From contig NZ_VFNL01000001.1 of NCBI RefSeq assembly GCF_006715565.1, positions 2,356,001-2,420,000 on the forward strand: a stretch of 64,000 nucleotides of DNA, given 5' to 3'. A program made the translations under genes and the position numbers. Every line of letters begins with the position of its first letter. Position 1 is the first letter of the stretch. The notes beneath the pieces are model-generated. The model saw nothing but the letters and a program-made list of their open reading frames with translations. It was not told where the DNA came from and did no database searches. Source of the stretch: Microbacterium sp. SLBN-154. GTDB lineage: Bacteria > Actinomycetota > Actinomycetes > Actinomycetales > Microbacteriaceae. Shown here in pieces: positions 1-64,000 of this stretch.

Positions 1-915
1 CCCGACGACTACGAGACCCGATTGATCTGGACCGTCCGCGACGGCGGGCGCATCGTGGGCCGCTGCGGCGTCGACCTCCCCCATGAGGAGGGGTCGACAC
101 TGGCCTTCTGGCAGGTCGAACTGCTCCGCGAGGTGTGGGATCGCGGGATCGGCTCAGCCGCCTACGACCTCGTCGAGGAGACAGCTCGGGCGCACGGCCG
201 CACCGTACTGCAGTCTTGGGCGGAGCACCCCGAGGCTCCGGGGCCGCGCCTGGCGGCGCCGACCGGCTTCGGCGACATACCGGAAGACCACGCGGCGAGG
301 TTCTACCTGCGGCACGGGTATGCGCTGCAGCAGGTCGAACGGGCCAGCGCCCTCGATCTGCGCGGTCCGTTCGATCGGATCGAGGAGCTCAACCGCGACG
401 CGCAGCGCGCCGCGTCGGACTACCGTGTCGTGCAGTGGTTCGCGCCCACCCCTCCGGAGTGGGTGGACGGCTACGCGTGGATGAAGTCGCGCATGTCGAC
501 CGATGCTCCGGCTGCCGATCTCCAGTTCGACGAGGAGACGTGGGACGCGGCGCGGATCGCTCTGCACGACGCGCGATACACCGACAGCGGACGTCTTCTC
601 CAGGTGACGGCAGCGCAGCACGTGGCCACCGGAGAGCTGTGCGCGTTCAACGAGTTGGTCATCGGCGCCGACCGCGCAGAGGCCTCGCACCAGGAGGACA
701 CGTTGGTTCTGAAGGCGCACCGGGGACACCGTCTGGGGATGCTCGTCAAGTGCGCCGGTCTTCTGTCGTGGCGCGAGGTCGCGCCGCAGTCGCCGCGCGT
801 ACTGACCTACAACGCCGAGGAGAACCGCCCGATGCTCGACATCAACGAGGCACTCGGGTTCCGCCCGATCGCCTACTCCGGCGCGTGGAAGAAGGTTCTC
901 GACCTCGCCGGCTGA
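1..915 (+). CDS. Tandem GNAT acetyltransferase, 5' end outside window
   Basis: The reading frame is open from base 1, so the true start lies left of the window; a TTG at 22 is only an internal possibility. About 305 codons are visible. Two GNAT-like halves can be seen. The first has the acetyl-CoA loop REVWDRGIGSAAYD near residue 45. The second has AHRGHRLGMLVK near residue 240, followed by NAEENRPMLDINEALGF, the usual GNAT tail in which an Asn is followed by a helix and a GF turn. Double-GNAT proteins of this build include mycothiol-synthase-like enzymes, but the substrate cannot be read from the sequence. The last 43 bases overlap the convergent 3' end of mutM. Family assignment is firm, function is not. 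Confidence 0.8.
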   Translation, partial: PDDYETRLIWTVRDGGRIVGRCGVDLPHEEGSTLAFWQVELLREVWDRGIGSAAYDLVEETARAHGRTVLQSWAEHPEAPGPRLAAPTGFGDIPEDHAARFYLRHGYALQQVERASALDLRGPFDRIEELNRDAQRAASDYRVVQWFAPTPPEWVDGYAWMKSRMSTDAPAADLQFDEETWDAARIALHDARYTDSGRLLQVTAAQHVATGELCAFNELVIGADRAEASHQEDTLVLKAHRGHRLGMLVKCAGLLSWREVAPQSPRVLTYNAEENRPMLDINEALGFRPIAYSGAWKKVLDLAG

Positions 916-1793
916 CATCTCGGGCAGAAATGGCTCGACCGGTTGGTGAACGACACGCGCACGATCGGACGGCCGCATCGAGGGCAGGGCTCCCCGGTGC
1001 GGCCGTACGCGTTGAGAGAGTGCGCGAAGTAGCCCGCCTGACCGTTGACGTTGACGTACTGCGCGTCGAAGCTCGTGCCCCCCTCGGCCAGCGCCTTCTC
1101 CAGAACCGCTCGCACTTCGGCGAGCAACCGGTTCACGCGCCGCGTGGGCAGCGTGTCGGCCGGCACCTCGGGATGCAGGCGCGCCGCCCACAGCGCCTCG
1201 TCGGCGTAGATGTTGCCGATGCCGCTGACGACGGTCTGGTCGAGCATCACGCGCTTGATCGCGGACTTCTTCCGGCCCAGGATGTCGCGGAACCGCGCGT
1301 CCCGGAATGCGGGGTCGAGCGGGTCGCGCGCGATGTGCGCCACCTGCCGCGGGACGCTGGCGAGCTCGGAGCCCGCGCCCCCGGGAGCGCCGTCAGCGGT
1401 GGGAAGAAGGGGGTCGACCGCCAGCGAGCCGAATGTGCGCTGATCGGCGAAGACGACGGCGAGTTCACCGTGAACGGGGTGACGGAGTTCGAACCGCACC
1501 CGTTCGTGACGTTCGATCGGCGACCCCGGCGAACGCAGCAGCATCTGTCCGCTCATGCCCAGATGTCCGACGACCGCCCGGTCGCTGCCTTCGAGGGGGA
1601 ACCAGAGGAACTTCCCGCGGCGCACGGTCGCCTCGACGCGCCGACCGGTGAGCTCGGCTTCGAAGTCGGCGGCGTCCCCGCCATGACGGGTCAGCGCGCG
1701 GACGTCCTGCACGATGACGCCGTCGATGAGCGATCCGCGCATGGCGGGGTCCAGCCCACGGCGGACGACCTCGACCTCGGGAAGCTCAGGCAT
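873..1793 (-). CDS. mutM: Formamidopyrimidine-DNA glycosylase
   Basis: A 306-residue bifunctional DNA glycosylase/AP lyase that removes 8-oxoguanine and FaPy bases. The ATG at 1793 gives the obligatory N-terminus MPELPEVE, where Pro2 is the nucleophile and Glu3 the catalytic acid. Lys61 in RRGK matches the conserved beta-hairpin lysine. The helix-two-turn-helix lies around VVSGIGNIYADEALW, and a C-terminal zinc finger has two CPRC pairs (CPRCGRP and FCPRCQ). The open frame extends upstream into rnc but has no homology there. The start overlaps the end of rnc by 8 bp, so translation is probably coupled. The tail after the zinc finger is a little longer than usual and runs 43 bp into the convergent GNAT gene. 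Confidence 0.96.
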   Translation of the reverse strand: MPELPEVEVVRRGLDPAMRGSLIDGVIVQDVRALTRHGGDAADFEAELTGRRVEATVRRGKFLWFPLEGSDRAVVGHLGMSGQMLLRSPGSPIERHERVRFELRHPVHGELAVVFADQRTFGSLAVDPLLPTADGAPGGAGSELASVPRQVAHIARDPLDPAFRDARFRDILGRKKSAIKRVMLDQTVVSGIGNIYADEALWAARLHPEVPADTLPTRRVNRLLAEVRAVLEKALAEGGTSFDAQYVNVNGQAGYFAHSLNAYGRTGEPCPRCGRPIVRVSFTNRSSHFCPRCQPARSRTFFHAPE

Positions 1794-2517
1794 CGACGCC
1801 GCGGGCGTCGATCGGGTCGGACAGCTCGCGCCACGCCAGGAGGGCGGCTGCCATCTCGGCGTGCTTCTTGCTCGTGCCCGTGCCCCGGGTCTCGGTCTGC
1901 CCGACCCGCACCCGCGCGGTGAAGACGCGATCGTGATCGGGGCCAGTTGCGGAGATCTCGTAGGCAGGCGGACCGAATCCGCGACGAGCGGCGAGCTCCT
2001 GCAGGCTCGTCTTCGGGTCGACGGCGGCGCCGTAGCGCTCGGGGTCGGCCAACAGCGGGTCGACGAGCCGCAGCACCAGGGCCGTGGCCGCATCGGGTCC
2101 GGCGGACAGGTAGGCGGCGCCGATGACCGCCTCCGTCGCGTCGGCGAGGATGGAGTCCTTCTTCCGTCCGCCGGTGAGTTCCTCACCGCGACCGAGCAGC
2201 ACGTGCTCGCCCAGCCCGATGCGGCGTGCGACCTCGGCAAGGGCGACGGTCGAGACGACGCTCGCACGCCGCTTGGCCAGCTGCCCCTCTTCGAGGTCGG
2301 GATGCCGCGTGTACAGACGTACGGTCACCGCTTGCCCGAGGATGGCATCCCCGAGGAACTCGAGTCGCTCGTTATGGGGAACCCCGCCATGCTCGTAGGC
2401 CCAAGAACGATGGGTCAGTGCCAGCAGCAGAAGCTCGGGGTCGATCTCGACCCCGAGCTTCTGTGTGAGTGCGTCCAGCGGCGGGTGCGCCGGCGTGGCG
2501 TCGGTACGGTGGGTCAC
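1786..2517 (-). CDS. rnc: Ribonuclease III
   Basis: A 243-residue double-stranded-RNA endonuclease for rRNA and mRNA processing. The family signature NERLEFLGDAIL is at about 49-60, with catalytic acidic residues at about 53 and 57. The second acidic pair is in DATEAVIGAAYL (about 126-137). A dsRNA-binding domain fills the C-terminal third, from about 165. The start is GTG at 2517. It lies 19 bp downstream of rpmF and runs 8 bp into mutM, the conserved yceD-rpmF-rnc-mutM order of Gram-positive genomes, so the four are probably one transcription unit. Confidence 0.96.
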   Translation of the reverse strand: MTHRTDATPAHPPLDALTQKLGVEIDPELLLLALTHRSWAYEHGGVPHNERLEFLGDAILGQAVTVRLYTRHPDLEEGQLAKRRASVVSTVALAEVARRIGLGEHVLLGRGEELTGGRKKDSILADATEAVIGAAYLSAGPDAATALVLRLVDPLLADPERYGAAVDPKTSLQELAARRGFGPPAYEISATGPDHDRVFTARVRVGQTETRGTGTSKKHAEMAAALLAWRELSDPIDARGVDA

Positions 2518-2536
2518 CGAGTGCGCAACGGGCCGA

Positions 2537-2746
2537 TCAGACGTCGGCGACCTTGCGGCCCTTGTACTCCAGGAACAGCTCGGTGCCCTGCGAGTCGGTG
2601 ACGACCTTCGCCTGGTGCGGACGGCTGTAGACGACCTTGCCGTTCTCGACGGTCTTGACCAGCGTGGGGGCCTCGGCCTTCCACTGCGCGCGGCGCGAAC
2701 GGGTGTTCGAGCGGGAGACCTTCCGCTTCGGGGGGTTACCTGCCAT
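2537..2746 (-). CDS. rpmF: 50S ribosomal protein bL32
   Basis: A 69-residue protein of the large ribosomal subunit. It begins [19 protein letters not shown], the typical basic bL32 N-terminus. There are no cysteines, so this is the zinc-independent (C-minus) form rather than the four-Cys zinc-ribbon form. It starts 2 bp after the yceD stop, and yceD-rpmF pairing is very widely conserved. Confidence 0.97.
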
Positions 2747-2748
2747 GG

Positions 2749-3339
2749 CTAGCTCTTCTCTGTGTTCTCAGCGCGGGGCGCTGGGTTCTCGTCACGGTCC
2801 TGCGGCCCGGGGGCCGCGACCGCGTCGTGGTCGATGTAGTCCTGGAGCGCTGCCCACCGGGGATCGATCGGCTCAGCGTTCGGTTCGGCGTCTGATGCCC
2901 GCCGGACACCCGTGACCGGATCGAGGCCGGGGCAATCCGGCTCACACACCGGTTGGAAGGGAAGCGACAGGACGACCGCATCCCTGACCAGAGTTTCAAG
3001 ATCCACGTGGTCGTCTTGAACCTCGAAGTCAGTTTCCTCCGACCCAGAATACGCGAAAAGCTCCTGGAACTCGACTTCGACGCCCTCGGCGATGTCTCGG
3101 AGGCATCGTCCGCACACCCCGGAGAAGGTCGTGTGCGCCTCGCCCGACACGAGGATGCCCTCGTGGACGGACTCGAGCCGCACATCCAGCTCCAGCGGCT
3201 CTGACGCCGGGACCGCGACGAGACCCTCGCCCCACTTCTCCGGGACGGTCAGATCGAGGCGGAACTCGCGCATCTCGCCCGGTCGGCGGACGATGTCGCG
3301 CACCGGAATGACGAAGGGTCCGTTCAGCCGTCTGGTCAC
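2749..3339 (-). CDS. YceD/DUF177 family protein
   Basis: A 196-residue YceD (DUF177) protein. The family is linked by gene order to rpmF and is implicated in 23S rRNA accumulation, but its molecular role is poorly defined. Two cysteine clusters typical of the family are visible: CGRCLRD near 75 and CEPDCPGLD near 133. The C-terminus is acidic and low in complexity. The start is GTG at 3339, with a TAACAT hexamer (3353-3348 on the minus strand) 8 nt upstream and no Shine-Dalgarno, so the mRNA may be leaderless. Confidence 0.9.
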
Positions 3340-3374
3340 GGGCGACCATGTTACCCGCCCAGCGAGCGTGCGGC

Positions 3375-3872
3375 TCAGCCCGACAGGTCGTGCGCGACCA
3401 GGAATCGCGCGACGGCGGGCGGAACGAAGGGCGACACGTCACCGCCGAGGGCGGCCACCTGGCGCACGAGCGAGCTCGAAACCATGGCGTGCGCCGGATC
3501 GGGAAGCAGGAAGACGGTTTCAACGTGGGCGAGGTGGCGGTTCACGATCGCCATCGGGGTCTCGTAGGCCACGTCGACCTGGGAGCGGATGCCCTTCACG
3601 AGCACACCGGCGTCGACGTCGGCGGCGTAGTCCACGAGCAGCCCCATGCTCCACGAGGCGATGATCACCTCGCTGTCGATGTCGCTCTCGGCGACCGACT
3701 GCTCGAGGAGCGACAGCCGCTGCGCGATCGGCAGCATCGCCTCCTTGTCGGGGTTGTGCACCACGAGGACGTGCAGCTGGTCGTACAGGCGCGCCGCGCG
3801 GCGGATGACATCGAGGTGACCGAGCGTCGGCGGGTCGAACGATCCGGGGACGACGGCGATCCTGCTGTTCAT
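3375..3872 (-). CDS. coaD: Phosphopantetheine adenylyltransferase
   Basis: A 165-residue enzyme catalysing the fourth step of CoA biosynthesis: 4'-phosphopantetheine plus ATP gives dephospho-CoA. The nucleotidyltransferase motif [10 protein letters not shown] occupies residues 10-19, with the TLGH catalytic His at 19. The second motif, SSSLVRQ (the ISSTxIR equivalent), is near residue 133. Length is normal for the family. A -10 hexamer sits 6 nt upstream of the ATG. coaD lies between yceD and recG, an order shared with many actinobacteria, although here rsmD has moved to the far side of recG and lies on the other strand. Confidence 0.96.
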
Positions 3873-3878
3873 TGGACC

Positions 3879-3884
3879 ACCCTA
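3879..3884 (-). promoter_or_regulatory. -10 hexamer of coaD (leaderless type)
   Basis: TAGGGT on the minus strand, 6 nt before the coaD ATG; no SD lies in the gap. No clear -35. Confidence 0.5.
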
Positions 3885-3948
3885 TCGACGGGCCGCGCTG
3901 CCTCCCCGACACGGCGCATTCCGTCCGCGCGGCTGGCGAGGTCCGCGT

Positions 3949-6147
3949 TCAGGTCCGCGCGAGCGCGGCGCGCTCGACATTGCCGATCCGCCTTTCGATC
4001 GCCGCGGACACCGCCGGATGCCGCAGCAGCGCAGGATCGTCCGAGATCACCGTCTCCGCCGCGCGCCGAGCCGCCGAGATGAGGTCGGCGTCACGGGCCA
4101 CCCGCAGCAGGCGGAGCGAGGAGCGCGCACCCGACTGGAGGTCGCCGAGCACGTCGCCTTCACCGCGGAGGTCGAGATCGACTTCGGCGAGCTCGAAGCC
4201 GTCGAGGGTGGCGGCGACCGCCTCGACGCGTTGACGTGCGAGCGAGCCATGCTCGGCCTCGGTGACCAGCAGACACAGCCCCGGGACGCCCCCACGCCCC
4301 ACGCGTCCCCGCAGCTGGTGCAGCTGAGACACCCCGAAGCGATCGGCTTCGAGGATCACCATGGTCGACGCGTTCGCGACGTCGACTCCCACCTCGACGA
4401 CCGTCGTGGCCACCAGGACATCGATCTCCCCGCGCGCGAACGACTGCATGATGTCGTCCTTCTGCTCCGACGGGAGCTTGCCGTGCACCATCGCCACCCG
4501 GATGTCGGCGAAGGCGGGATGGCGCGAGAGCAGCTCGACGACCTGCACGACACCCCAGTGGGTACGACCGGCGTCCGCGGTGCGGGGCGCACCCTTCTCC
4601 TGCACGGGAGGGACGTCTTCCGCTGCATCGGGGATCGGCGCCTCATCGTCGACGACGTCTGCGTCGGCGTCGATCGCGGCGGTCACCACGAACGCCTGCC
4701 GACCCTGGGCGACCTCTTCGGCGACGCGTTCCCAGACCCGTCCGAACCATGCGGGACGCTCGGCGAGCGGTGCGACGTGCGTGGTGATGCCCGCGCGGCC
4801 GGCCGGCATCGAGCGGATCGTCGACACATCCAGATCGCCGAACACCGTCATCGCCACGGTGCGCGGAATCGGTGTGGCGGTGAGGACCAGCACGTGAGGC
4901 GCGGTGCCCTTGGCGCGCAGCGCCTCGCGCTGCTCGACTCCGAAGCGATGCTGCTCGTCGATCACGACCAGTCCCAGGTCGGCGAACGTGGTCGAGTCGC
5001 TGAGCAGAGCATGCGTGCCGACGACGATGCGGGCTTGCCCCGACGCGGCGCGCAGGGCTGCCTTGCGCCGATCCGCGGCGGGAAGCTGTCCGGTCAGCAG
5101 AGTGGGCATGAGTTCGGGGGCGAGAACCGGTCCGAGCATGCGTGCGATCGACCGCACGTGCTGGGCGGCCAGGACTTCGGTCGGCGCGATGAGGGCCGAC
5201 TGACCACCCGATTGCGCGACCTGCAGCATCGCCCGCAGTGCGACGAGGGTCTTACCCGAACCGACCTCGCCCTGGACGAGGCGATTCATCGGCCATCCGC
5301 CCACGAGGTCGCGCGCGATCTGCTCGCCCGCCGCCTCCTGATCACTGGTCAGGGCGAACGGCAGTCCCGCGTCGAAACGCTCGAGCAGGTCGCCGGGCAC
5401 CCGCGCGGTCGCCGACATCGCGCGCACGAACTGCCGCTGCTGAAACAGCGCCGCCTGGAGAACGAACGCCTCCTGCATGCGGAGGGTCTCGCGCGCGGCG
5501 TCGACCTGTTCGAGGAAATCGGGCCGGTGGATGCGCTCCAGCGCGGTTCGTGCGTCCAGGAGCCCGTGTGCTCGTCGCAGCGGCTCGGGCACGGGGTCGT
5601 CGAAGGGGCCCAGCACGTCCAGAACGACACCGACGGTCTTCGCCACGAGGAAGCTCGGCACGGTCGCAGTGGCGGGATAGATCGGAATCGGGAGGTTCGC
5701 CGTCGCCTCTGCGGTCATCCGTGCGGTCTCCTCGTCGTCGAAGAGCTCGTACACCGGATGGGCGAGCTGGAAGTGGCCCCGGTACTCGCTGACCTTTCCG
5801 GCGAAGATGCCGCGACGGCCGGGCGTGAGGTCGCCGAGACGCCATTTCTGATTGAAGAAGGTCAGTGTCAGCGTGCCGTTCCCGTCGCTGATCTTGGCCT
5901 CGACCAGGGACCCGCGACGATTGCGCATCGGACGATCGGTGACGCTCTGGACCTCGGCGACGATCGTCACCGGTTCACCCAGGGGCAGGGAGGCGATCGG
6001 CGTCAGCTCGCCCCGCAGCGCGTATCGACGCGGATAGTGCGAGAGGAGATGCTCGATCGTACGCATTCCGAACGCGCGCTCGAACAGCTTGGCGGTCTTG
6101 CCGCCCACGACCGCGTCCAGACGCGACTCGAGTGCGATGGACGGCAT
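3949..6147 (-). CDS. recG: ATP-dependent DNA helicase RecG
   Basis: A 732-residue superfamily 2 helicase that remodels stalled forks and Holliday junctions. There is an N-terminal wedge/OB-fold region to about 200. The helicase core has Walker A GEVGSGKT near 296, the DEQH box near 395, and motif VI LHQLRGRVGRGG near 615. An acidic insertion, from ADADVVDDEA to about PPVQEK, interrupts the second RecA-like domain near 485-515; such inserts occur in actinobacterial RecG. A TACACT hexamer lies 6 nt before the ATG with no Shine-Dalgarno. The antisense strand carries a very long open frame that is only a codon-bias shadow. Confidence 0.96.
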   Translation of the reverse strand: MPSIALESRLDAVVGGKTAKLFERAFGMRTIEHLLSHYPRRYALRGELTPIASLPLGEPVTIVAEVQSVTDRPMRNRRGSLVEAKISDGNGTLTLTFFNQKWRLGDLTPGRRGIFAGKVSEYRGHFQLAHPVYELFDDEETARMTAEATANLPIPIYPATATVPSFLVAKTVGVVLDVLGPFDDPVPEPLRRAHGLLDARTALERIHRPDFLEQVDAARETLRMQEAFVLQAALFQQRQFVRAMSATARVPGDLLERFDAGLPFALTSDQEAAGEQIARDLVGGWPMNRLVQGEVGSGKTLVALRAMLQVAQSGGQSALIAPTEVLAAQHVRSIARMLGPVLAPELMPTLLTGQLPAADRRKAALRAASGQARIVVGTHALLSDSTTFADLGLVVIDEQHRFGVEQREALRAKGTAPHVLVLTATPIPRTVAMTVFGDLDVSTIRSMPAGRAGITTHVAPLAERPAWFGRVWERVAEEVAQGRQAFVVTAAIDADADVVDDEAPIPDAAEDVPPVQEKGAPRTADAGRTHWGVVQVVELLSRHPAFADIRVAMVHGKLPSEQKDDIMQSFARGEIDVLVATTVVEVGVDVANASTMVILEADRFGVSQLHQLRGRVGRGGVPGLCLLVTEAEHGSLARQRVEAVAATLDGFELAEVDLDLRGEGDVLGDLQSGARSSLRLLRVARDADLISAARRAAETVISDDPALLRHPAVSAAIERRIGNVERAALART

Positions 6148-6153
6148 ATCTCG

Positions 6154-6159
6154 AGTGTA
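6154..6159 (-). promoter_or_regulatory. -10 hexamer of recG (leaderless type)
   Basis: TACACT on the minus strand, followed by CGAGAT and then the recG ATG. Confidence 0.5.
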
Positions 6160-6197
6160 GGGAGCGCCGCCGACAACGACCCCTCGCGATCTCCGGC

Positions 6198-6785
6198 TCA
6201 GCTGAAGATCTGCGACGCGATGTCCGAGAGGAATGCGCGACCGTTGCGGTTGGCCGGCGCGTAGTAAATCCAGACGTCGTCACGTGCGACGACGAACTCC
6301 TCCGTATCCGGGCCCGCGCCGGGAAGCTCGCAGAACTGGGCGCCGAAGTCATCGGCGACCTGGCAGCTGTATCCCTCATCGGGAAGCGTCGCGACGGCGG
6401 CGGCGACCGCATCCGGGGTCGCGGTGCTGATCAGCACGAGCAGACCCGTGGCGTCACCGACGATCCAGTCGCAGCCGAGCACCAGCGTCGCTCCGTCCGG
6501 CGCCGGGCGGACGAAGCCCTGTCCGTCGCTCTGGAGCGTCATGTCGCCGACCATCTCCTGACGCGACGTCTCGCTGCCCAGCTCGTTGCAGTCCGTGGGG
6601 ATCGTCACCGTCGCCGTCGGGGACTCGCTCGGCGACTCGCTCGGCGATTCGGTCGGCGACGCGCTGGGCTCGCTGGTCGGGGTGGACGTCGGCGTCGGGG
6701 CAGGCTCCGGCGCACATCCGGCCAGGAGAGCGAGAGCGAGAGCCGCTCCGGCGATCGCGGTGAGGGAACGGTGGCGCTGAGACAT
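6198..6785 (-). CDS. Secreted lipoprotein with Ser/Pro/Thr-rich linker
   Basis: A 195-residue putative lipoprotein of unknown function. The ATG at 6785 is chosen because a strong SD (GCAGGAG) lies just upstream and it directly begins a signal peptide; the open frame continues further but into non-coding sequence. Features in order: basic n-region (SQRHRS), hydrophobic core, lipobox LLAGC near residue 23, a linker of repeated SES/SPT units (about 30-58), then a globular domain of about 135 residues with four cysteines that could form disulfides. I do not recognise the domain. It lies between recG and rsmD, where M. tuberculosis has no equivalent that I recall. Confidence 0.75.
   Translation of the reverse strand: MSQRHRSLTAIAGAALALALLAGCAPEPAPTPTSTPTSEPSASPTESPSESPSESPTATVTIPTDCNELGSETSRQEMVGDMTLQSDGQGFVRPAPDGATLVLGCDWIVGDATGLLVLISTATPDAVAAAVATLPDEGYSCQVADDFGAQFCELPGAGPDTEEFVVARDDVWIYYAPANRNGRAFLSDIASQIFS
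6621..6666. repeat. 12-bp tandem repeat in lipoprotein linker
   Basis: Nearly four copies of a 12-bp unit close to GGCGACTCGCTC, with one to three changes per copy. They encode the Ser-Pro-Ser-Glu type linker repeats, and copy number could vary by slippage. Confidence 0.7.
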
Positions 6786-6909
6786 CGACGGCTCCTGCAG
6801 GCGTGGACGGGGTGCGGACGAATCCCGCCCGGCACGCGTCATCCTAGGGACAGCCGGGACGCCGCCGCCGCAGGCGGCGTGTCGTGTCGCGATCGGTATC
6901 GTGGAGCCC

Positions 6910-7512
6910 GTGACCCGCATCATCTCCGGACGGGCCGGCTCGCTCACCCTCGACGTCCCCGATGCCGGGACGCGGCCGACGAGCGATCGGGTCCGGGAGT
7001 CGCTCTTCAACGCCCTGAGCGCGTCAGACCTCCTCCGCGGCACTCGGGTGCTGGATCTCTACGCGGGTTCGGGCGCGCTCGGGCTCGAGGCCGCCAGTCG
7101 CGGGGCGAAGACGGTCGACCTCGTCGAGAAGGCCCCGCGCGCGGTGACGGTGATCCGCAGGAACGTCGCGCGCATACATACCGCGCTGCGCGGAGGGCCT
7201 GAAGCCGCCCGGATCGCCGTCCACCGCACCGCGGTCGACACGTACCTGCGCTCGGCGCCCGTCGGCGTCTTCGATCTGGTCTTCCTCGACCCTCCGTACG
7301 ACCTCTCCGACGCCGAGCTGAGCACCGCCCTGGAACTCCTCGTCCCCGCCCTCTCGCCGGGGGCGACGGTGATCGTCGAACGCGCCGCGAGGTCGGCGCC
7401 CCCTGCCTGGCCCGCGGGCCTCGTGCCCGATCGCGATCGCCGCTACGGCGACACCGCGCTGTGGTGGGCCGTGCGCGGCGCTCAGCCCGCGACCGCGTCC
7501 CAGTCGCGGTAG
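6910..7512 (+). CDS. rsmD: 16S rRNA (guanine(966)-N2)-methyltransferase
   Basis: A 200-residue SAM-dependent methyltransferase modifying G966 of 16S rRNA. The start chosen is GTG 6910, giving TRIISG, the usual RsmD N-terminus. A second GTG, at 6901, is possible, but a TATCGT hexamer at 6897-6902 would place the transcription start exactly at 6910. The SAM-binding motif is VLDLYAGSGALGLEA (about 47-61) and the catalytic N6/N2 methylase motif is FLDPPYD (about 127-133). RsmD normally neighbours coaD; here it is separated from it by recG and the lipoprotein. The 3' end overlaps convergent thiL by 31 bp. Confidence 0.94.
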   Translation: MTRIISGRAGSLTLDVPDAGTRPTSDRVRESLFNALSASDLLRGTRVLDLYAGSGALGLEAASRGAKTVDLVEKAPRAVTVIRRNVARIHTALRGGPEAARIAVHRTAVDTYLRSAPVGVFDLVFLDPPYDLSDAELSTALELLVPALSPGATVIVERAARSAPPAWPAGLVPDRDRRYGDTALWWAVRGAQPATASQSR

Positions 7513-8462
7513 GGGTCCCAGCCGCCCCGTCCGTCGTAGGGCGTGCCATCGACGAGGAGCGGATGGTCTCCGGCGACGCCGACGCGACCGATGACCCGGA
7601 ATCCGGGCGCGGGCCCGAGCGCGGCGGGAAAGGTCGCCAGCAGCGCGTGGTCCTCCCCGCCGGCCAGCGCGACCCCCGGGTCGGGTCCAATCGCGTCGGT
7701 GTGCAGCTCGAGGGTGACGTCGGAAGCGCGGGCGAGGCGGCCGGCATCCAGGGCCAGTCCGTCCGAGACGTCCATCATCGCCGTCGCACCGTGCGACGCC
7801 GCGGCGACGCCTGCCGCGATCGGCGGACGCGGACGCAGCTGGGCGTCCACGAGCGCGGCGTCGGCCTCGGTCAGCGAGGTGATCGCGACCGGCCGTCCGT
7901 CCACGCGGAACCGGTCGAAGAGGATGGCCAGACCCCGCGCAGCCTTCCCCAGTTCCCCGCAGACGGCCACCACGTCGCCGGGGCGCGCACCGCGACGCGT
8001 GACCGGTGCGGATCCATCGAGCACCCCGAGGGCGGTCACCGCGATCGTCAAGGTGTCCGAGACGGTGAGGTCCCCTCCCTCGACCGCGGCGCCGGGCGCC
8101 AGTTGGTCGCACCCGGCGCGCAGACCGTCGGCGATCCCCTCCACGAAGGAGGCGGGCGTGTGATCGGGCATCGCCAGGGCGACGAGCAGCGCGGTGGGTC
8201 GCGCACCCATCGCCGCGATGTCGGCGAGGTTCACCGCGGCGGCCTTCCACCCGAGGTCCTCCGCCGACGACCACGCGAGGCGGAAGTCGGGGCCGTGGAC
8301 GAGGGTGTCGACACTGGCGACGATGCGGCCGCCCGGTGCGGCGAGCACGGCCGCGTCGTCCCCCGGGCCGAGGAGCGCGCGCGAGGGAGCGAGACGACCC
8401 AGGATGCGGGTGAGGATCTCGCCCTCGGTCAGGTCGCCGACGACAGGGTCCGGAACACTCAC
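7482..8462 (-). CDS. thiL: Thiamine-phosphate kinase
   Basis: A 326-residue enzyme phosphorylating thiamine monophosphate to the active cofactor thiamine diphosphate. ATP and metal motifs of the PurM/ThiL fold are visible: GPGDDAAV near 32, SVDTLVHG near 50, NLADIAAMGA near 78, EGGDLTVSD near 125 and the late DVSDGLALDAG near 225. The start is GTG, with TACGGT on the minus strand 6 nt upstream and no SD. It is divergent from the DUF3515 lipoprotein, with only 41 bp between the two start codons, and converges on rsmD with a 31-bp overlap. Confidence 0.95.
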   Translation of the reverse strand: MSVPDPVVGDLTEGEILTRILGRLAPSRALLGPGDDAAVLAAPGGRIVASVDTLVHGPDFRLAWSSAEDLGWKAAAVNLADIAAMGARPTALLVALAMPDHTPASFVEGIADGLRAGCDQLAPGAAVEGGDLTVSDTLTIAVTALGVLDGSAPVTRRGARPGDVVAVCGELGKAARGLAILFDRFRVDGRPVAITSLTEADAALVDAQLRPRPPIAAGVAAASHGATAMMDVSDGLALDAGRLARASDVTLELHTDAIGPDPGVALAGGEDHALLATFPAALGPAPGFRVIGRVGVAGDHPLLVDGTPYDGRGGWDPYRDWDAVAG

Positions 8463-8468
8463 CGTCTC

Positions 8469-8497
8469 ACCGTACCCACCGAGGACGGGGTTAGCCT
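8469..8497. promoter_or_regulatory. Back-to-back promoters of thiL and DUF3515 gene
   Basis: TACGGT (8474-8469, minus) lies 6 nt before the thiL GTG and TAGCCT (8492-8497, plus) lies 6 nt before the DUF3515 GTG. The -10 elements are 17 bp apart, so polymerases on the two promoters would exclude each other. Confidence 0.5.
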
Positions 8498-8503
8498 GGT
8501 CGG

Positions 8504-8980
8504 GTGCCCTTCCCCCGTCATCGTCTGCCGTTCGTCGCGCTCGCGATCGGCGCGGCCCTGATGCTGTCGTCGTGCGCGGGGACGGTGTCCGTTCCCGCTG
8601 CCGACGGCGCCGATGACCCGCTCTGCGCGGAGGTGACCGTCCGCCTGCCCGCCGAGGTCGACGGACAGGAGCGCCGGTGGACCGACGCGCAGGCGACCGG
8701 CGCGTGGGGCACGCCGACCTCCGTCATCCTCACCTGCGGCGTGGAACCCCCGGGACCGACCGAGGCGCGGTGCATCACGATCGGCGGAGTGGACTGGATC
8801 GTCGACGAGAGCGATCCGCCCCGCTATCTCATCCGCAGCTATGGACGCACACCCGCGGTCGAGGTCTACGCCGACAACAGCGTCGTCTCCCCCAACGAGG
8901 TGCTGTCCACCCTCGGACCGATCGTGTCGCAGCTCCCCCGCGAATCCGAGTGCACCTCGACCGAGACGCTGCTGGACTGA
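8504..8980 (+). CDS. DUF3515 family lipoprotein
   Basis: A 158-residue exported protein. It has a signal peptide with lipobox LSSC (Cys near 24), then a DUF3515 domain with four further cysteines spaced like two disulfides (LCAEV, LTCGV, ARCIT, SECTS). The family has no assigned function but is found next to ddl and thiL across actinobacteria; from memory, Rv2980 holds this position in M. tuberculosis. This suggests an envelope role but proves nothing. Its 3' end faces ddl with a 40-bp gap. Confidence 0.85.
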   Translation: MPFPRHRLPFVALAIGAALMLSSCAGTVSVPAADGADDPLCAEVTVRLPAEVDGQERRWTDAQATGAWGTPTSVILTCGVEPPGPTEARCITIGGVDWIVDESDPPRYLIRSYGRTPAVEVYADNSVVSPNEVLSTLGPIVSQLPRESECTSTETLLD

Positions 8981-9020
8981 CGCCGCTCGACGGCGATCGC
9001 CGAACGGGCGCGGATGCCGC

Positions 9021-10109
9021 TCAGCGGCGTTCCCGCGCGGTGTCGACGAGCTCGCCGATGAGCTCGGGGTAGCTCATTCCCGAGGCGATCCAGCACTTGG
9101 GGAACATCGAGATCGGGGTGAACCCCGGCATGGTGTTCAGCTCGTTGACATAGAGACCGTCGGCAGCGAGGAAGAAGTCCACGCGCGCGAGCCCGCGTCC
9201 GCCGACCGCCTCGAAGGCCCGCACCCCGAGTTCCTGGACGGCACGGATCTCGTCGTCCTCCAGCGCGGCGGGGCACACGACCTCGGCTCCGTCGCCGCCG
9301 AGGTACTTGCCCTCGAAGTCGTAGAACTCCCTCGTGGTCAAGACGATCTCGCCAGGCAGCGACGCCCGCGGCGCCGCGCCGCGACGCCCCTCGAGGATCG
9401 CCACCTCGATCTCCCGCCCCACGATGGCCACCTCGATGAGCACCTTGTCGTCCTCGGCGAAGGCCTTCTGCAGCGCGGACGCCAGCTCGGCGTCATCCGC
9501 GACCTTCGACACCCCGACGCTCGACCCCGCCCGTGCGGGCTTGACGAAGACGGGATAGCCCAGCGTCGCGGCCTCGGCGCGCACCGTCTGCTCCTCGCGT
9601 TCCCACCGTGCCGGGGTCACGGTCGCCCACGGCGCCACCGGGATGCCCGCGGCCTGCAGCACGATCTTCATGAAGTGCTTGTCCATGCACAGCGCCGAAT
9701 CCAGCACCCCGCCGCCCGCGTAGGGGAGGTCGAGCGTGTCGAGGAAGCCCTGCACCGTGCCGTCCTCGCCGTGGACGCCGTGGAGGATCGGCAGGACGAC
9801 GTCGACGCCACCGAGATCGTCGACGGTGTCGTCGGAGCGACGGACCCGAAGACGCCGCTCGCCGCCTGCCTCAGGCCACAGGACGCGCGTGCCGTTGTCG
9901 ACGACCTCGGGAAGACGCTCGGCGTCCAGGGCGAAACGATCGGGATCATCCGTCTCGAGGACGAACGCCCCCGACCGGGTGATCCCGACGGGAATCACCC
10001 GGTAGCGGTCACGGTCGATCGCCCGCAGCACTCCCCCCGCCGTGGCGGAGCTGATCGAGTGCTCGCTGGATCGACCGCCAAACAGCACCACCACCGCGGG
10101 CTTGTCCAT
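9021..10109 (-). CDS. ddl: D-alanine--D-alanine ligase
   Basis: A 362-residue ATP-grasp ligase making the D-Ala-D-Ala dipeptide of peptidoglycan. I prefer ATG 10109 (MDKPAVVVLFGGRSSEHS) because AGAGGA lies about 7 nt upstream; an in-frame ATG at 10145 is possible. Visible motifs: the N-terminal GGRSSEH, a glycine-rich ATP loop GSSVGVSKV, the omega-loop GKYLGG whose Lys-Tyr pair marks D-Ala rather than D-Lac specificity, and NELNTMPGFTPISMF near the C-terminus for Mg and substrate binding. Its 5' end lies inside gpsA: the two genes overlap by 101 bp in different frames. Confidence 0.95.
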   Translation of the reverse strand: MDKPAVVVLFGGRSSEHSISSATAGGVLRAIDRDRYRVIPVGITRSGAFVLETDDPDRFALDAERLPEVVDNGTRVLWPEAGGERRLRVRRSDDTVDDLGGVDVVLPILHGVHGEDGTVQGFLDTLDLPYAGGGVLDSALCMDKHFMKIVLQAAGIPVAPWATVTPARWEREEQTVRAEAATLGYPVFVKPARAGSSVGVSKVADDAELASALQKAFAEDDKVLIEVAIVGREIEVAILEGRRGAAPRASLPGEIVLTTREFYDFEGKYLGGDGAEVVCPAALEDDEIRAVQELGVRAFEAVGGRGLARVDFFLAADGLYVNELNTMPGFTPISMFPKCWIASGMSYPELIGELVDTARERR

Positions 10110-11148
10110 TCCTGGTCCTCTCCCCTTGGGGTTCGTCATCGTCATCGGTCGTCAGGTGCGGTGCGATCTCGCGGGGATCCATCGTGCCGTCCAGCACCCG
10201 CTTGACCTGTTCCACGATCGGCATGTCCACATCCGCCTCGCGGGCGAGCTGGAGGATCGGCGCGACCGAGGCCAGACCCTCCGCGGTCTGCTCCATCTGC
10301 TTCACCACGTCCTGGAAGCTGTACCCCTGACCCAGCAGCCGTCCGGCGGTGTTGTTCCGGCTGAGCGGCGACTGGCAGGTGGCGATGAGGTCGCCCAGGC
10401 CTGCCAGTCCCTGCAGCGTCTCGGGGTGCGCGCCCTGGGCAACGGCGAAGTCGGTCATCTCCACCAGGCCGCGCGTGATGATCGACGCCTTGGTGTTCTC
10501 GCCGTATCCGACGCCGTCCACGATCCCGATCGCGACGGCGATGAGGTTCTTCAGCACCCCGCCGAACTCCGTGCCGATGACGTCGGTGTTCACGAACGAC
10601 CGGAAGTAGCCGTTGCGTGCCCGCCGGGCGACGGCGTCGGCGGTCTCCTGGCTGAGTGAGGAGATCACGGCGGCCGTCGGCTGCTCGCGGGCGATCTCGA
10701 GGGCCAGATTGGGTCCGGATGCCACGGCGATGCGGGCCGGGTCGCAGTGCAGCTCCTGCTGGATCACCTGGCTCATCCGCAGCCCGGTCCGCCGCTCGAC
10801 GCCCTTCATGAGCGAGACCACGGGCGCGTCGCTGGACGAGACCAGCGGGCGCACCGCCTTGAGGTTCTCGCGCAGCGCCTGGCTCGGCACCGAGAGGAAG
10901 ATCTGCTCGGCACCGTCCAGCGCCTCGGAGAGGTGCGGAGTGGCCATCATGGCGCGCGGCAGATTGATGCCGGGGAGGTACTGGCTGTTGCGCTTGGCCT
11001 CGTTGATCTCGTGGGCCAGCTCGGGTCGCCGGGCCCACATCATGACGTTCGCACCGCCGTCGGCGAGGATCTTCCCGAACGTGGTGCCCCAGCTCCCGGC
11101 ACCCACGACCGCGACCCGCGGACGATCGGCGTCGTGCCTACGGCTCAA
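10009..11148 (-). CDS. gpsA: Glycerol-3-phosphate dehydrogenase (NAD(P)+)
   Basis: A 379-residue enzyme reducing dihydroxyacetone phosphate to sn-glycerol-3-phosphate for phospholipid synthesis. The Rossmann motif GAGSWGTTFG is near 17-26, the catalytic lysine is in GGVLKNLIAVAIG near 205, and RNNTAGRLLG is near 270. The start is TTG 11148, overlapping plsC by 11 bp, with AAGGAG upstream. The domain should end soon after REIAPHLTTDDD (near residue 340). The remaining 35-40 residues are Arg/Gly-rich, match no family feature and are translated from DNA that also encodes the start of ddl. Either a stop was lost or the sequence contains a frameshift. Confidence 0.92.
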   Translation of the reverse strand: MSRRHDADRPRVAVVGAGSWGTTFGKILADGGANVMMWARRPELAHEINEAKRNSQYLPGINLPRAMMATPHLSEALDGAEQIFLSVPSQALRENLKAVRPLVSSSDAPVVSLMKGVERRTGLRMSQVIQQELHCDPARIAVASGPNLALEIAREQPTAAVISSLSQETADAVARRARNGYFRSFVNTDVIGTEFGGVLKNLIAVAIGIVDGVGYGENTKASIITRGLVEMTDFAVAQGAHPETLQGLAGLGDLIATCQSPLSRNNTAGRLLGQGYSFQDVVKQMEQTAEGLASVAPILQLAREADVDMPIVEQVKRVLDGTMDPREIAPHLTTDDDDEPQGERTRNGQARGGGAVWRSIQRALDQLRHGGGSAAGDRP

Positions 11149-11914
11149 GACGCCCCGTCTCCTTCTGCCCGTGCGCGGACGGGTTCCATCTCTCCGCAGG
11201 CGCGGGCGCGCCCCGCAGGCCCGAGAGCAGTTCGGCGATCCGCCCCATCAGCACGTCGGTCGCCGCGACGAGGGTCGACGGCTGCATCTGGGTGGCGGAG
11301 GAGGCCGAGAGGTCCACCGGCGGGCCGAAGACGACGCGCACACGGCGCCGGAGCGGCCAGAGGCGGAGCTTGCCGTACCGCGGGAGGATCTCCTGCGCTC
11401 CCCAATGAGCCACCGGGATGAGCGGGATGCCGCCGGCCAGAGCCAGGCGCACAGCACCGGTCTTCCCCCGCATCGGCCACATGTCGGGGTCGCGGGTGAG
11501 GGAGCCCTCGGGGTAGACGATCACGCCTCGACCGTGCTCGACGAGCATGCGGGAGCTCTCGATGGTCTGACGCGCACCGCCGGCCGACGAGGAGCGGGCG
11601 ACGGGGACCATTCCGGTCGCCCGGAGGACGGCACCGAACACCGGAACCCGGAACAGGCTCTCCTTCGCCATGAACCGGGGGGCCCGCCCCATCCGCCACA
11701 CCGCGACCGCGACGACCAGCGGATCGATCTCGCTGCAGTGATTGGGGGCGAGCACGTACGCGCCCTCACGCGGAAGGTTCTCGCCGCCCTCGACCTCGAT
11801 GCGGGCGAGCAGTCCCATCGCGGGGACGATGAGGGCGGCGAGCGGCCAGAAGACGCTCGGACGTCGCTTCTCGTCGGCGCCGGAGCCCGGGGCCTTCGGG
11901 TTCGGAGTGCTCAC
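11138..11914 (-). CDS. 1-acyl-sn-glycerol-3-phosphate acyltransferase (PlsC family)
   Basis: A 258-residue membrane-associated acyltransferase that probably makes phosphatidic acid from lysophosphatidic acid. It has one hydrophobic segment near 24-40. The catalytic block is NHCSEID (about 78-84), with FMAKESLFRVP in block II and YPEGSLTRD in block III (about 155). The start is GTG 11914, 4 bp after the murA stop, and the end overlaps gpsA. Co-transcription with gpsA fits, since GpsA supplies the glycerol-3-phosphate backbone. Substrate specificity is inferred from family and context. Confidence 0.88.
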   Translation of the reverse strand: MSTPNPKAPGSGADEKRRPSVFWPLAALIVPAMGLLARIEVEGGENLPREGAYVLAPNHCSEIDPLVVAVAVWRMGRAPRFMAKESLFRVPVFGAVLRATGMVPVARSSSAGGARQTIESSRMLVEHGRGVIVYPEGSLTRDPDMWPMRGKTGAVRLALAGGIPLIPVAHWGAQEILPRYGKLRLWPLRRRVRVVFGPPVDLSASSATQMQPSTLVAATDVLMGRIAELLSGLRGAPAPAERWNPSAHGQKETGRLEP

Positions 11915-11918
11915 CGGG

Positions 11919-13301
11919 TCACCCGATGACGCGGAAGTCGGCGCCGAGGGCGTCGAGCTTGGCGAAGAACTTCTCGTAGCCCCGTCGGATGATTCCGACG
12001 TTGCGCACCGTCGATTCGCCCTCCGCCGCCAGGGCCGCGATCACGTAGCTGTATCCGCCGCGAAGGTCGGGCACCACGACGTCGGCGCCGTGCAGCGGAG
12101 TGGGACCGTTGATGACGGCGGCCTGCTCGAGGGCGCGACGCGGGACGCGTCGTCCCGGCATGTCCAGCCCCTGCGCGTGCACCTGGATGTCGGCGCCCAT
12201 CTTGTTCAGCGCCGCGGTGAACCCCAGCCGGTTCTCGTACACCGTCTCGTGGACGACGGACTGCCCTTCGGCCTGCGTCAGGGCGACGATGAGGGGCTGC
12301 TGCCAATCCGTCATGAACCCCGGGTGGACATCCGTCTCGACCATGACCGGCCGGAGGGCTTCGCCACGGCGGAACCGGATGCCGTCCTCGCGGACGTCGA
12401 AGGATCCGCCCGCCTTGCGGAAGACGTTCAGGAACGTGAGCATCTCCTGCTGCCGGGCGCCGGAGACGAAGATGTCACCGTCCGTGGCCAGAGCCGCGCA
12501 CGCCCACGACGCGGCCTCGTTGCGGTCGAAGATGCACCGGTGGTCGTAGCCGCTGAGGTTCGGGACCCCCTCGATGAGGATGACGCGGTTGGGCTCGTAG
12601 GAGATGATCGCGCCCATCTTCTGCAGCACGGCGATCAGATCCATGATCTCCGGCTCGATCGCGGCATTGCGCAACTCGGTGACGCCGCGAGCGCGGACCG
12701 CCGTGAGGAGCACCTGCTCCGTCGCTCCCACACTCGGATAGGGCAGCTCGATGTTGGCCCCGTGCAGTCCGTCGGGGGCTGACAGACGGATTCCGCTGGG
12801 CAGCTTCTCCACGACGGCGCCGAAATTGCGGAGCGCGTCGAGGTGGAAGTTGATAGGTCGATCTCCGATGCGGCAGCCGCCGAGGTCGGGGATGAACGCC
12901 TGTCCGAGCAGGTGCAGAAGCGGACCGCAGAAGAGGATCGGGATGCGGGACGCGCCGGCGTGGGCGTCGATCTCCTCCATGTGGGCGGACACCGCTTCAC
13001 GGGGGTCGAAATGCAGGGTGCCGGGCTCCTCGCCGTCATCCACGCGCACGCCGTGCGCTTCGAGGAGGGACCGGACGACCTTCACGTCGCTGATGTCGGG
13101 CACATCGCGAAGGACGCTCACACTGTCACCGAGGAGAGCTGCGACCATCGCCTTGGTGGCGAGGTTCTTGGCCCCCTTCACGTCGACCCGTCCGCGCAGC
13201 GGCCGTCCGCCGCGGATGCTGAGGATCTCTCCGGTCGCTTCGGTCACGGCGATCTCCTGCTCCCCCGTGGGGGATCCCGCATCGCTGAGAAGGGTCTTCA
13301 T
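11919..13301 (-). CDS. murA: UDP-N-acetylglucosamine 1-carboxyvinyltransferase
   Basis: A 460-residue enzyme for the first committed step of peptidoglycan synthesis, adding enolpyruvate to UDP-GlcNAc. The N-terminus has the substrate-binding motif DVKGAKN (Lys/Asn pair, about 41-46). The catalytic loop reads PDLGGCRIGDRPINFH, so the nucleophilic cysteine that fosfomycin alkylates is present, not the Asp of naturally resistant forms. The protein is about 40 residues longer than E. coli MurA, mostly as an N-terminal extension; a later start is possible, but GAGGA lies about 8 nt before ATG 13301. It heads a four-gene envelope cluster murA-plsC-gpsA-ddl. Confidence 0.95.
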   Translation of the reverse strand: MKTLLSDAGSPTGEQEIAVTEATGEILSIRGGRPLRGRVDVKGAKNLATKAMVAALLGDSVSVLRDVPDISDVKVVRSLLEAHGVRVDDGEEPGTLHFDPREAVSAHMEEIDAHAGASRIPILFCGPLLHLLGQAFIPDLGGCRIGDRPINFHLDALRNFGAVVEKLPSGIRLSAPDGLHGANIELPYPSVGATEQVLLTAVRARGVTELRNAAIEPEIMDLIAVLQKMGAIISYEPNRVILIEGVPNLSGYDHRCIFDRNEAASWACAALATDGDIFVSGARQQEMLTFLNVFRKAGGSFDVREDGIRFRRGEALRPVMVETDVHPGFMTDWQQPLIVALTQAEGQSVVHETVYENRLGFTAALNKMGADIQVHAQGLDMPGRRVPRRALEQAAVINGPTPLHGADVVVPDLRGGYSYVIAALAAEGESTVRNVGIIRRGYEKFFAKLDALGADFRVIG

Positions 13302-13373
13302 CCGGTCGTCCTCACTTAGGTGTCATCGAGGGTGTGGCGAGGGCTGAACGGCGTCGTGAGCCGTCATCCCGGC

Positions 13374-13994
13374 TTACCGGACGGGAAGTGTCCGTGGGCG
13401 CCACGCCTCCCGGCGGGCCTCGAACTGCGCGATCTGATCTGCGCTGCGCAGCGTGAGCCCGATGTCATCGAGCCCCTCGAGAAGCCGCCACCTAGTGTAA
13501 TCGTCGATCTCGAAAGGCACCTGGAGGGGCGCGGCGCCGCCCTCGGCGGGGTCGACGAGGATCGCGACGCGCTCGACGAGGTCGACGGTCATCGTCAGCC
13601 CCGGCCGCGCGTCGACGGCCTCCCAGATGCGGTGCAGGTCGTCCTCGGAGATCGCCGCCGTCAGCAGACCCTGCTTCCCCGCGTTGCCGCGGAAGATGTC
13701 GGCGAACTTCGGGCTGAGGATCACGGAGAACCCGAAGTCGCGCAGCGCCCAGACGGCGTGCTCACGGCTGGAGCCGGTGCCGAAGTCGGGTCCGGCCACC
13801 AGGATCGAGGCCCCCTGGAACGCCGGCTGATTCAGCACGAAGTCGGGGTCCTGCCGCCAGCTGGCGAAGAGCGCGTCTTCGAAGCCGGTCTTGGTGACGC
13901 GCTTGAGGTACACCGCGGGGATGATCTGGTCGGTGTCGACCGCAGAGCGCTTCAGCGGCGCGACGATGCCGGTGTGGGTCGTGAACTTCTCCAT
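13374..13994 (-). CDS. leuD: 3-isopropylmalate dehydratase small subunit
   Basis: A 206-residue swivel-domain subunit of isopropylmalate isomerase, partner of LeuC. Family motifs: [13 protein letters not shown] near 20, [20 protein letters not shown] near 69 and a GNAGKQGLL loop near 103. It starts 1 bp after the leuC stop, so expression is coupled. A 72-bp gap separates it from murA; I see no strong terminator there. Confidence 0.96.
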
Positions 13995-13995
13995 G

Positions 13996-15510
13996 TCAGG
14001 CCTCCGCCCCGGTCAGGGTGTCGAGGCTCGGCGAGTCGAGCCCGCCGTCCGCGTCGTCCAGGTCGCTCGGGCTGGAGAGGGTTCCGCGTACCGCGGTGGC
14101 GGCGGCCACCAGCGGTGAGACGAGGTGGGTTCGTCCCCCCTTCCCCTGCCGGCCCTCGAAATTGCGGTTCGAGGTCGAGGCGCAGCGTTCGCCGGGAGCG
14201 AGCTGGTCGGGGTTCATCCCGAGGCACATCGAACATCCCGCGAAGCGCCATTCCGCGCCGAACGCGGTGAAGATCTCGTGAAGCCCCTCGGCTTCGGCCT
14301 CCAGCCGCACGCGCGCCGAGCCCGGGACCACCATCACCCGGACCCCGTCGGCCTTCTTCCGACCCTTCACGATCGACGCGAAGGCGCGCAGGTCCTCGAT
14401 GCGGCTGTTCGTGCACGATCCCATGAAGACCGCATCGACCGGCACGTCCTTGAGACGCGTGCCGGGCTCGAGCGCCATGTACTCCAGCGCGCGCTCGGCC
14501 GCGGCGCGCTCATTCGGATCGACGAAATCGTCGGGTGAGGGCACGACGTCCGACAGCGATACTCCCTGGCCGGGATTGGTGCCCCAGGTCACGAAGGGCT
14601 CGAGGGCATCCGCGTCGAGGAACACCTCGGCGTCGTAGACCGCGCCCTCGTCGCTGGGGAGCGTCCTCCAGTAGGCGACCGCGTCCTCCCAGTCACGGCC
14701 CTGCGGCGCGTGGGGCTTGTCTTTGACGTACGCGAAGGTCGTCTCGTCGGGCGCGACCATCCCCGCGCGAGCCCCCGCTTCGATGGACATGTTGCAGATC
14801 GTCATCCGCCCCTCCATCGACAGCGACCGGATCGCCGACCCGCGATACTCCAGCACGTATCCCTGGCCGCCGTTGGTGCCGATCTTGGCGATGACCGCGA
14901 GGATGATGTCCTTCGCGGTCACCCCGGGCTTGAGCTCGCCCTCGACGGTGATCGCCATCGTCTTGAAGGGCTTCAGCGGCAGGGTCTGCGTGGCCAGGAC
15001 GTGCTCGACCTCGCTCGTGCCGATCCCGAAGGCCATCGCACCGAAGGCGCCGTGGGTGGAGGTGTGCGAATCTCCGCAGACGACCGTGATCCCGGGCATG
15101 GTGAGACCCAGCTGCGGACCCACGACGTGGACGATCCCCTGCTCCTTGTCGCCGAGGGAGTGGAGCCTGACCCCGAACTCCTCGGCGTTGCGACGCAGCG
15201 TGTCGATCTGGGTGCGGCTGGTGAGGTCGGCGATCGGCTTGTCGATGTCGAGGGTCGGGGTGTTGTGGTCCTCGGTGGCGATCGTGAGATCCCGTCGGCG
15301 GACGGGGCGCCCCTCGGCGCGGAGACCGTCGAACGCCTGCGGGCTGGTGACCTCGTGAACCAGGTGCAGATCGATGTAGATCAGATCCGGCTCGCCGTTC
15401 TGTCCCTTGACCACGACGTGGTCCTCCCACACCTTCTCGGCGAGGGTACGGGGGCGATCGGGGATCGTGACGCCATCGGCGGGCGACGTGTCGATATCGG
15501 ACGTGCTCAT
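13996..15510 (-). CDS. leuC: 3-isopropylmalate dehydratase large subunit
   Basis: A 504-residue aconitase-superfamily subunit that, with LeuD, isomerises 2- to 3-isopropylmalate in leucine synthesis. The three [4Fe-4S] cysteine ligands are in [15 protein letters not shown] and [10 protein letters not shown]. Substrate motifs include [15 protein letters not shown] and [19 protein letters not shown]. The ATG at 15510 follows an AGGAGAA SD (15521-15515). Unlike many actinobacteria, there is no divergent NdgR/LtbR-type IclR gene beside leuC; a short leucine-rich leader ORF lies upstream instead. About 35 residues follow the usual C-terminus. Confidence 0.96.
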
Positions 15511-15514
15511 TGCG

Positions 15515-15521
15515 TTCTCCT
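15515..15521 (-). promoter_or_regulatory. leuC Shine-Dalgarno complementary to leader Leu codons
   Basis: AGGAGAA on the minus strand, 4 nt before the leuC ATG. It is perfectly complementary over 7 nt to TTCTCCT in the leader-peptide Leu codons at 15602-15596, extendable by one G-U pair, so the two could base-pair in the transcript. Confidence 0.45.
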
Positions 15522-15570
15522 CGGGAAGGGGATCAAGCCCGCGACGAACTCCGCGACGAGAGAGGCCTGG

Positions 15571-15618
15571 TTACGAGGTCTCGCCGCGGCCGCTAAGGAG
15601 AAGGCGAGCGATCCGCAC
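15571..15618 (-). CDS. Putative leucine leader peptide of leuCD
   Basis: A 15-residue ORF, MRIARLLLSGRGETS then TAA, starting at GTG 15618 and ending 60 nt before leuC. Three consecutive Leu codons are CTT, CTC, CTT; CTT is rare in DNA this GC-rich. A TACTCT hexamer (15630-15625) lies 6 nt before the GTG, and TTGACC is further upstream at 15656-15651 (20-bp spacing, longer than ideal), so the mRNA would begin at the leader start codon. The end of the ORF can pair with sequence downstream: GCGGCGAGA with TCTCGTCGC, nine pairs including one G-U. Ribosome-mediated attenuation of leucine genes is known in actinobacteria; this instance is my inference. Confidence 0.6.
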   Translation of the reverse strand: MRIARLLLSGRGETS

Positions 15619-15624
15619 CGGGTC

Positions 15625-15656
15625 AGAGTACCACCGGGTGCCGCGCACGCGGTCAA
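15625..15656 (-). promoter_or_regulatory. Putative promoter of leader-leuCD
   Basis: TTGACC (15656-15651) and TACTCT (15630-15625) on the minus strand with a 20-bp spacer and TGG just before the -10. It overlaps the end of terC. Confidence 0.45.
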
Positions 15657-16789
15657 CGTCCGTCATCGCCCGTGGCTGAGCCGTCCCCTCCGGCGTGCGG
15701 TCCCCTCTCCTCGGCCACCGCCGCCGCCGCGGCTTCCGCCGGCGTCCGCCCCGAACCATCGGGGAGGTCGGCGGCGGGCCGGTCCGCGGCATCGGCGGTG
15801 GTGACCGGTACGCCCTCGCGACGGGCGGCGATGAGGCTCGCCACGGTCGCCACCGTCATCGCTGCGACGATCACGCCCAGCGACACCCACGTCGAGATGT
15901 CCGGTGCCCACTCGACGTGCTCGCCGCCGTTGATGAAAGGCAGCTCGTTCTCGTGCAGGGCGTGGAGGAAGAGCTTCACGCCGATGAAGGCGAGGATGAA
16001 GGCGATGCCGTAGTGCAGGTACTTCAGGCGGTCCAGAAGACCGCCGAGAAGGAAGTAGAGCTGGCGCAGCCCCATCAGCGCGAACAGGTTCGCGGTGAAC
16101 ACGATGAACGGGCTCTGGGTGATGCCGAAGATCGCCGGGATCGAGTCGATCGCGAACACCAGATCGGTGAAGCCGATCGCGACGAAGACGAGGATCATCG
16201 GGGTGAAGATCTTCTTGCCGTCGACGACGGTGCGCAGCTTCGAGCCGTCGTACCCGTCGCTGATGTCGATGAAGCGGCGCAGGAAGCGCACGATGCCCGT
16301 TTCGGCCTGCGCATCGTCGTCGTGCTTGCCCGGGAAGGCCTGCCGCCACGCGGTGTAGACCAGGAAGAGGCCGAAGACGTAGAAGATCCAGCTCAGATTC
16401 TCGATCAGCACGGCGCCGAGCATGATGAAGATCGCACGCAGGATCAGCGCGATGATGATGCCCACCATCAGGACCTCCTGCTGATATCGGCGGGGCACCG
16501 AGAATTGGCTCATCAGCAGGACGAAGACGAAGAGATTGTCGACCGAGAGGCTGTACTCCGTCAGCCACCCCGCGACGAACTCGCCCATCGCGTCCCCCGA
16601 GCCGGTGACCAGCAGCAGCACGACGGCGAACACCAGGGCGAGGGCGACATAGAACACCACCCACAGCGTCGCTTCCCTCATCGAGGGGATGTGAGGGCGC
16701 TTGAGGATGATGAGCAGATCCGCGAGGAGAATCAGCGACAGCACGATCAGCGCGGTGATCGCGAACCACGTCGGAATCTCATAGGTCAT
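15653..16789 (-). CDS. TerC family integral membrane protein
   Basis: A 378-residue polytopic membrane protein with about nine hydrophobic segments. Conserved membrane acidic residues of the TerC/Alx family are visible in SVDNLFVFVLL near 78 and VFAIDSIPAIFG near 208. The family includes tellurite-resistance-associated and manganese-exporting members; the substrate is not readable here. ATG 16789 is chosen over the longer frame because it starts directly before the first membrane helix and has TGGAGG just upstream. The C-terminal 50 residues are hydrophilic, Ala/Asp/Gly-rich tail. I saw no manganese riboswitch in the 134-bp upstream gap. Confidence 0.9.
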   Translation of the reverse strand: MTYEIPTWFAITALIVLSLILLADLLIILKRPHIPSMREATLWVVFYVALALVFAVVLLLVTGSGDAMGEFVAGWLTEYSLSVDNLFVFVLLMSQFSVPRRYQQEVLMVGIIIALILRAIFIMLGAVLIENLSWIFYVFGLFLVYTAWRQAFPGKHDDDAQAETGIVRFLRRFIDISDGYDGSKLRTVVDGKKIFTPMILVFVAIGFTDLVFAIDSIPAIFGITQSPFIVFTANLFALMGLRQLYFLLGGLLDRLKYLHYGIAFILAFIGVKLFLHALHENELPFINGGEHVEWAPDISTWVSLGVIVAAMTVATVASLIAARREGVPVTTADAADRPAADLPDGSGRTPAEAAAAAVAEERGPHAGGDGSATGDDGR

Positions 16790-16923
16790 GGGCCTCCACG
16801 ATACTCGCCGGGCCGGGGGCCTCCGAGCGGGTCGCGAGATCGCCGGTGAGACGATCGGGGCGGGCACGACACTCATCAGGTGAGAGACAATGCGGATGCC
16901 GCGCAGCGGCGGAATGGGGAACG

Positions 16924-17475
16924 GTGACCGAGCAGACGGATGCGGCGCTCGTCGCACGGGCCGCGGGCGGGAGTGAGCTCGCCTTCCGGTCGCTTTACCG
17001 CGCGTACGTGCGGCCGGTGTACTGGGTCGCCCACGGACTGCTCCACGACGTCTCGGATGCCGAGGACGTCACCCAGGAGACCTTCCTCGTGGCGTGGCGG
17101 AAGCTCCCGTCGCTGCAGCTCGCAGGCGAGTCCCTGCTCCCGTGGCTGGTGACCGTCTGCCGACTGCAGGCGGCGAACCGGATGCGGCGGCAGCGCCGTG
17201 ACCGGACCCGAGAGGTGCACGGCGACCTGGACGAGACCCTGCCTTCGACGGTCGACGTCGAGCAGCAGATCGTCGATGCCGATCTGGTGGAGCGCATCCT
17301 CGCCGAGGTCGACACCTTGAGCGAGCTCGACCGGGAGATCTTCCGGCTGTGCGCGGCGGAGGGATACGGCTACCAGGCGGCCGCCGACCAGCTCGGCGTC
17401 GGCCACGGCGTCGTCCGCAATCGTCTCTCCCGCATCCGCACCCGCGTGCGGACCGCCCTGAAGGAGAGCACATGA
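16924..17475 (+). CDS. ECF-type RNA polymerase sigma factor
   Basis: A 183-residue extracytoplasmic-function sigma factor. Region 2 spans about 12-75, with the core-binding and -10 recognition stretch DAEDVTQETFLVAWRKL near 42-58. Region 4 spans about 120-180, with an HTH around YGYQAAADQLGVGHGVVRNRLSRIR. There is no extra C-terminal domain. The GTG at 16924 follows GGGGAACG. The stop overlaps the ATG of the DUF4349 gene by 4 bp (ATGA), so the two are co-translated, as is usual for a sigma factor and its anti-sigma. Confidence 0.9.
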   Translation: MTEQTDAALVARAAGGSELAFRSLYRAYVRPVYWVAHGLLHDVSDAEDVTQETFLVAWRKLPSLQLAGESLLPWLVTVCRLQAANRMRRQRRDRTREVHGDLDETLPSTVDVEQQIVDADLVERILAEVDTLSELDREIFRLCAAEGYGYQAAADQLGVGHGVVRNRLSRIRTRVRTALKEST

Positions 17476-18581
17476 ACACCGTCCAGCGCACCCCGCTCCC
17501 CGACCTCGGCGAGGAACGGATCAACCGTATCGAGCGGGATCTGTTCACCGGGATCGACGCCGAGCGATCAGTCCGCCGGCGTCGCCGGCGCACCGGCTGG
17601 ATCACCGCCGGCGCGGCGGCCGCCGTGATCGTCGTGGCCGCGGCGATCGCCCCGACTGTCGGAGGGCTCGTCTCCCCCACGGTGTCGAACGAATCCGCCG
17701 TCGCGCCCGCCGGCGGCGATGCGGCCACGCTGCCGCTCGACCAGGGCGCGCTCCAGGAGGAGAGCGGCGCAGCCGACGACCTCGGAGCCGCCGGAGGCGA
17801 GGCGGCGGCGCAGGCGCCGGCGGAACGCGACATCGTCACGACCGCTTCGGCGAGCATCGTCGTCGACGATGTCCCGGCGGCCGCGGAGGACATCGGAGCG
17901 GCAGCCATCGCGCTCGGCGGGTACGTGCAGTCGCAGTCGATCGGTCAGAGCGGCGCGCCGATCCCCATCGAACCGGGGATCGGCGGACCGGACGTGTCGT
18001 ATCCGACCCCCTTCGATGTCCGGTCCGGGTGGGTCACCGTGCGCATCCCGGCCGACGATCTGTCGCCCTTCGTCTCGGGGCTCGCCGAGATCGGCGAGGT
18101 GACCCAGTCCTCGATCGACCGGCAGGACGTCACGGAGCAGACCGTCGATCTCCGTGCCCGCGTCGAGGCGACGCAGGCATCGGTCGACCGACTGGAAGAG
18201 CTCCTCGCACAGGCGGGCGACCTCGGTGACCTCATCGCGGCGGAAAGCGCGCTCGCCGAACGCCAGGCGACCCTGGAGTCGTATCAGCAGCAGCTGGAGT
18301 CGCTCGAGGGCCAGGTGGAGCTCTCGACGGTCTCGGTGTCGCTGTCGCCGCGCGTGGAGCAGGTCACCGCCGACCCGGCGGGTTTCACCGACGGTCTCCT
18401 CGCCGGGTGGAACGGTCTCATCGCCACGCTGAACGGCATCGTCATCGCGTTCGGGTTCCTCCTGCCCTGGCTCGCCGTGCTCGGCGCGGTGGCCTTCATC
18501 GTCTGGGTGATCGTGCGCGTGCGCCGGGCGCGCCGCACCGCCGCACCGGCACCGGACGGAGACGCTGACAGCGCCCGATAG
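17472..18581 (+). CDS. DUF4349 membrane protein, candidate anti-sigma factor
   Basis: A 369-residue membrane protein. A short, highly basic cytoplasmic N-terminus (INRIERDLFTGIDAERSVRRRRRR) is followed by a first TM at about 41-62. An extracytoplasmic part follows, with an Ala/Gly-rich linker, the DUF4349 domain (about 115-325) containing a helical hairpin region (QTVDLRARVEATQASVDRLEELL), then a second TM at about 320-350 and a basic tail. No zinc-binding HxxxCxxC anti-sigma motif is present. Translational coupling to the ECF sigma gene and a cytoplasmic-TM-sensor layout suggest that it controls that sigma factor; this is inference. Confidence 0.8.
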   Translation: MNTVQRTPLPDLGEERINRIERDLFTGIDAERSVRRRRRRTGWITAGAAAAVIVVAAAIAPTVGGLVSPTVSNESAVAPAGGDAATLPLDQGALQEESGAADDLGAAGGEAAAQAPAERDIVTTASASIVVDDVPAAAEDIGAAAIALGGYVQSQSIGQSGAPIPIEPGIGGPDVSYPTPFDVRSGWVTVRIPADDLSPFVSGLAEIGEVTQSSIDRQDVTEQTVDLRARVEATQASVDRLEELLAQAGDLGDLIAAESALAERQATLESYQQQLESLEGQVELSTVSVSLSPRVEQVTADPAGFTDGLLAGWNGLIATLNGIVIAFGFLLPWLAVLGAVAFIVWVIVRVRRARRTAAPAPDGDADSAR

Positions 18582-18592
18582 CGCCTCGGCAC

Positions 18593-18636
18593 CGCGAACA
18601 AGCCCTGGTGATGGGGGTCACCAGGGCTTGTTCGCG
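18593..18636. terminator. Bidirectional hairpin between DUF4349 gene and fruA
   Basis: A perfect 19-bp inverted repeat (arms 18593-18611 and 18618-18636) with a 6-nt loop TGGGGG, placed between two convergent genes. There is no clear U-tract on either strand, as is common for actinobacterial terminators. Confidence 0.8.
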
Positions 18637-18662
18637 CCGACAGCGGTGGCGGCCGGAGCGTG

Positions 18663-20696
18663 TCAGGCTGCGACGGGGACCGCCGTGCTCACGGGAGCCA
18701 CGACCGTCGTCTCCCGCTTGTGAACCCACTTCTTCAGCGCGATGACGGCGAAGGCCGACACCAGGACACCGGCGAGGATCGAGACGAGGAAGCCCCAGAC
18801 GGGCTGGATCGCGAAGAAGACGAAGATGCCGCCGTGCGGGGCGAGCGAGGACACCCCGATCGCCATGCTCAGGCCGCCGGTCACCGCACCGCCCAGCATC
18901 GACGCCGGGATGACGCGGAAGAGGTCCGCTGCGGCGAAGGGGATCGCACCCTCGGAGATGAACGCGGCACCCAGCAGCCAGGCCGCCTTGCCGTTCTCCC
19001 GCTCGACGGGGGTGAAGAGGTTGCGCGCCAGCACCGTCGACGCGAGCGCCATCGCCAGCGGCGGCACCATCCCGGCCGCCATCACGGCCGCCATGATGAG
19101 GTAGGGCGAGGAGAACGGCTGCGACGCCGTGGCGGCTGCGAGGCCGGTGGTGGCGAAGGTGTAGGCGACCTTGTTGACGGGCCCTCCGAGGTCGAAGCAC
19201 ATCATCAGACCGAGGATGACCCCGAGGATGACCGCTGATGCGCCGTTGAGGCTGTTGAGCCAGTCGGTCAGCCAGGTCATCAGCTGCGCGATGGGCCGGC
19301 CGAGGAAGAGGATCATGAGTCCGGAGGCGACGACCGATCCGACGAGCGGGATGATGACCACCGGCATGAGCCCGCGCAGCCAGCGAGGGGCGGGCAGACG
19401 CCCGAGCCACCAGGCGATGAATCCGGCCAGCAGGCCGCCGATGAGCCCGCCGATGAACCCCGCGCTCATCAGGACGGCGACCGCGCCCGCCACGAAGCCG
19501 GGAGCGATGCCCGGCCGGTCGGCGATGGCGAAGGCGATGAACCCGGCCAGCACCGGGACGAGGAAGCCCATCGAGGTCGCTCCGATCATGAAGGCGACCG
19601 AGCCGAGGTACTGTCCGAGACCGCCGGCGGGCAGATCCCACAGGGAGTTCTGCACGATGACGTTCGCGGCATCGTCGGTCACCTGGTACCCGCCCAGGAG
19701 GAACCCCAGCGCGATCAGCAGACCGCCGCCCGCGACGAAGGGGATCATGTAGCTCACACCGGTGAGGAGCCAGCGCTTGATGCGGGCGCCGACCGATTCC
19801 TGGACAGCGGTGGAGTTCACCGCTGCTGCCGTTGCCGAGCCGCCGACCCTGTCGGCGCGCGGATCGGATGCCGCGGCGACCGCTTCGGCGATGAGCTTCT
19901 CCGGCTGCTCGATGCCGCGCTTGACGCTGGTGCGCACGACGGGCTTGCCTGCGAAACGCTGGGGCTCGCGGACGTCGACGTCGACGGCGAAGATGACGGC
20001 GTCGGCATCGCGGATGATCTCGGCGGCGAGCGCCCGATAGCCGCTCGAGCCCTGGGGTTCGACGACGAGGTCGACCCCCGCCTTCTCCCCCGCCGCCGTC
20101 AGGGCGTCTGCGGCCATGAAGGTGTGGGCGATCCCCGTCGCGCAGGCCGTCACGGCGACGATGCGGGGCCGGGTGCCGTCGGTCGCGGCGACCGGCGCAG
20201 GTGCCACGGCCGCGGACATCGAGGTCGCGCGCGTTTCGCCGATCGCCTCTCGGACGATCGCGACGACCTCGTCGTCGCTGCCGGCCGCGCGCAGTCCCGC
20301 AGTGAAGTCGTCGTCCATGAGGCTGCGGGCGAGCTTGGACAGCACGGCGAGGTGGTCCTCGGCGGCCTCGGCGGGCGCGGCGATGAGGAACACCAGATCG
20401 GCGGGTCCGTCATCGGCACCGAAGTCGACGCCGGGCCGCAGCCGGGCGAAGGCCAGCGATGGGCGGGTGACGGCGGCGCTCTTGGCATGCGGGATCGCGA
20501 TGCCGCCGGGCAGGCCCGTCTCGTCCTTCTGCTCGCGAGCCCAGGCGTCCGAGAACAGCGCTTCCGCGTCGGTGGCCCGGCCCTCTGCGACGACACGGTC
20601 GGCGAGGGCACGGATGACCGCGGACTTGTCGGGTCCGAGCCCGACATCCAGGCTCACAAGGCCGGGGGTGATGGTGTGCGACGCCGGTGTAGACAT
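18663..20696 (-). CDS. fruA: PTS fructose transporter EIIABC
   Basis: A 677-residue fused fructose permease that imports fructose and phosphorylates it to fructose 1-phosphate. Order A-B-C: the EIIA domain is about 8-155 with the phospho-accepting His70 in GIAIPHAK; the EIIB domain is about 175-280 with Cys185 in VTACATGIAHTF; the EIIC domain is about 310-660 with roughly nine TM segments and the GGPVNK motif. ATG 20696 is used because AGGAGG lies 9 nt upstream. It is the last gene of deoR-fruK-fruA and ends before a strong hairpin. HPr and Enzyme I are not in the window. Confidence 0.95.
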   Translation of the reverse strand: MSTPASHTITPGLVSLDVGLGPDKSAVIRALADRVVAEGRATDAEALFSDAWAREQKDETGLPGGIAIPHAKSAAVTRPSLAFARLRPGVDFGADDGPADLVFLIAAPAEAAEDHLAVLSKLARSLMDDDFTAGLRAAGSDDEVVAIVREAIGETRATSMSAAVAPAPVAATDGTRPRIVAVTACATGIAHTFMAADALTAAGEKAGVDLVVEPQGSSGYRALAAEIIRDADAVIFAVDVDVREPQRFAGKPVVRTSVKRGIEQPEKLIAEAVAAASDPRADRVGGSATAAAVNSTAVQESVGARIKRWLLTGVSYMIPFVAGGGLLIALGFLLGGYQVTDDAANVIVQNSLWDLPAGGLGQYLGSVAFMIGATSMGFLVPVLAGFIAFAIADRPGIAPGFVAGAVAVLMSAGFIGGLIGGLLAGFIAWWLGRLPAPRWLRGLMPVVIIPLVGSVVASGLMILFLGRPIAQLMTWLTDWLNSLNGASAVILGVILGLMMCFDLGGPVNKVAYTFATTGLAAATASQPFSSPYLIMAAVMAAGMVPPLAMALASTVLARNLFTPVERENGKAAWLLGAAFISEGAIPFAAADLFRVIPASMLGGAVTGGLSMAIGVSSLAPHGGIFVFFAIQPVWGFLVSILAGVLVSAFAVIALKKWVHKRETTVVAPVSTAVPVAA

Positions 20697-20719
20697 CTTC
20701 GAGACCTCCTCTGGTCTGC

Positions 20720-21712
20720 TCACGGGGCGATGCCCGCAGGGATGGTGCGCTCGGCGACGAGCGCGACGGCTCGAACCTCCCCGGTGGGGAGGTCGGCGGG
20801 AGTGGGGATCTGGGTGCCGGGGAGTGACGCCGCGGCAGCGCCGTAGCGGACCGCGCGCTCGAGGCGTTCGGCGGGGCCGGCGCCGGCGACCGCCGCGATC
20901 ACGTATCCGGCGAGGGAGCTGTCCCCCGCACCGACGGTGCTCACCGCCCGGATCGACGGGGGTGCGGCGTACCACGCGCCACCCTCGGTCAGAAGCACCG
21001 CGCCGAGGGATCCCAGCGTCACCAGCGCCGAGCCCACCGAGCCGGCAACGAGGCCGGCCCCGACGCGGACGACCTCGGCGACGAGCTCGGCGGCGTCGGG
21101 GGGCGAACCTCCGAGTGCGCCGCCGAGACCGGCCAGCTGCGCGAGTTCCTCGTCGTTGGGCTTGATGAGATCGGGGCGACTCCGCTCGACGACGACGGCG
21201 AGGGCTGCACCTGAGGTGTCGACCGCGATGCGCGGCGCGTCGGGAGCCTCGCGCACGGCGTCGATGACATCGGCGTAGAAGTCGTCGCCGACACCCGGTG
21301 GCACGGAGCCTGCCAACACCAGCCAGCGGGCACCTCGGCTGGCCGCGACGGTGTCGGCGATCACCGCGCGGCGGTCGGCGATGGTCAGACGAGCCCCCGG
21401 CAGATTGATCTTGGTCGTCGTCCCCGCGGGATCCGTCAGTGCGATGTTGGCGCGGACGCGACCGGCCACGGCGGTCGAGCGGGTGGGCACACCCGTCTCA
21501 CGGAGCAGATCGGCGTACGGGTCGTGCGGATTCAAAGGCACGAGCGCCACGGTGGGCACTCCCGCGGCGACGATCGCGCGCGAGACGTTGACCCCCTTCC
21601 CCCCGGCGTCCTCGCGGACGGACACGGCCTGCTGCACCTCACCGGGCCGCAGGGTGGAGTCCAGCGCGACGGTGCGATCCAGCGACGGGTGCGCGGTGAG
21701 CGTGACGATCAT
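20720..21712 (-). CDS. fruK: 1-phosphofructokinase
   Basis: A 330-residue PfkB-family sugar kinase converting the fructose 1-phosphate made by FruA to fructose 1,6-bisphosphate. PfkB signatures: GGKGVNVSRAI near 37-47 and TVGAGDSSLAGYV near 255, whose Asp is the catalytic base. ATG 21712 overlaps the regulator stop by 4 bp (ATGA); an in-frame GTG at 21721 is too close to the GGAGG ribosome-binding site. It begins MIVTLTAHPSLDRT, typical of FruK rather than ribokinase or tagatose kinases. Confidence 0.93.
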   Translation of the reverse strand: MIVTLTAHPSLDRTVALDSTLRPGEVQQAVSVREDAGGKGVNVSRAIVAAGVPTVALVPLNPHDPYADLLRETGVPTRSTAVAGRVRANIALTDPAGTTTKINLPGARLTIADRRAVIADTVAASRGARWLVLAGSVPPGVGDDFYADVIDAVREAPDAPRIAVDTSGAALAVVVERSRPDLIKPNDEELAQLAGLGGALGGSPPDAAELVAEVVRVGAGLVAGSVGSALVTLGSLGAVLLTEGGAWYAAPPSIRAVSTVGAGDSSLAGYVIAAVAGAGPAERLERAVRYGAAAASLPGTQIPTPADLPTGEVRAVALVAERTIPAGIAP

Positions 21713-22494
21713 GCGGTCCACACCTCCACGTCGGCGCTCTCGAGCGCATCGCCGAGATCTGCGGGTGGCCTGGTCTCGGTGACGAGGACGTCGATGTCCT
21801 CGAGCCCCGCGAACCGCACCAGGTACTCCGCGCCGACCTTGCTGGTGTCGGCGAGGACGATGACCCGCCGCGCAGCGGTCACGACGGCCCGCTTGACCGC
21901 CGCCTCCTCGGGGTCGGGCGTGCTGAGTCCGAAGGCGGCCGAGATCCCGTTCGTGCCGATGACCGCGACGTCGGGGCGAAGCTGAGCGATGGCCTCGACC
22001 GCTGCCGAGCCGACGGCGGCCGCCGTCAGACCCCGCACCCTCCCGCCGATGAGGGTGAGGGGCAGATCCGCGCGGGCTCCGAGCTCGAAGGCGATGGGAA
22101 CGGCGTGGGTGACCAGCTCGAGCCGTGCGGCACCGTCGACGGGGGTGCGGACGGCGAGCTCCCGAGCGAACGCCGCCGTCGTCGTTCCCGCGTCGATGAA
22201 GATAGATCCGCCGAGGCCGGCCAGCGCTTCGGCTGCGCGAACGGCGATGCGCGCTTTCTCGTCGCCGTGCACCGCGCCTCGGTCGGCGACAGCGGTCTCG
22301 CTGGTTCCGCCGCGTGATGCGGCGACCGCGCCGCCGTGAACCCGACGCAGCGCGCCCGCGCGCTCCAGCGCGTCGAGGTCGCGTCGCACGGTTTCCGTGG
22401 TCACCCCGAAGTCACGCGCGAGGTCGACGACGGATACACGACCCGCCGTCAGCAGCTGCCGCTCGATCGCGTCCTGTCGCTCCGTCGCGTACAT
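21709..22494 (-). CDS. DeoR family transcriptional regulator of fru operon
   Basis: A 261-residue DeoR-type repressor. The winged HTH is at about 5-60 (VSVVDLARDFGVTTETVRRDLDAL) and the DeoRC sugar-phosphate sensor domain follows, with FIDAGTTTAAFA near 100 and the GTNGIS loop near 188. It is the first gene of the fructose operon, so it probably represses the operon and itself, with fructose 1-phosphate or fructose 1,6-bisphosphate as a plausible inducer. A promoter with nested TGTTG repeats precedes it. Confidence 0.9.
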   Translation of the reverse strand: MYATERQDAIERQLLTAGRVSVVDLARDFGVTTETVRRDLDALERAGALRRVHGGAVAASRGGTSETAVADRGAVHGDEKARIAVRAAEALAGLGGSIFIDAGTTTAAFARELAVRTPVDGAARLELVTHAVPIAFELGARADLPLTLIGGRVRGLTAAAVGSAAVEAIAQLRPDVAVIGTNGISAAFGLSTPDPEEAAVKRAVVTAARRVIVLADTSKVGAEYLVRFAGLEDIDVLVTETRPPADLGDALESADVEVWTA

Positions 22495-22521
22495 ACATCC
22501 TCTTCCTCAAGGTTTCCCACA

Positions 22522-22555
22522 GATTACAACATGAAGCAACACGCAACAACAGCAA
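22522..22555 (-). promoter_or_regulatory. fru operon promoter and candidate DeoR operator
   Basis: On the minus strand TGTTGT (22551-22546) and TGTAAT (22528-22523) are spaced 17 bp apart, with transcription starting about 20 nt before the regulator ATG. The spacer and -35 carry iterated TGTTG/GTTGC words (three or four copies over 30 bp), the kind of short repeat DeoR proteins bind. The region is strikingly AT-richer than its surroundings. Confidence 0.5.
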
Positions 22556-22664
22556 TCGGGCAATATCCCACATCATCGACCTCCAGCCCCGGCAGGGTCG
22601 ACGAGGACGCCCGAGTAGGGTCGTGAAGACCAACCGTCGGCAGACCCGCCACGAAGGAACCGCC

Positions 22665-23966
22665 GTGCCCTCCATCCCCTCCCCACCCGAGCCGCTCCTC
22701 GACGGTCGCTACCGCCTGGGAGACCTCGTCGGCGAGGGCGGGATGGCGCGGGTGTATCGCGCAGAGGACGTCCTCCTCGGGCGCACGGTGGCCGTCAAGG
22801 TCCTGCGCCCGGGGGTGGAGGGATCGGCTTCGCCCGAGCGCGCACGGGCCGAAGTCGCGGCTCTGGCCGCCCTGAACCATCCGGCCCTGGTGATGCTTCT
22901 GGACGCGAGCCTGGAACCGGGCAAGCCCGAATACCTCGTCATGGAGTTCGTGGAGGGGCAGACGCTCGCCCGGACGCTGTCGGCCGGCCCACTCCCCCCG
23001 ACCGAAGTGGCGGCACTCGCCGCCGAACTCGCCGAGGCCCTGCACGTGGTCCACGGAGGCGGTGTCGTGCACCGCGATCTCAAACCCGCCAACATCCTGG
23101 TCACACCCTCTCCCCTGCCCCATCGCCGGTTCCGTGCCAAGCTGGCGGACTTCGGCATCGCCTACCTGCTCGACAGCGCGCGGATCACCACACCCGGCAC
23201 CGTGATCGGCACCGCGTCCTACCTGGCCCCTGAGCAGGTGCGTGGTGCCGCCCCCGCCCCACCAGCCGACATCTACGCGCTGGGATTGGTGCTGCTCGAG
23301 GCGCTGACCGGCACGCGGGCATTCCCTGCCGCGTCCGCAGCCGAGGCGGCACTGGCACGCTTGGGGGCACCGCCTCTCATCCCTGCGGACGTGGGGCCGG
23401 GATGGCGGGCGCTCCTGGAGCGCATGACGGATCTCGATCCCGCCCGCAGGCCCGCAGCGCTGGAGGTCGCCGTGGCGACGGCGGGACTCACCGGCAGCAC
23501 GCCGGTCGAGATGGCGACCGCCGTTCTCCCGGCAACCGGGCGCGGTGAGGAGCCGACGGCGGTCCTCGCTCCTGCTCCTCCCGCCGGCGCGGCCTCCTCC
23601 ACCCGACGTCGCCGCGCCCCGGTCGTCTGGGGAGCCGTCGCGGCGGGCGCGGCACTGATCCTGGGACTGGGGACGTGGGCCGCCGTCAGCGCCAGCACCG
23701 CGGAGCCCGGACCGGCGGCGCCGGTGCCGGCGACGACCGACCCGAGTGAGAGCCCTGCCCCTGCGACGACGACCTCCGACCCCGGGGTGGACCCGGCGGT
23801 GGAGCAGCCCGCCGATCCCGCCCCGCCGGCCGACGAGCAGACACAGCGCGACGCGGAGAAGGCCCAGCGAGAGGCCGAGAAGGAAGCAGAGAAAGCACGC
23901 AGGGAGGCCGAGAAGGAAGCAGAACGCGCACGCGAGGATGCCGAGGAGGGCGACGGCGACGGCTGA
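22665..23966 (+). CDS. Membrane-anchored serine/threonine protein kinase
   Basis: A 433-residue Hanks-type kinase. The kinase domain is about 16-275: glycine loop GEGGMARVY (23-31), Lys45, HRDLKPAN (136-143), DFG (162-164) and APE (188-190), so it looks catalytically complete. A Pro/Ala juxtamembrane linker is followed by one TM helix (about 319-342) and an extracellular tail with no PASTA repeats. The tail is instead Pro-rich, then highly charged Glu/Lys/Arg with an 11-residue repeat. GTG 22665 is chosen for its AAGGA SD; GTG 22623 is an alternative. A TAGGGT hexamer lies at 22616-22621. The ligand and substrates are unknown. Confidence 0.9.
   Translation: MPSIPSPPEPLLDGRYRLGDLVGEGGMARVYRAEDVLLGRTVAVKVLRPGVEGSASPERARAEVAALAALNHPALVMLLDASLEPGKPEYLVMEFVEGQTLARTLSAGPLPPTEVAALAAELAEALHVVHGGGVVHRDLKPANILVTPSPLPHRRFRAKLADFGIAYLLDSARITTPGTVIGTASYLAPEQVRGAAPAPPADIYALGLVLLEALTGTRAFPAASAAEAALARLGAPPLIPADVGPGWRALLERMTDLDPARRPAALEVAVATAGLTGSTPVEMATAVLPATGRGEEPTAVLAPAPPAGAASSTRRRRAPVVWGAVAAGAALILGLGTWAAVSASTAEPGPAAPVPATTDPSESPAPATTTSDPGVDPAVEQPADPAPPADEQTQRDAEKAQREAEKEAEKARREAEKEAERAREDAEEGDGDG
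23871..23936. repeat. 33-bp repeat encoding kinase charged tail
   Basis: Two 33-bp units (11 codons). Their first 20 bases, at 23871 and 23904, are identical. They encode EAEKEAEKARR and EAEKEAERARE, a hendecad pattern typical of extended coiled coils or single alpha-helices. Confidence 0.75.
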
Positions 23967-23981
23967 CGCGTGGCCCGGAAC

Positions 23982-24017
23982 GCACGAAAGCCCCCGGCGA
24001 ACCGGAGGCTTTCGTGC
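23982..24017. terminator. Hairpin between kinase gene and tRNA-Glu
   Basis: A 16-bp stem with one C-A mismatch and a CGAA loop. It lies downstream of the kinase (plus) and of tRNA-Glu (minus), so it may serve both strands. Confidence 0.75.
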
Positions 24018-24023
24018 TGTTGG

Positions 24024-24096
24024 TGACCCCAGCGGGATTCGAACCCGCGTTACCGCCGTGAGAGGGCGGCGTACTAGGCCGCTATACGATGGGGCC
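24024..24096 (-). tRNA. tRNA-Glu (CUC anticodon)
   Basis: A 73-nt cloverleaf on the minus strand. The acceptor stem GGCCCCA pairs with UGGGGUC (one G-U). The anticodon loop CTCTCAC between CCGCC and GGCGG gives anticodon CUC, and the T loop is GGTTCGAATCC. The 3' CCA is encoded at 24023-24021. Confidence 0.96.
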
Positions 24097-24203
24097 GTCA
24101 GGCAACCGTTCGATTATGCCATGGCCTCGCGGTCGCGAACAAATCGGCCCGTGCTCGGCGAACGCCGCTTGCCGACGCCGCCGCGCACAGGTTGACTCGG
24201 GTC

Positions 24204-24842
24204 ATGCGAGTCACCAAGCACGAACACGCCGCGCTCACCCTCGAAGACTCCGGCTCGACGCTGGTGATCGATCCCGGCGCCTTCACCGACCCCCTCTACG
24301 ACCTGCGCGATGTCGCAGGGATCGTGCTGACGCACGAGCACCCTGACCACTGGACGGCCGATCATCTCGACCGCATCCTGAAGATGTCGCCGGGCACCCC
24401 CATCTACGGTCCGCCGGGCGTCGCCGCGGCGGCCGCGGGCTTCGACGTGATCGCGGTGAATCCCGGCGACAGACTGGAGCTCGGTCCGTTCCGCCTCCGG
24501 TTCTTCGGCGGCCAGCACGCGGTCATCCACTCCTCCCTCCCGGTCGTCGACAACGTCGGGGTCCTCGTCAACGACGTCTTCTACTACCCCGGCGACTCGT
24601 ACACCGTTCCCGGGGGCGTGGACGTGCAGGTGCTGGCCGCACCCTTGGGTGCCCCCTGGCTGAAGATCGGCGAGGCGATCGACTTCGTGCTCGCGGTGAA
24701 ACCTCGGCAGGCCTTCGGGACCCATGACATGACCCTGTCGATCCTCGGGCGGGACATGCACCGTGGGCGACTGCGCTGGGCGACCGAGCAGAACGGCGGC
24801 GAGTTCCTCGATCTCGACCCCGGGGAGTCGATCGAGGTCTGA
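24204..24842 (+). CDS. MBL-fold metal-dependent hydrolase
   Basis: A 212-residue metallo-beta-lactamase-fold protein. The metal-binding motif THEHPDHW is near 48-55, and a later acidic ligand is in YYPGDSYTVPGG near 130. It resembles the UlaG-like branch by its compact size and the N-terminal DSGSTLVIDPGAF strand. The substrate is unknown. ATG 24204 (MRVTKHEHAAL) is preferred to TTG 24192; neither has an SD. It lies on the plus strand between tRNA-Glu and tRNA-Gln and ends in a hairpin. Confidence 0.82.
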   Translation: MRVTKHEHAALTLEDSGSTLVIDPGAFTDPLYDLRDVAGIVLTHEHPDHWTADHLDRILKMSPGTPIYGPPGVAAAAAGFDVIAVNPGDRLELGPFRLRFFGGQHAVIHSSLPVVDNVGVLVNDVFYYPGDSYTVPGGVDVQVLAAPLGAPWLKIGEAIDFVLAVKPRQAFGTHDMTLSILGRDMHRGRLRWATEQNGGEFLDLDPGESIEV

Positions 24843-24859
24843 TCCGTTCGACCGGAAAC

Positions 24860-24892
24860 GACGAAACCCCCGATTGATCGGGGGTTTTCGTC
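24860..24892. terminator. Terminator after MBL-fold gene
   Basis: Arms GACGAAACCCCCGAT and ATCGGGGGTTTTCGTC (one bulged T) with a 2-nt apex that will open to a normal loop, followed by TTG. It lies 17 bp after the stop codon. Confidence 0.75.
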
Positions 24893-24895
24893 TTG

Positions 24896-24967
24896 CTGGG
24901 GTACCTGGACTCGAACCAAGAACAACTGAACCAGAATCAGCCGTGTTGCCAATTACACCATACCCCA
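24896..24967 (-). tRNA. tRNA-Gln (CUG anticodon)
   Basis: A 72-nt cloverleaf on the minus strand. Acceptor TGGGGTA pairs with TACCCCA, with discriminator G. Loop TTCTGGT gives anticodon CUG, and the T arm contains GGTTCGAGTCC. The terminal CCA is not encoded (genomic CAA follows). The U1-A72 first pair is typical of tRNA-Gln. It lies 81 bp downstream of gltX on the same strand. Confidence 0.95.
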
Positions 24968-25048
24968 ATGGCCTCAGCCGAAGCCGTGCCGAGGGTCGAG
25001 TCTAGTAGACCTCGGACTGCTCGCCAAACCGAGAGTGGATGCCGCGGC

Positions 25049-26563
25049 TCATCGGCCGAGGTGGGCGACGAGCCGGCCCAGCCGACGCACCGATTCGGCC
25101 TTCCCGAGGAGCTCCATCGATTCGAACAGCGGCGGGGAGACGCGACGCCCGGTGATGGCGACGCGGGGCGGACCGTACGCCACTCGGGGCTTCAGCCCGA
25201 GCTCTTCGACGAGGGCGCGCGCGAGGGCGTCCTGCACGGCCGCCGCGGTCCACTCCCCCGCCGGCACGAGCTCGAGGGCACCGACGCTGGCGACGAGCAC
25301 CTCGGTGGCATTCGCCGGGAGACCCGCCACCGCGTCGGCGTCGTAGTCCGGCTCGTCGACGAAAAGGAAGCCGAGCATGCCCGGGACATCGCCGAGCAGC
25401 TGCAGCCGCTCCTGCACCAGAGGAGCGGCCTCCCACAGCAGCGCCGCCTGATCGTCCGAGGGCGGGTCTGCGATGACGCCCGCAGCGGCGAGGTAGGGCA
25501 CGATGCGACCGGCGAAGTCGCCGGGTTCCAGCATCCTGATGTGATCGCCGTTGATCGACTCCGCCTTCCTCTGATCGAAGCGCGCGGGGTTGGGATTGAC
25601 GTCGGCGATGTCGAAGGCCGCGACCAGCTCGTCCAGACTGAACACGTCACGGTCGGGGGCGATCGACCAGCCGAGCAGGGCGAGGTAGTTCAGAAGCCCC
25701 TCGGGGATGAAGCCCTTCTCCCGCTGGAGGAAGAGATCGGCGCGAGGATCGCGCTTGGAGAGCTTCTTGGTCCCGTCGCCCAGCACGAGCGGCATGTGGC
25801 CGAAGCGCGGGATGAAGGTCGTCACCCCCGCATCCATGAGCGCGCGGTACAGAGCGAGCTGGCGGGCAGTGGACGGCATGAGGTCTTCGCCGCGGAGCAC
25901 ATGGGTGATCCCCATCAGCGCATCGTCGACGGGGTTGACGAAGGTGTAGAGCGGAACGCCGCCGGCACGCACGATGACGAAGTCGGGGAACGACCCCGCG
26001 GGGAAGGTCACCTCACCGCGGATGAGATCGATGTAGGTGAGGTCCTCGTCCGGCACTCGCAGGCGCCAGGCCGGCTCGCGGCCTTCGGCGCGGTAGGCGG
26101 CCTTCTGCTCCTCGGTGAGGTCACGGTCGAAATTGTCGTAACCGAGCTGCTTGGCGCGGCCTGACGCTTCGTTGCGGGCGTCGATCTCCTCGGCGGTGGA
26201 GAAGCTCTCGTACACCGCGCCGGACGCGATGAGCTTCTCCAGGACGCCGCGGTAGATCTCGTGCCGCTGCGACTGACGGTAGGGCGCGTGGGGGCCGCCC
26301 ACCTCGACGCCCTCGTCCCAGTCGATCCGCAGCCACTGGAGCGCCTCGAGGAGCTGCAGATAGCTCTCCTCGCTGTCGCGCGCCGCGTCGGTGTCCTCGA
26401 TGCGGAACACCATGGTGCCGCCGTGGTGTCGTGCGTAGGCCCAGTTGAACAGGGCGGTGCGCACGAGTCCGACGTGCGGCAGACCTGTCGGCGAGGGGCA
26501 GAACCGGACGCGGACGTCGGAACCGGTGGCGGTCGTGGTGCGGGGATCGGGCGTGGCAGGCAT
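25049..26563 (-). CDS. gltX: Glutamyl-tRNA synthetase
   Basis: A 504-residue class I aminoacyl-tRNA synthetase. The HIGH-type motif is in [19 protein letters not shown] near 24-42, and the KMSKS-type motif KKLSKRDPR is near 259. The C-terminal all-helical anticodon-binding domain starts near 340. Actinobacteria generally lack GlnRS and use a non-discriminating GluRS with GatCAB, so this enzyme may charge both neighbouring tRNAs; that is inference from the clade and location. A TAAACT hexamer sits 7 nt before the ATG, overlapping the end of the upstream MFS gene. Confidence 0.96.
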
Positions 26564-26570
26564 CCTTGCC

Positions 26571-26576
26571 AGTTTA
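26571..26576 (-). promoter_or_regulatory. -10 hexamer of gltX (leaderless type)
   Basis: TAAACT on the minus strand, 7 nt before the ATG. It coincides with the stop region of the MFS gene, giving gltX its own promoter inside an apparent operon. Confidence 0.45.
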
Positions 26577-27866
26577 GGCGCCCGCCCGCGCCCGTCCGCG
26601 AAGCGCGAGGGGGGCCAGCGCCGAGGTCGCGATCACAGCGATCGATACCGCCACCGCCAGCCCGCCGTACCCGATCCATCCGAGCACCACGCCCGCGAGG
26701 ATGGCTCCCGCGGCCCCCACGAGACTCATCAGGAAATCGCTCGCGCCCTGGCGCCTCGTGCGGTGCGCCTCCGACGACGCCTCGGTGAGGAGCGCCGACC
26801 CCGCGACCGTCGACGCGCTCCATCCGAGGCCGAGGAGGATGAGCCCGACCGTGACCCAGAGGGTCGAATCCTGTCCGAAGGAGGCCGTGACGAGCGCTGC
26901 GGCGAGGATCGCCTGACCGACGAGGATGGTCGGGATGCGACCGACACGGTCGGCGAGCAGGCCGAACACCGGTGCGACGGCGTACATGCCGGCGATGTGG
27001 AGACTGATGGTGAAGCCGATGACCGTCAACGTCGCGCCCTGGTGCAGCAGGTGCACCGGCGTCATCGCCATGACGGACACCATCACCCCGTGCGCCGCGG
27101 CGATGGCGAAGATGGCGTACCGCGCGGGCCAGGGCCGGTCGGCTCGCGGCGCGATGGGCGACCCGCCCGCCGCCTCTCGGCTGATCACCAGCTGCTGCGC
27201 CGTGAGGAGCGGGTCGGGCCGGAGCGCCGTCAGGTACAGGATGATCGCAAGCGACTGTCCGAGGACGGTGAAGACGTACGGACCGGTCAGGGCGGGCAGG
27301 CCGAGGAGATCGCCGACGACCTCGCCGGGGCCGGTGAGATTCGGGCCGAGGACCGCGCCGATCGTCGTCGCCCAGACCACGATCGACAGATCGCGCCCTC
27401 GAGTGGCGTCGGTGGCGAGGTCGGCGGCCGCGAAGCGGGACTGCAGGTTCGCCGCCTGCCCCGCACCGACCAGCAGGAAGGCGACGAGCAGGAGCGGGAA
27501 CGATGCCGTGGCCACGGCGGTGATCACGCCCGCGACGCCGACGAGCGCGATCGCCATCCCGGAGGCCAGTGACAGCCGCCGCCCGCGTCGTCTCGCCAGC
27601 GCGGCGAGAGGGACGGCGGTGACGGCCGTGCCCAGGGTGACGGCTGCGGCGGCGAGCCCTGACAGCGACTCGTCGCCCGAGACCTCGCCGGCGAGGATCG
27701 CACCGAGCGAGATCGTCGCACCGAAGGCGATGCCGCCGAGGACCTGCCCGGCCGAGAGCACCCGCACGGTCCGGCGCTGGATGAGCGCCGCCGCGGCGAG
27801 ATCGTCGTCGAACCCGGTCACCGGTCGTGAGCGCGATGAGCCCGCGGCATCCGGACTCCCGGCCAT
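26574..27866 (-). CDS. MFS transporter, 12 TM
   Basis: A 430-residue major facilitator with about 12 hydrophobic segments. Cytoplasmic basic loops [15 protein letters not shown] (between TM2 and TM3) and [16 protein letters not shown] (the same position in the second half) are the MFS signature. The ATG at 27866 shares one base with the stop of the FAH-family gene (TGATG). MFS next to an FAH-family hydrolase also occurs in M. tuberculosis (Rv2994/Rv2993c, from memory). The substrate is unknown. Confidence 0.87.
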
Positions 27867-28642
27867 CACCCCTCGCCGGCGGCGCGCGCGGTGTTGCGGA
27901 GGGTACCGAGCCCCTCGATCTCGACGTCGACCGTGTCGCCGGCGACGATCGGTCCTACTCCGGCCGGGGTCCCCGTGAGCACCACATCGCCGGGAAGCAG
28001 CGTGAACGCCGCCGAGGCGTAGGCGATGATGTCGGCGACGGAGAAGATCATGTCGGTCAGCGGTGCGCTCTGCACGGTCTCGCCGTTTCGCCGGGTCGTC
28101 AGACGCGCAGGCGCCGTGGGGTCGAATTCGGTCTCGATCGCCGGCCCGAGCGGGCAGAAGGTGTCGAACCCCTTCGCGCGCGACCACTGCCCGTCGCTGC
28201 GCTGCAGATCGCGGGCCGTGACATCGTTGCCGATCGTGTAGCCGAACACGTGATCCAGGGCGCGCTCGGCGGGGACGTTCTTGGTCACCCGGCCGATCAC
28301 GGCGGCGAGCTCTCCTTCGAAGTCGACCCGCTCCGACTGCGGCGGAAGAACGATCGCATCGCCGGGGCCGATGACGGCGGTGTTGGGTTTGAAGAACAGC
28401 AGCGGCTCGGCCGGCACGTCGTTGCCGAGCTCGGCGGCGTGATCCTGATAGTTGCGACCGACGCAGACGATCTTCGAGCGCGGGATGACCGGCGCCAGCA
28501 GTGTCACCGCGCCGAGCGGCACCCGCTCCCCGGTCGGGTCGAAGCCGGCGAACATCGGGTCGCCGGCGAGGACGACGAGTTCGCCGTCGTCGACGATTCC
28601 GTAGCTGATCGTGTCGTTGTGGCTGAAGCGGGCGACTCTCAC
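27866..28642 (-). CDS. Fumarylacetoacetate hydrolase family protein
   Basis: A 258-residue FAH-fold enzyme. An N-terminal half with [13 protein letters not shown] near 65 leads into the metal-binding part: [11 protein letters not shown] supplies the Glu-x-Glu pair near 107-109, and [10 protein letters not shown] supplies the Asp near 139. Small FAH-family members act as acylpyruvases, oxaloacetate decarboxylases or 2-hydroxyhepta-2,4-diene-dioate isomerases; the sequence alone does not decide. It has its own likely leaderless promoter and a GTG start. Confidence 0.88.
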
Positions 28643-28648
28643 CCGCTC

Positions 28649-28654
28649 AGCCTA
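28649..28654 (-). promoter_or_regulatory. -10 hexamer of FAH-family gene (leaderless type)
   Basis: TAGGCT on the minus strand, then GAGCGG and the GTG start. Confidence 0.5.
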
Positions 28655-28678
28655 GCGATCACCTCCGCTGCAGGACGG

Positions 28679-29785
28679 TCAGCCGTCGAGCCGCAGCAGC
28701 CACCCGTGGCGGTCCTCGCGGCGTCCGTACTGGATGTCGGTGAGCTCTTCGCGCAGAGACAGCGCCAGCTCGCCCACCGGCTGCTCGTCGAGGAAGCCCT
28801 TGCCCTTCAGCACCCCGATCGGGGTGACCACGGCCGCGGTGCCGCAGGCGAACACCTCGACGATGTCACCGGAGGCGACACCCTCGCGCCATTCGTCGAT
28901 CGAGACCGCCCGGCCCTCGACGTGGTGGCCGCGGTCGATGGCGAGCTGCAGAATCGAGTCGCGCGTGATCCCTTCGAGGATCGACTCCGACTGCGGGGTG
29001 ACGATCCGCCCGTCCTTGAAGACGAAGATGATGTTCATCCCGCCGAGTTCCTCGACGTTGCGGTGCTCATCGAGGAACACCACCTGGTCGCACTCGTTCT
29101 CGTAGGCCTCGGATTGCGGCAGCAGACTCGCGGCATAGTTGCCCCCGGTCTTGGCCGCACCGGTGCCGCCCTTGCCCGCGCGCGAGTAGTCCTCGCTCAA
29201 CCAGATCGACACCGGCTGCACGCCGCCCTTGAAGTAGGCACCGGCGGGGCTTGCGATGACGTAGTAGTTGACCTTGTGGGCGGGCCGCACGCCGAGGAAG
29301 GCCTCCTTGGCGAACATGAAGGGCCGCAGATACAGACTCTGGTCCGCGCCGCTGGGCACCCATGCGCCGTCCACGGCGATGATCTCGCGCAGCGATTGAA
29401 TGAAGTAGCTCACCGGGAGCTCGGGGAGGGCGAGTCGCCGCGCCGAGCGCTGCAGGCGCCGGCCGTTCTGGTCGGGACGGAAGGTGTGGATGGAACCGTC
29501 GGCGTGCCGATAGGCCTTGATCCCCTCGAAGATCTCCTGGCCGTAGTGGAGGACGGCGGCGGCGGGGTCCATCGCGATCGGACCGTACGGCTGCACCCGC
29601 GGGCGGTGCCATCCGCCACCCACCGACCAGCAGATGTCGACCATGTGATCGGTGAAATGGGTGCCGAAGCCGGGGTTGGCGAGGATCGCGTCGCGCTCGG
29701 CCGGCGTCTTCGCCGCGAGATTCTTGGTGACGGCGAACTGCAGCGGCGCGAGGCCGGTGTCGGGATCTGAGTCGATGAGCGTCAT
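28679..29785 (-). CDS. ilvE: Branched-chain amino acid aminotransferase
   Basis: A 368-residue PLP enzyme (fold type IV) for the last step of Leu, Ile and Val synthesis and the first of their breakdown. The PLP-binding lysine is in AAKTGGNYAASLLPQ near 210; the substrate motif VEELGGMNIIFVF is near 245 and CGTAAVVTPIG near 320. The length and GNY/EELGGMN pattern match the larger, mammalian-like BCAT subgroup common in Gram-positives. It lies between leuB and the FAH-family gene on the same strand, with AGGA upstream of the ATG. Confidence 0.95.
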   Translation of the reverse strand: MTLIDSDPDTGLAPLQFAVTKNLAAKTPAERDAILANPGFGTHFTDHMVDICWSVGGGWHRPRVQPYGPIAMDPAAAVLHYGQEIFEGIKAYRHADGSIHTFRPDQNGRRLQRSARRLALPELPVSYFIQSLREIIAVDGAWVPSGADQSLYLRPFMFAKEAFLGVRPAHKVNYYVIASPAGAYFKGGVQPVSIWLSEDYSRAGKGGTGAAKTGGNYAASLLPQSEAYENECDQVVFLDEHRNVEELGGMNIIFVFKDGRIVTPQSESILEGITRDSILQLAIDRGHHVEGRAVSIDEWREGVASGDIVEVFACGTAAVVTPIGVLKGKGFLDEQPVGELALSLREELTDIQYGRREDRHGWLLRLDG

Positions 29786-29823
29786 GCGGGCATCCTGGGG
29801 TGTGTGGCGCGGAGGTGTCCAGG

Positions 29824-30876
29824 TTACGCCTGGAGGCGTGCGACGATGTCGTCGCCGATCTGCGAGGTCGTGCGCGGGGCGCCGCTGCGGGCGGCGATAT
29901 CCTCCTCGACCGCGAGGGTCACGCGATCGGCTTGGGCGCCGAGACCCAGATGGTCCAGCATCAGTGCGACCGAGAGGATCGCCGCGGTCGGATCGGCCTT
30001 CTGCTGCCCGGCGATGTCGGGAGCCGAGCCGTGGACGGGTTCGAACATCGACGGGAACGCCCCCGCGGGGTTGATGTTCCCGGAGGCGGCGAGGCCGATG
30101 CCACCGGTGACGGCGCCGGCCAGGTCGGTCAGGATGTCGCCGAAGAGGTTGTCGGTGACGATGACGTCGAAACGACGGGGGTTCGTGACCAGGAAGATGG
30201 TGGCCGCGTCGACGTGGAGATAGTCTACGGCGACATCCGGATGCTCCGCCGCAACCTCGCGCACGATGCGCTGCCAGATCGCCCCGGCGTGGACGAGCAC
30301 ATTGGTCTTGTGCACCCAGGTCAGCCGACGCGAGCGGCGCTCGGCGAGATCGAAGGCATATCGGACGACGCGCTCGACACCGAAGGCGGTGTTGACGGAT
30401 GTCTCGTTGGCGACCTCCTGCGGCGTTCCTCGGCGGATCGCACCGCCGTTGCCGACGTACGGGCCCTCGGTGCCCTCGCGCACCACGACGAAGTCGATGT
30501 CGCCGGGGTCCGCCAGCGGTGTGACCGAGCCGGGATACGTCTTCGACGGCCGGAGGTTCACATAGTGGTCGAGCTCGAAGCGGAGCCTCAGCAGCAGGCC
30601 GCGCTCGATGTTGGCGTCCTTCAGCCGCGGGTCGCCCGGCACGCCGCCGACGGCGCCGAGAAGGATGGCGTCGTGCCCCGCGATCGCGGCGAGATCGTCA
30701 CCGGTGAGGGTGTCCCCGGTGTCGAGGTAGCGCCCGGCGCCGAGCGAGAACCGGGTCTTGTCGAAGGTGACACCACCGTCCGCCGTGACGGCATCCAGCA
30801 CCTTCTCAGCCTCGGCCACGACCTCCGGGCCGATTCCGTCTCCGGGGATGACGGCCAGCTTCACCACACGCGACAT
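29824..30876 (-). CDS. leuB: 3-isopropylmalate dehydrogenase
   Basis: A 350-residue NAD-dependent enzyme oxidatively decarboxylating 3-isopropylmalate in leucine synthesis. Start ATG 30876 ([16 protein letters not shown]) has AGGAG 5 nt upstream; a longer ATG start at 30891 is unlikely. Metal and substrate residues: [14 protein letters not shown] near 95-108, TNVLVHAG around 185, [10 protein letters not shown] around 235, and NAD-loop [12 protein letters not shown] around 270. Downstream, 38 bp away, is ilvE. Confidence 0.96.
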
Positions 30877-30919
30877 CGCACTCCTGTTCATCGGACGCCT
30901 CGTCCGACGAACACGGCGG

Positions 30920-32455
30920 TCACGAGGCGCGGGATCCCTTCAGAGTAGTGGCCGCGACGGCCGCGGCGAGGACCACCAGTCCCGCCCCGATGAGCGCGGT
31001 GACGCTCACCCCGGCGGAGAACGCCTGCGCCGCCGCCGCCTGCACGGCCTGCCCCGCGACGCCTCCGAGATCCGCCGCCGCCTGCACGGCCCCGGCGAGG
31101 GTCTCCTGCGCCTCCGCGGCCACCGCGGCCGGGACATCCTCCGGGAGCACCAGGTTCGTCCGATACAGCGCGGTCAGAAGACCCCCGAGCACCGTCGTCC
31201 CGAGCACCGCACCGAGCTCGTACGCCGTCTCGGACACCGCACTTGCCGCGCCGGCCTTGGCGGGCGGCGCGCTGGCGAGGATCAGCTCGTTGGAGACGGT
31301 CTCCGCAGCGCCGATTCCCATCCCGAGCGCGACGAACGCGCCGATGAGGAGCCCCGGACCGGTGTCATCGCCCGCCGCCGCGATGAGGAGGTACCCGAGC
31401 ACCGAGAACGCCAACGCCACCGGCACGACGATGCGGGGAGCGATGCGCTTGGCGATCGGCACGACCGTCAGACCCGCCGCGATCATCGCGGCCAGGCCCG
31501 GGACGAGCGCCAGGCCCGATTCCAGCGGCGTGAGCCCGAGGACGAGCTGGAGGTGCTGCGCGACGAAGAAGAGGAAGCCGACGAGCCCCACCACGCTGAG
31601 GAGGTTCACCACGAGCGCGCCGCTGAAGGTTCCCACGCGGAACAGGCGCATATCCAGCATCGGGTTCTGCACCCGCAACTGCCGGCGCACGAACAGGACG
31701 CCGAATCCCAGCCCCGCCAGGATCAGCAACGGGGCGGGCCCGGCCACCCCGTAGACCGCGAGTTCCTTGATGCCGTAGACGACGGGGACCATCGTCGCCA
31801 GGGAGAGCGCGATGCTCACGGGATCGAAGCGTCCCGGGTGCGGATCGCGGCTCTCGGGGACCAGGAGCGGGGCGAGGATCAGGAGGGGGATGAGGACGGG
31901 CACGGCCATGAGGAACACCGATCCCCAGGAGAAGTGCTCGAGGAGGATGCCGCCGACGATCGGTCCCAGCGCAGAACCCGCCGAGAACATCGAAGCCCAC
32001 ACCGCGATCGCGAAGCGACGCTGATCGCGATTGGTGAAGATGCTGCGCAGCAGCGACAGGGTCGACGGCATCAGCATCGCCCCGAAGACGCCCATCCCGG
32101 CGCGGGCGGCGATCAGCCACTCGGCGCTCGGGGCGAAGGCGGCCAGGGCCGAGACCGTCGCGAAGCCGGTCGCGCCCAGCAGCAGCATCCGTCTCCGACC
32201 GAACCGGTCGCCGAGCGTCCCCATCGTGACCAGCAGACCTGCGAGGACCAGCGGGTATGCGTCGATGATCCACAGCTGCTGCGTGCTGGAGGGGGCGAGA
32301 TCGGCGGAGATCGCGGGCAACGCGAAGCTCAGCACCGTGTTGTCGACCGAGACCAACAGCACGGGGAGCATGAGGACGACGAGGGCCGCCCAGCCACGCC
32401 ATCCCACCCGCCTGCCTGCGGCGTCGGCGAGTTCGATCTCCTGTGTCAGTGTCAT
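30920..32455 (-). CDS. DHA2-family MFS drug exporter, 14 TM
   Basis: A 511-residue EmrB/QacA-type proton antiporter with about 14 hydrophobic segments. It has the antiporter motifs [13 protein letters not shown] at the start of TM1, [15 protein letters not shown] in loop 2-3 and [14 protein letters not shown] (motif C) in TM5. The start is one of two adjacent ATGs (32458 or 32455); TATAGA (32465-32460) lies just before them, so the message is probably leaderless. A palindromic operator between this gene and the divergent TetR gene overlaps both promoters. Confidence 0.92.
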
Positions 32456-32460
32456 CATTT

Positions 32461-32482
32461 CTATACCGTCCGGTCGGTATAG
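32461..32482. promoter_or_regulatory. Palindromic TetR-type operator
   Basis: A perfect inverted repeat: arm CTATACCG, 6-bp centre TCCGGT, arm CGGTATAG. It overlaps TATAGA, the -10 of the exporter (minus), and TATAGT (32478-32483), a -10 for the TetR gene (plus), so one bound repressor would block both. Confidence 0.75.
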
Positions 32483-32521
32483 TATCAGAACGCCGTCCGT
32501 CACGTCGATACGATCGAGGCC

Positions 32522-33067
32522 ATGAGCAGACCGCCCCTCGCCCGCGAGAAGGTCCTCGATGCATTCGAGGCGCTGCTCATCGACGAGGGCGAACGAGGGT
32601 CGACCCTCGACGCGACCGCGCGGGCCGCAGGGGTCTCCAAGGGCGGATTGCTCTACCACTACGCCTCGAAGGAGACGCTCGAGCAGGCACTGCTCGAGCG
32701 TCTGCACGCGCTCGTCGATGCGGACGTGGCCGCGACCGCTGCAGCGCCGGAGGGTCCGATCGCCTACTTCCTGCGCACGTCGGTGATGAACGACGACGCC
32801 CTGGATCGGGCACTGCTCGCGGTGGCGCGCCTGGCTCAGGGCGGCAACGCCGCGGCCAGCGAGGCGCTGCGCGACGTGCGGGCGAAGTGGGCCGACGTGC
32901 TGCGCCCGCACACCCGTGACGCCGCGGCGCTGGACCTGGTCATGCTCGTCAGCGACGGTCTCTACTTCAACAACGCCCTGGGCGGCGGGAACGTCCCCGG
33001 ACCGACGCCGCGCGGAAGCGCGCTGGACGCGCTCGTGGGACTCGTGGAGCGCGCGGCGGGCACCTGA
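32522..33067 (+). CDS. TetR family transcriptional repressor
   Basis: A 181-residue TetR-family regulator. HTH at about 8-52, with STLDATARAAGVSKGGLLYHYASKETL. The C-terminal ligand domain is short and resembles the TetR_C_37-like repressors that control DHA2 exporters. It is divergent from the exporter with 66 bp between the start codons, and the shared palindrome implies autoregulation. Two -10 candidates exist: TATAGT in the operator, and TACGAT at 32509-32514, which would make the mRNA leaderless. Confidence 0.92.
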   Translation: MSRPPLAREKVLDAFEALLIDEGERGSTLDATARAAGVSKGGLLYHYASKETLEQALLERLHALVDADVAATAAAPEGPIAYFLRTSVMNDDALDRALLAVARLAQGGNAAASEALRDVRAKWADVLRPHTRDAAALDLVMLVSDGLYFNNALGGGNVPGPTPRGSALDALVGLVERAAGT

Positions 33068-33077
33068 ACCGCTCCGG

Positions 33078-34682
33078 TCAGGATTCGGTGATGTCGATCT
33101 GGCGGAAGAGGTCGGCTCCGGTCGCGCGTCTCATCTCGTCGAGGATCTCGTCGGGCACCGGCGAATCGACGGTGAGCACGCTCAGCGCACGCCCCGTGCT
33201 GTCGGGCTGCGCGACCTGCAGGGCCTCGATGTTGATGTCGGCGTCGCCGAGGTACTTGCCGTAGATCGCCACGATGCCGGGGCGGTCGGCGTAGCGCATG
33301 ACGACGTGGTGTCGCGCGATGGCGACCTCGATGTCGTACCCGTTGATGCCCACGACCTTCGGAACCATCCGCGTGCCCGCCAGCGTCCCGGCCACCGTGA
33401 GCACCGTGCCGTCGGAGAGGGTGCCACGAAGGACCGTGATGTTCCGGTACAGGGGGCTCTCGGCCTCGACGATCAGGCGGGCCTCGATGCCGCGCTGTTC
33501 GGCGAACAGCGGCGCGTTGACGTACGAGACGTTCTCGCTGACGATGTTGGTGAAGATGCCCTTCAACGCAGCAAGGCGATACACGCTGACGTCGTAGGCG
33601 GCCAGCTCGCCGCGCACCTCGATGTCGAGGCTGGTCAGAGCGCCGTGCGCGAGGGCGGTGAAGAACTGGCCGAGCTGCTCGACGAGCGCGATCCCGGGCC
33701 GGACGAACGGGTCGATGACTCCCCCGGCCACGTTGACCGCGTCGGGGACGAGGTCGCCCTCGAGAGCGAGCTTGACCGAGCGCGCCACCGAGACGCCGGC
33801 CTTCTCTTGCGCCTCCTCGGTGCTCGCCCCGAGGTGCGGGGTGCCGACGACGTTGGGGAGAGACACCAGGCGCGCGGCCACCGAGTCGGCCGCGGGCGGC
33901 TCGGTGGTGAAGACATCCAGGCCTGCGCCCGCGATCACCCCGGTCGTCAGGGCGGTGTACAGGGCGTCTTCGTCGATGAGACCGCCGCGGGCGACGTTCA
34001 CCACGTACGCGGCGGGCTTCATCAGCGCCAGCTGGTCGGCACCGATCATCCCCGTGGTCTCCGGGGTCTTGGGCATATGGACGGTGATCGCGTCGCTCTG
34101 GCGCAGCACGTCGTCGAACGGGAGCAGTTCGACCCCGAGCTGCTGTGCACGCGCGGGGGTGACATAGGGGTCGTAACCGACGACGCGGACACCGAAAGCA
34201 CGCAGGCGTTCGGCGACGAGCGCGCCGATACGGCCCAGACCGAAGATGCCGACGGTCTTCTCGAACAGCTCCACGCCGGTGAAGGCGCTGCGCTTCCACT
34301 GTCCGCCGGCGAGGGACGCATGGGCGGCGGGGATGTGACGGGCCAGACTCAGGATGTGCCCCACGGTCAACTCGGCGGCCGAGATCACATTGGAGGTCGG
34401 CGCGTTCACGACCATGACGCCCCGCGCGGTCGCCGCCTTGATATCGACGTTGTCGAGGCCGACACCGGCGCGGGCGACCACCTTGAGGTCGGGGGCGGCG
34501 GCCAGCGCCTCGGCGTCGATGCGCGTGGCCGATCGGACGAGCACGGCGCGCGCGTCGGCGAGTGCGGCCAGGAGCGCGGGACGATCGGTGCCGTCGACGT
34601 GGCGGACGTCGAAATCGGGCCCGAGGGCGTCGATCGTGGCGGGCGAGAGCTGTTCGGCGATCAGGACGACGGGCTTCGACAC
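33078..34682 (-). CDS. serA: D-3-phosphoglycerate dehydrogenase
   Basis: A 534-residue enzyme for the first step of serine synthesis. Substrate and NAD domains fill about 1-310: GIFGLGRIGALVAERL near 148, VNVARGGLIDEDALY near 232 and the HLGAST motif with catalytic His near 282. Then come an allosteric-substrate-binding (intervening) domain, about 320-455, and a C-terminal ACT domain, about 460-530. This long form is like the M. tuberculosis enzyme, which serine inhibits. The start is GTG 34682. A TAGGCT hexamer at 34768-34763 would give a leader of about 75 nt. Confidence 0.95.
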   Translation of the reverse strand: MSKPVVLIAEQLSPATIDALGPDFDVRHVDGTDRPALLAALADARAVLVRSATRIDAEALAAAPDLKVVARAGVGLDNVDIKAATARGVMVVNAPTSNVISAAELTVGHILSLARHIPAAHASLAGGQWKRSAFTGVELFEKTVGIFGLGRIGALVAERLRAFGVRVVGYDPYVTPARAQQLGVELLPFDDVLRQSDAITVHMPKTPETTGMIGADQLALMKPAAYVVNVARGGLIDEDALYTALTTGVIAGAGLDVFTTEPPAADSVAARLVSLPNVVGTPHLGASTEEAQEKAGVSVARSVKLALEGDLVPDAVNVAGGVIDPFVRPGIALVEQLGQFFTALAHGALTSLDIEVRGELAAYDVSVYRLAALKGIFTNIVSENVSYVNAPLFAEQRGIEARLIVEAESPLYRNITVLRGTLSDGTVLTVAGTLAGTRMVPKVVGINGYDIEVAIARHHVVMRYADRPGIVAIYGKYLGDADINIEALQVAQPDSTGRALSVLTVDSPVPDEILDEMRRATGADLFRQIDITES

Positions 34683-34796
34683 AGGGGCAGACCTTCGGTG
34701 CGGGCGCGAGCGGCGACGAGCGGCTGAGGGATGTCCCGCCGCACAGGGGGCGGGCAGCTGTCAGCCTATCGCGCGGTCCCGGGGGCCTCGGACCGT

Positions 34797-34816
34797 GTGA
34801 CGTCGGAGGACGTCAC
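34797..34816 (-). terminator. Small hairpin after the 115-residue membrane protein gene
   Basis: Perfect 8-bp arms GTGACGTC and GACGTCAC with a 4-nt loop GGAG. It overlaps the stop codon of the upstream gene and lies before the predicted serA promoter, so it may separate the two units. Confidence 0.4.
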
Positions 34817-35160
34817 CCCAGAAGCTGGGCCCCGTAGGTGTAGGCGTAGGCCAGGACGTTCACCCACAGCACGGCGACGACGGCCAGGCCGACCAGCAGC
34901 ACGAGGGCGAACTCGCCGAGCGGTCGGCGGTGGCCGACCGCGAACGCCACGCCGAAGGCGACGAGCGGGAAGACGATGGTGAACCCGAGGACCGCCCAGC
35001 CGAGCGCGTTCAGACCGAGCGGACCCGATGCCTGCGCGACGAGGAGGGTCACGGCGTTCCACACCACGTATGCGTAGAACAGCCCGAACGCACCGCTGAC
35101 GGCGACGGTGGCCCAGACGGGTCGCCGACGGGTGGGCGCGGACATGGAGGGCGAGGTCAT
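34813..35160 (-). CDS. Small membrane protein of unknown function
   Basis: A 115-residue protein with three hydrophobic segments (about 14-40, 50-73, 82-108) and a basic N-terminus (PTRRRP). I do not recognise the family. ATG 35160 overlaps the stop of the upstream membrane protein by 4 bp (ATGA), so the pair is translationally coupled and the products may act together. The pair is inserted between ilvC and serA. Confidence 0.7.
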   Translation of the reverse strand: MTSPSMSAPTRRRPVWATVAVSGAFGLFYAYVVWNAVTLLVAQASGPLGLNALGWAVLGFTIVFPLVAFGVAFAVGHRRPLGEFALVLLVGLAVVAVLWVNVLAYAYTYGAQLLG

Positions 35161-35747
35161 GATCCGAATGCTCCTACGACGATGAACGGCCACGGCACGA
35201 GCAGCACGACGCCTGCAGCCAGGAGCACCCAGCGAAGCCACGCGGCCGACCGACGGGTGAGCGTGTAGACCGCGGTGAACCACAGCGCAGGAGCCGCCAC
35301 CGCGAGCCCGACAGCTGCGGCGTTGCCGGTGGTCCACACCGGCGGCGCGATGCCGTCGCCCGAAACGAGGAACGAGGCGATCCCGTGGACGCGGAGTCCG
35401 CCGATCAGCCACCCGATGGAGAACAGCAGGTAGATGCCGCCGAGGATCCCCAGGGCGATCAGGGAGGCGTTGCCCATCCCCGTGGATGCGTCGCGCTCGG
35501 GCGCCACGCTCGCCGACGCCCCACCGGCGTCTCCGTCGGAGTCGGAGTCTGAGTCGGACTCCCGCGTCGGCGCAGCCGCCGTGCGCGCCTCATCCGTCGT
35601 TCCCGGAAGCTCTTCACTGCCCCTCCCCACCGCGCGGTAGCCCGGCGGCAGCGTAGGGGGTGAACCCCGCCCCGCGGGCGGCGGGTCGACCGGAGCGGGG
35701 TCGTCGTCGCCTTCCCAGCGGAAGGCATCCTCGTCGCGCGACGTCAC
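35157..35747 (-). CDS. Membrane protein with acidic disordered N-terminus
   Basis: A 196-residue protein of unknown function. The first 90 residues are Pro/Asp/Glu/Ser-rich and probably disordered, including an alternating Ser-Asp run (ESDSDSDSDGD) near 62-72. Three hydrophobic segments follow (about 95-115, 130-160 and 170-193). It is coupled to the smaller membrane protein downstream. The acidic Ser-Asp run could bind metal or be a phosphorylation target; that is only a guess. Confidence 0.7.
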   Translation of the reverse strand: MTSRDEDAFRWEGDDDPAPVDPPPAGRGSPPTLPPGYRAVGRGSEELPGTTDEARTAAAPTRESDSDSDSDGDAGGASASVAPERDASTGMGNASLIALGILGGIYLLFSIGWLIGGLRVHGIASFLVSGDGIAPPVWTTGNAAAVGLAVAAPALWFTAVYTLTRRSAAWLRWVLLAAGVVLLVPWPFIVVGAFGS

Positions 35748-35799
35748 CGTTTCAGGCTACCGGGCCGGAGGTCTCGGCCACGCGGCCGCGCCGAACGAG

Positions 35800-35842
35800 A
35801 CGACACCGGCGGGTCGCGATGTGCGCGCCCCGCCGGTGTCGT
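35800..35842 (-). terminator. Terminator of the ilv operon after ilvC
   Basis: A perfect 14-bp stem (arms 35800-35813 and 35829-35842) with a 15-nt loop, 13 bp beyond the ilvC stop. It separates the ilv genes from the membrane-protein pair. Confidence 0.75.
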
Positions 35843-35855
35843 GGTCGTCCCGGCG

Positions 35856-36941
<1,086 letters not shown>

Positions 36942-36974
36942 TCAACGACCGGGAGCGGCTTGCGAAGAAGGGGA

Positions 36975-37484
36975 TCAGCCGCGCAGGACGCGCTCGGTGA
37001 TGCTCTTGCCGCCGCGGCCGATGGCGAGCAGTCCCGATTGCGCGAGCTCCTTGATGCCGAACGGCTCGACCGCGCGCAGGAACGCCTCGATCTTGCCCTT
37101 GTCGCCGGTGATCTCGACCACGACGGCATCGGGGGCGTAGTCGACCACCGAGGCACGGAAGAGGTTCACCACCTCCAGCACGTTGGAGCGGTTGGCGTTG
37201 TCGGCACGGACCTTGACGAGCATGTGCTCCCGCTGGACGGATGCCGTGGCATCCAGTTCGACGATCTTGATGACGTTCACCAGCTTGTTCAGCTGCTTCG
37301 TCACCTGCTCGAGCGGGAGTTCGTCGACATCGACCACGACGGTGATGCGGGAGAGGCCGGGGACCTCGGTCACACCGACGGCGAGGGATTCGATGTTGAA
37401 CCCGCGACGGGCGAACAGCCCCGCGACGCGGGTGAGGAGTCCGGGTTTGTCCTCCACCAGGAGGCTCAGCACGTGGCTCGACAT
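36975..37484 (-). CDS. ilvN: Acetolactate synthase small (regulatory) subunit
   Basis: A 169-residue regulatory subunit that activates IlvB and confers valine feedback inhibition. The N-terminal ACT domain (about 1-80) contains VEDKPGLLTRVAGLFARRGF; the C-terminal ACT-like domain holds DNANRSNVLEVVNLFRA and ITGDKGKIEAFL. It starts 1 bp after the ilvB stop, ensuring balanced synthesis. Confidence 0.96.
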   Translation of the reverse strand: MSSHVLSLLVEDKPGLLTRVAGLFARRGFNIESLAVGVTEVPGLSRITVVVDVDELPLEQVTKQLNKLVNVIKIVELDATASVQREHMLVKVRADNANRSNVLEVVNLFRASVVDYAPDAVVVEITGDKGKIEAFLRAVEPFGIKELAQSGLLAIGRGGKSITERVLRG

Positions 37485-37485
37485 G

Positions 37486-39294
37486 TCACATCTCCCGCTC
37501 GAAGGCCGGCGAGTGGTCGCGGGCGTACTGGATGTAGCTGTTGCTGACGCCCTGCGGCACCATCGGCCACACCATTGCGTCCGCGCTCACGACGAAGTCG
37601 ATGACGACGGGACGGTCGTTGGTCTCGAGCGCCGTCTGGATCGCCGCGTCGACGTCCTCTGCCCGCTCCACCCGGATCGCCAGACACCCGTAGGCCTCGG
37701 CGAGCTTGACGAAATCGGGGATGCGGATGGTGTCGTGCCCGGTGTTCAGGTCGGTGTGCGAGTAGCGGCCGTCGTAGAACAGCGTCTGCCACTGGCGGAC
37801 CATGCCGAGGGAGGAGTTGTTGATGATCGCGACCTTGATCGGGATCTTGTTGATGGCGCAGGTGGCGAGCTCCTGATTGGTCATCTGGAAGCACCCGTCA
37901 CCGTCGATCGCCCACACCACGCGCTCGGGCTCGGCCACCTTCGCACCCATCGCCGCCGGCACCGAGTAGCCCATCGTGCCCGCCCCGCCGGAGTTCAGCC
38001 AGGCGTTCGGACGCTCGTACTTGATGAACTGCGCCGCCCACATCTGGTGCTGGCCCACGCCCGCGGCATAGATGCCCTCGGGTCCGGTCAGCTCTCCGAT
38101 GCGCTGGATGACGTACTGCGGGGCCAGCAGCCCGTCGGTCGTCGGAGCGTACCCGAGCGGGAACTCGTCGCGCAGCCCGTCGAGGAACGACCACCACTGC
38201 GCGATATCCGGGGCCGCATCGGCGCTCGCCGCGCGGAAAGCCGCCTCAAGATCGGGCAGAACCTCCTTCAGGTCGCCCACGATCGGCACGTCGGCTGCCC
38301 GGATCTTGCCGATCTCGGCGGGGTCGATGTCGACGTGCACCACCTGGGCGTCGGGCGCGAAGAGCGCGGCTTTGCCCGTGACGCGGTCATCGAAACGCGA
38401 GCCCAGGGCGATGAGCAGGTCGGAGTCCTGCAGGGCCAGTACCGCCGGCACCGTCCCGTGCATACCCGGCATACCGAGGTGCTGGGGGTGGGAGTCGGGG
38501 AAGGCGCCGCGGGCCATCAGCGTCGTCACGACCGGCGCGCCGGTCGCCTCGGCCAGCGACCGCAGCTCTTCCGCGGCGCGAGCGCGGATCACGCCGCCAC
38601 CGACGTAGAGAACGGGCTTCTTGGCCTGCGCGATCAGCTGCGCGGCGGCCTGGATCTGCTTTCCGTGAGCCCTGGTGACCGGTCGGTAGCCCGGGAGGTC
38701 GATCTTCGGCGGCCACTGGAACGGAGCTTCGGCCTGCTGGGCGTCCTTGGTGATGTCGACCAGCACCGGACCCGGTCGACCCGTCGCGGCGATCTCGAAC
38801 GCAGCGGCGATGGCGCCCGGGATGTCCTCGGCGCGCTTGACCAGGAAGGAGTGCTTGGTGATCGGCATCGTGATGCCGACGATGTCGGCCTCCTGGAACG
38901 CGTCGGTCCCCATCAGATTGGAGAAGACCTGCCCGGTGATGGCGACCACGGGCACCGAATCCATGTAGGCGTCGGCGATGGCGGTGACGAGGTTCGTCGC
39001 GCCGGGACCCGATGTCGCGATGGCGACGCCGACCCGTCCGGATGCCGAGGCGTAGCCTTCGGCCGCGTGGCCGGCCCCCTGTTCGTGACGGACGAGGATG
39101 TGACGGATCTCGGAGGTGTCCATCAGCGGGTCGTAGACGGGGAGGATGGCGCCCCCGGGAAGACCGAAGACATCGGTGACGCCGAGCAGTTCGAGGGAGC
39201 GGACGACCGCCTGCGCGCCCGTGAGCACGGGCGCGGACGGGGCCGCGGTGCGAGCGGGAGGCCGGGGAATGGCCGTGGCGGATTCGGCGGGCAT
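37486..39294 (-). CDS. ilvB: Acetolactate synthase large (catalytic) subunit
   Basis: A 602-residue ThDP- and FAD-dependent enzyme condensing pyruvate to 2-acetolactate. The catalytic Glu is in [14 protein letters not shown] near 68-81. The ThDP/Mg motif runs from [13 protein letters not shown] to NNSSLGMV (about 460-490). ATG 39294 is chosen because TGAGGA lies upstream; a GTG at 39309 overlaps that site. The SD falls in the arms GTGAG/CTCAC of a small hairpin, which could limit initiation. IlvN follows immediately. Its product is also the substrate of the acetolactate decarboxylase encoded at 51.2 kb. Confidence 0.97.
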
Positions 39295-39339
39295 GGTGAG
39301 GGTCCTCACAGATGGGTGGAACGGATGCGGGAAGCGGGC

Positions 39340-41058
39340 CTAACCGGTGACCGCGCCCTCCGCTGCGGAGTGCACGAGTCGCGAGTACTTGGCCAGAACG
39401 CCACGGGTATAGCGCGGGGGAAGGGGCTCCCAGCCCTCACGGCGGGAGCTCAGCTCTGCGTCATCGACGAGTAGGTCGAGAGTGCGAGCCGCGATATCGA
39501 CCCGTATCAGATCACCATCGCGCACGAAGGCGATGGGACCTGCGTCCACCGCTTCGGGTGCTATGTGGCCGATGCACAGGCCGGTTGTGCCGCCGGAGAA
39601 TCGACCGTCCGTCAAGAGTAATACATCTTTCCCGAGGCCTGCGCCCTTGATGGCGGCGGTGATGGCGAGCATCTCCCGCATGCCCGGGCCCCCCTTGGGG
39701 CCCTCGTAGCGGATGACGACGACGTCGCCGGCGGAGATCTGCCCGGCCTCGAGGGCGTCCATCGCGGCGCGCTCGCGTTCGAAGACCCGCGCAGGCCCCT
39801 CGAACACGGCGGCGTCGAAACCGGCGGTCTTGACCACGGCGCCCTGCGGGGCGAAGGAGCCGTGGAGGATCGTGATGCCGCCGGTGGCGTGGATCGGGTC
39901 ATCGAAGCGGTGGATGACATCGCCGTCGACGGGGTCGGGATCGAGGTCGCGGAGATTCTCGGCGAGGGTCTTCCCGGTCACGGTCAGGGCGTCGCCGTGA
40001 AGAAGGCCCTCATCGAGCATCGCCTTCATGACCACCGGGATGCCGCCGTGGCGGTCGACGTCGTTCATCACGTACTTCCCGAACGGCTTCATGTCCGCCA
40101 CGTGAGGGACCTTGTCGCCGATGCGGTTGAAGTCGTGCAGACTCAGCTCGATCTCGGCCTCGTTGGCGATGGCGAGGAGGTGCAGCACGACGTTCGTGGA
40201 TCCGCCGAGCGCCATGGCGAGGGCGATCGCGTTCTCGAAGGCCTCCTTGGTGAGGATGTCGCGCGTGGTGATTCCCTGCTTCAGAAGGTTCACCACGGCC
40301 TCGCCCGAGCGACGCGCGAAGTAGTCGCGTCGACGATCCGCCGAGGGCGGCGCGGCCGAGCCCGGCAGGCTGAGCCCCAGCGCCTCGGCCACCGAGGCCA
40401 TGGTGTTGGCGGTGTACATCCCGCCACACGCTCCCTCGCCCGGGGCGAAGGCGCACTCGATGCGCTTGAGGTCGGCCTCCGACATCCGCCCCGCCAGGCA
40501 CGCACCCACGCCCTCGAACGAGTCGATGATGGTGATCTCCTTCTCGGTGCCGTCCGAGAGTTTGACCCATCCGGGTGCGATCGAGCCGGCGTAGAGGAAG
40601 ACGCTGGAGAGGTCGAGGCGGGCGGAGGCCATCAGCATGCCGGGGATGGACTTGTCGCACCCGGCGAGCAGCACCGAGCCGTCGAGGCGCTCGGCCATCA
40701 TGACCGTCTCCACCGAGTCGGCGATCACCTCGCGCGAGACCAGGGAGAAGTGCATGCCCTCGTGACCCATCGAGATCCCGTCGGAGACGGAGATGGTTCC
40801 GAACTGCAACGGGTATCCGCCGCCGGCGTGGACGCCTTCCTTCGCACCCTGCGCCAGCCGGTCGAGGCTCAGGTTGCAGGGGGTGATCTCGTTCCAGCTC
40901 GACGCGATGCCGATCTGGGGCTTGTCCCAGTCCTCATCGCCCATTCCGACACCGCGGAGCATGCCGCGCGACGTGGTGGCCTCGATCCCGTCGGTGACGA
41001 CGCGGCTGCGGGGCTTGATGTCGACGGCGGACGGATCGGGGATGTCGGAGCGCACCAT
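39340..41058 (-). CDS. ilvD: Dihydroxy-acid dehydratase
   Basis: A 572-residue iron-sulfur dehydratase for the third step of Val and Ile synthesis. Cluster and Mg residues are in [15 protein letters not shown] near 130 and [14 protein letters not shown] near 205; the C-terminal signature is [21 protein letters not shown] near 485. Its start is only 9 bp from the otsB stop, so it may be read through from otsAB or start from a promoter inside otsB. IlvB is 45 bp downstream. Confidence 0.96.
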
Positions 41059-41067
41059 GTTCGCAGT

Positions 41068-41868
41068 CTATTCCCGTCGCGTGACCCGCCGTTCCGCGAG
41101 ACCGCGCAGGAGCCGGGCCAACGCGGCGATGTCGGGCACGCTGATCGTCGCGGCCGTCTCGCCGGTGCCGACGTGGACCCCGAGATCGTCCTCCCCGAGG
41201 CTCCGCAGCGCGTCTTCGTCGGTGACGTCGTCGCCCGCGAAGAGCACGGCGGTCGCCTCGACCCGGTCGCGGAGAGCGGCGACGGCGGTGTCCTTCCCCT
41301 CATGCCGGAAGGCGTACTCGACGATGTTGTGCCCGGTGCGGCGACGCCAGTGCGGGGCCTCTCGGACGACCATGTCGTCGATGGCGTCGCGCGCGCGGTC
41401 GGCGTCGTCGGGCGCCGCGAGTCGGCTGTGGACAGCGAAACCGAAGGTCTTGGGCTCGATCCACACGCCGTCGAAGACGGCGGTGGTCGCCTCGGCCTCG
41501 GCACGAAGTCGATCGCGGAGCGCCTTGTCGTCGGCGTCGTCGGGGGTCGGCGCGGCGCCGCCGTCCGGGATCCAGAACTCGGCGCCGTGGGACCCCGCGA
41601 GAAGGATCGGCGAGTCGTCCTCGTGCTCGCCGATGACCCGCAGATCGTGCAGGCTCCGGCCGGACACGAACGCGACGACCGTCTCGGGGGCGGCGACGAG
41701 CGCGAGGACGGCGACGCGCGCCTCGTCCGTCATCCGCGCGTCCATGGGCTCGTCCAGCAGAGGCGCCAGAGTGCCGTCGAAGTCGAGGGCCACGAGGAGC
41801 CGGGGCGTGGCTGCGAGACGGTCGAGCTCGTCGCCGATCCGGGCGTGGTCGACGTGCGGTGCCGTCAT
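41068..41868 (-). CDS. otsB: Trehalose-6-phosphate phosphatase
   Basis: A 266-residue HAD phosphatase releasing trehalose. Motif I VALDFDGTLAPL near 27-38 has both catalytic Asps; motif II is AFVSGRSLHDL near 66; motif IV is LFAGDDVTDEDALRSLG near 210. ATG 41868 overlaps the otsA stop by 4 bp (ATGA). Trehalose serves as an osmoprotectant and reserve in actinobacteria. Confidence 0.95.
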   Translation of the reverse strand: MTAPHVDHARIGDELDRLAATPRLLVALDFDGTLAPLLDEPMDARMTDEARVAVLALVAAPETVVAFVSGRSLHDLRVIGEHEDDSPILLAGSHGAEFWIPDGGAAPTPDDADDKALRDRLRAEAEATTAVFDGVWIEPKTFGFAVHSRLAAPDDADRARDAIDDMVVREAPHWRRRTGHNIVEYAFRHEGKDTAVAALRDRVEATAVLFAGDDVTDEDALRSLGEDDLGVHVGTGETAATISVPDIAALARLLRGLAERRVTRRE

Positions 41869-43274
41869 CGGTCGGCCCGCCGACGCGAGACGTCCGCGAG
41901 GGCGTCGAGGAACTCGCGAGACCAATCCTCGACATCGTGCTCCAGGACGCGCTTGCGCAGTGCCCGCATCCGTCGGCCCTGGTCGGCCCCGGGCATCTCG
42001 ATCGCGCGGACGATGGCGTCCTTGAGCCCGTCGATGTCGTGAGGATTGATCCGGATGGCGCTGCCGAGCTCGTCGGCCGCGCCGGCGAACTCGCTGAGCA
42101 CGAGTACGCCGCGGTTGTCGACGCGACTGGCGACGTACTCCTTGGCCACGAGGTTCATCCCGTCACGGAGGGCGGTCACGAGCATCACGTCGGATGCGAG
42201 ATAGAGCGCGACCATCTCTTCGCGGGGATAGGACTGGTGCAGGTACCGGATCGCGGTGTGGTGCATGGTGTCGTGATCCCCGTTGATCCGCCCCACGGTG
42301 AGCTCGATCTCGTCGCGCAGCTGAACGTAGGCTTCCACCCTCTCGCGACTGGGGCTGGCGACCTGGACGAGCGTCACATCCTCGACGCTCACCCGTCCGT
42401 CCTCGAGCAGCTCGCCGAACGCCTTCAGCCGGTGACGGATGCCTTTGGTGTAGTCGAGCCGATCCACGCCGAGGAGGATCTTCTTCGGATTGCCCAGGCT
42501 CTCGCGGATCTCCGCGGCTCGCGCCTGGATGTCAGGGCGACGGGCCATCTCGATGTAGGAGTCCGCGTCGATCGAGATGGGGAACGCTCGCGCCAGCGCG
42601 ATGCGCTCTCCCCCGTCGGGGAGCGGAACCGTGATTCCGCTCGCCTTGGTGTCCAAACGCAGCTGGCGGCGCACCGCGCGGGCGAAGTTGCCGGCATCCT
42701 GCACTCGCTGGAAGCCGATGACATCGGCGCCGAGAAGTCCCTCGAGCACCTGGCGACGCCACGGGAGCTGCGCGAACAACCCGTAGGCGGGAAAGGGGAT
42801 GTGGTGGAAGTAGCCGATCGTGAGATCGGGGCGCTTCTGACGAAGAAGCTGCGGAACGAGCTGGAGTTGGTAGTCCTGCACCCAGACGGTCGCGTTCTGG
42901 GCAGCCACCTCCGCCGCGGCGTCGGCGAACCGCTCGTTCACCGAGACGTACGCATCCCACCACACCCGCCGATATCGCGGAGCGCTGATGACGTCGTGGT
43001 AGAGCGGCCAGATCGTGTCGTTCGAGAACCCTTCGTAGTAGTTCTCGACCTCGTCGGCGTCCAGGCGGACCGGGTGGAGGTGCGTGCCGTCGAAGTCGAA
43101 CGGCTCGACGTCGAGTCCGGGCTTGCCGGCCCATCCGACCCACGCGCCGTGAGTGCGGCGCATGACCGGCTCGAGGGCGGTGACGAGGCCGCCGGGCGAC
43201 CGGCGCCACCCCCCGTCGGGGTCTCGATCGACCGGAAGTCTGTTCGCGACGACGACGAGCGGGGCTTCAGACAC
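41865..43274 (-). CDS. otsA: Trehalose-6-phosphate synthase
   Basis: A 469-residue GT20 glycosyltransferase joining UDP- or GDP-glucose to glucose 6-phosphate. N-terminal [11 protein letters not shown] (4-14) binds the phosphate. Then come [14 protein letters not shown] near 130, [14 protein letters not shown] near 152, [15 protein letters not shown] near 265, and [10 protein letters not shown] with a following donor-binding loop near 365. The start is GTG 43274 after GAGGAG. The downstream partner otsB is translationally coupled. Confidence 0.96.
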
Positions 43275-43387
43275 ACGGACTCCTCACGAGGCGGACGGCT
43301 TGTCCCCAGGCTATCGGTCGGCGTCTTCGGGCGCCGTGGGAGCGGTGGGGGTTGTGTCAAGGCCGGGACTGTGGCTAGCGGTCGCGA

Positions 43388-43393
43388 TAGCGT
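43388..43393 (+). promoter_or_regulatory. -10 hexamer of small membrane gene (leaderless type)
   Basis: TAGCGT, 6 nt before the ATG at 43400. Confidence 0.45.
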
Positions 43394-43399
43394 GGCGCC

Positions 43400-43660
43400 A
43401 TGCGCTCCTACCTCTTCGGTTCCGGCATCATCAGCGCCATCACCGGCGGCCTGGCACTCCTCCGCGGGCTCCGCAACGGTGAGTCCTTCACGTGGCGCAT
43501 GGCCCTCGCATGGCTCAGCTGGGGCATCAGTCTCGCGCTGGCGATCGGAACGATCGTCGACACGCGGCGCGCGGCGCGCGGGAAGAACATCGATCTGGAC
43601 TCCCCGGTGAGCGGGCGCGAGGACAAGCTCTTGAAGAAGCGCGCGCGTCGCGGACGCTGA
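43400..43660 (+). CDS. Small membrane protein
   Basis: An 86-residue protein with two hydrophobic segments (about 5-22 and 34-51) and a very basic C-terminus (DKLLKKRARRGR). I do not recognise the family. The TAGCGT hexamer just upstream and the hydrophobic, charge-balanced translation support it as a real gene. It stands alone on the plus strand between otsA (divergent) and the thiolase gene (convergent). Confidence 0.65.
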   Translation: MRSYLFGSGIISAITGGLALLRGLRNGESFTWRMALAWLSWGISLALAIGTIVDTRRAARGKNIDLDSPVSGREDKLLKKRARRGR

Positions 43661-43682
43661 TCACCGGAAAGTCGCCGGGATC

Positions 43683-44863
43683 TCAGCGCGTGAGGATCAG
43701 GGCATCCCCCTGGCCACCGCCACCGCACAGCCCGACAGCGGCGGTGCCGCTCCCCCGGCGGACCAGCTCGTGCACCGCGTGGACGACGAGCCGGTTGCCC
43801 GAGGCGCCGATCGGGTGACCGATGGCGATGCCGCCGCCATGGGGGTTGATCACCTCATCGTCCAGGCCCAGCTCCTGCTGCGACCGCACCACGACGGCAG
43901 CAAACGCCTCGTTGATCTCGACCAGGTCGAGCTCGGCGGGCTCGATCCCCTGCCGGCGGCACGCCTGCGCGATCGCACGCGACGGCTGCGAGTGGAGAGA
44001 GTTGTCGGGGCCGGCGACCTGTCCTGCCGCGCCGACCACCGCCAGCACGGGCCATCCGTTCTCGTCGGCGTGCGATCGCGAGGTGAGGACGACCGCGGAG
44101 GCGCCGTCGGAGATCTGCGAGGAATTGCCCGCGGTGATCGTGCCGTCCTTCGCGAAAGCGGGACGCAGGCCGGCGAGGGTCTCGACGGTGGTGTCCGGTC
44201 TGATCCCCTCGTCCGTCGCCACCACGAGGGGCGCGCCCCGGCGCTGCGGCACCTCGACGGGCACGATCTCCGCGTCGAAGATCCCCTCGCGCTGGGCGGC
44301 CGCCGCGCGCTGATGAGAGCGGGCCGCGACGGCGTCCTGCGCCTCGCGCGTGATCCCCAGCGCTCCGTTGTGGCGCTCGGTGGAGGCGCCCATGCTCTCG
44401 GCGTCGTACGCGTCGGTCAGTCCGTCGAAGGCCATATGGTCGAGCACCTCGATCGACCCGTAGCTGTAGCCGTCGCGGGAGTTCATCAGCAGATGCGGAG
44501 CTCGTGTCATCGACTCCATTCCCGCGGCGACCACGACGCGCGCGTCGCCCAGGCGGATCATGCGCGCGGCATCGATCACGGCCGTCAGACCCGACAGGCA
44601 GACCTTGTTGACGCTCCCGGCGTGGACCCGCCAGGGAATCCCCGCCCCGACGGCCGCCTGCCGCGCGGGATTCTGGCCCGCTCCTGCGGCGAGCACCTGG
44701 CCCATCAGGACCGCGTCGACGGCATCGGGGGCGATCCCTCCCCGCGCGAGCGCACCGGCGATCGCCGCACTGCCGAGCTGCACCGCGGAGAGCGGTGAGA
44801 ACTGGCCCTTGAGCCGTCCCTGCGCGGTGCGGGCTGCGGCGACGATGACGACGTCTTCGTGGT

Positions 44864-44867
<4 letters not shown>
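43683..44867 (-). CDS. Acetyl-CoA C-acetyltransferase (thiolase)
   Basis: A 394-residue thiolase. The acyl-carrying cysteine is in [11 protein letters not shown] near 90. The His is in [19 protein letters not shown] near 350 and the second Cys in [14 protein letters not shown] near 383. ATG 44867 overlaps the CoA-transferase B stop by 4 bp (ATGA). Together with the CoA-transferase it would convert acetoacetyl-CoA to two acetyl-CoA. A beta-ketoadipyl-CoA thiolase role is less likely but not excluded. Confidence 0.9.
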
Positions 44868-45517
<650 letters not shown>

Positions 45518-45518
45518 G

Positions 45519-46304
45519 TCAGCGCCCTTCCTTCACGTCGGATGCCGCGACCGTGCGCTTCTCGATGCGCTTCTCGACGTCGGTGCCGACCTCGATGATG
45601 CGATGAACGAAGATCCCGGGGAGATGGATCTGATCGGGGTCGAGCTCCCCGGGCTCGACGAGCTCTTCGACCTGAGCGATGCAGACCCGGCCGGCCATCG
45701 CGGCGAGAGGATTGAAGTTGCGCGCGGACTTGTTGAACACGAGGTTGCCCGCGCGGTCGCCACGACGCGCGTGCACCAGGGCGAAGTCGGTGACGATGGC
45801 CTCTTCCAGCACGAACTCGCGAGGAGAGCCGTGGACGTCGAAGACCCGGACATCCTTCGGCGGCGAGGCCACCGCGATCGATCCGTCCGGGTGATAGCGG
45901 CGGGGCAGACCGCCCTCGGCCACCTGTGTCCCCACCCCGGTCTGGGTGAAGTTCGCCGCGATTCCCGAACCGCCCGCTCGCAGCTTCTCGGCGAGCGTCC
46001 CCTGCGGGGTGAGCTCGAGCTCGAGCTCACCGGAGAGGAACTGACGCTCGAACTCCTTGTTCTCCCCCACGTACGACGAGGTCATCTTGCGGATGCGGCG
46101 GGCCTGAAGGAGCACCCCGAGCCCCCAGTCGTCGACACCGCAGTTGTTGCTCACGACGCTGAGATCCGTCGTTCCCTGCGCGAGGATCGCTTCGATCAGG
46201 GCGATGGGGTTGCCCGAGAGGCCGAACCCGCCCACGGCGAGGCTCGCGCCATCGGGGATGTCGGCTACCGCAGCAGCTGCAGAAGCGAAGGTCTTGTCGA
46301 TCAC
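45519..46304 (-). CDS. 3-oxoacid CoA-transferase subunit A
   Basis: A 261-residue alpha subunit of the same CoA-transferase. The glycine-rich CoA motif is [16 protein letters not shown] near 25-40; [15 protein letters not shown] near 53 and [18 protein letters not shown] near 175 are typical. GTG 46304 follows GGGGAG at a 5-nt spacing; the longer open frame upstream overlaps iclR and is not used. First gene of a three-gene operon divergent from iclR. Confidence 0.9.
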
Positions 46305-46376
46305 GCGCACTCCCCGGGGTTCGTCGGTCGGCTCCTTCCATCCTCGCCGCGAGAAGATCGCAGGACCACCCGGTGC

Positions 46377-46413
46377 TTGCGATGTGGATGATCCGGCGCG
46401 TACCGTCCACATC
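46377..46413 (+). promoter_or_regulatory. iclR promoter with inverted-repeat operator
   Basis: TTGCGA (46377-46382) and TACCGT (46401-46406), 18 bp apart, place the transcription start at the iclR ATG. A perfect inverted repeat GATGTGGA (46381-46388) and TCCACATC (46406-46413), 17 bp apart, brackets the core promoter, so it is a candidate IclR autoregulatory site. Confidence 0.55.
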
Positions 46414-47205
46414 ATGGACAGCGCCGAACGCCAGAGCGTTCCTGGCACGCAGGCGATCGGGCGCGCAGCCCGCCTGCTCCGGATCGTCACCGCCGCCGGG
46501 GGCGGGGGGGCCTCGATGAGAGACCTCGCCGCGGACGCCGGCCTGACCCGGCCGACCGCCCATCGCATCCTCCAGGCGCTGCGGCACGAGGGACTGGTGG
46601 ACTTCGACGAGCGCCTCGGCAGATGGCTTCCCGGTCCGGAGCTCTATCTGATGGGAACGGTGGCCGCCGCTCGTTACGACATCACCGATCTCGCGAGGGA
46701 CATCGTGCGCTCCCTGGCTGTCCGCACCGAGGAGAGTGCCTTCCTGTCCGTGCGACGCGGGGACGAGACGGTGTGTCTGCTCCGCGAGGAGGGGAGCTTC
46801 CCCATCCGTTCCTTCGTGCTGTCCGAGGGGGTACGCTTCCCGCTGGGAGTCGCATCGGCGGGCCTGGCCATCCTGTCGTTCCTTCCCAACCACGATGTGG
46901 ACGCCTACCTCGAGCGTCATCCGGATCTCGCCGATCGCTGGGGGGCGTCCCACGCACCGGCGCGGCTTCGCACCCGTATCCGCGAGACGCAGGAGCGCGG
47001 CTACGCGGTCAATCCGGGCCTCATCGTGGAAGGAAGCTGGGGACTCGGCGCCGCCGTCTTCGCCCGCGACGGTCATCCGCAGTGGGCACTGAGCCTGACC
47101 GGGGTGCAGTTCCGCTTCTCGGCCGACCGGCTCGCCGATCTCGGCAAGACCCTCCTCGCCCACGCCCACCAACTGACCGCGCGCATCGCCGCGACCGGTC
47201 GATGA
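46414..47205 (+). CDS. IclR family transcriptional regulator
   Basis: A 263-residue IclR-type regulator. Winged HTH at about 14-75 (SMRDLAADAGLTRPTAHRILQAL), then the effector-binding domain (about 85-260) with LREEGSFPIRSF and GLIVEGSWGLGAAVF. The ATG at 46414 begins where the predicted transcript begins. It is divergent from the CoA-transferase/thiolase operon with a 109-bp gap, so it probably controls that operon in response to a small organic acid; the ligand is unknown. Confidence 0.9.
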   Translation: MDSAERQSVPGTQAIGRAARLLRIVTAAGGGGASMRDLAADAGLTRPTAHRILQALRHEGLVDFDERLGRWLPGPELYLMGTVAAARYDITDLARDIVRSLAVRTEESAFLSVRRGDETVCLLREEGSFPIRSFVLSEGVRFPLGVASAGLAILSFLPNHDVDAYLERHPDLADRWGASHAPARLRTRIRETQERGYAVNPGLIVEGSWGLGAAVFARDGHPQWALSLTGVQFRFSADRLADLGKTLLAHAHQLTARIAATGR

Positions 47206-47236
47206 GCCGACCACCCCGATAGCATCCCCCGCGCCC

Positions 47237-47242
47237 TACCCT
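47237..47242 (+). promoter_or_regulatory. -10 hexamer of aroQ-like gene (leaderless type)
   Basis: TACCCT, 6 nt before the ATG at 47249. Confidence 0.45.
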
Positions 47243-47248
47243 GTGCTC

Positions 47249-47875
47249 ATGCCCTCCTCCCCTGTCGGCGCCCCGTGGCGCCGGTCCCTCGCTCTGGTCT
47301 GCGTCACCGCGGTGCTGTGGTGCGCCGGCTGCGCATCGCCGACACCCGAGGCCGCGACCAGCACGACGGCGTCGCCTGTCACAGACGAGGTCATCGCGGG
47401 CGAACTGCGAGAGGTCCTCTCTCTGATCGCAGAGCGACTCGCCACCGCACCGGCTGTGGCAGCCGCGAAGGAAGTCGGCGGCCAGCTCGTCACGGACAGG
47501 GATCGAGAGCAGAGCGTTCTCGAGGCTGCGCAGACCGAGGCCGAACGGCAGGACGTCGATACGTCTTGGGTCCGCGAGGTGTTCGCCGATCAGATCACGG
47601 CGAACAAGGACGTCCAGTTCGCGCTTCTCGACGACTGGCGCGTCGGCGTATCCCCCGCCCCGACCCAGGGACCCGACCTCGCCGCCGAGGTGCGACCGAT
47701 CCTCGATCGCCTCACACCCGCGCTGATCGGCGCCCTCGCCGGGCTCGAGCCGTATCGAGGCGCACCCGGGTGCGCCTCCGTGCTCGCCGAGGTACGGGAC
47801 GAACTCGACGGGCAGGTGGAGCCGGCCGTCGAGACCGCCCTCGTCCGCGCGACGGAGAACCTCTGCATGGCGTGA
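47249..47875 (+). CDS. Secreted gamma-class chorismate mutase (AroQ)
   Basis: A 208-residue exported protein. The signal peptide has an Arg pair (WRRS) and a hydrophobic core ending in CAGC (Cys28), a lipobox-like site with a non-standard -3 residue. The mature part matches the periplasmic AroQ-gamma chorismate mutases such as M. tuberculosis Rv1885c: LLSLIAERLATAPAVAAAK-type first helix (here LSLIAERLATAPAVAAAKEV), then ADQITANKDVQFALLDDW near 110-127, and a C-terminal helical lobe with a Cys pair. It would convert chorismate to prephenate outside the cytoplasm. No aromatic pathway genes are adjacent. Assignment rests on pattern recall, not alignment. Confidence 0.8.
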   Translation: MPSSPVGAPWRRSLALVCVTAVLWCAGCASPTPEAATSTTASPVTDEVIAGELREVLSLIAERLATAPAVAAAKEVGGQLVTDRDREQSVLEAAQTEAERQDVDTSWVREVFADQITANKDVQFALLDDWRVGVSPAPTQGPDLAAEVRPILDRLTPALIGALAGLEPYRGAPGCASVLAEVRDELDGQVEPAVETALVRATENLCMA

Positions 47876-47889
47876 TCGGCGCCTGCCCG

Positions 47890-48792
47890 TCACGGGGCCT
47901 GCAGAGCGCCGACGACCTCGTCCGCCACGACGGCACCACCCTCGGGGGTCAGCAGGATCGAGTAGTGGTTGAAGCCCGCGACACGCCGGTGGGAGATGGC
48001 GGGTCGTTCGCGAAGGAGCGCCGAGAGATGGTCGGGCGGGTAGAGCCCCGGCTCCTCGTCTCGAAGGCCTCGCGGGACGGTGAGCAGCCTGGTGGGGTGA
48101 CCGAGCGCGTCCACCGCGACGCGCAGAGCCGATCCCGTCGTGAGATCGACGGTGTCCTCGATCGTGACGGCCTCGCTCGTGGCCGGTCGCAGCGCACCGT
48201 TATCGGCGTCGAGGAGGTCGTAGCGGAAGTAGTCCTCGAGCTCCGGCGTCCACGGCGGCGGAAAGGCCGGGTGCGCGCGCCAGAATCGCAGATAATCGGC
48301 CTCGTCGTCGAACCTCATGCGAAGCCGGGCGGCCGTGGGCCCGAGGATCGCGGCGACCGTCTCCTCCGGCGAGAGCCCCTCCGGCGCCCGCAGGGGCAGG
48401 CCGCCGTCGACGAGCAGCAGCCGATCGAGGAGATCCGGATGCCGGTGGGCCAGCACCACAGAGACGAACCCGCCCATCGAGTGACCGACGACGACGGACG
48501 CCCGTCCCGAGGTCTCGGCGAGGACGAGGGCGAGATCGTCGGCGTGGCGCGCCATGCCGGCGGGGCGGTTCGCGGTGCTGCGGCCGCGGCCGCGCAGGTC
48601 GGGGGCGATCACCCGGATCCCCGGCAGCCTCTCGACGGTGTGCGCCCACACACGGTGGGACGAGGTCACACCATGGACCGCCAGAATCTCTCCGCGCACA
48701 GGTCCGGTCGGTTCCCACACCCCGACACGGAGGGCACCCCCGGGAACGGGGATGTCGCGGGTGCGATAGCGGTGGAAGCGGTGCCCGCTCAT
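47890..48792 (-). CDS. Alpha/beta hydrolase
   Basis: A 300-residue alpha/beta-hydrolase. Oxyanion motif AVHGVTSSHRVW near 40, nucleophile elbow VGHSMGGFVSV near 100 (Ser of GHSMG), acidic residue in the late strand region, and catalytic His in VAGFNHYSILL near 278. A cap region (about 140-205) has an aromatic cluster (FPPPWTPELEDYF). ATG 48792 overlaps the SDR stop by 4 bp (ATGA), so it is coupled to the SDR. An ester or lactone substrate related to hydroxybutyrate is possible but unproven. Confidence 0.87.
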   Translation of the reverse strand: MSGHRFHRYRTRDIPVPGGALRVGVWEPTGPVRGEILAVHGVTSSHRVWAHTVERLPGIRVIAPDLRGRGRSTANRPAGMARHADDLALVLAETSGRASVVVGHSMGGFVSVVLAHRHPDLLDRLLLVDGGLPLRAPEGLSPEETVAAILGPTAARLRMRFDDEADYLRFWRAHPAFPPPWTPELEDYFRYDLLDADNGALRPATSEAVTIEDTVDLTTGSALRVAVDALGHPTRLLTVPRGLRDEEPGLYPPDHLSALLRERPAISHRRVAGFNHYSILLTPEGGAVVADEVVGALQAP

Positions 48793-49541
48793 CGCGCGGT
48801 CCAGCCGCCGTCCATCGTGTAGGTGGCCCCCGTGACCATGCCCGCGCTGTCGCCGACCAGCCACCCCACGAGGGAGGCGACCTCCTCGGGCTCGATGAGG
48901 CGCTTGACCGCCGTTTCGGTGAGCATGATCTTCTCGATCACCTCGTCTTCGCCGATGCCGTGCAGCCGAGCCTGGTCGGCGATCTGCCGCTCGACCAGGG
49001 GCGTTCGGACGTAGGCGGGACTGACGCAGTTGCTCGTCACGCCGGAGCGGGCGCCCTCGAGCGCCGTGACCTTCGACAGGCCCTCGAGTCCGTGCTTGGC
49101 CGTGACGTAGGCCGACTTGAATGCGCTCGCTCGCAGGCCGTGGACGCTGGAGATGTTGATGATGCGTCCCCATCCTCGCCGGGACATGCCGGGCAGTGCC
49201 GCCCGGATGAGCAGGAAGGGACACTCGACCATGAGCCGCTGAATGTGCCGGAAGTCCTCCGGCAGGAAATCGACGATCGGGTTGACCCGCTGCATCCCGA
49301 CGTTGTTGACCAGGATGTCGACATCCAGCCGGACGTCCTCCAGGGCGGCGGTGTCGGCCAGGTCGACCACCCATGGCTCGGCACCCAGCTCCTCGGCCAC
49401 CGCCTCGGTCTGGTAGACGTGGTGATCGGCGACGATGACGTGTGCACCGCGGCGACGGAACTCCTTCACGCAGGCCAGCCCGATGCCGCTTGCGCCGCCC
49501 GTGACGACGGCGCGCTTTCCGTGCAAGTCGCTGTCTGTCAT
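48789..49541 (-). CDS. SDR oxidoreductase, probable 3-hydroxybutyrate dehydrogenase
   Basis: A 250-residue short-chain dehydrogenase. NAD-binding TGGASGIGLACV (about 15-26), NNVGMQ near 83, catalytic Ser in NISSVHGLR near 131 and Tyr/Lys in YVTAKHGLEG near 145. The VECPFLLIRAALPGM helix, SPAYVRTPLVERQI and the long Gln-Ala-Arg insert before IMLTETAVKRL match D-3-hydroxybutyrate dehydrogenases. ATG 49541 has GGAGC just upstream; the longer frame runs into unrelated sequence. It would feed acetoacetate to the CoA-transferase encoded 3 kb away. Confidence 0.85.
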   Translation of the reverse strand: MTDSDLHGKRAVVTGGASGIGLACVKEFRRRGAHVIVADHHVYQTEAVAEELGAEPWVVDLADTAALEDVRLDVDILVNNVGMQRVNPIVDFLPEDFRHIQRLMVECPFLLIRAALPGMSRRGWGRIINISSVHGLRASAFKSAYVTAKHGLEGLSKVTALEGARSGVTSNCVSPAYVRTPLVERQIADQARLHGIGEDEVIEKIMLTETAVKRLIEPEEVASLVGWLVGDSAGMVTGATYTMDGGWTAR

Positions 49542-49619
49542 CCCGGCTCCTTCGCTCGCTGGCGCCGGCACGAGCGGCACCCGACCTCAGCGTAGGACGT
49601 CGACGGGGACGGACACACG

Positions 49620-49645
49620 AAACGCCCCGGCGAACCAGGGCGTTT
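49620..49645 (-). terminator. Terminator of tRNA-Lys
   Basis: Arms AAACGCCC and GGGCGTTT with a 10-nt loop that can extend the stem (CGG/CCA partly pairs). It lies just downstream of tRNA-Lys on the minus strand. Confidence 0.65.
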
Positions 49646-49655
49646 GGTGAGGTGG

Positions 49656-49728
49656 TGCGCCCCCAGGGACTTGAACCCTGAACCCACTGATTAAGAGTCA
49701 GTTGCTCTGCCGATTGAGCTAGAGGCGC
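49656..49728 (-). tRNA. tRNA-Lys (CUU anticodon)
   Basis: A 73-nt cloverleaf on the minus strand. Acceptor GCGCCTC pairs with GGGGCGC (one U-G). Anticodon arm CTGACTCTTAATCAG gives CUU, and the T arm has GGTTCAAGTCC. CCA is encoded at 49655-49653. Confidence 0.96.
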
Positions 49729-49819
49729 GAACCCGGTCGCGTCGATACAGACCCGCGAACCGAGGGTCAACATTACCATCACGATGTCGCCACGGTGAAA
49801 TCCGACCCCGCGCGCCACC

Positions 49820-49825
49820 TATCCT
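49820..49825 (+). promoter_or_regulatory. -10 hexamer of hisN operon (leaderless type)
   Basis: TATCCT, 7 nt before the GTG at 49833. Confidence 0.5.
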
Positions 49826-49832
49826 TGACCGT

Positions 49833-50678
49833 GTGACCCTGCCCCCTGCGGATAGCGTTTTCGACACCCCTCACGACGGGGACCTCGCCGAGGATCTCGC
49901 CCTCGCCCTGCGCCTGGCCGACGTCGCCGATGCGGTGTCGATGGCCCGGTTCGACGCCTCTGATCTGGACGTGCGCACGAAGGCTGATGCCAGTCACGTC
50001 ACCGAAGCCGACCTCGCCACCGAACAGGCGATCCGCGGGGTCCTCGCGGCGGAGCGACCGGAAGACGACGTGTTCGGCGAAGAGTTCGGCTCCTCGGGAG
50101 CAGGCGTCCGACGCTGGGTCATCGACCCGATCGACGGCACGGCGAACTACCTCCGGGGCATACCCATGTGGTCGACGCTCATCGCGCTGACGGTCGACGG
50201 TGTGCCGCGCGTCGGCGTCGTCAGTCAGCCCGCGATCGCCCGACGCTGGTGGGCGGCGAGCGGTCTCGGCGCCTGGACGAACGCCGCAGACGGCGGCCCG
50301 CGGCGTCTCGCCGTGTCATCCGTCGACTCCCTCACCGAAGCGAGCGTGAGCTTCCAGAGCATCGGGCAGTGGCGCGAGGCCGGTCAGCTGGCGGCGCTCG
50401 AGAGGCTGACCGCAGCGGTGTGGCGCGATCGCGGCTACGGCGATGCCTGGCCGTACATGCTCCTCGCGGAAGGGCGCTTGGAGTTCGTCGCCGAGTTCGG
50501 CGTGCAGGAGTACGACATCGCCGCGCTCGTGCCCATCGTCCACGAAGCCGGCGGGCGGTTCACCGATTTCACCGGCACGGATACGCTGACCGCCGGGTCA
50601 TCGCTGGCCACGAACGGCTCACTCCACCGGACGTTCCTCGACCTGCTCCACCCCCCCACCCCGGAGATCGATCGATGA
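49833..50678 (+). CDS. hisN: Inositol-monophosphatase-family histidinol-phosphatase
   Basis: A 281-residue Mg-dependent phosphatase of the IMPase superfamily. Metal residues: GEEFG near 82-86, IDPIDGTANYLRG near 96-108 and the late Asp in VQEYDIAALVPIVHEAGG near 230. Actinobacterial members with this layout act in histidine synthesis (HisN), which is my call; inositol-phosphate or fructose-bisphosphate activity cannot be excluded. First gene of a three-gene operon joined by two ATGA overlaps. Confidence 0.85.
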   Translation: MTLPPADSVFDTPHDGDLAEDLALALRLADVADAVSMARFDASDLDVRTKADASHVTEADLATEQAIRGVLAAERPEDDVFGEEFGSSGAGVRRWVIDPIDGTANYLRGIPMWSTLIALTVDGVPRVGVVSQPAIARRWWAASGLGAWTNAADGGPRRLAVSSVDSLTEASVSFQSIGQWREAGQLAALERLTAAVWRDRGYGDAWPYMLLAEGRLEFVAEFGVQEYDIAALVPIVHEAGGRFTDFTGTDTLTAGSSLATNGSLHRTFLDLLHPPTPEIDR

Positions 50679-51250
50679 CCTCTGCCCTTCGTCGCCTCTC
50701 CGCCGGCGGCGCGCTCACCGTCGCGCTAGTCGCACTCACTGCGTGTGCCGCGGAGACCGGCGACGCCCAGCCCTCCCCGCCCCCGTCGCCGGTCGCTTCC
50801 TCGCCCACGGCTGAACCCTCGGCCCCGCCCACCGAAGAACCCGCGCCCGCCACCGACCCGACGTGCGAGACAATCATCCCCGAGACCACGGTCGCCGATT
50901 ACGACAGCGTCGGCTGGAGCGCCCAGGCCTCGCCGTTCACCATCACCGGTGAGGAGATCCCGGGCGGCATCGAATGCGTCTGGGCGAACTTCGACGGTCC
51001 GGCCAGCGACCAGCTCCACATCTACGGCTGGGCTCCGATCGATGAGGCGACGGCCGACGAGGCGCGCGCGCGCCTTCAGGCGGAGGGGTGGACGGTCGAG
51101 GACGATCCGGAGGGCGTGTACGTCACCGAGCCGGCCGAAACGGCGGTGACCACCGATGAGAACGGGTACGGCATCACCTACTTCTTCCAGGCGGGAACGG
51201 TGAAGATCGCCGACACCAAGCAGAGCATCCTCCTGATCGAGTGGGGATGA
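50675..51250 (+). CDS. Secreted lipoprotein of unknown function
   Basis: A 191-residue putative lipoprotein. Signal peptide with lipobox LTAC (Cys near 22), a Pro/Ser/Ala/Glu linker (about 28-63), then a domain of about 125 residues with two cysteines (TCETI and ECVWANF), several Trp and a hydrophobic C-terminus. I recognise no family. Its architecture resembles the lipoprotein at 6.2 kb, including a CETI/CNEL-like start and a C-W pair, so the two may be distant paralogues. ATGA overlaps on both sides couple it to hisN and to the acetolactate decarboxylase gene. Confidence 0.75.
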   Translation: MTSALRRLSAGGALTVALVALTACAAETGDAQPSPPPSPVASSPTAEPSAPPTEEPAPATDPTCETIIPETTVADYDSVGWSAQASPFTITGEEIPGGIECVWANFDGPASDQLHIYGWAPIDEATADEARARLQAEGWTVEDDPEGVYVTEPAETAVTTDENGYGITYFFQAGTVKIADTKQSILLIEWG

Positions 51251-51999
51251 ACACGCCCGAGCGGGTCTCCGCGGGCGCCGTGACGCAGTTCGCGGTGCTC
51301 GACGCGCTTCTGGCCGGCGCGTACGAGTCCGGGATGCCGGTCGAGGATGCGCTTCGGCACGGCGACTTCGGCATCGGATGCTGCGATCGCCTGGGAGGCG
51401 AGGTGGTCATCGTCGACGGGATGGCGTACGCGTGCACGGTGGACGGACCACCCCATCGGATGACCGGCGAGGATGTCCTTCCCTTCGCCGACGTCTGCGC
51501 CGAGCCGTCCGTGAGCCCTGTGGCCACCGGCCCTGCGGACCTCGCGATCCTCACATCGCTTGTGGAGGCCATGACGGTCAGCCGCAACCTGTTCCACTCC
51601 GTCCGCGTCGACGGCGAGTTCCGGATGATCCGCGTCCGGGCCACGCGGCGGGAGCACTTCCCGCTCCGCCCCCTCGCGGAGGTCGCAGACGATCAGGTCG
51701 AAACCGTGCTGAGGGAGGTCGAGGGGACCCTGGTGGGCTTCTGGGCACCGTCGATCTATCAGGGCATCGCGGTCGCGGGGCTGCACGTGCACTTCCTCGC
51801 CGCCGATCGCCACGCCGGAGGCCATGTTCTGGATCTCGCGCTGAACGTGGGAGCGCTTTCGGTCGGCGCCTTCGCGCGGTTCAACCTCGTCCTGCCCACG
51901 GATGCGGGCTTTCTCGCATCGGAACTCACCCACGACGACGACCATCGGATCGTCGCGGTCGAGGGAGGCGCGGCGCGCTCTTCGGGTCGTCAGCGGTAG
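51247..51999 (+). CDS. budA: Acetolactate decarboxylase
   Basis: A 250-residue zinc enzyme converting 2-acetolactate to acetoin. Family pattern: TQFAVLDALLAGAYE near 13-27, HGDFGIGCCDRLGGEVVIVDG near 38 onwards, LFHSVRVDGEF near 115, GTLVGFWAPS near 158, then the His zinc ligands in LHVHFLAADRHAGGHVLD near 178-195. ATG 51247 overlaps the lipoprotein stop (ATGA). The C-terminus is normal. Acetoin formation drains IlvBN product and consumes protons; no butanediol dehydrogenase is nearby. The last 10 bases overlap a convergent gene. Confidence 0.9.
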   Translation: MNTPERVSAGAVTQFAVLDALLAGAYESGMPVEDALRHGDFGIGCCDRLGGEVVIVDGMAYACTVDGPPHRMTGEDVLPFADVCAEPSVSPVATGPADLAILTSLVEAMTVSRNLFHSVRVDGEFRMIRVRATRREHFPLRPLAEVADDQVETVLREVEGTLVGFWAPSIYQGIAVAGLHVHFLAADRHAGGHVLDLALNVGALSVGAFARFNLVLPTDAGFLASELTHDDDHRIVAVEGGAARSSGRQR

Positions 52000-52304
52000 G
52001 GATTGGCCCAGCCGGACTCGGCATTCCCGTCCGCGGTCGTGGCCCGACCAGCGGCGAAGCCGCGATCCCAGGCGTCGCCGCGCTCCTCGAGATCGCGCGA
52101 GAGGGCGTCCAGCCTGAGCACACGCTGCGCGAAGCGCACCCACTCCCCCCATGTCGCCTCGCACGGCGCGCCCTCCGCGGGCATCATCGTCAGCCGCCAA
52201 CGCTCCGGCGCCTCCGCCGGAGCGAACTGCAGCGGGCCGACGCGCGTGGGCTCTCGGCGGGGGTCGGGCACGGCATCCTCCTCGGCTGGGAACTCTTCGA
52301 GCAT
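51990..52304 (-). CDS. Hypothetical protein, Trp-rich, 104 residues
   Basis: A 104-residue soluble protein without a recognised domain. It has an acidic Pro-rich N-terminus, a central WRLTMMPAEGAPCEATWGEWVRFAQ segment split by two Trp pairs, a helical region (VLRLDALSRDLEERGDAWDRGF) and the C-terminus SGWANPYR. Helix patterning supports a real protein. It follows the DUF429 gene by 15 bp on the same strand and overlaps the end of budA by 10 bp. Confidence 0.6.
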   Translation of the reverse strand: MLEEFPAEEDAVPDPRREPTRVGPLQFAPAEAPERWRLTMMPAEGAPCEATWGEWVRFAQRVLRLDALSRDLEERGDAWDRGFAAGRATTADGNAESGWANPYR

Positions 52305-52319
52305 GCCGCACGGGCCGAC

Positions 52320-53081
52320 TCAATCGCCGTGTGCCCGGCGCGCGTCGACCAGGTCCGCCAGCGCCGTCTCGGGAAGGGCGATCCATCCTTCGACCCGAGC
52401 GAGGTGCGCCGCGTCGGCGGGGACGGGGGTCGTGGCGCCGATCGCATGCGCACGGGCGTTGAGCGCTGCCACGACGGCGTCGAATGCGTCAGCCGACCTC
52501 AGCATCTCCGCCTTCATCGCGGTCGGGATGTGCAGCCACGGCGCGGCGGCGGTCAGCGTCGCGACCGCCACACCCCGCGCGGCGGGGTCGACCTTGTACG
52601 CCGGGACGGAGATCCCCCACAGGCGCAGCGCGGCAGCCGGGTAGACCTCGACCAGGACGCCCGCTCCCGATCGATCGACGGACACACCAGCCGCGCCGAA
52701 CAGCGCGGTGAGCTCGGCGCAGCGCATCGCGGTCAGCCCGAGCCGATCGGTGGCGACGCTGAGCGGCCACCGCCCGGTTCGCTCGCGCACGACGCGGTCG
52801 GTGTGCCGATAGGCGAGACGGCGTCGCCATTCCAGACCCGAGTCGGTGCCGGAGGGCGGCTTCCCTTTCGCGTGCTGCGAGACGAACTCGACGAAGTCGA
52901 CAGGCCATCCCAGAGCGCAGTCGATGCCGACCGACGCCGCCCCGCGCGCAGCGGAGACGATGTCGCGGTCGCCGATCCCGACGATGAGTGCGGTGACCTC
53001 GGCGGCCCGGTCACGCCAGTCGATCACGGCCACCGCGGTGCCCTGAGCGGAAGCTGCGAGGTCGACTCCGACGGTCTGCAC
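52320..53081 (-). CDS. DUF429 domain protein (predicted RNase H-fold nuclease)
   Basis: A 253-residue DUF429 protein. The N-terminus VGVDLAASAQGTAVAVID holds the first acidic residue of the RNase H-like fold, SVGIDCALGWPVDFVEF near 51 the second, and SADAFDAVVAALNARAHA near 203 the C-terminal acidic pair. The biological role is not known for this family. The start is GTG 53081 with TAGCGT six nt upstream and no SD. Confidence 0.82.
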   Translation of the reverse strand: MQTVGVDLAASAQGTAVAVIDWRDRAAEVTALIVGIGDRDIVSAARGAASVGIDCALGWPVDFVEFVSQHAKGKPPSGTDSGLEWRRRLAYRHTDRVVRERTGRWPLSVATDRLGLTAMRCAELTALFGAAGVSVDRSGAGVLVEVYPAAALRLWGISVPAYKVDPAARGVAVATLTAAAPWLHIPTAMKAEMLRSADAFDAVVAALNARAHAIGATTPVPADAAHLARVEGWIALPETALADLVDARRAHGD

Positions 53082-53087
53082 ACGCCC

Positions 53088-53093
53088 ACGCTA
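53088..53093 (-). promoter_or_regulatory. -10 hexamer of DUF429 gene (leaderless type)
   Basis: TAGCGT on the minus strand, then GGGCGT and the GTG start. Confidence 0.5.
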
Positions 53094-53179
53094 CCGACCG
53101 ACTTCGTCCCCTTCGCGCCGAAGGGGTACGAAGCCGCGCTACGGTTTCCTCACACGCCCGGCTCGGCGATTCGGGAGGC

Positions 53180-54559
53180 ATGAAACGAATGGGTTTCGAC
53201 CACGCCATCGTCATCGGCGCAGGCATCGGCGGTCTTCTCTCCGCTGCGGCGCTGTCGCGTCGGTACGGCAGCGTCACCGTCATCGAGCGCGACAGGCTGC
53301 CCGACGTGCCCCTCCATCGCCGGGGCGTTCCCCAGGATGAGCAGATGCATGCCATCCTCGCGATCGGGCAGGAGTCGTTCGAAGACCTCGTTCCCGGTGT
53401 GGCTGGCGAATTCCTCCGAGCCGGAGCGGCCTGGTACGACTCTCCTCGGGGAATCGCGAGCCTGAGCTCGCAGGGGTGGGCCGCCCGCGGTCCCAGTGAA
53501 GCGTGGATCTACGGCATCCGCCGCGTGGTCCTCGAAGACGCCCTCCGCCGCAAGGTCACCGAGATCCCGCAGGTGCGCATCGTGGAGGGCCAGGTCGTGG
53601 GACTGCACCCAGGAGGCGAGGACGCTGTGAGAGGCATCGTCCTCAAGGGAATCGGCAGACCACATCTCCACGCCGACCTCGTCGTGGACGCGTCAGGCCG
53701 TACCTCGCACGCGTCGGACTGGCTGGCGGAGCTCGGATTCGTCCCGCCGCCCGAGCAGGAGATCGTGAACACGGTGAGCTACGCCACCGCCGTCGTCCGA
53801 CTCGCCCCGGGGACCCTCCGCGACGACATCCAGGGCTACCTCATCCCGCCATTGCCCGAGAGCCCTCACGGGGCGGTCCTGCTGCCATGCGACAACGGTC
53901 TCCACCAGATCGTCGCGCTGTCGCAGTCCGACAGTCCGCCGCCGGCGACGCGCGAGCGCCTCATCGCCCACCTCGAGGCGGTGAGATCACCCGTAGTCGC
54001 CGAGGCTGCGCGCCGAGCGGACTTTCTGGGCGATCCCAAACCGTTCCGCATCCGTGGGTCGCGTCGGCGCCGGTTCGAAGACATGCCCGTGCACCCCGAT
54101 GGATTTGTGGCCATCGGCGATGCGGTGCTCGCCCTGAACCCCATCTACGGTCAGGGGATGTCGGTTGCTGCGGTCGAGGCGCGGACGATGCGCGACATCC
54201 TGCTCGAGACGCCGGATGCCACGGGGGCCGCGGGACGCATCCAGGAGGCTTTCCGCCCGACTCTCGACTTCGTCTTCGATTCCGTCGTCCGAAGCGACGG
54301 TGTCTTTCCGGGCGCGATGCTGCACGGGCTGGAGCGGCCCGCCGCACCGAAGTCCCGCGTGCTCGGCGCCCTGGCGACGGAGGACTGGAAGACGGCGGTG
54401 GCGCTGCGATACGCCGGTCACTACTTCAGTGCCGAGCCGCTGCATGCCCCCGAGATCCGCAGCCGCGCTCGCGCCTGGGCCGCCAGCGGCCGAAAGCCCC
54501 GCAGACACGATCCGCGAGACATCCCGCGGGCCTTCGACGGGGCACCGCTGCCGCGATAG
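53180..54559 (+). CDS. FAD-dependent monooxygenase-like oxidoreductase
   Basis: A 459-residue flavoprotein. FAD dinucleotide-binding VIGAGIGGLLSAAAL (11-25), an LVVDASGRTSH strand near 168 that matches the DG-type motif, and the second FAD motif GDAVLALNPIYGQGMSVAAVEA near 314-335. This layout is that of the class A flavin monooxygenases and the related geranylgeranyl-reductase/halogenase fold. The substrate is unknown. There is no strong SD for the ATG at 53180, though GGGAGGC lies before it. It is followed 41 bp later by an amine oxidase on the same strand. Confidence 0.85.
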   Translation: MKRMGFDHAIVIGAGIGGLLSAAALSRRYGSVTVIERDRLPDVPLHRRGVPQDEQMHAILAIGQESFEDLVPGVAGEFLRAGAAWYDSPRGIASLSSQGWAARGPSEAWIYGIRRVVLEDALRRKVTEIPQVRIVEGQVVGLHPGGEDAVRGIVLKGIGRPHLHADLVVDASGRTSHASDWLAELGFVPPPEQEIVNTVSYATAVVRLAPGTLRDDIQGYLIPPLPESPHGAVLLPCDNGLHQIVALSQSDSPPPATRERLIAHLEAVRSPVVAEAARRADFLGDPKPFRIRGSRRRRFEDMPVHPDGFVAIGDAVLALNPIYGQGMSVAAVEARTMRDILLETPDATGAAGRIQEAFRPTLDFVFDSVVRSDGVFPGAMLHGLERPAAPKSRVLGALATEDWKTAVALRYAGHYFSAEPLHAPEIRSRARAWAASGRKPRRHDPRDIPRAFDGAPLPR

Positions 54560-54600
54560 CGTCGAAGGCACGCGGCGTCGATCGCGGACAGGAGGCGGCG

Positions 54601-55929
54601 ATGGAGCACGTGGACACGATCGTGGTGGGGGCTGGGGTCGCCGGGCTGACCGCCGCGAGACTGCTGCGGGCAGCCGGCCAGCGGGTCATCGTGCTCGAGG
54701 CCCGTGAGCGCGTCGGCGGCAGGGTTCACACTGCCCGCGCCGGTGGGCGGGTGACCGATCTCGGAGCATCCTGGATCCATGGGATCACCGACTCCCCGGT
54801 CGCCGACGCCGCCCGCGCGTTCGGCATGCGGATGACGGAGTTCACCGTCGGCAGCTTCCAACCCGATGGCCGCCCGATCGCGTATCACTCTCCGGATGGC
54901 ACACGGATGCCGGAAGAAGCGGCGGCCGCCTTCGCCGCCGACGTCCGCACCGTGGACCAGCGCCTTCTGGAGGTTATCGCCCGATCGGGGCCCGGGGACT
55001 CGTACCGCGACGTGACCGAACGCGCCATCGCCGATCAGGGGTGGGATTCCGAGCGCGCCCTCCGAGTGAGGGAATTCGTCGAGCATCGCACGGAGGAGCA
55101 GTACGGAGCGTGGATCGAAGACCTCGCCGCCCACGGCCTGGACGACGATCAGGTCGAGGGCGATGAGGTGGTGTTCCCCGACGGATACGACCGCCTCCCC
55201 GCTCACCTCGCCGAAGGTCTCGACGTGCGCCTCGGTCACGTCGTGACCCGAGTCGCCTGGCACGCGTCGGGCGTCGACGTGACGAGCGACCGGGGCACGG
55301 TGACGGCCGCGGCGGCGGTGGTCACCGTCCCCGTGGGGGTGCTGCAGTCCGCGTCGTTCACCTTCGACCCGCCCCTTCCGCCCGCCGTCGCGGAGCCACT
55401 GGCGCGGCTGCGGATGAACGCCTTCGAGAAGGTGTTCCTGCGTTTTCCGACACGGTTCTGGGGCGACGGTGTCTACGCCGTGAGACAGCAGGGACCCGAG
55501 GGACGGCGCTGGCACTCGTGGTACGACCTCACGCCGCTGCACGATGAACCGACGCTCCTGACGTTCGCCGCCGGGCCCGCGGCGAGGGAGATCCGCGCCT
55601 GGAGTCACGATGAGATCGTCGCATCGGTCATGGAGCAGCTTCGGAGACTCTTCCCCGGAGCGCCCGACCCGGTGGACGTGGAGATCACCGACTGGCAGGG
55701 CGACCCCTTCAGCCACGGGTCCTACGCGTACATGACGGTGGGGTCTGTCACGAGCGACCACGACGACCTCGCCGCGCCCGTCGGCGGCGTGCTCCACCTC
55801 GCAGGCGAGGCGACGTGGACGGATGATCCCGCCACTGTCACCGCGGCGATGTGCTCCGGGCATCGTGCGGCTGAGCGCGTCCTCGGACGGCACGTCGCGA
55901 TGGAGAGCGTCTGGAACACCGCGTTCTGA
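54601..55929 (+). CDS. Flavin monoamine oxidase family protein
   Basis: A 442-residue FAD amine oxidase. N-terminal GAGVAGLTAARLL (10-22) with RVGGRVHT near 38-45 is the typical GG-doublet motif. TDLGASWIHG is near 52-61. The C-terminal FAD motif is HLAGEATWTDDPATVTAAMCSG near 399-420. The Lys of MAO-type enzymes may correspond to the one in MNAFEKVFLRFP near 280. The sequence resembles polyamine/monoamine oxidases; the substrate cannot be assigned. AGGAGG precedes the ATG by 6 nt. It probably shares a transcript with the upstream flavoprotein. Confidence 0.9.
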   Translation: MEHVDTIVVGAGVAGLTAARLLRAAGQRVIVLEARERVGGRVHTARAGGRVTDLGASWIHGITDSPVADAARAFGMRMTEFTVGSFQPDGRPIAYHSPDGTRMPEEAAAAFAADVRTVDQRLLEVIARSGPGDSYRDVTERAIADQGWDSERALRVREFVEHRTEEQYGAWIEDLAAHGLDDDQVEGDEVVFPDGYDRLPAHLAEGLDVRLGHVVTRVAWHASGVDVTSDRGTVTAAAAVVTVPVGVLQSASFTFDPPLPPAVAEPLARLRMNAFEKVFLRFPTRFWGDGVYAVRQQGPEGRRWHSWYDLTPLHDEPTLLTFAAGPAAREIRAWSHDEIVASVMEQLRRLFPGAPDPVDVEITDWQGDPFSHGSYAYMTVGSVTSDHDDLAAPVGGVLHLAGEATWTDDPATVTAAMCSGHRAAERVLGRHVAMESVWNTAF

Positions 55930-55947
55930 CGACGGCCGGCGGCGTGA

Positions 55948-57192
55948 TCACGCCGGCTGGGCGAACCGGGGAAGATCCAGAATTCCGCGTCGCGCCTCCT
56001 GCACCGCCGCGCACACGGCCCCGAGCGAGACGATGTCGGCTCCGAGCTCAGAGGCGACGATCCGCGGGGCGGGGAGGTGGAGTGTGTCGGCCACTGACCT
56101 TCGGGCCGCCTCAATGAGCGGCGCCGCCCCGTCGGCGACGGCGCCCGAGACGATCAGCAGCCGGGTGTCGAACAGACTCCCGAAGACACCGGCGATCACG
56201 GCGAGCGATCCGCCGATCTCGTCGGTGATCCGGCGGGCGCCGGCGTCGCCCTGGGCCGCCGCGGCGAAGACGTCCTTGCCCTCGATGTCGGCAGGCGCCA
56301 TCCGGCGCAGGATGCTCGAGGTCGGGAGCGCGCCCGTCGCCATCGCCGTGCGGGCGAGCTCGACTGCCCGGTGACCGAACCCCCACGCGCTGTCGACGCC
56401 CCGGACATGATCGAAGGCGACCATCTCGCCGGCGCCGCCGTGCGCGCCCGTGAGCAGACGCCCGTCCACCCAGACACCGGCACCCAGACGCTCTCCGGCG
56501 AGGAGGACCACGAAATCGTTGCACCCGCGTGCAGCGCCCAGCGTGCGCTCGGCGACCGAGGCCAGAGACGCGTCGTTCGCGACCTTCACGATGGGCACCC
56601 ATTCTCCGAACATCCGCGCGAACCCCGGGTTCATCCGCGTCCAGAATTCCGCCCGGTCGGTCGGAGATTCGCCGTGCGCGTCGACGGGCGCCGGGAGACC
56701 CACGCCCATCGCCGCGACCTCCGATCGGCCGACTCCGGCGATCTCGAGCGCGCGGTCCACAGCGCGCACTGCTGCGCGTCGCCTGATCTCGGGCGCATCG
56801 TCATCGGCATCCACGACGAGGTGTTCGACCGCTCGGGTGTTCCCCCGGAGATCCGACACCGTCGCGGTGAGATGGCCCCGGCCCGCGTCGAGGCCCACGA
56901 CGAAGGCGGCATCCTGACGGAATGCGAACCGACGTGCGGGACGACCCTTGCGGTAATCGCCGACGGCGCGGGCGTTGGGGAGTTCGACGATCAGTCCGCG
57001 GGCGACGAGCTCGTCGACGACATCGATCGCCGTCGACCGCGTCACCGCGACGCTCTCCATCACGTCTGTCGCGGTGAAGACCTCCGCGTCCCAGGCGTAC
57101 CCGATCACGCCCAGAAGGCTCGCTCGCCGCGGCGAGAGGGGGACGATACCCGGGTATGACAAGGGGTTGACCTTTCTCGTGTTCCTTTGCAT
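55948..57192 (-). CDS. ROK family transcriptional regulator
   Basis: A 414-residue ROK-type repressor. The N-terminal winged HTH is about 25-75 (FTATDVMESVAVTRSTAIDVVDEL), and the ROK sugar-binding domain follows, with GLDAGRGHLTATVSD near 95 and VANDASLASVAE near 200. The Cys-rich zinc motif of classical ROK proteins is absent: GGAGEMVAFDHVRG is followed by no cysteines. ATG 57192 is used; a TTG at 57162 with AAAGG upstream is an alternative. It is divergent from the sugar ABC genes and likely controls them. Confidence 0.86.
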   Translation of the reverse strand: MQRNTRKVNPLSYPGIVPLSPRRASLLGVIGYAWDAEVFTATDVMESVAVTRSTAIDVVDELVARGLIVELPNARAVGDYRKGRPARRFAFRQDAAFVVGLDAGRGHLTATVSDLRGNTRAVEHLVVDADDDAPEIRRRAAVRAVDRALEIAGVGRSEVAAMGVGLPAPVDAHGESPTDRAEFWTRMNPGFARMFGEWVPIVKVANDASLASVAERTLGAARGCNDFVVLLAGERLGAGVWVDGRLLTGAHGGAGEMVAFDHVRGVDSAWGFGHRAVELARTAMATGALPTSSILRRMAPADIEGKDVFAAAAQGDAGARRITDEIGGSLAVIAGVFGSLFDTRLLIVSGAVADGAAPLIEAARRSVADTLHLPAPRIVASELGADIVSLGAVCAAVQEARRGILDLPRFAQPA

Positions 57193-57214
57193 TCTGGATG
57201 CCAGGAACTTGATT

Positions 57215-57253
57215 CGCGGCATAAATTTAATGCGGCGAGCAAGTGAGTGACAA
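57215..57253 (-). promoter_or_regulatory. ROK gene promoter and candidate operator
   Basis: On the minus strand TTGTCA (57253-57248) and TAAATT (57229-57224) are 18 bp apart. The -10 lies in the centre of an imperfect 23-bp inverted repeat (57215-57237; arms CGCGGCAT and ATGCGGCG, 7 of 8 matching, AAATTTA centre). This AT island between divergent genes is the likely ROK-binding site. Confidence 0.6.
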
Positions 57254-57273
57254 CTCTGACGAAGGACGATGAC

Positions 57274-58584
57274 GTGCCTCCTGGAACCCCTGCCCGTCGC
57301 GCTGCCGCGACGATCTCCCTCCTCGCCCTCGCCGGCGCCCTCCTCGCGGGGTGCTCCGCCGACGGCCGCGAGACCATCCGCTTCACCTTCAGCAAGAGGG
57401 AAGCCCTGGACTTCATGAACCAGCTCGTGTCGGACTACAACTCCTCCCAGGACCGTGTCCGGGTGGAGATGGACACGTCGGGCGTCGACGTGGTGTCCGC
57501 CAGCTTCGTCCGCGGCAATCCCCCCGACATCATGCTGGCCAACTACAACTACGAGGTGGCCCGCTTCGTCGACCGGTGCGCGCTCTCGGACCTCTCCGAC
57601 ACGCAGGCGGCATCGACGGTGCGCGACGACCTCGACGTGCTGATGGCGCAGTACGGCTCGTGCGAAGGCCGGACCAGCGCCCTCCCCTACTCGGTGATGG
57701 CGTCGTCGGTCATCTACAACCGGGCGATCTTCGAAGAGAACGGCCTGGAGGTCCCGCAGACATGGGACGAGCTCATCGCCGTCTGCGACGCGCTCGAAGC
57801 GTCGGGCGTGACACCGTTCTACGCCACCTTCAAGGACGACTGGACGGTCGCCCAGGGCTGGTACGACTACGCCATCGGCGGTTCCATCGACGTGGTCGAC
57901 TTCTTCGACCAGCTCGCGGCGGAGGGTGCCGATGTCGGCGAGGAGTCGGCGGTGTCCTTCCAAGACCAGTTCGCCGAGCCTCTGGACAGAATGGCCGAAC
58001 TCACGGTCTACACCAATGCCGACGCCGACTCGCGTGCCTACAACGACGGAAACCTCGCGTTCGCGCGCGGTGAGGCGGCGATGTATCTGCAGGGGCCCTG
58101 GGCGCTCGCCGAGATCGCCAAGACCGATCCCGACCTGGATCTGGGAACCTTCCCGCTGCCGATGACCGATGACCCTGCTGATCTGAAGGTGCGCGTGAAC
58201 ACCGACCTCGCCGCGATGATCCCCGAGGAGTCGCGCCACCAGGATGCCGCTCGCGACTTCCTGGAGTTCCTCTATCAGCCCGAGAACATCGAGGCCTACA
58301 ACGAATCCCAGCTCGGATTCGCTCCGACCGAGGGGGCACCCCCGCCGAGCGATCCGCGCGTCGAAGGGATGACGGACTACTACGACGAAGGAAGGTTCTA
58401 CCAGGGCCCCTCCGTCCTCGTGCCCAAGACCATCCCGGTCTTCAGCTACGCGCAGGCCTTGGCCCTGGGCGCCGACACCGAGTCGACCCTGCGGACGATG
58501 GACACCGATTGGGCTCGACTGGCATTCCGCTCGCCTCTTCCCTCGAGCGAGACCGACGCGCAGGGCGAGGAGGCCACGCAATGA
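57274..58584 (+). CDS. ABC transporter sugar-binding lipoprotein
   Basis: A 436-residue family 1 solute-binding protein. GTG 57274 is chosen: AAGGA lies 8 nt upstream and it directly precedes an ARR-type signal peptide with lipobox LLAGC (Cys27). An earlier GTG at 57247 has no SD. The mature protein has typical SBP features (NPPDIMLANYNYEVARF, YNRAIFEENGLEVPQTWDEL, FARGEAAMYLQGPWALAEI). These binding proteins take oligosaccharides; the adjacent GH13 and GH65 enzymes point to alpha-glucosides. The ATGA overlap couples it to the first permease. Confidence 0.92.
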   Translation: MPPGTPARRAAATISLLALAGALLAGCSADGRETIRFTFSKREALDFMNQLVSDYNSSQDRVRVEMDTSGVDVVSASFVRGNPPDIMLANYNYEVARFVDRCALSDLSDTQAASTVRDDLDVLMAQYGSCEGRTSALPYSVMASSVIYNRAIFEENGLEVPQTWDELIAVCDALEASGVTPFYATFKDDWTVAQGWYDYAIGGSIDVVDFFDQLAAEGADVGEESAVSFQDQFAEPLDRMAELTVYTNADADSRAYNDGNLAFARGEAAMYLQGPWALAEIAKTDPDLDLGTFPLPMTDDPADLKVRVNTDLAAMIPEESRHQDAARDFLEFLYQPENIEAYNESQLGFAPTEGAPPPSDPRVEGMTDYYDEGRFYQGPSVLVPKTIPVFSYAQALALGADTESTLRTMDTDWARLAFRSPLPSSETDAQGEEATQ

Positions 58585-59492
58585 CCGCCACCGAGACGAT
58601 CGTCGCAGGATCGGCGGCGACACGCCGTTCCCGGCGGCGAGTGGAACCCATCTACTACCTGTTCCTCCTCCCGAGCCTGGTGCTGTTCACCCTCGCGATC
58701 ACGGTGCCGGGGATCGTCGGGATCTTCTTCAGCTTCACCGACTCCATCGGCATCGGCTCATGGAACTTCATCGGCCTGACCAACTACATCGCCCTCTTCA
58801 GCGACCCCGCCATTCTGCAGAGCTACCTCTTCACCTTCGGGTTCGCCACGGCGACGGTCATCGTCGTCAACATCGTGGCGTTCCTCTTGGCCGTGGGGCT
58901 CACATCCCGCATCCGGTTCCGCACCGGGCTCCGGACGATCTTCGTCATCCCGATGGTGATCTCGGGGATCATCATCGCGTACGTCTTCAACTTCCTGTTC
59001 TCCAACTCCGTACCCTCTCTCGGTCAGGCCACCGGGATCGGATGGCTGCAGGAGAGCCTGCTCGCCAATCCCGACCTCGCCTGGGTGGCGATCGTGATCG
59101 TGACCGCCTGGCAGGCGATCCCCGGCACGCTCCTCATCTACATCGCCGGTCTGCTGTCGGTTCCCGGAGACGTCTACGAGGCCGCGGACATCGACGGGGC
59201 CAACAAGCGCCAGCAGCTGTGGCGCATCACCATCCCCCTCGTCGCGGGATACGTCGTCATCAACGTGATCCTCGGATTCAAGAACTTCCTCAACGCCTAC
59301 GACGTCATCGTCGGCCTCACCAACGGCGGGCCGGGAACAGCGACCCGAAGCATCGCGATGAGCATCATCTTCGGTTTCAACAGCGGCGACTACGCCTACC
59401 AGATGGCCAACGCGACCATCTTCTTCATCGTCGCCGTGCTCATCTCCATCCTCCAACTCTCCCTCACGCGCGGAAGGAAGGTCTTCCGATGA
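58581..59492 (+). CDS. ABC sugar transporter permease (MalF type)
   Basis: A 303-residue permease with six TM segments. The ATPase-contacting EAA loop reads EAADIDGANKRQQLWRITIP near 213-232. A basic N-terminus (TRRSRRR) precedes TM1. ATG 58581 overlaps the binding-protein stop (ATGA) and follows GAGGAGG. Pairs with the second permease. Confidence 0.94.
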   Translation: MTATETIVAGSAATRRSRRRVEPIYYLFLLPSLVLFTLAITVPGIVGIFFSFTDSIGIGSWNFIGLTNYIALFSDPAILQSYLFTFGFATATVIVVNIVAFLLAVGLTSRIRFRTGLRTIFVIPMVISGIIIAYVFNFLFSNSVPSLGQATGIGWLQESLLANPDLAWVAIVIVTAWQAIPGTLLIYIAGLLSVPGDVYEAADIDGANKRQQLWRITIPLVAGYVVINVILGFKNFLNAYDVIVGLTNGGPGTATRSIAMSIIFGFNSGDYAYQMANATIFFIVAVLISILQLSLTRGRKVFR

Positions 59493-60433
59493 CCACGCAA
59501 CCCGCTCTGTCCGCCGAAACCGCCGAGGGCGAGCTCATCGCCGACCGCGAGAACCGGAAGTCCCGTTCCGCCGACGAACGGCCGAGGCCGAAAGCACGAG
59601 GCCGCGTCGGCCAGGAACGCGTCAACTGGTCGACGACGGTGATCCTGATCCTCTGCGCCGTGACCGTCCTGCTGCCGCTGTACGTCACCATCTCGATGTC
59701 GCTGAAGACGTCCGCGCAGGCCGTCGACGGCAACGCGTTCTCGCTGCCGGCGCCCTTCAGCTTCGACGGCTTCGTCGAGGCGTGGACCCTCACCCGCTTT
59801 CCTGTCGGCGCGGCGGTGTCGCTCTTCGTCACCGCCGGCACAGTGATCCTGACGATCATCCTGGCCGCCTTCGCCTCGTACGCGATCGTCCGAAACTGGG
59901 ATCGACGGCTGTTCCGCTACTCGTTCTTCTATCTGCTCGCGGCGATGTTCATCCCGTTCCCGGTGGTGGCACTTCCCCAGATCCAGCTGACCGGACGCGT
60001 CGGCCTGGACAACCCGGTCGGGGTGATCCTGCTTGCCACGATGTTCCAGCTGAGCTTCAGCGTGCTGCTGTTCACCGCCTTCCTGCGCTCGATCCCCTAC
60101 GAGCTCGAGGAGAGCGCCCGCATCGACGGTGCGAGCACCTGGCAGACGTTCTGGAAGCTCATCTTCCCGCTTCTGGCGCCGATGAGCGCCACGGTCGGCA
60201 TCTTCGCGTTCCTCTACGCGTGGAACGACTTCATGATGCCGTCGCTGATCATCTCCGACCCGAACCTGCAGACCCTGCCGGTGCGCCAGAACCTCTTCCA
60301 GAGCCAGTTCAGCAACAACTACAACGTCGCCTTCGCGTCGTACCTCATGGCCATGGCGCCGGCGATCATCGCCTACCTGTTCACGCAGCGCTGGGTGATG
60401 GCGGGCGTCACGCAGGGCGCCGTCAAGGGCTGA
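59489..60433 (+). CDS. ABC sugar transporter permease (MalG type)
   Basis: A 314-residue permease with a 45-residue hydrophilic N-terminus and six TM segments. EAA loop ESARIDGASTWQTFWKLIFP near 204-223. It ends with RWVMAGVTQGAVKG, the usual MalG-type tail. ATG 59489 overlaps the first permease stop (ATGA). No ATPase gene is in the operon; a shared MsiK-like ATPase encoded elsewhere would be needed. Confidence 0.94.
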   Translation: MTTQPALSAETAEGELIADRENRKSRSADERPRPKARGRVGQERVNWSTTVILILCAVTVLLPLYVTISMSLKTSAQAVDGNAFSLPAPFSFDGFVEAWTLTRFPVGAAVSLFVTAGTVILTIILAAFASYAIVRNWDRRLFRYSFFYLLAAMFIPFPVVALPQIQLTGRVGLDNPVGVILLATMFQLSFSVLLFTAFLRSIPYELEESARIDGASTWQTFWKLIFPLLAPMSATVGIFAFLYAWNDFMMPSLIISDPNLQTLPVRQNLFQSQFSNNYNVAFASYLMAMAPAIIAYLFTQRWVMAGVTQGAVKG

Positions 60434-60479
60434 CCCGCACACCCTCCCGAACCGATCACCTGAAAGGAAACCCGTCCCC

Positions 60480-62174
60480 GTGACATCCGCCGGCACCTCC
60501 GCCCTCCAGACCGCCGACCCGCACGAGATCGAGCTGCCCGAGTGGTGGCGCCAGGCCGTGGTGTACCAGGTCTATCCCCGCAGCTTCGCCGATGCCGACG
60601 GCGACGGCATCGGCGATCTGCGCGGCATCCTCTCGCGTGTCGACCACCTGCGCGAGCTCGGCGTCGACGCGATCTGGCTGAGCCCGTTCTACCCGTCGGA
60701 ACTCGCCGACGGCGGATACGACGTCGCCGACTATCGCGATGTCGACCCGCGCCTGGGAACCCTCGACGACTTCGATCGTCTCGTCGACGCGCTCCACGCT
60801 GCAGGCATCCGCATCGTCGTCGACATCGTGCCGAACCACACCTCCGACCAGCATGCCTGGTTCCAGGAGGCCCTTGCCGCCGGGCGCGGTTCGCTGGCAC
60901 GGGATCGCTACATCTTCCGCGACGGCACGGGGCCTGACGGCTCTGAACCGCCCACCGACTGGGTCTCGGTCTTCGGGGGGCCCGCCTGGGAGCGCGTCGC
61001 AGACGGCCAGTGGTACTTCCACAACTTCGCCGTGCAACAGCCCGACCTCAACTGGGACAACCCCGACGTCCGTGCCGATTTCGTACGCACGCTGCGCTTC
61101 TGGGCCGACCGGGGCGTCGACGGGTTCCGCATCGACGTCGCGCACATGCTGACGAAGGATCTCACCGAGCCGCTTCCCTCGCGGACGGAGTTGGACGCAC
61201 TCCCCCGGGACGGCCGGCACCCCCTGATCGACCGCGATGACGTGCATGAGGTCTACGCCGAGTGGCGCGCGGTCTTCGACTCGTACGATCCGCCCCGCAC
61301 AGCCGTCGCCGAAGCCTGGGTCGACCCGGCACGCATCCCGCTCTACGCTCGCGCGGAGAGCCTCGGTCAGGCGTTCAACTTCGATCTGCTCGAGGCCGAC
61401 TTCGACGCGGGGCAGTTCCGTCGGATCGTCGGCTCCAACCTGCTGCTGGCGGCGGAGTCGGGCTCGTCGACCACCTGGGTGCTCTCCAATCACGACGTCG
61501 TCCGACACGCGACGCGCTACGGCCTCCCCGACGCCGAACGCGGAGGTGACGGCCGACCGGTGCGCAAGCACGGCAACGAGTGGCTGCTCTCCGGCGGCCG
61601 CACGCCCGAACTCGACCGGGACCGGGGACTCCGCCGGGCACGCGCGGCGATCCTCTTCGTCCTCGGGCTCCCCGGCTCGGCCTACATCTATCAGGGCGAG
61701 GAGCTGGGTCTGCACGAGGTGGCCGAGATCCCCGATTCGCACAGGCAGGACCCCACCTTCTTCCGCAGCCCCGGCGAGGACATCGGCCGGGACGGATGCC
61801 GCGTCCCCCTCCCCTGGTCGGCAGACGAGCCGGCCTTCGGGTTCGGCGGCAGGTCTCCGCATCTCCCGCAGCCCGCCTGGTTCGCGCAGTCGGCCGCGTC
61901 GGTGCAGACGGATGACCCGGCGTCGACGCTCCGTCTGTACCGCGACGCCCTCGCCGCGCGGCGACGCCTGCAGACAGCCGAGAGCCTGGAGTGGGTCGAA
62001 ACCGGGCGCGATGATGTGCTCCATTACCGACGACCCAACGGCTGGACCGTGATCACCAATTTCGGCACCGAACCCTTCTCCCTGCCCGAGGACATCGGGC
62101 CGGTCCTCTCCTCCGGGCCGGTCGCGCAGGGCCTGCTCCCGGGAGAGACCACGGTCTGGTTCGACGCGCTCTGA
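60480..62174 (+). CDS. GH13 alpha-glucosidase
   Basis: A 564-residue cytoplasmic GH13 enzyme (no signal peptide). Conserved regions: VVYQVYPRSFADADGDGIGD near 28-47, DIVPNHTSD near 114, nucleophile Asp in GFRIDVAHM near 217, acid/base Glu in AVAEAWVDP near 278, and transition-state Asp in LSNHDVVRH near 336. The domain order fits oligo-1,6-glucosidase/alpha-glucosidase, cleaving imported alpha-glucosides. GTG 60480 has AAAGGA upstream at a long (about 11-nt) spacing. It lies 46 bp after the permease and is in the same operon. Confidence 0.92.
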   Translation: MTSAGTSALQTADPHEIELPEWWRQAVVYQVYPRSFADADGDGIGDLRGILSRVDHLRELGVDAIWLSPFYPSELADGGYDVADYRDVDPRLGTLDDFDRLVDALHAAGIRIVVDIVPNHTSDQHAWFQEALAAGRGSLARDRYIFRDGTGPDGSEPPTDWVSVFGGPAWERVADGQWYFHNFAVQQPDLNWDNPDVRADFVRTLRFWADRGVDGFRIDVAHMLTKDLTEPLPSRTELDALPRDGRHPLIDRDDVHEVYAEWRAVFDSYDPPRTAVAEAWVDPARIPLYARAESLGQAFNFDLLEADFDAGQFRRIVGSNLLLAAESGSSTTWVLSNHDVVRHATRYGLPDAERGGDGRPVRKHGNEWLLSGGRTPELDRDRGLRRARAAILFVLGLPGSAYIYQGEELGLHEVAEIPDSHRQDPTFFRSPGEDIGRDGCRVPLPWSADEPAFGFGGRSPHLPQPAWFAQSAASVQTDDPASTLRLYRDALAARRRLQTAESLEWVETGRDDVLHYRRPNGWTVITNFGTEPFSLPEDIGPVLSSGPVAQGLLPGETTVWFDAL

Positions 62175-62196
62175 CGACGCGAGCCGCCGTGGTGGG

Positions 62197-64000
62197 CTAG
62201 GCGTGAGGGGTGGCGGTGTCCCCGCGAACGCCCGGCCGGGGGCGCCGCACCGTGATGCTCTCTCCGGGGACGAGGGTGTGACGTGCGTCGTCGATGAGGA
62301 TCGTCACCGGCTCGGGCGAGCCGCCGTGCGCTCGCAGTTCCAGCGCTGTGTGGGTCGCGGCAAGCTCGAGCCGATGGCCGCGGTAGCGCAGGCGAGTGGA
62401 CAGCCGTGAGATCGCGTCGGGCAGCTGCGGATGAAGGATGAGGACGTCGTCACGCACCTGCACGCCGAAATAGCACCGCTGCAGGATGTCCACCGTCGCC
62501 GCCATCGCTCCCAGGTGGATGCCCTCGCGGGTGGTCCCGGGGTGGATGTCGCGGATGTCGGCCCCCAGCGCGTCGCGCAGGAGATGCCAGGATGCGTGTC
62601 GATCTCCTCGCACCTGCACCCACGCGTGCACGACACGGCTGAGCGAAGACCCATGGGTGGTGCGAGCGAGGTAGTGCGCGATCGTGGCGGGGATCGAGCG
62701 GGGGTCGAAGGCGTAGCCGAGGCGATGCAGGATCTCGGTCAACTCCTCGGCGCTCAGTACGTAGAAGAGCATGAGGACATCAGCCTGCTTGGACACCCGG
62801 TAGCGATGGGCCGAGTCCCCCTCGGCCTCGAGAAGAAGATCCAGCCGGCTGATATCGCCATACGTGCGGCGATACTCGTCGAGATCGAGGTCGGGGAGCG
62901 CTCCATAGCCGTCGAATTGGGCCAGCATCCCGTCGTCGAGGAACGGCACGAACAGGTGACGACTGACCGTGTCCCATCGCTGGAGTTCATGTTCGGTGAC
63001 GCCCAGATGCTCCCACTGGTCGTCATCGCGTGCGCCGAGCACGGCATGCGCGCGCAGGACGGCGCGCAGCAGCCACGAGGTCATGATCGCCACGTAGGCG
63101 TTGTCGTCGATCCCCTCCCCGGGACGGTCGGGATACCCGTCGTGGAATTCGTCGGGTCCCATCATCCGGCGAAGATGAAACCGTCCCGACCGGGGATCCT
63201 CCTCGACCCGTGACACCCAGAATCGGGCGATGTCCACCAGCATCTCCGCCCCGTAGGAGGCGAGGAAGTTCCTGTCCCCCGACACCTGGTAGTACTGCCA
63301 CACGTTGTAGCCGACGGCGAGGGTGACGTGGTGCTGTCGCCAGGAGTGATCAGGCACCCACCGGCCCGAGTGCGGGTTGAAGTTGGCCGGCGCCGTCTCC
63401 TCCCTTCCGTCGCTTCCGCTCTGCCAGGGGAAGAGCGCTCCCTCGAAGCCCAGTTCTCGGGCCCGGCGACGCGCCTCGGGAAGTCGTCGGTATCGGTACA
63501 TGAGCAGAGCGCGCGTGAGCTCCGGCATGCGCAGGTTCAAGACCGGGAAGACGAACAGCTCGTCCCAGAAGACATGTCCCCGGTAGGCCTCACCATGCAG
63601 CCCTCGAGCGGGCACACCCACGTCGGCGTCGGCCGTGTGCCTCGACAGAGTCTGGGCGACGTGGAACAGGTGCAGACGGATCTCTCGGCGTGTGGCTTCC
63701 TGCTCCCCCGCGTGCGCGGCGTTCAGGGTCACGCGCAGGCGCAGCTGACGCCAGACGTGGCGCCATTCGCCTCGATGCTCCTGGGCGTCGCGCTGCGCGG
63801 AAGCCATCGCCTCCACTTCCCGACGGGCGGCGGTCAGCGGTTCGGAGATCGCGTGGTCGCGCGAGGTGAACACCGCGACGGACTTGTCGATCCGGATCAC
63901 CTGCCCGGCGGTTCCGACCACGTCGATCGCCAGGGCTGCCCCCGCTCGGTCGCTCCTGCCCCACCTCACGGCGTCGACATCGACGGAGGTCCTCGTGGCG
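62197..64000 (-). CDS. GH65 disaccharide phosphorylase, 5' end outside window
   Basis: A GH65 glycoside phosphorylase/hydrolase whose start lies beyond base 64000: the frame is open to the edge and about 600 residues are visible. The catalytic-domain entry FWDELFVFPVL is followed by the general acid Glu in MMGPDEFHDGYP, a KQADVLMLFYVL segment, and the phosphate-site region TTHGSSLSRVVHA. Its C-terminal jelly roll ends in a short unusual tail (RPRPGVRGDTATP). Family members split maltose, trehalose, kojibiose or nigerose with phosphate; which one is unclear. It converges on the GH13 gene with a 22-bp gap. Confidence 0.9.
   Translation of the reverse strand, partial: ATRTSVDVDAVRWGRSDRAGAALAIDVVGTAGQVIRIDKSVAVFTSRDHAISEPLTAARREVEAMASAQRDAQEHRGEWRHVWRQLRLRVTLNAAHAGEQEATRREIRLHLFHVAQTLSRHTADADVGVPARGLHGEAYRGHVFWDELFVFPVLNLRMPELTRALLMYRYRRLPEARRRARELGFEGALFPWQSGSDGREETAPANFNPHSGRWVPDHSWRQHHVTLAVGYNVWQYYQVSGDRNFLASYGAEMLVDIARFWVSRVEEDPRSGRFHLRRMMGPDEFHDGYPDRPGEGIDDNAYVAIMTSWLLRAVLRAHAVLGARDDDQWEHLGVTEHELQRWDTVSRHLFVPFLDDGMLAQFDGYGALPDLDLDEYRRTYGDISRLDLLLEAEGDSAHRYRVSKQADVLMLFYVLSAEELTEILHRLGYAFDPRSIPATIAHYLARTTHGSSLSRVVHAWVQVRGDRHASWHLLRDALGADIRDIHPGTTREGIHLGAMAATVDILQRCYFGVQVRDDVLILHPQLPDAISRLSTRLRYRGHRLELAATHTALELRAHGGSPEPVTILIDDARHTLVPGESITVRRPRPGVRGDTATPHA

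Follow-up and report, generated by a model that had tools for sequence, protein, structure and literature searches.

Does the short open reading frame (ORF) ahead of leuC in Microbacterium sp. SLBN-154 regulate leuC by pairing its own leucine codons with the leuC Shine-Dalgarno (SD) region? The locus lies in a window of 64,000 nucleotides, by which we mean the whole stretch of DNA analyzed, and a first-pass annotation had proposed that a ribosome stalled on these codons would keep them from covering the SD. The gene upstream of leuC encodes a TerC-family protein; the features of the locus and of its relatives are collected in Table 1.

A leucine leader upstream of leuC

The leader codons, in order, are GTG CGG ATC GCT CGC CTT CTC CTT AGC GGC CGC GGC GAG ACC TCG TAA (15618-15571, minus strand), exactly as the first-pass annotation had given them for the ORF with CTT-CTC-CTT. 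Its remark that CTT is a rare codon was also borne out: across the stretches of leuC genes that we counted, CTT makes up 2.3% of Leu codons (47 of 2018). The motif TACTCT ends six bases ahead of the leader GTG, a position suggesting that transcription begins at this GTG or right beside it, so that the mRNA would be leaderless; a simple promoter scan found no -35/-10 pair near leuC. In an Rfam scan of the window, three tRNAs alone reached gathering scores and the best hit near leuC had an E-value of only 4.5. A pattern search for the leader in the same genome was too loose to be used (91 forward and 97 reverse matches, with the known site not among the matches listed).

As claimed, TTCTCCT (15602-15596) is complementary to AGGAGAA (15521-15515) in the leuC SD, and the helix between Leu run and SD (P0) reaches 8 bp when one G-U pair is counted (TTCTCCTT/GAGGAGAA). 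The pairing reported between the ORF end and sequence downstream is present as well, in the form of a 10-bp stem (P1) and not the nine pairs described. When the leader RNA is folded without constraints, its minimum-energy structure includes P1 as well as the Leu-run/SD helix. Folding energy was ordinary for the composition (z -0.85, 44 of 200 shuffles equal or better), and single-sequence folding energy is unconvincing alone. Among 5000 random 18-mers from the window, 92 reached an 8-pair run with the leuC SD and 693 reached the duplex energy of Leu run and SD. The match at this single site is no more than moderately surprising and not convincing alone; the comparative evidence is the strong part. 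A second CGTCGCGG directly 3' of P1 (15546-15539, minus strand) could pair instead with the P1 5' arm; it is present in many Microbacterium leuC elements and decayed elsewhere.

Table 1. Positions of the leader features, the leucine genes and the related loci. Positions are those of the window unless a locus is named.
Feature	Position	Strand	Basis
leuD, small subunit	13374..13994	-	TIGR00171 183 bits, cut-off 116
leuC, 3-isopropylmalate dehydratase large subunit	13996..15510	-	TIGR00170 739 bits, cut-off 560
leuC SD region GAGGAGAA, P0 3' arm	15515..15522	-	pairing tests, fold
P2 (pseudoknot) 3' arm GGCTTG	15534..15539	-	segment test in relatives
P1 3' arm CTCGTCGCGG	15551..15560	-	alignment, fold
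P2 (pseudoknot) 5' arm CAGGCC, in P1 loop	15564..15569	-	pairing with 15539-15534 by eye; loop x downstream test in relatives
Leader ORF, peptide MRIARLLLSGRGETS, 15 residues, GTG start, TAA stop in P1 loop	15571..15618	-	sequence
P1 5' arm CCGCGGCGAG	15580..15589	-	alignment, fold
Three Leu codons CTT CTC CTT; 15602-15595 is the anti-SD arm (P0 5' arm)	15595..15603	-	codon counts, pairing tests in relatives
-10-like TACTCT, with TGG just before it (15633-15631)	15625..15630	-	sequence; TA...T placement in relatives
LEU element at leuA of the same genome	L149:3223-3342	-	perfect 9-bp Leu-run/SD match
leuB-associated loci	L276, L280, L282, L285, L289, L291, L293, L295, L296, L298, L303, L305, L306, L308, L311, L312, L313		among matches listed

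Distribution of the element

leuC was matched in 58 of 59 genomes of the same genus, one genome having no leuC match, and we found leader and P1 at all 58 loci (one per genome; for genome G055 the second-listed leuC match was taken, not the best-scoring one). Among 80 named leuC loci, 19 carry the element, belonging to Microbacterium, Agromyces, Leifsonia, Leucobacter, Rathayibacter, Glaciibacter, Terrimesophilobacter, Cryobacterium and a Microbacteriaceae metagenome assembly. The other 61 gave no convincing covariance-model match (the best, at 18.1 bits and E 0.013, lay over 1.5 kb away from leuC); they include loci from Curtobacterium, Frigoribacterium, Agrococcus and Salinibacterium, which we take to be Microbacteriaceae too, and from Arthrobacter, Streptomyces and Mycobacterium.

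We searched 60 Microbacteriaceae genomes, one per genus, with covariance model R1, built from 44 leuC elements and the leuA element of the window's own genome (45 training rows), and obtained 102 matches in 57 genomes. The next gene was leuC after 40 matches and leuA after 61, so that a leuC-based model recovers leuA elements across the family, indicating homology between the two. The one match followed by neither gene, L250 (25.6 bits), has no leu gene behind it at all, and we discounted it as probably a false positive. The element is thus found at leuA in 57 of the 60 genomes and at leuC in 40, with all family genomes in the denominator irrespective of leuC gene presence; each of the 40 has the leuA element as well. 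Sampling across the class gave a match in 131 of 148 genomes; the 69 class loci classified among the matches listed comprised 49 at leuA, 17 at leuB, two at leuC and one cut by a contig end.

The companion leuA element of the window's genome scores 81.3 bits with R1, for which it is itself a training row. Its leader encodes MRAGLLLLLSRRGEASI, and its CTTCTTCTC pairs perfectly over 9 bp with its own SD GAGAAGAAG. In another genome (G069), the leuC and leuA leaders both encode MLFGLLLLSCRDES.

Evidence for translation of the leader

In 174 of 177 elements a start codon that shares the frame of the Leu run lies 5-7 nt past TA...T; the remaining three have none there, and no element has one only out of frame. 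The frame is kept although the distance from start to P1 varies. All 176 elements having a start also have a stop codon within the P1 loop, placed 18 nt (103 elements), 21 nt (5), 24 nt (65), 27 nt (2) or 30 nt (1) after the last Leu codon and never closer. By our rule L174 has no start codon and L225 no CDS start, and a few CDS starts chosen by rule that look wrong (e.g. L198 and L234) were retained.

Codon choice was counted over the 172 distinct elements among the 176. Codons -2 to -4 before P1 encode Leu in 505 of 516 cases, and of the eight possible all-pyrimidine codons these positions use CTT 309 times, CTC 182 times and CCC once. Leu codons further upstream include CTG in 32 of 61 cases at position -5 and CTG or TTG in 31 of 41 at position -8.

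Covariation between the Leu codons and the Shine-Dalgarno

In an alignment of 100 rows that was fitted to the P1 helix itself, 99.3% of P1 cells are paired, with changes on both sides in 4 of 10 pairs (33 cells) and a covariation score reached by none of 500 shuffles; slid versions of P1 are 25-68% paired. For pairing of the Leu run with the SD we used 97 one-per-genus elements, leaving out L174, L225, L150 (the window leuC element) and L183 (which resembles L045). Elements paired more stably with their own SD than with those of others (-9.17 versus -8.07 kcal/mol, z -5.6, 0 of 5000 shuffles). Controls in this set were non-significant: leader start x SD was reached by 2175 of 5000 shuffles, Leu run x upstream stretch by 505, Leu run x CDS start by 4346 and loop x SD by 602. 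The loop paired with the P2 segment (z -4.2, 0 of 5000), and pairing of the Leu run with the P2 segment was also significant (z -2.8, 16 of 5000).

Among 76 leuC loci from close relatives, the control pairing of leader start with SD (z -2.8, 15 of 5000) came near that of Leu run with SD (z -3.1, 8 of 5000). Because such control pairings are significant, shared ancestry contributes to the Leu run x SD signal. The window leuC element is in neither of these pairing sets. Within 39 two-copy genomes, own pairing was better than cross pairing in 25 and worse in 12 (Wilcoxon p=0.0004). The window's genome showed no such advantage of own over cross pairing between its leuA and leuC parts. GGAG in the SD is more frequent where position -3 is CTC (27 of 49) than where it is CTT (9 of 45; p=0.0006, or p=0.07 for leuC alone). 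We also tried whether the base following the last Leu codon varies with GAAG in the SD, and rejected this (p=0.018 for leuC, 0.71 for leuA and 0.11 for the combined genus set). The ORF and its complementarity to the SD, whose conservation in relatives the first-pass annotation had suggested checking, are therefore both kept and vary together.

Relation to known systems

Direct occlusion of the SD by the sensing codons had been thought not to be a described design. That is wrong: Seliverstov et al. (2005; PMC1262725), in their description of the LEU element upstream of actinobacterial leuA, give a Leu-rich leader, a pseudoknot and a base stem between Leu codons and SD, and an account of upstream ORFs (uORFs) that hide an SD by pairing until stalling frees it, citing cysteine genes, is given in PMC13236596. 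At the window locus we found a leader ORF with a run of Leu codons, a Leu codon/SD base stem (8 bp, present in the minimum-energy fold and covarying in relatives) and a pseudoknot, the latter indicated by P1 covariation and the loop x downstream test in relatives and by eye for P2 of the window. Like the published element it shows no classical terminator; it differs in standing before leuC and not leuA, and the 2005 paper favors a bound protein. As the next gene is leuC, we call it a leuC variant and not a leuA-type member.

The LeuL1 leader of Streptomyces lividans leuA (MRFGLLLLSCRGEGL) is the same kind of peptide and is reported in PMC8079986 to be leaderless by transcriptome data and to have no typical terminator, but it belongs to leuA of another family. 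Mycobacterial cysteine-responsive leaderless ORFs (Canestrari 2020, via PMC13236596), compared here by citation alone, resemble the element in that a stalled ribosome frees an SD hidden by the uORF, and differ in amino acid and genes. A word search of the text of PMC1262725 did not return leuC, and no leuC element appeared in the titles and abstract openings of the literature searched, with subscription papers mostly outside its scope. What is new is the gene, leuC, together with the comparative evidence; the design itself was already known. The leuA element is thereby extended to leuC, and across genera the sensing codons are seen to covary with the SD that they can mask.

A proposed mechanism and its alternatives

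We consider it probable that a LEU-type translational attenuator precedes leuC. The element observed is genuine and its conservation good, the mechanism is likely, and direct SD masking by the sensing codons is its best reading. The first-pass annotation had favored the same masking; it had missed the P2 helix and the homologous leuA element. In the chain of events that we infer, comprising transcription start, leader translation, stalling and induction, the mRNA would have its 5' end at the GTG or adjacent to it, and its leader would be translated by a ribosome without an SD. With leucyl-tRNA plentiful, the ribosome would run on to the P1 loop, where the stop codon lies no less than 18 nt past the last Leu codon, and leave the Leu codons free; the RNA would then close through the Leu-run/SD stem, P1 and pseudoknot P2, turning leuC translation off. 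With leucyl-tRNA short, a ribosome held on the Leu codons would cover them and the beginning of P1, and the SD would stay open. A ribosome covers about 15 nt upstream of its P site, and with this coverage a terminating ribosome would just free the Leu codons while a stalled one would cover them.

Computationally, the SD is predicted to be hidden by pairing with the uORF, as in uORF translation attenuation. In a model that omits the pseudoknot, predicted mean SD openness for 115 leuC elements was 0.15 in free RNA, 0.43-0.45 with a ribosome stalled on the Leu codons, 0.29 with one at the stop and 0.26 with one near the start. The corresponding predictions were 0.17, 0.40-0.52, 0.21 and 0.40 for 60 leuA elements, and 0.02, 0.26-0.30, 0.02 and 0.25 for the window. 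A Leu stall is thus predicted to differ from a ribosome at the stop, but an early ribosome would open the SD too, most for leuA. This early opening counts against the attenuator, as do the ordinary fold energy, the significant control pairings, the lack of an own-pairing advantage in the window's genome and the leuA leader mutants of Streptomyces coelicolor, which according to PMC1262725 (its ref. 22) do not behave as classical attenuation would predict.

Control by a regulatory protein that binds the pseudoknot and sets the SD stem open or shut, with the leader ORF no sensor, is in our judgment unlikely. It corresponds to the idea preferred for leuA in the 2005 paper (PMC1262725), whose authors doubted a mechanism based on leader translation and suggested that a helicase-like protein binds, and it would fit the conservation of P1 and P2 beyond what the Leu/SD stem alone requires. 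However, frame, start, stop and Leu identity are all kept, none of which a bare binding site needs, and Leu is chosen over other pyrimidine codons (CTT or CTC 491 times and any other all-pyrimidine codon once, of 516).

Transcription attenuation, classical or Rho-dependent, in which stalling decides termination before leuC, is more doubtful still. Leader-peptide attenuators of the classical type have been predicted for trp and leuS of Actinobacteria (PMC1262725), but a terminator scan found no terminator-like site between leader and leuC to serve as the intrinsic terminator of a classical attenuator, and here the SD itself is part of the covarying stem. Lastly, it is highly improbable that CTT and CTC are used only because their tRNA is a good sensor, with codons rich in C and T matching a purine-rich SD incidentally. 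In 171 of 172 elements the last Leu codon is CTT, though CTC would often pair equally, and CTT is rare in the genes counted, but upstream Leu codons of the same leaders are often CTG or TTG, matched SDs pair better than others and CTC at -3 tracks GGAG.

If masking by the sensing codons holds, sensor and mask are the same, and a change of the Leu codons should therefore derepress, not abolish induction. Such derepression could explain the non-classical behavior of the old leuA mutants. Two natural copies with different Leu-run/SD pairs in one genome make the unsettled leuA mechanism testable.

The regulator NdgR

In other Actinobacteria, NdgR and its orthologues (NdgR/LtbR, IclR-type) are described as adjoining and controlling leuCD (PMC4340878); unlike the RNA element proposed here, NdgR/LtbR is a DNA-binding protein. 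Using the IclR-type protein divergent from Pseudarthrobacter leuC as query, we found matches in 20 of 20 chosen genomes outside Microbacteriaceae (E 1.6e-58 or better). No clear orthologue was found in the 60 Microbacteriaceae genomes, where one genome had a match at E <= 1e-25 (41% identity, 3.9e-28) resembling the second-best hit elsewhere (39%, 1.6e-26). This suggests RNA control for a family in which the protein that usually regulates leuCD was not found. Because the absence is family-wide and the leuC element occurs in 40 of the 60 genomes, a tie between the element and loss of NdgR is suggestive only.

leuB- and leuA-associated relatives

Genomes of other families in the class have a second match, which stands upstream of leuB, with the same P1 and the same placement of start and stop; leuB was identified at the 17 loci by reading, 3 of the 17 being checked. 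Leader codons at these loci are a mixture of Val, Ile and Leu (e.g. MRSVYVLIDCRGGA and MQWSVRILSCRGGAR), suggesting that the leuB leader may be a relative of the LEU element that reads branched-chain amino acids. We found no such leuB-associated leader in the literature searched. Between leader and leuB, several loci (L291, L295, L296 and others) have a small ORF, roughly 30-50 codons long, whose ending they share (e.g. ALQEAMDRRDNGGETGH); no Pfam or NCBIfam model matched four examples.

We give an even chance to a broader picture in which one transportable translational switch, with sensing codons serving as anti-SD, has been used over several branched-chain genes of Actinobacteria: with Leu codons at leuA, as a Microbacteriaceae copy at leuC where NdgR is missing, and as a Val/Ile/Leu version ahead of a small ORF at leuB. 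Second leuA genes with LEU elements of their own are found at L243, L247, L248 and L249 in the family and at L286, L290 and L300 in the class, and in several of these elements both arms of P1 are altered (CCACGGCGGG, matched by the 3' arm).
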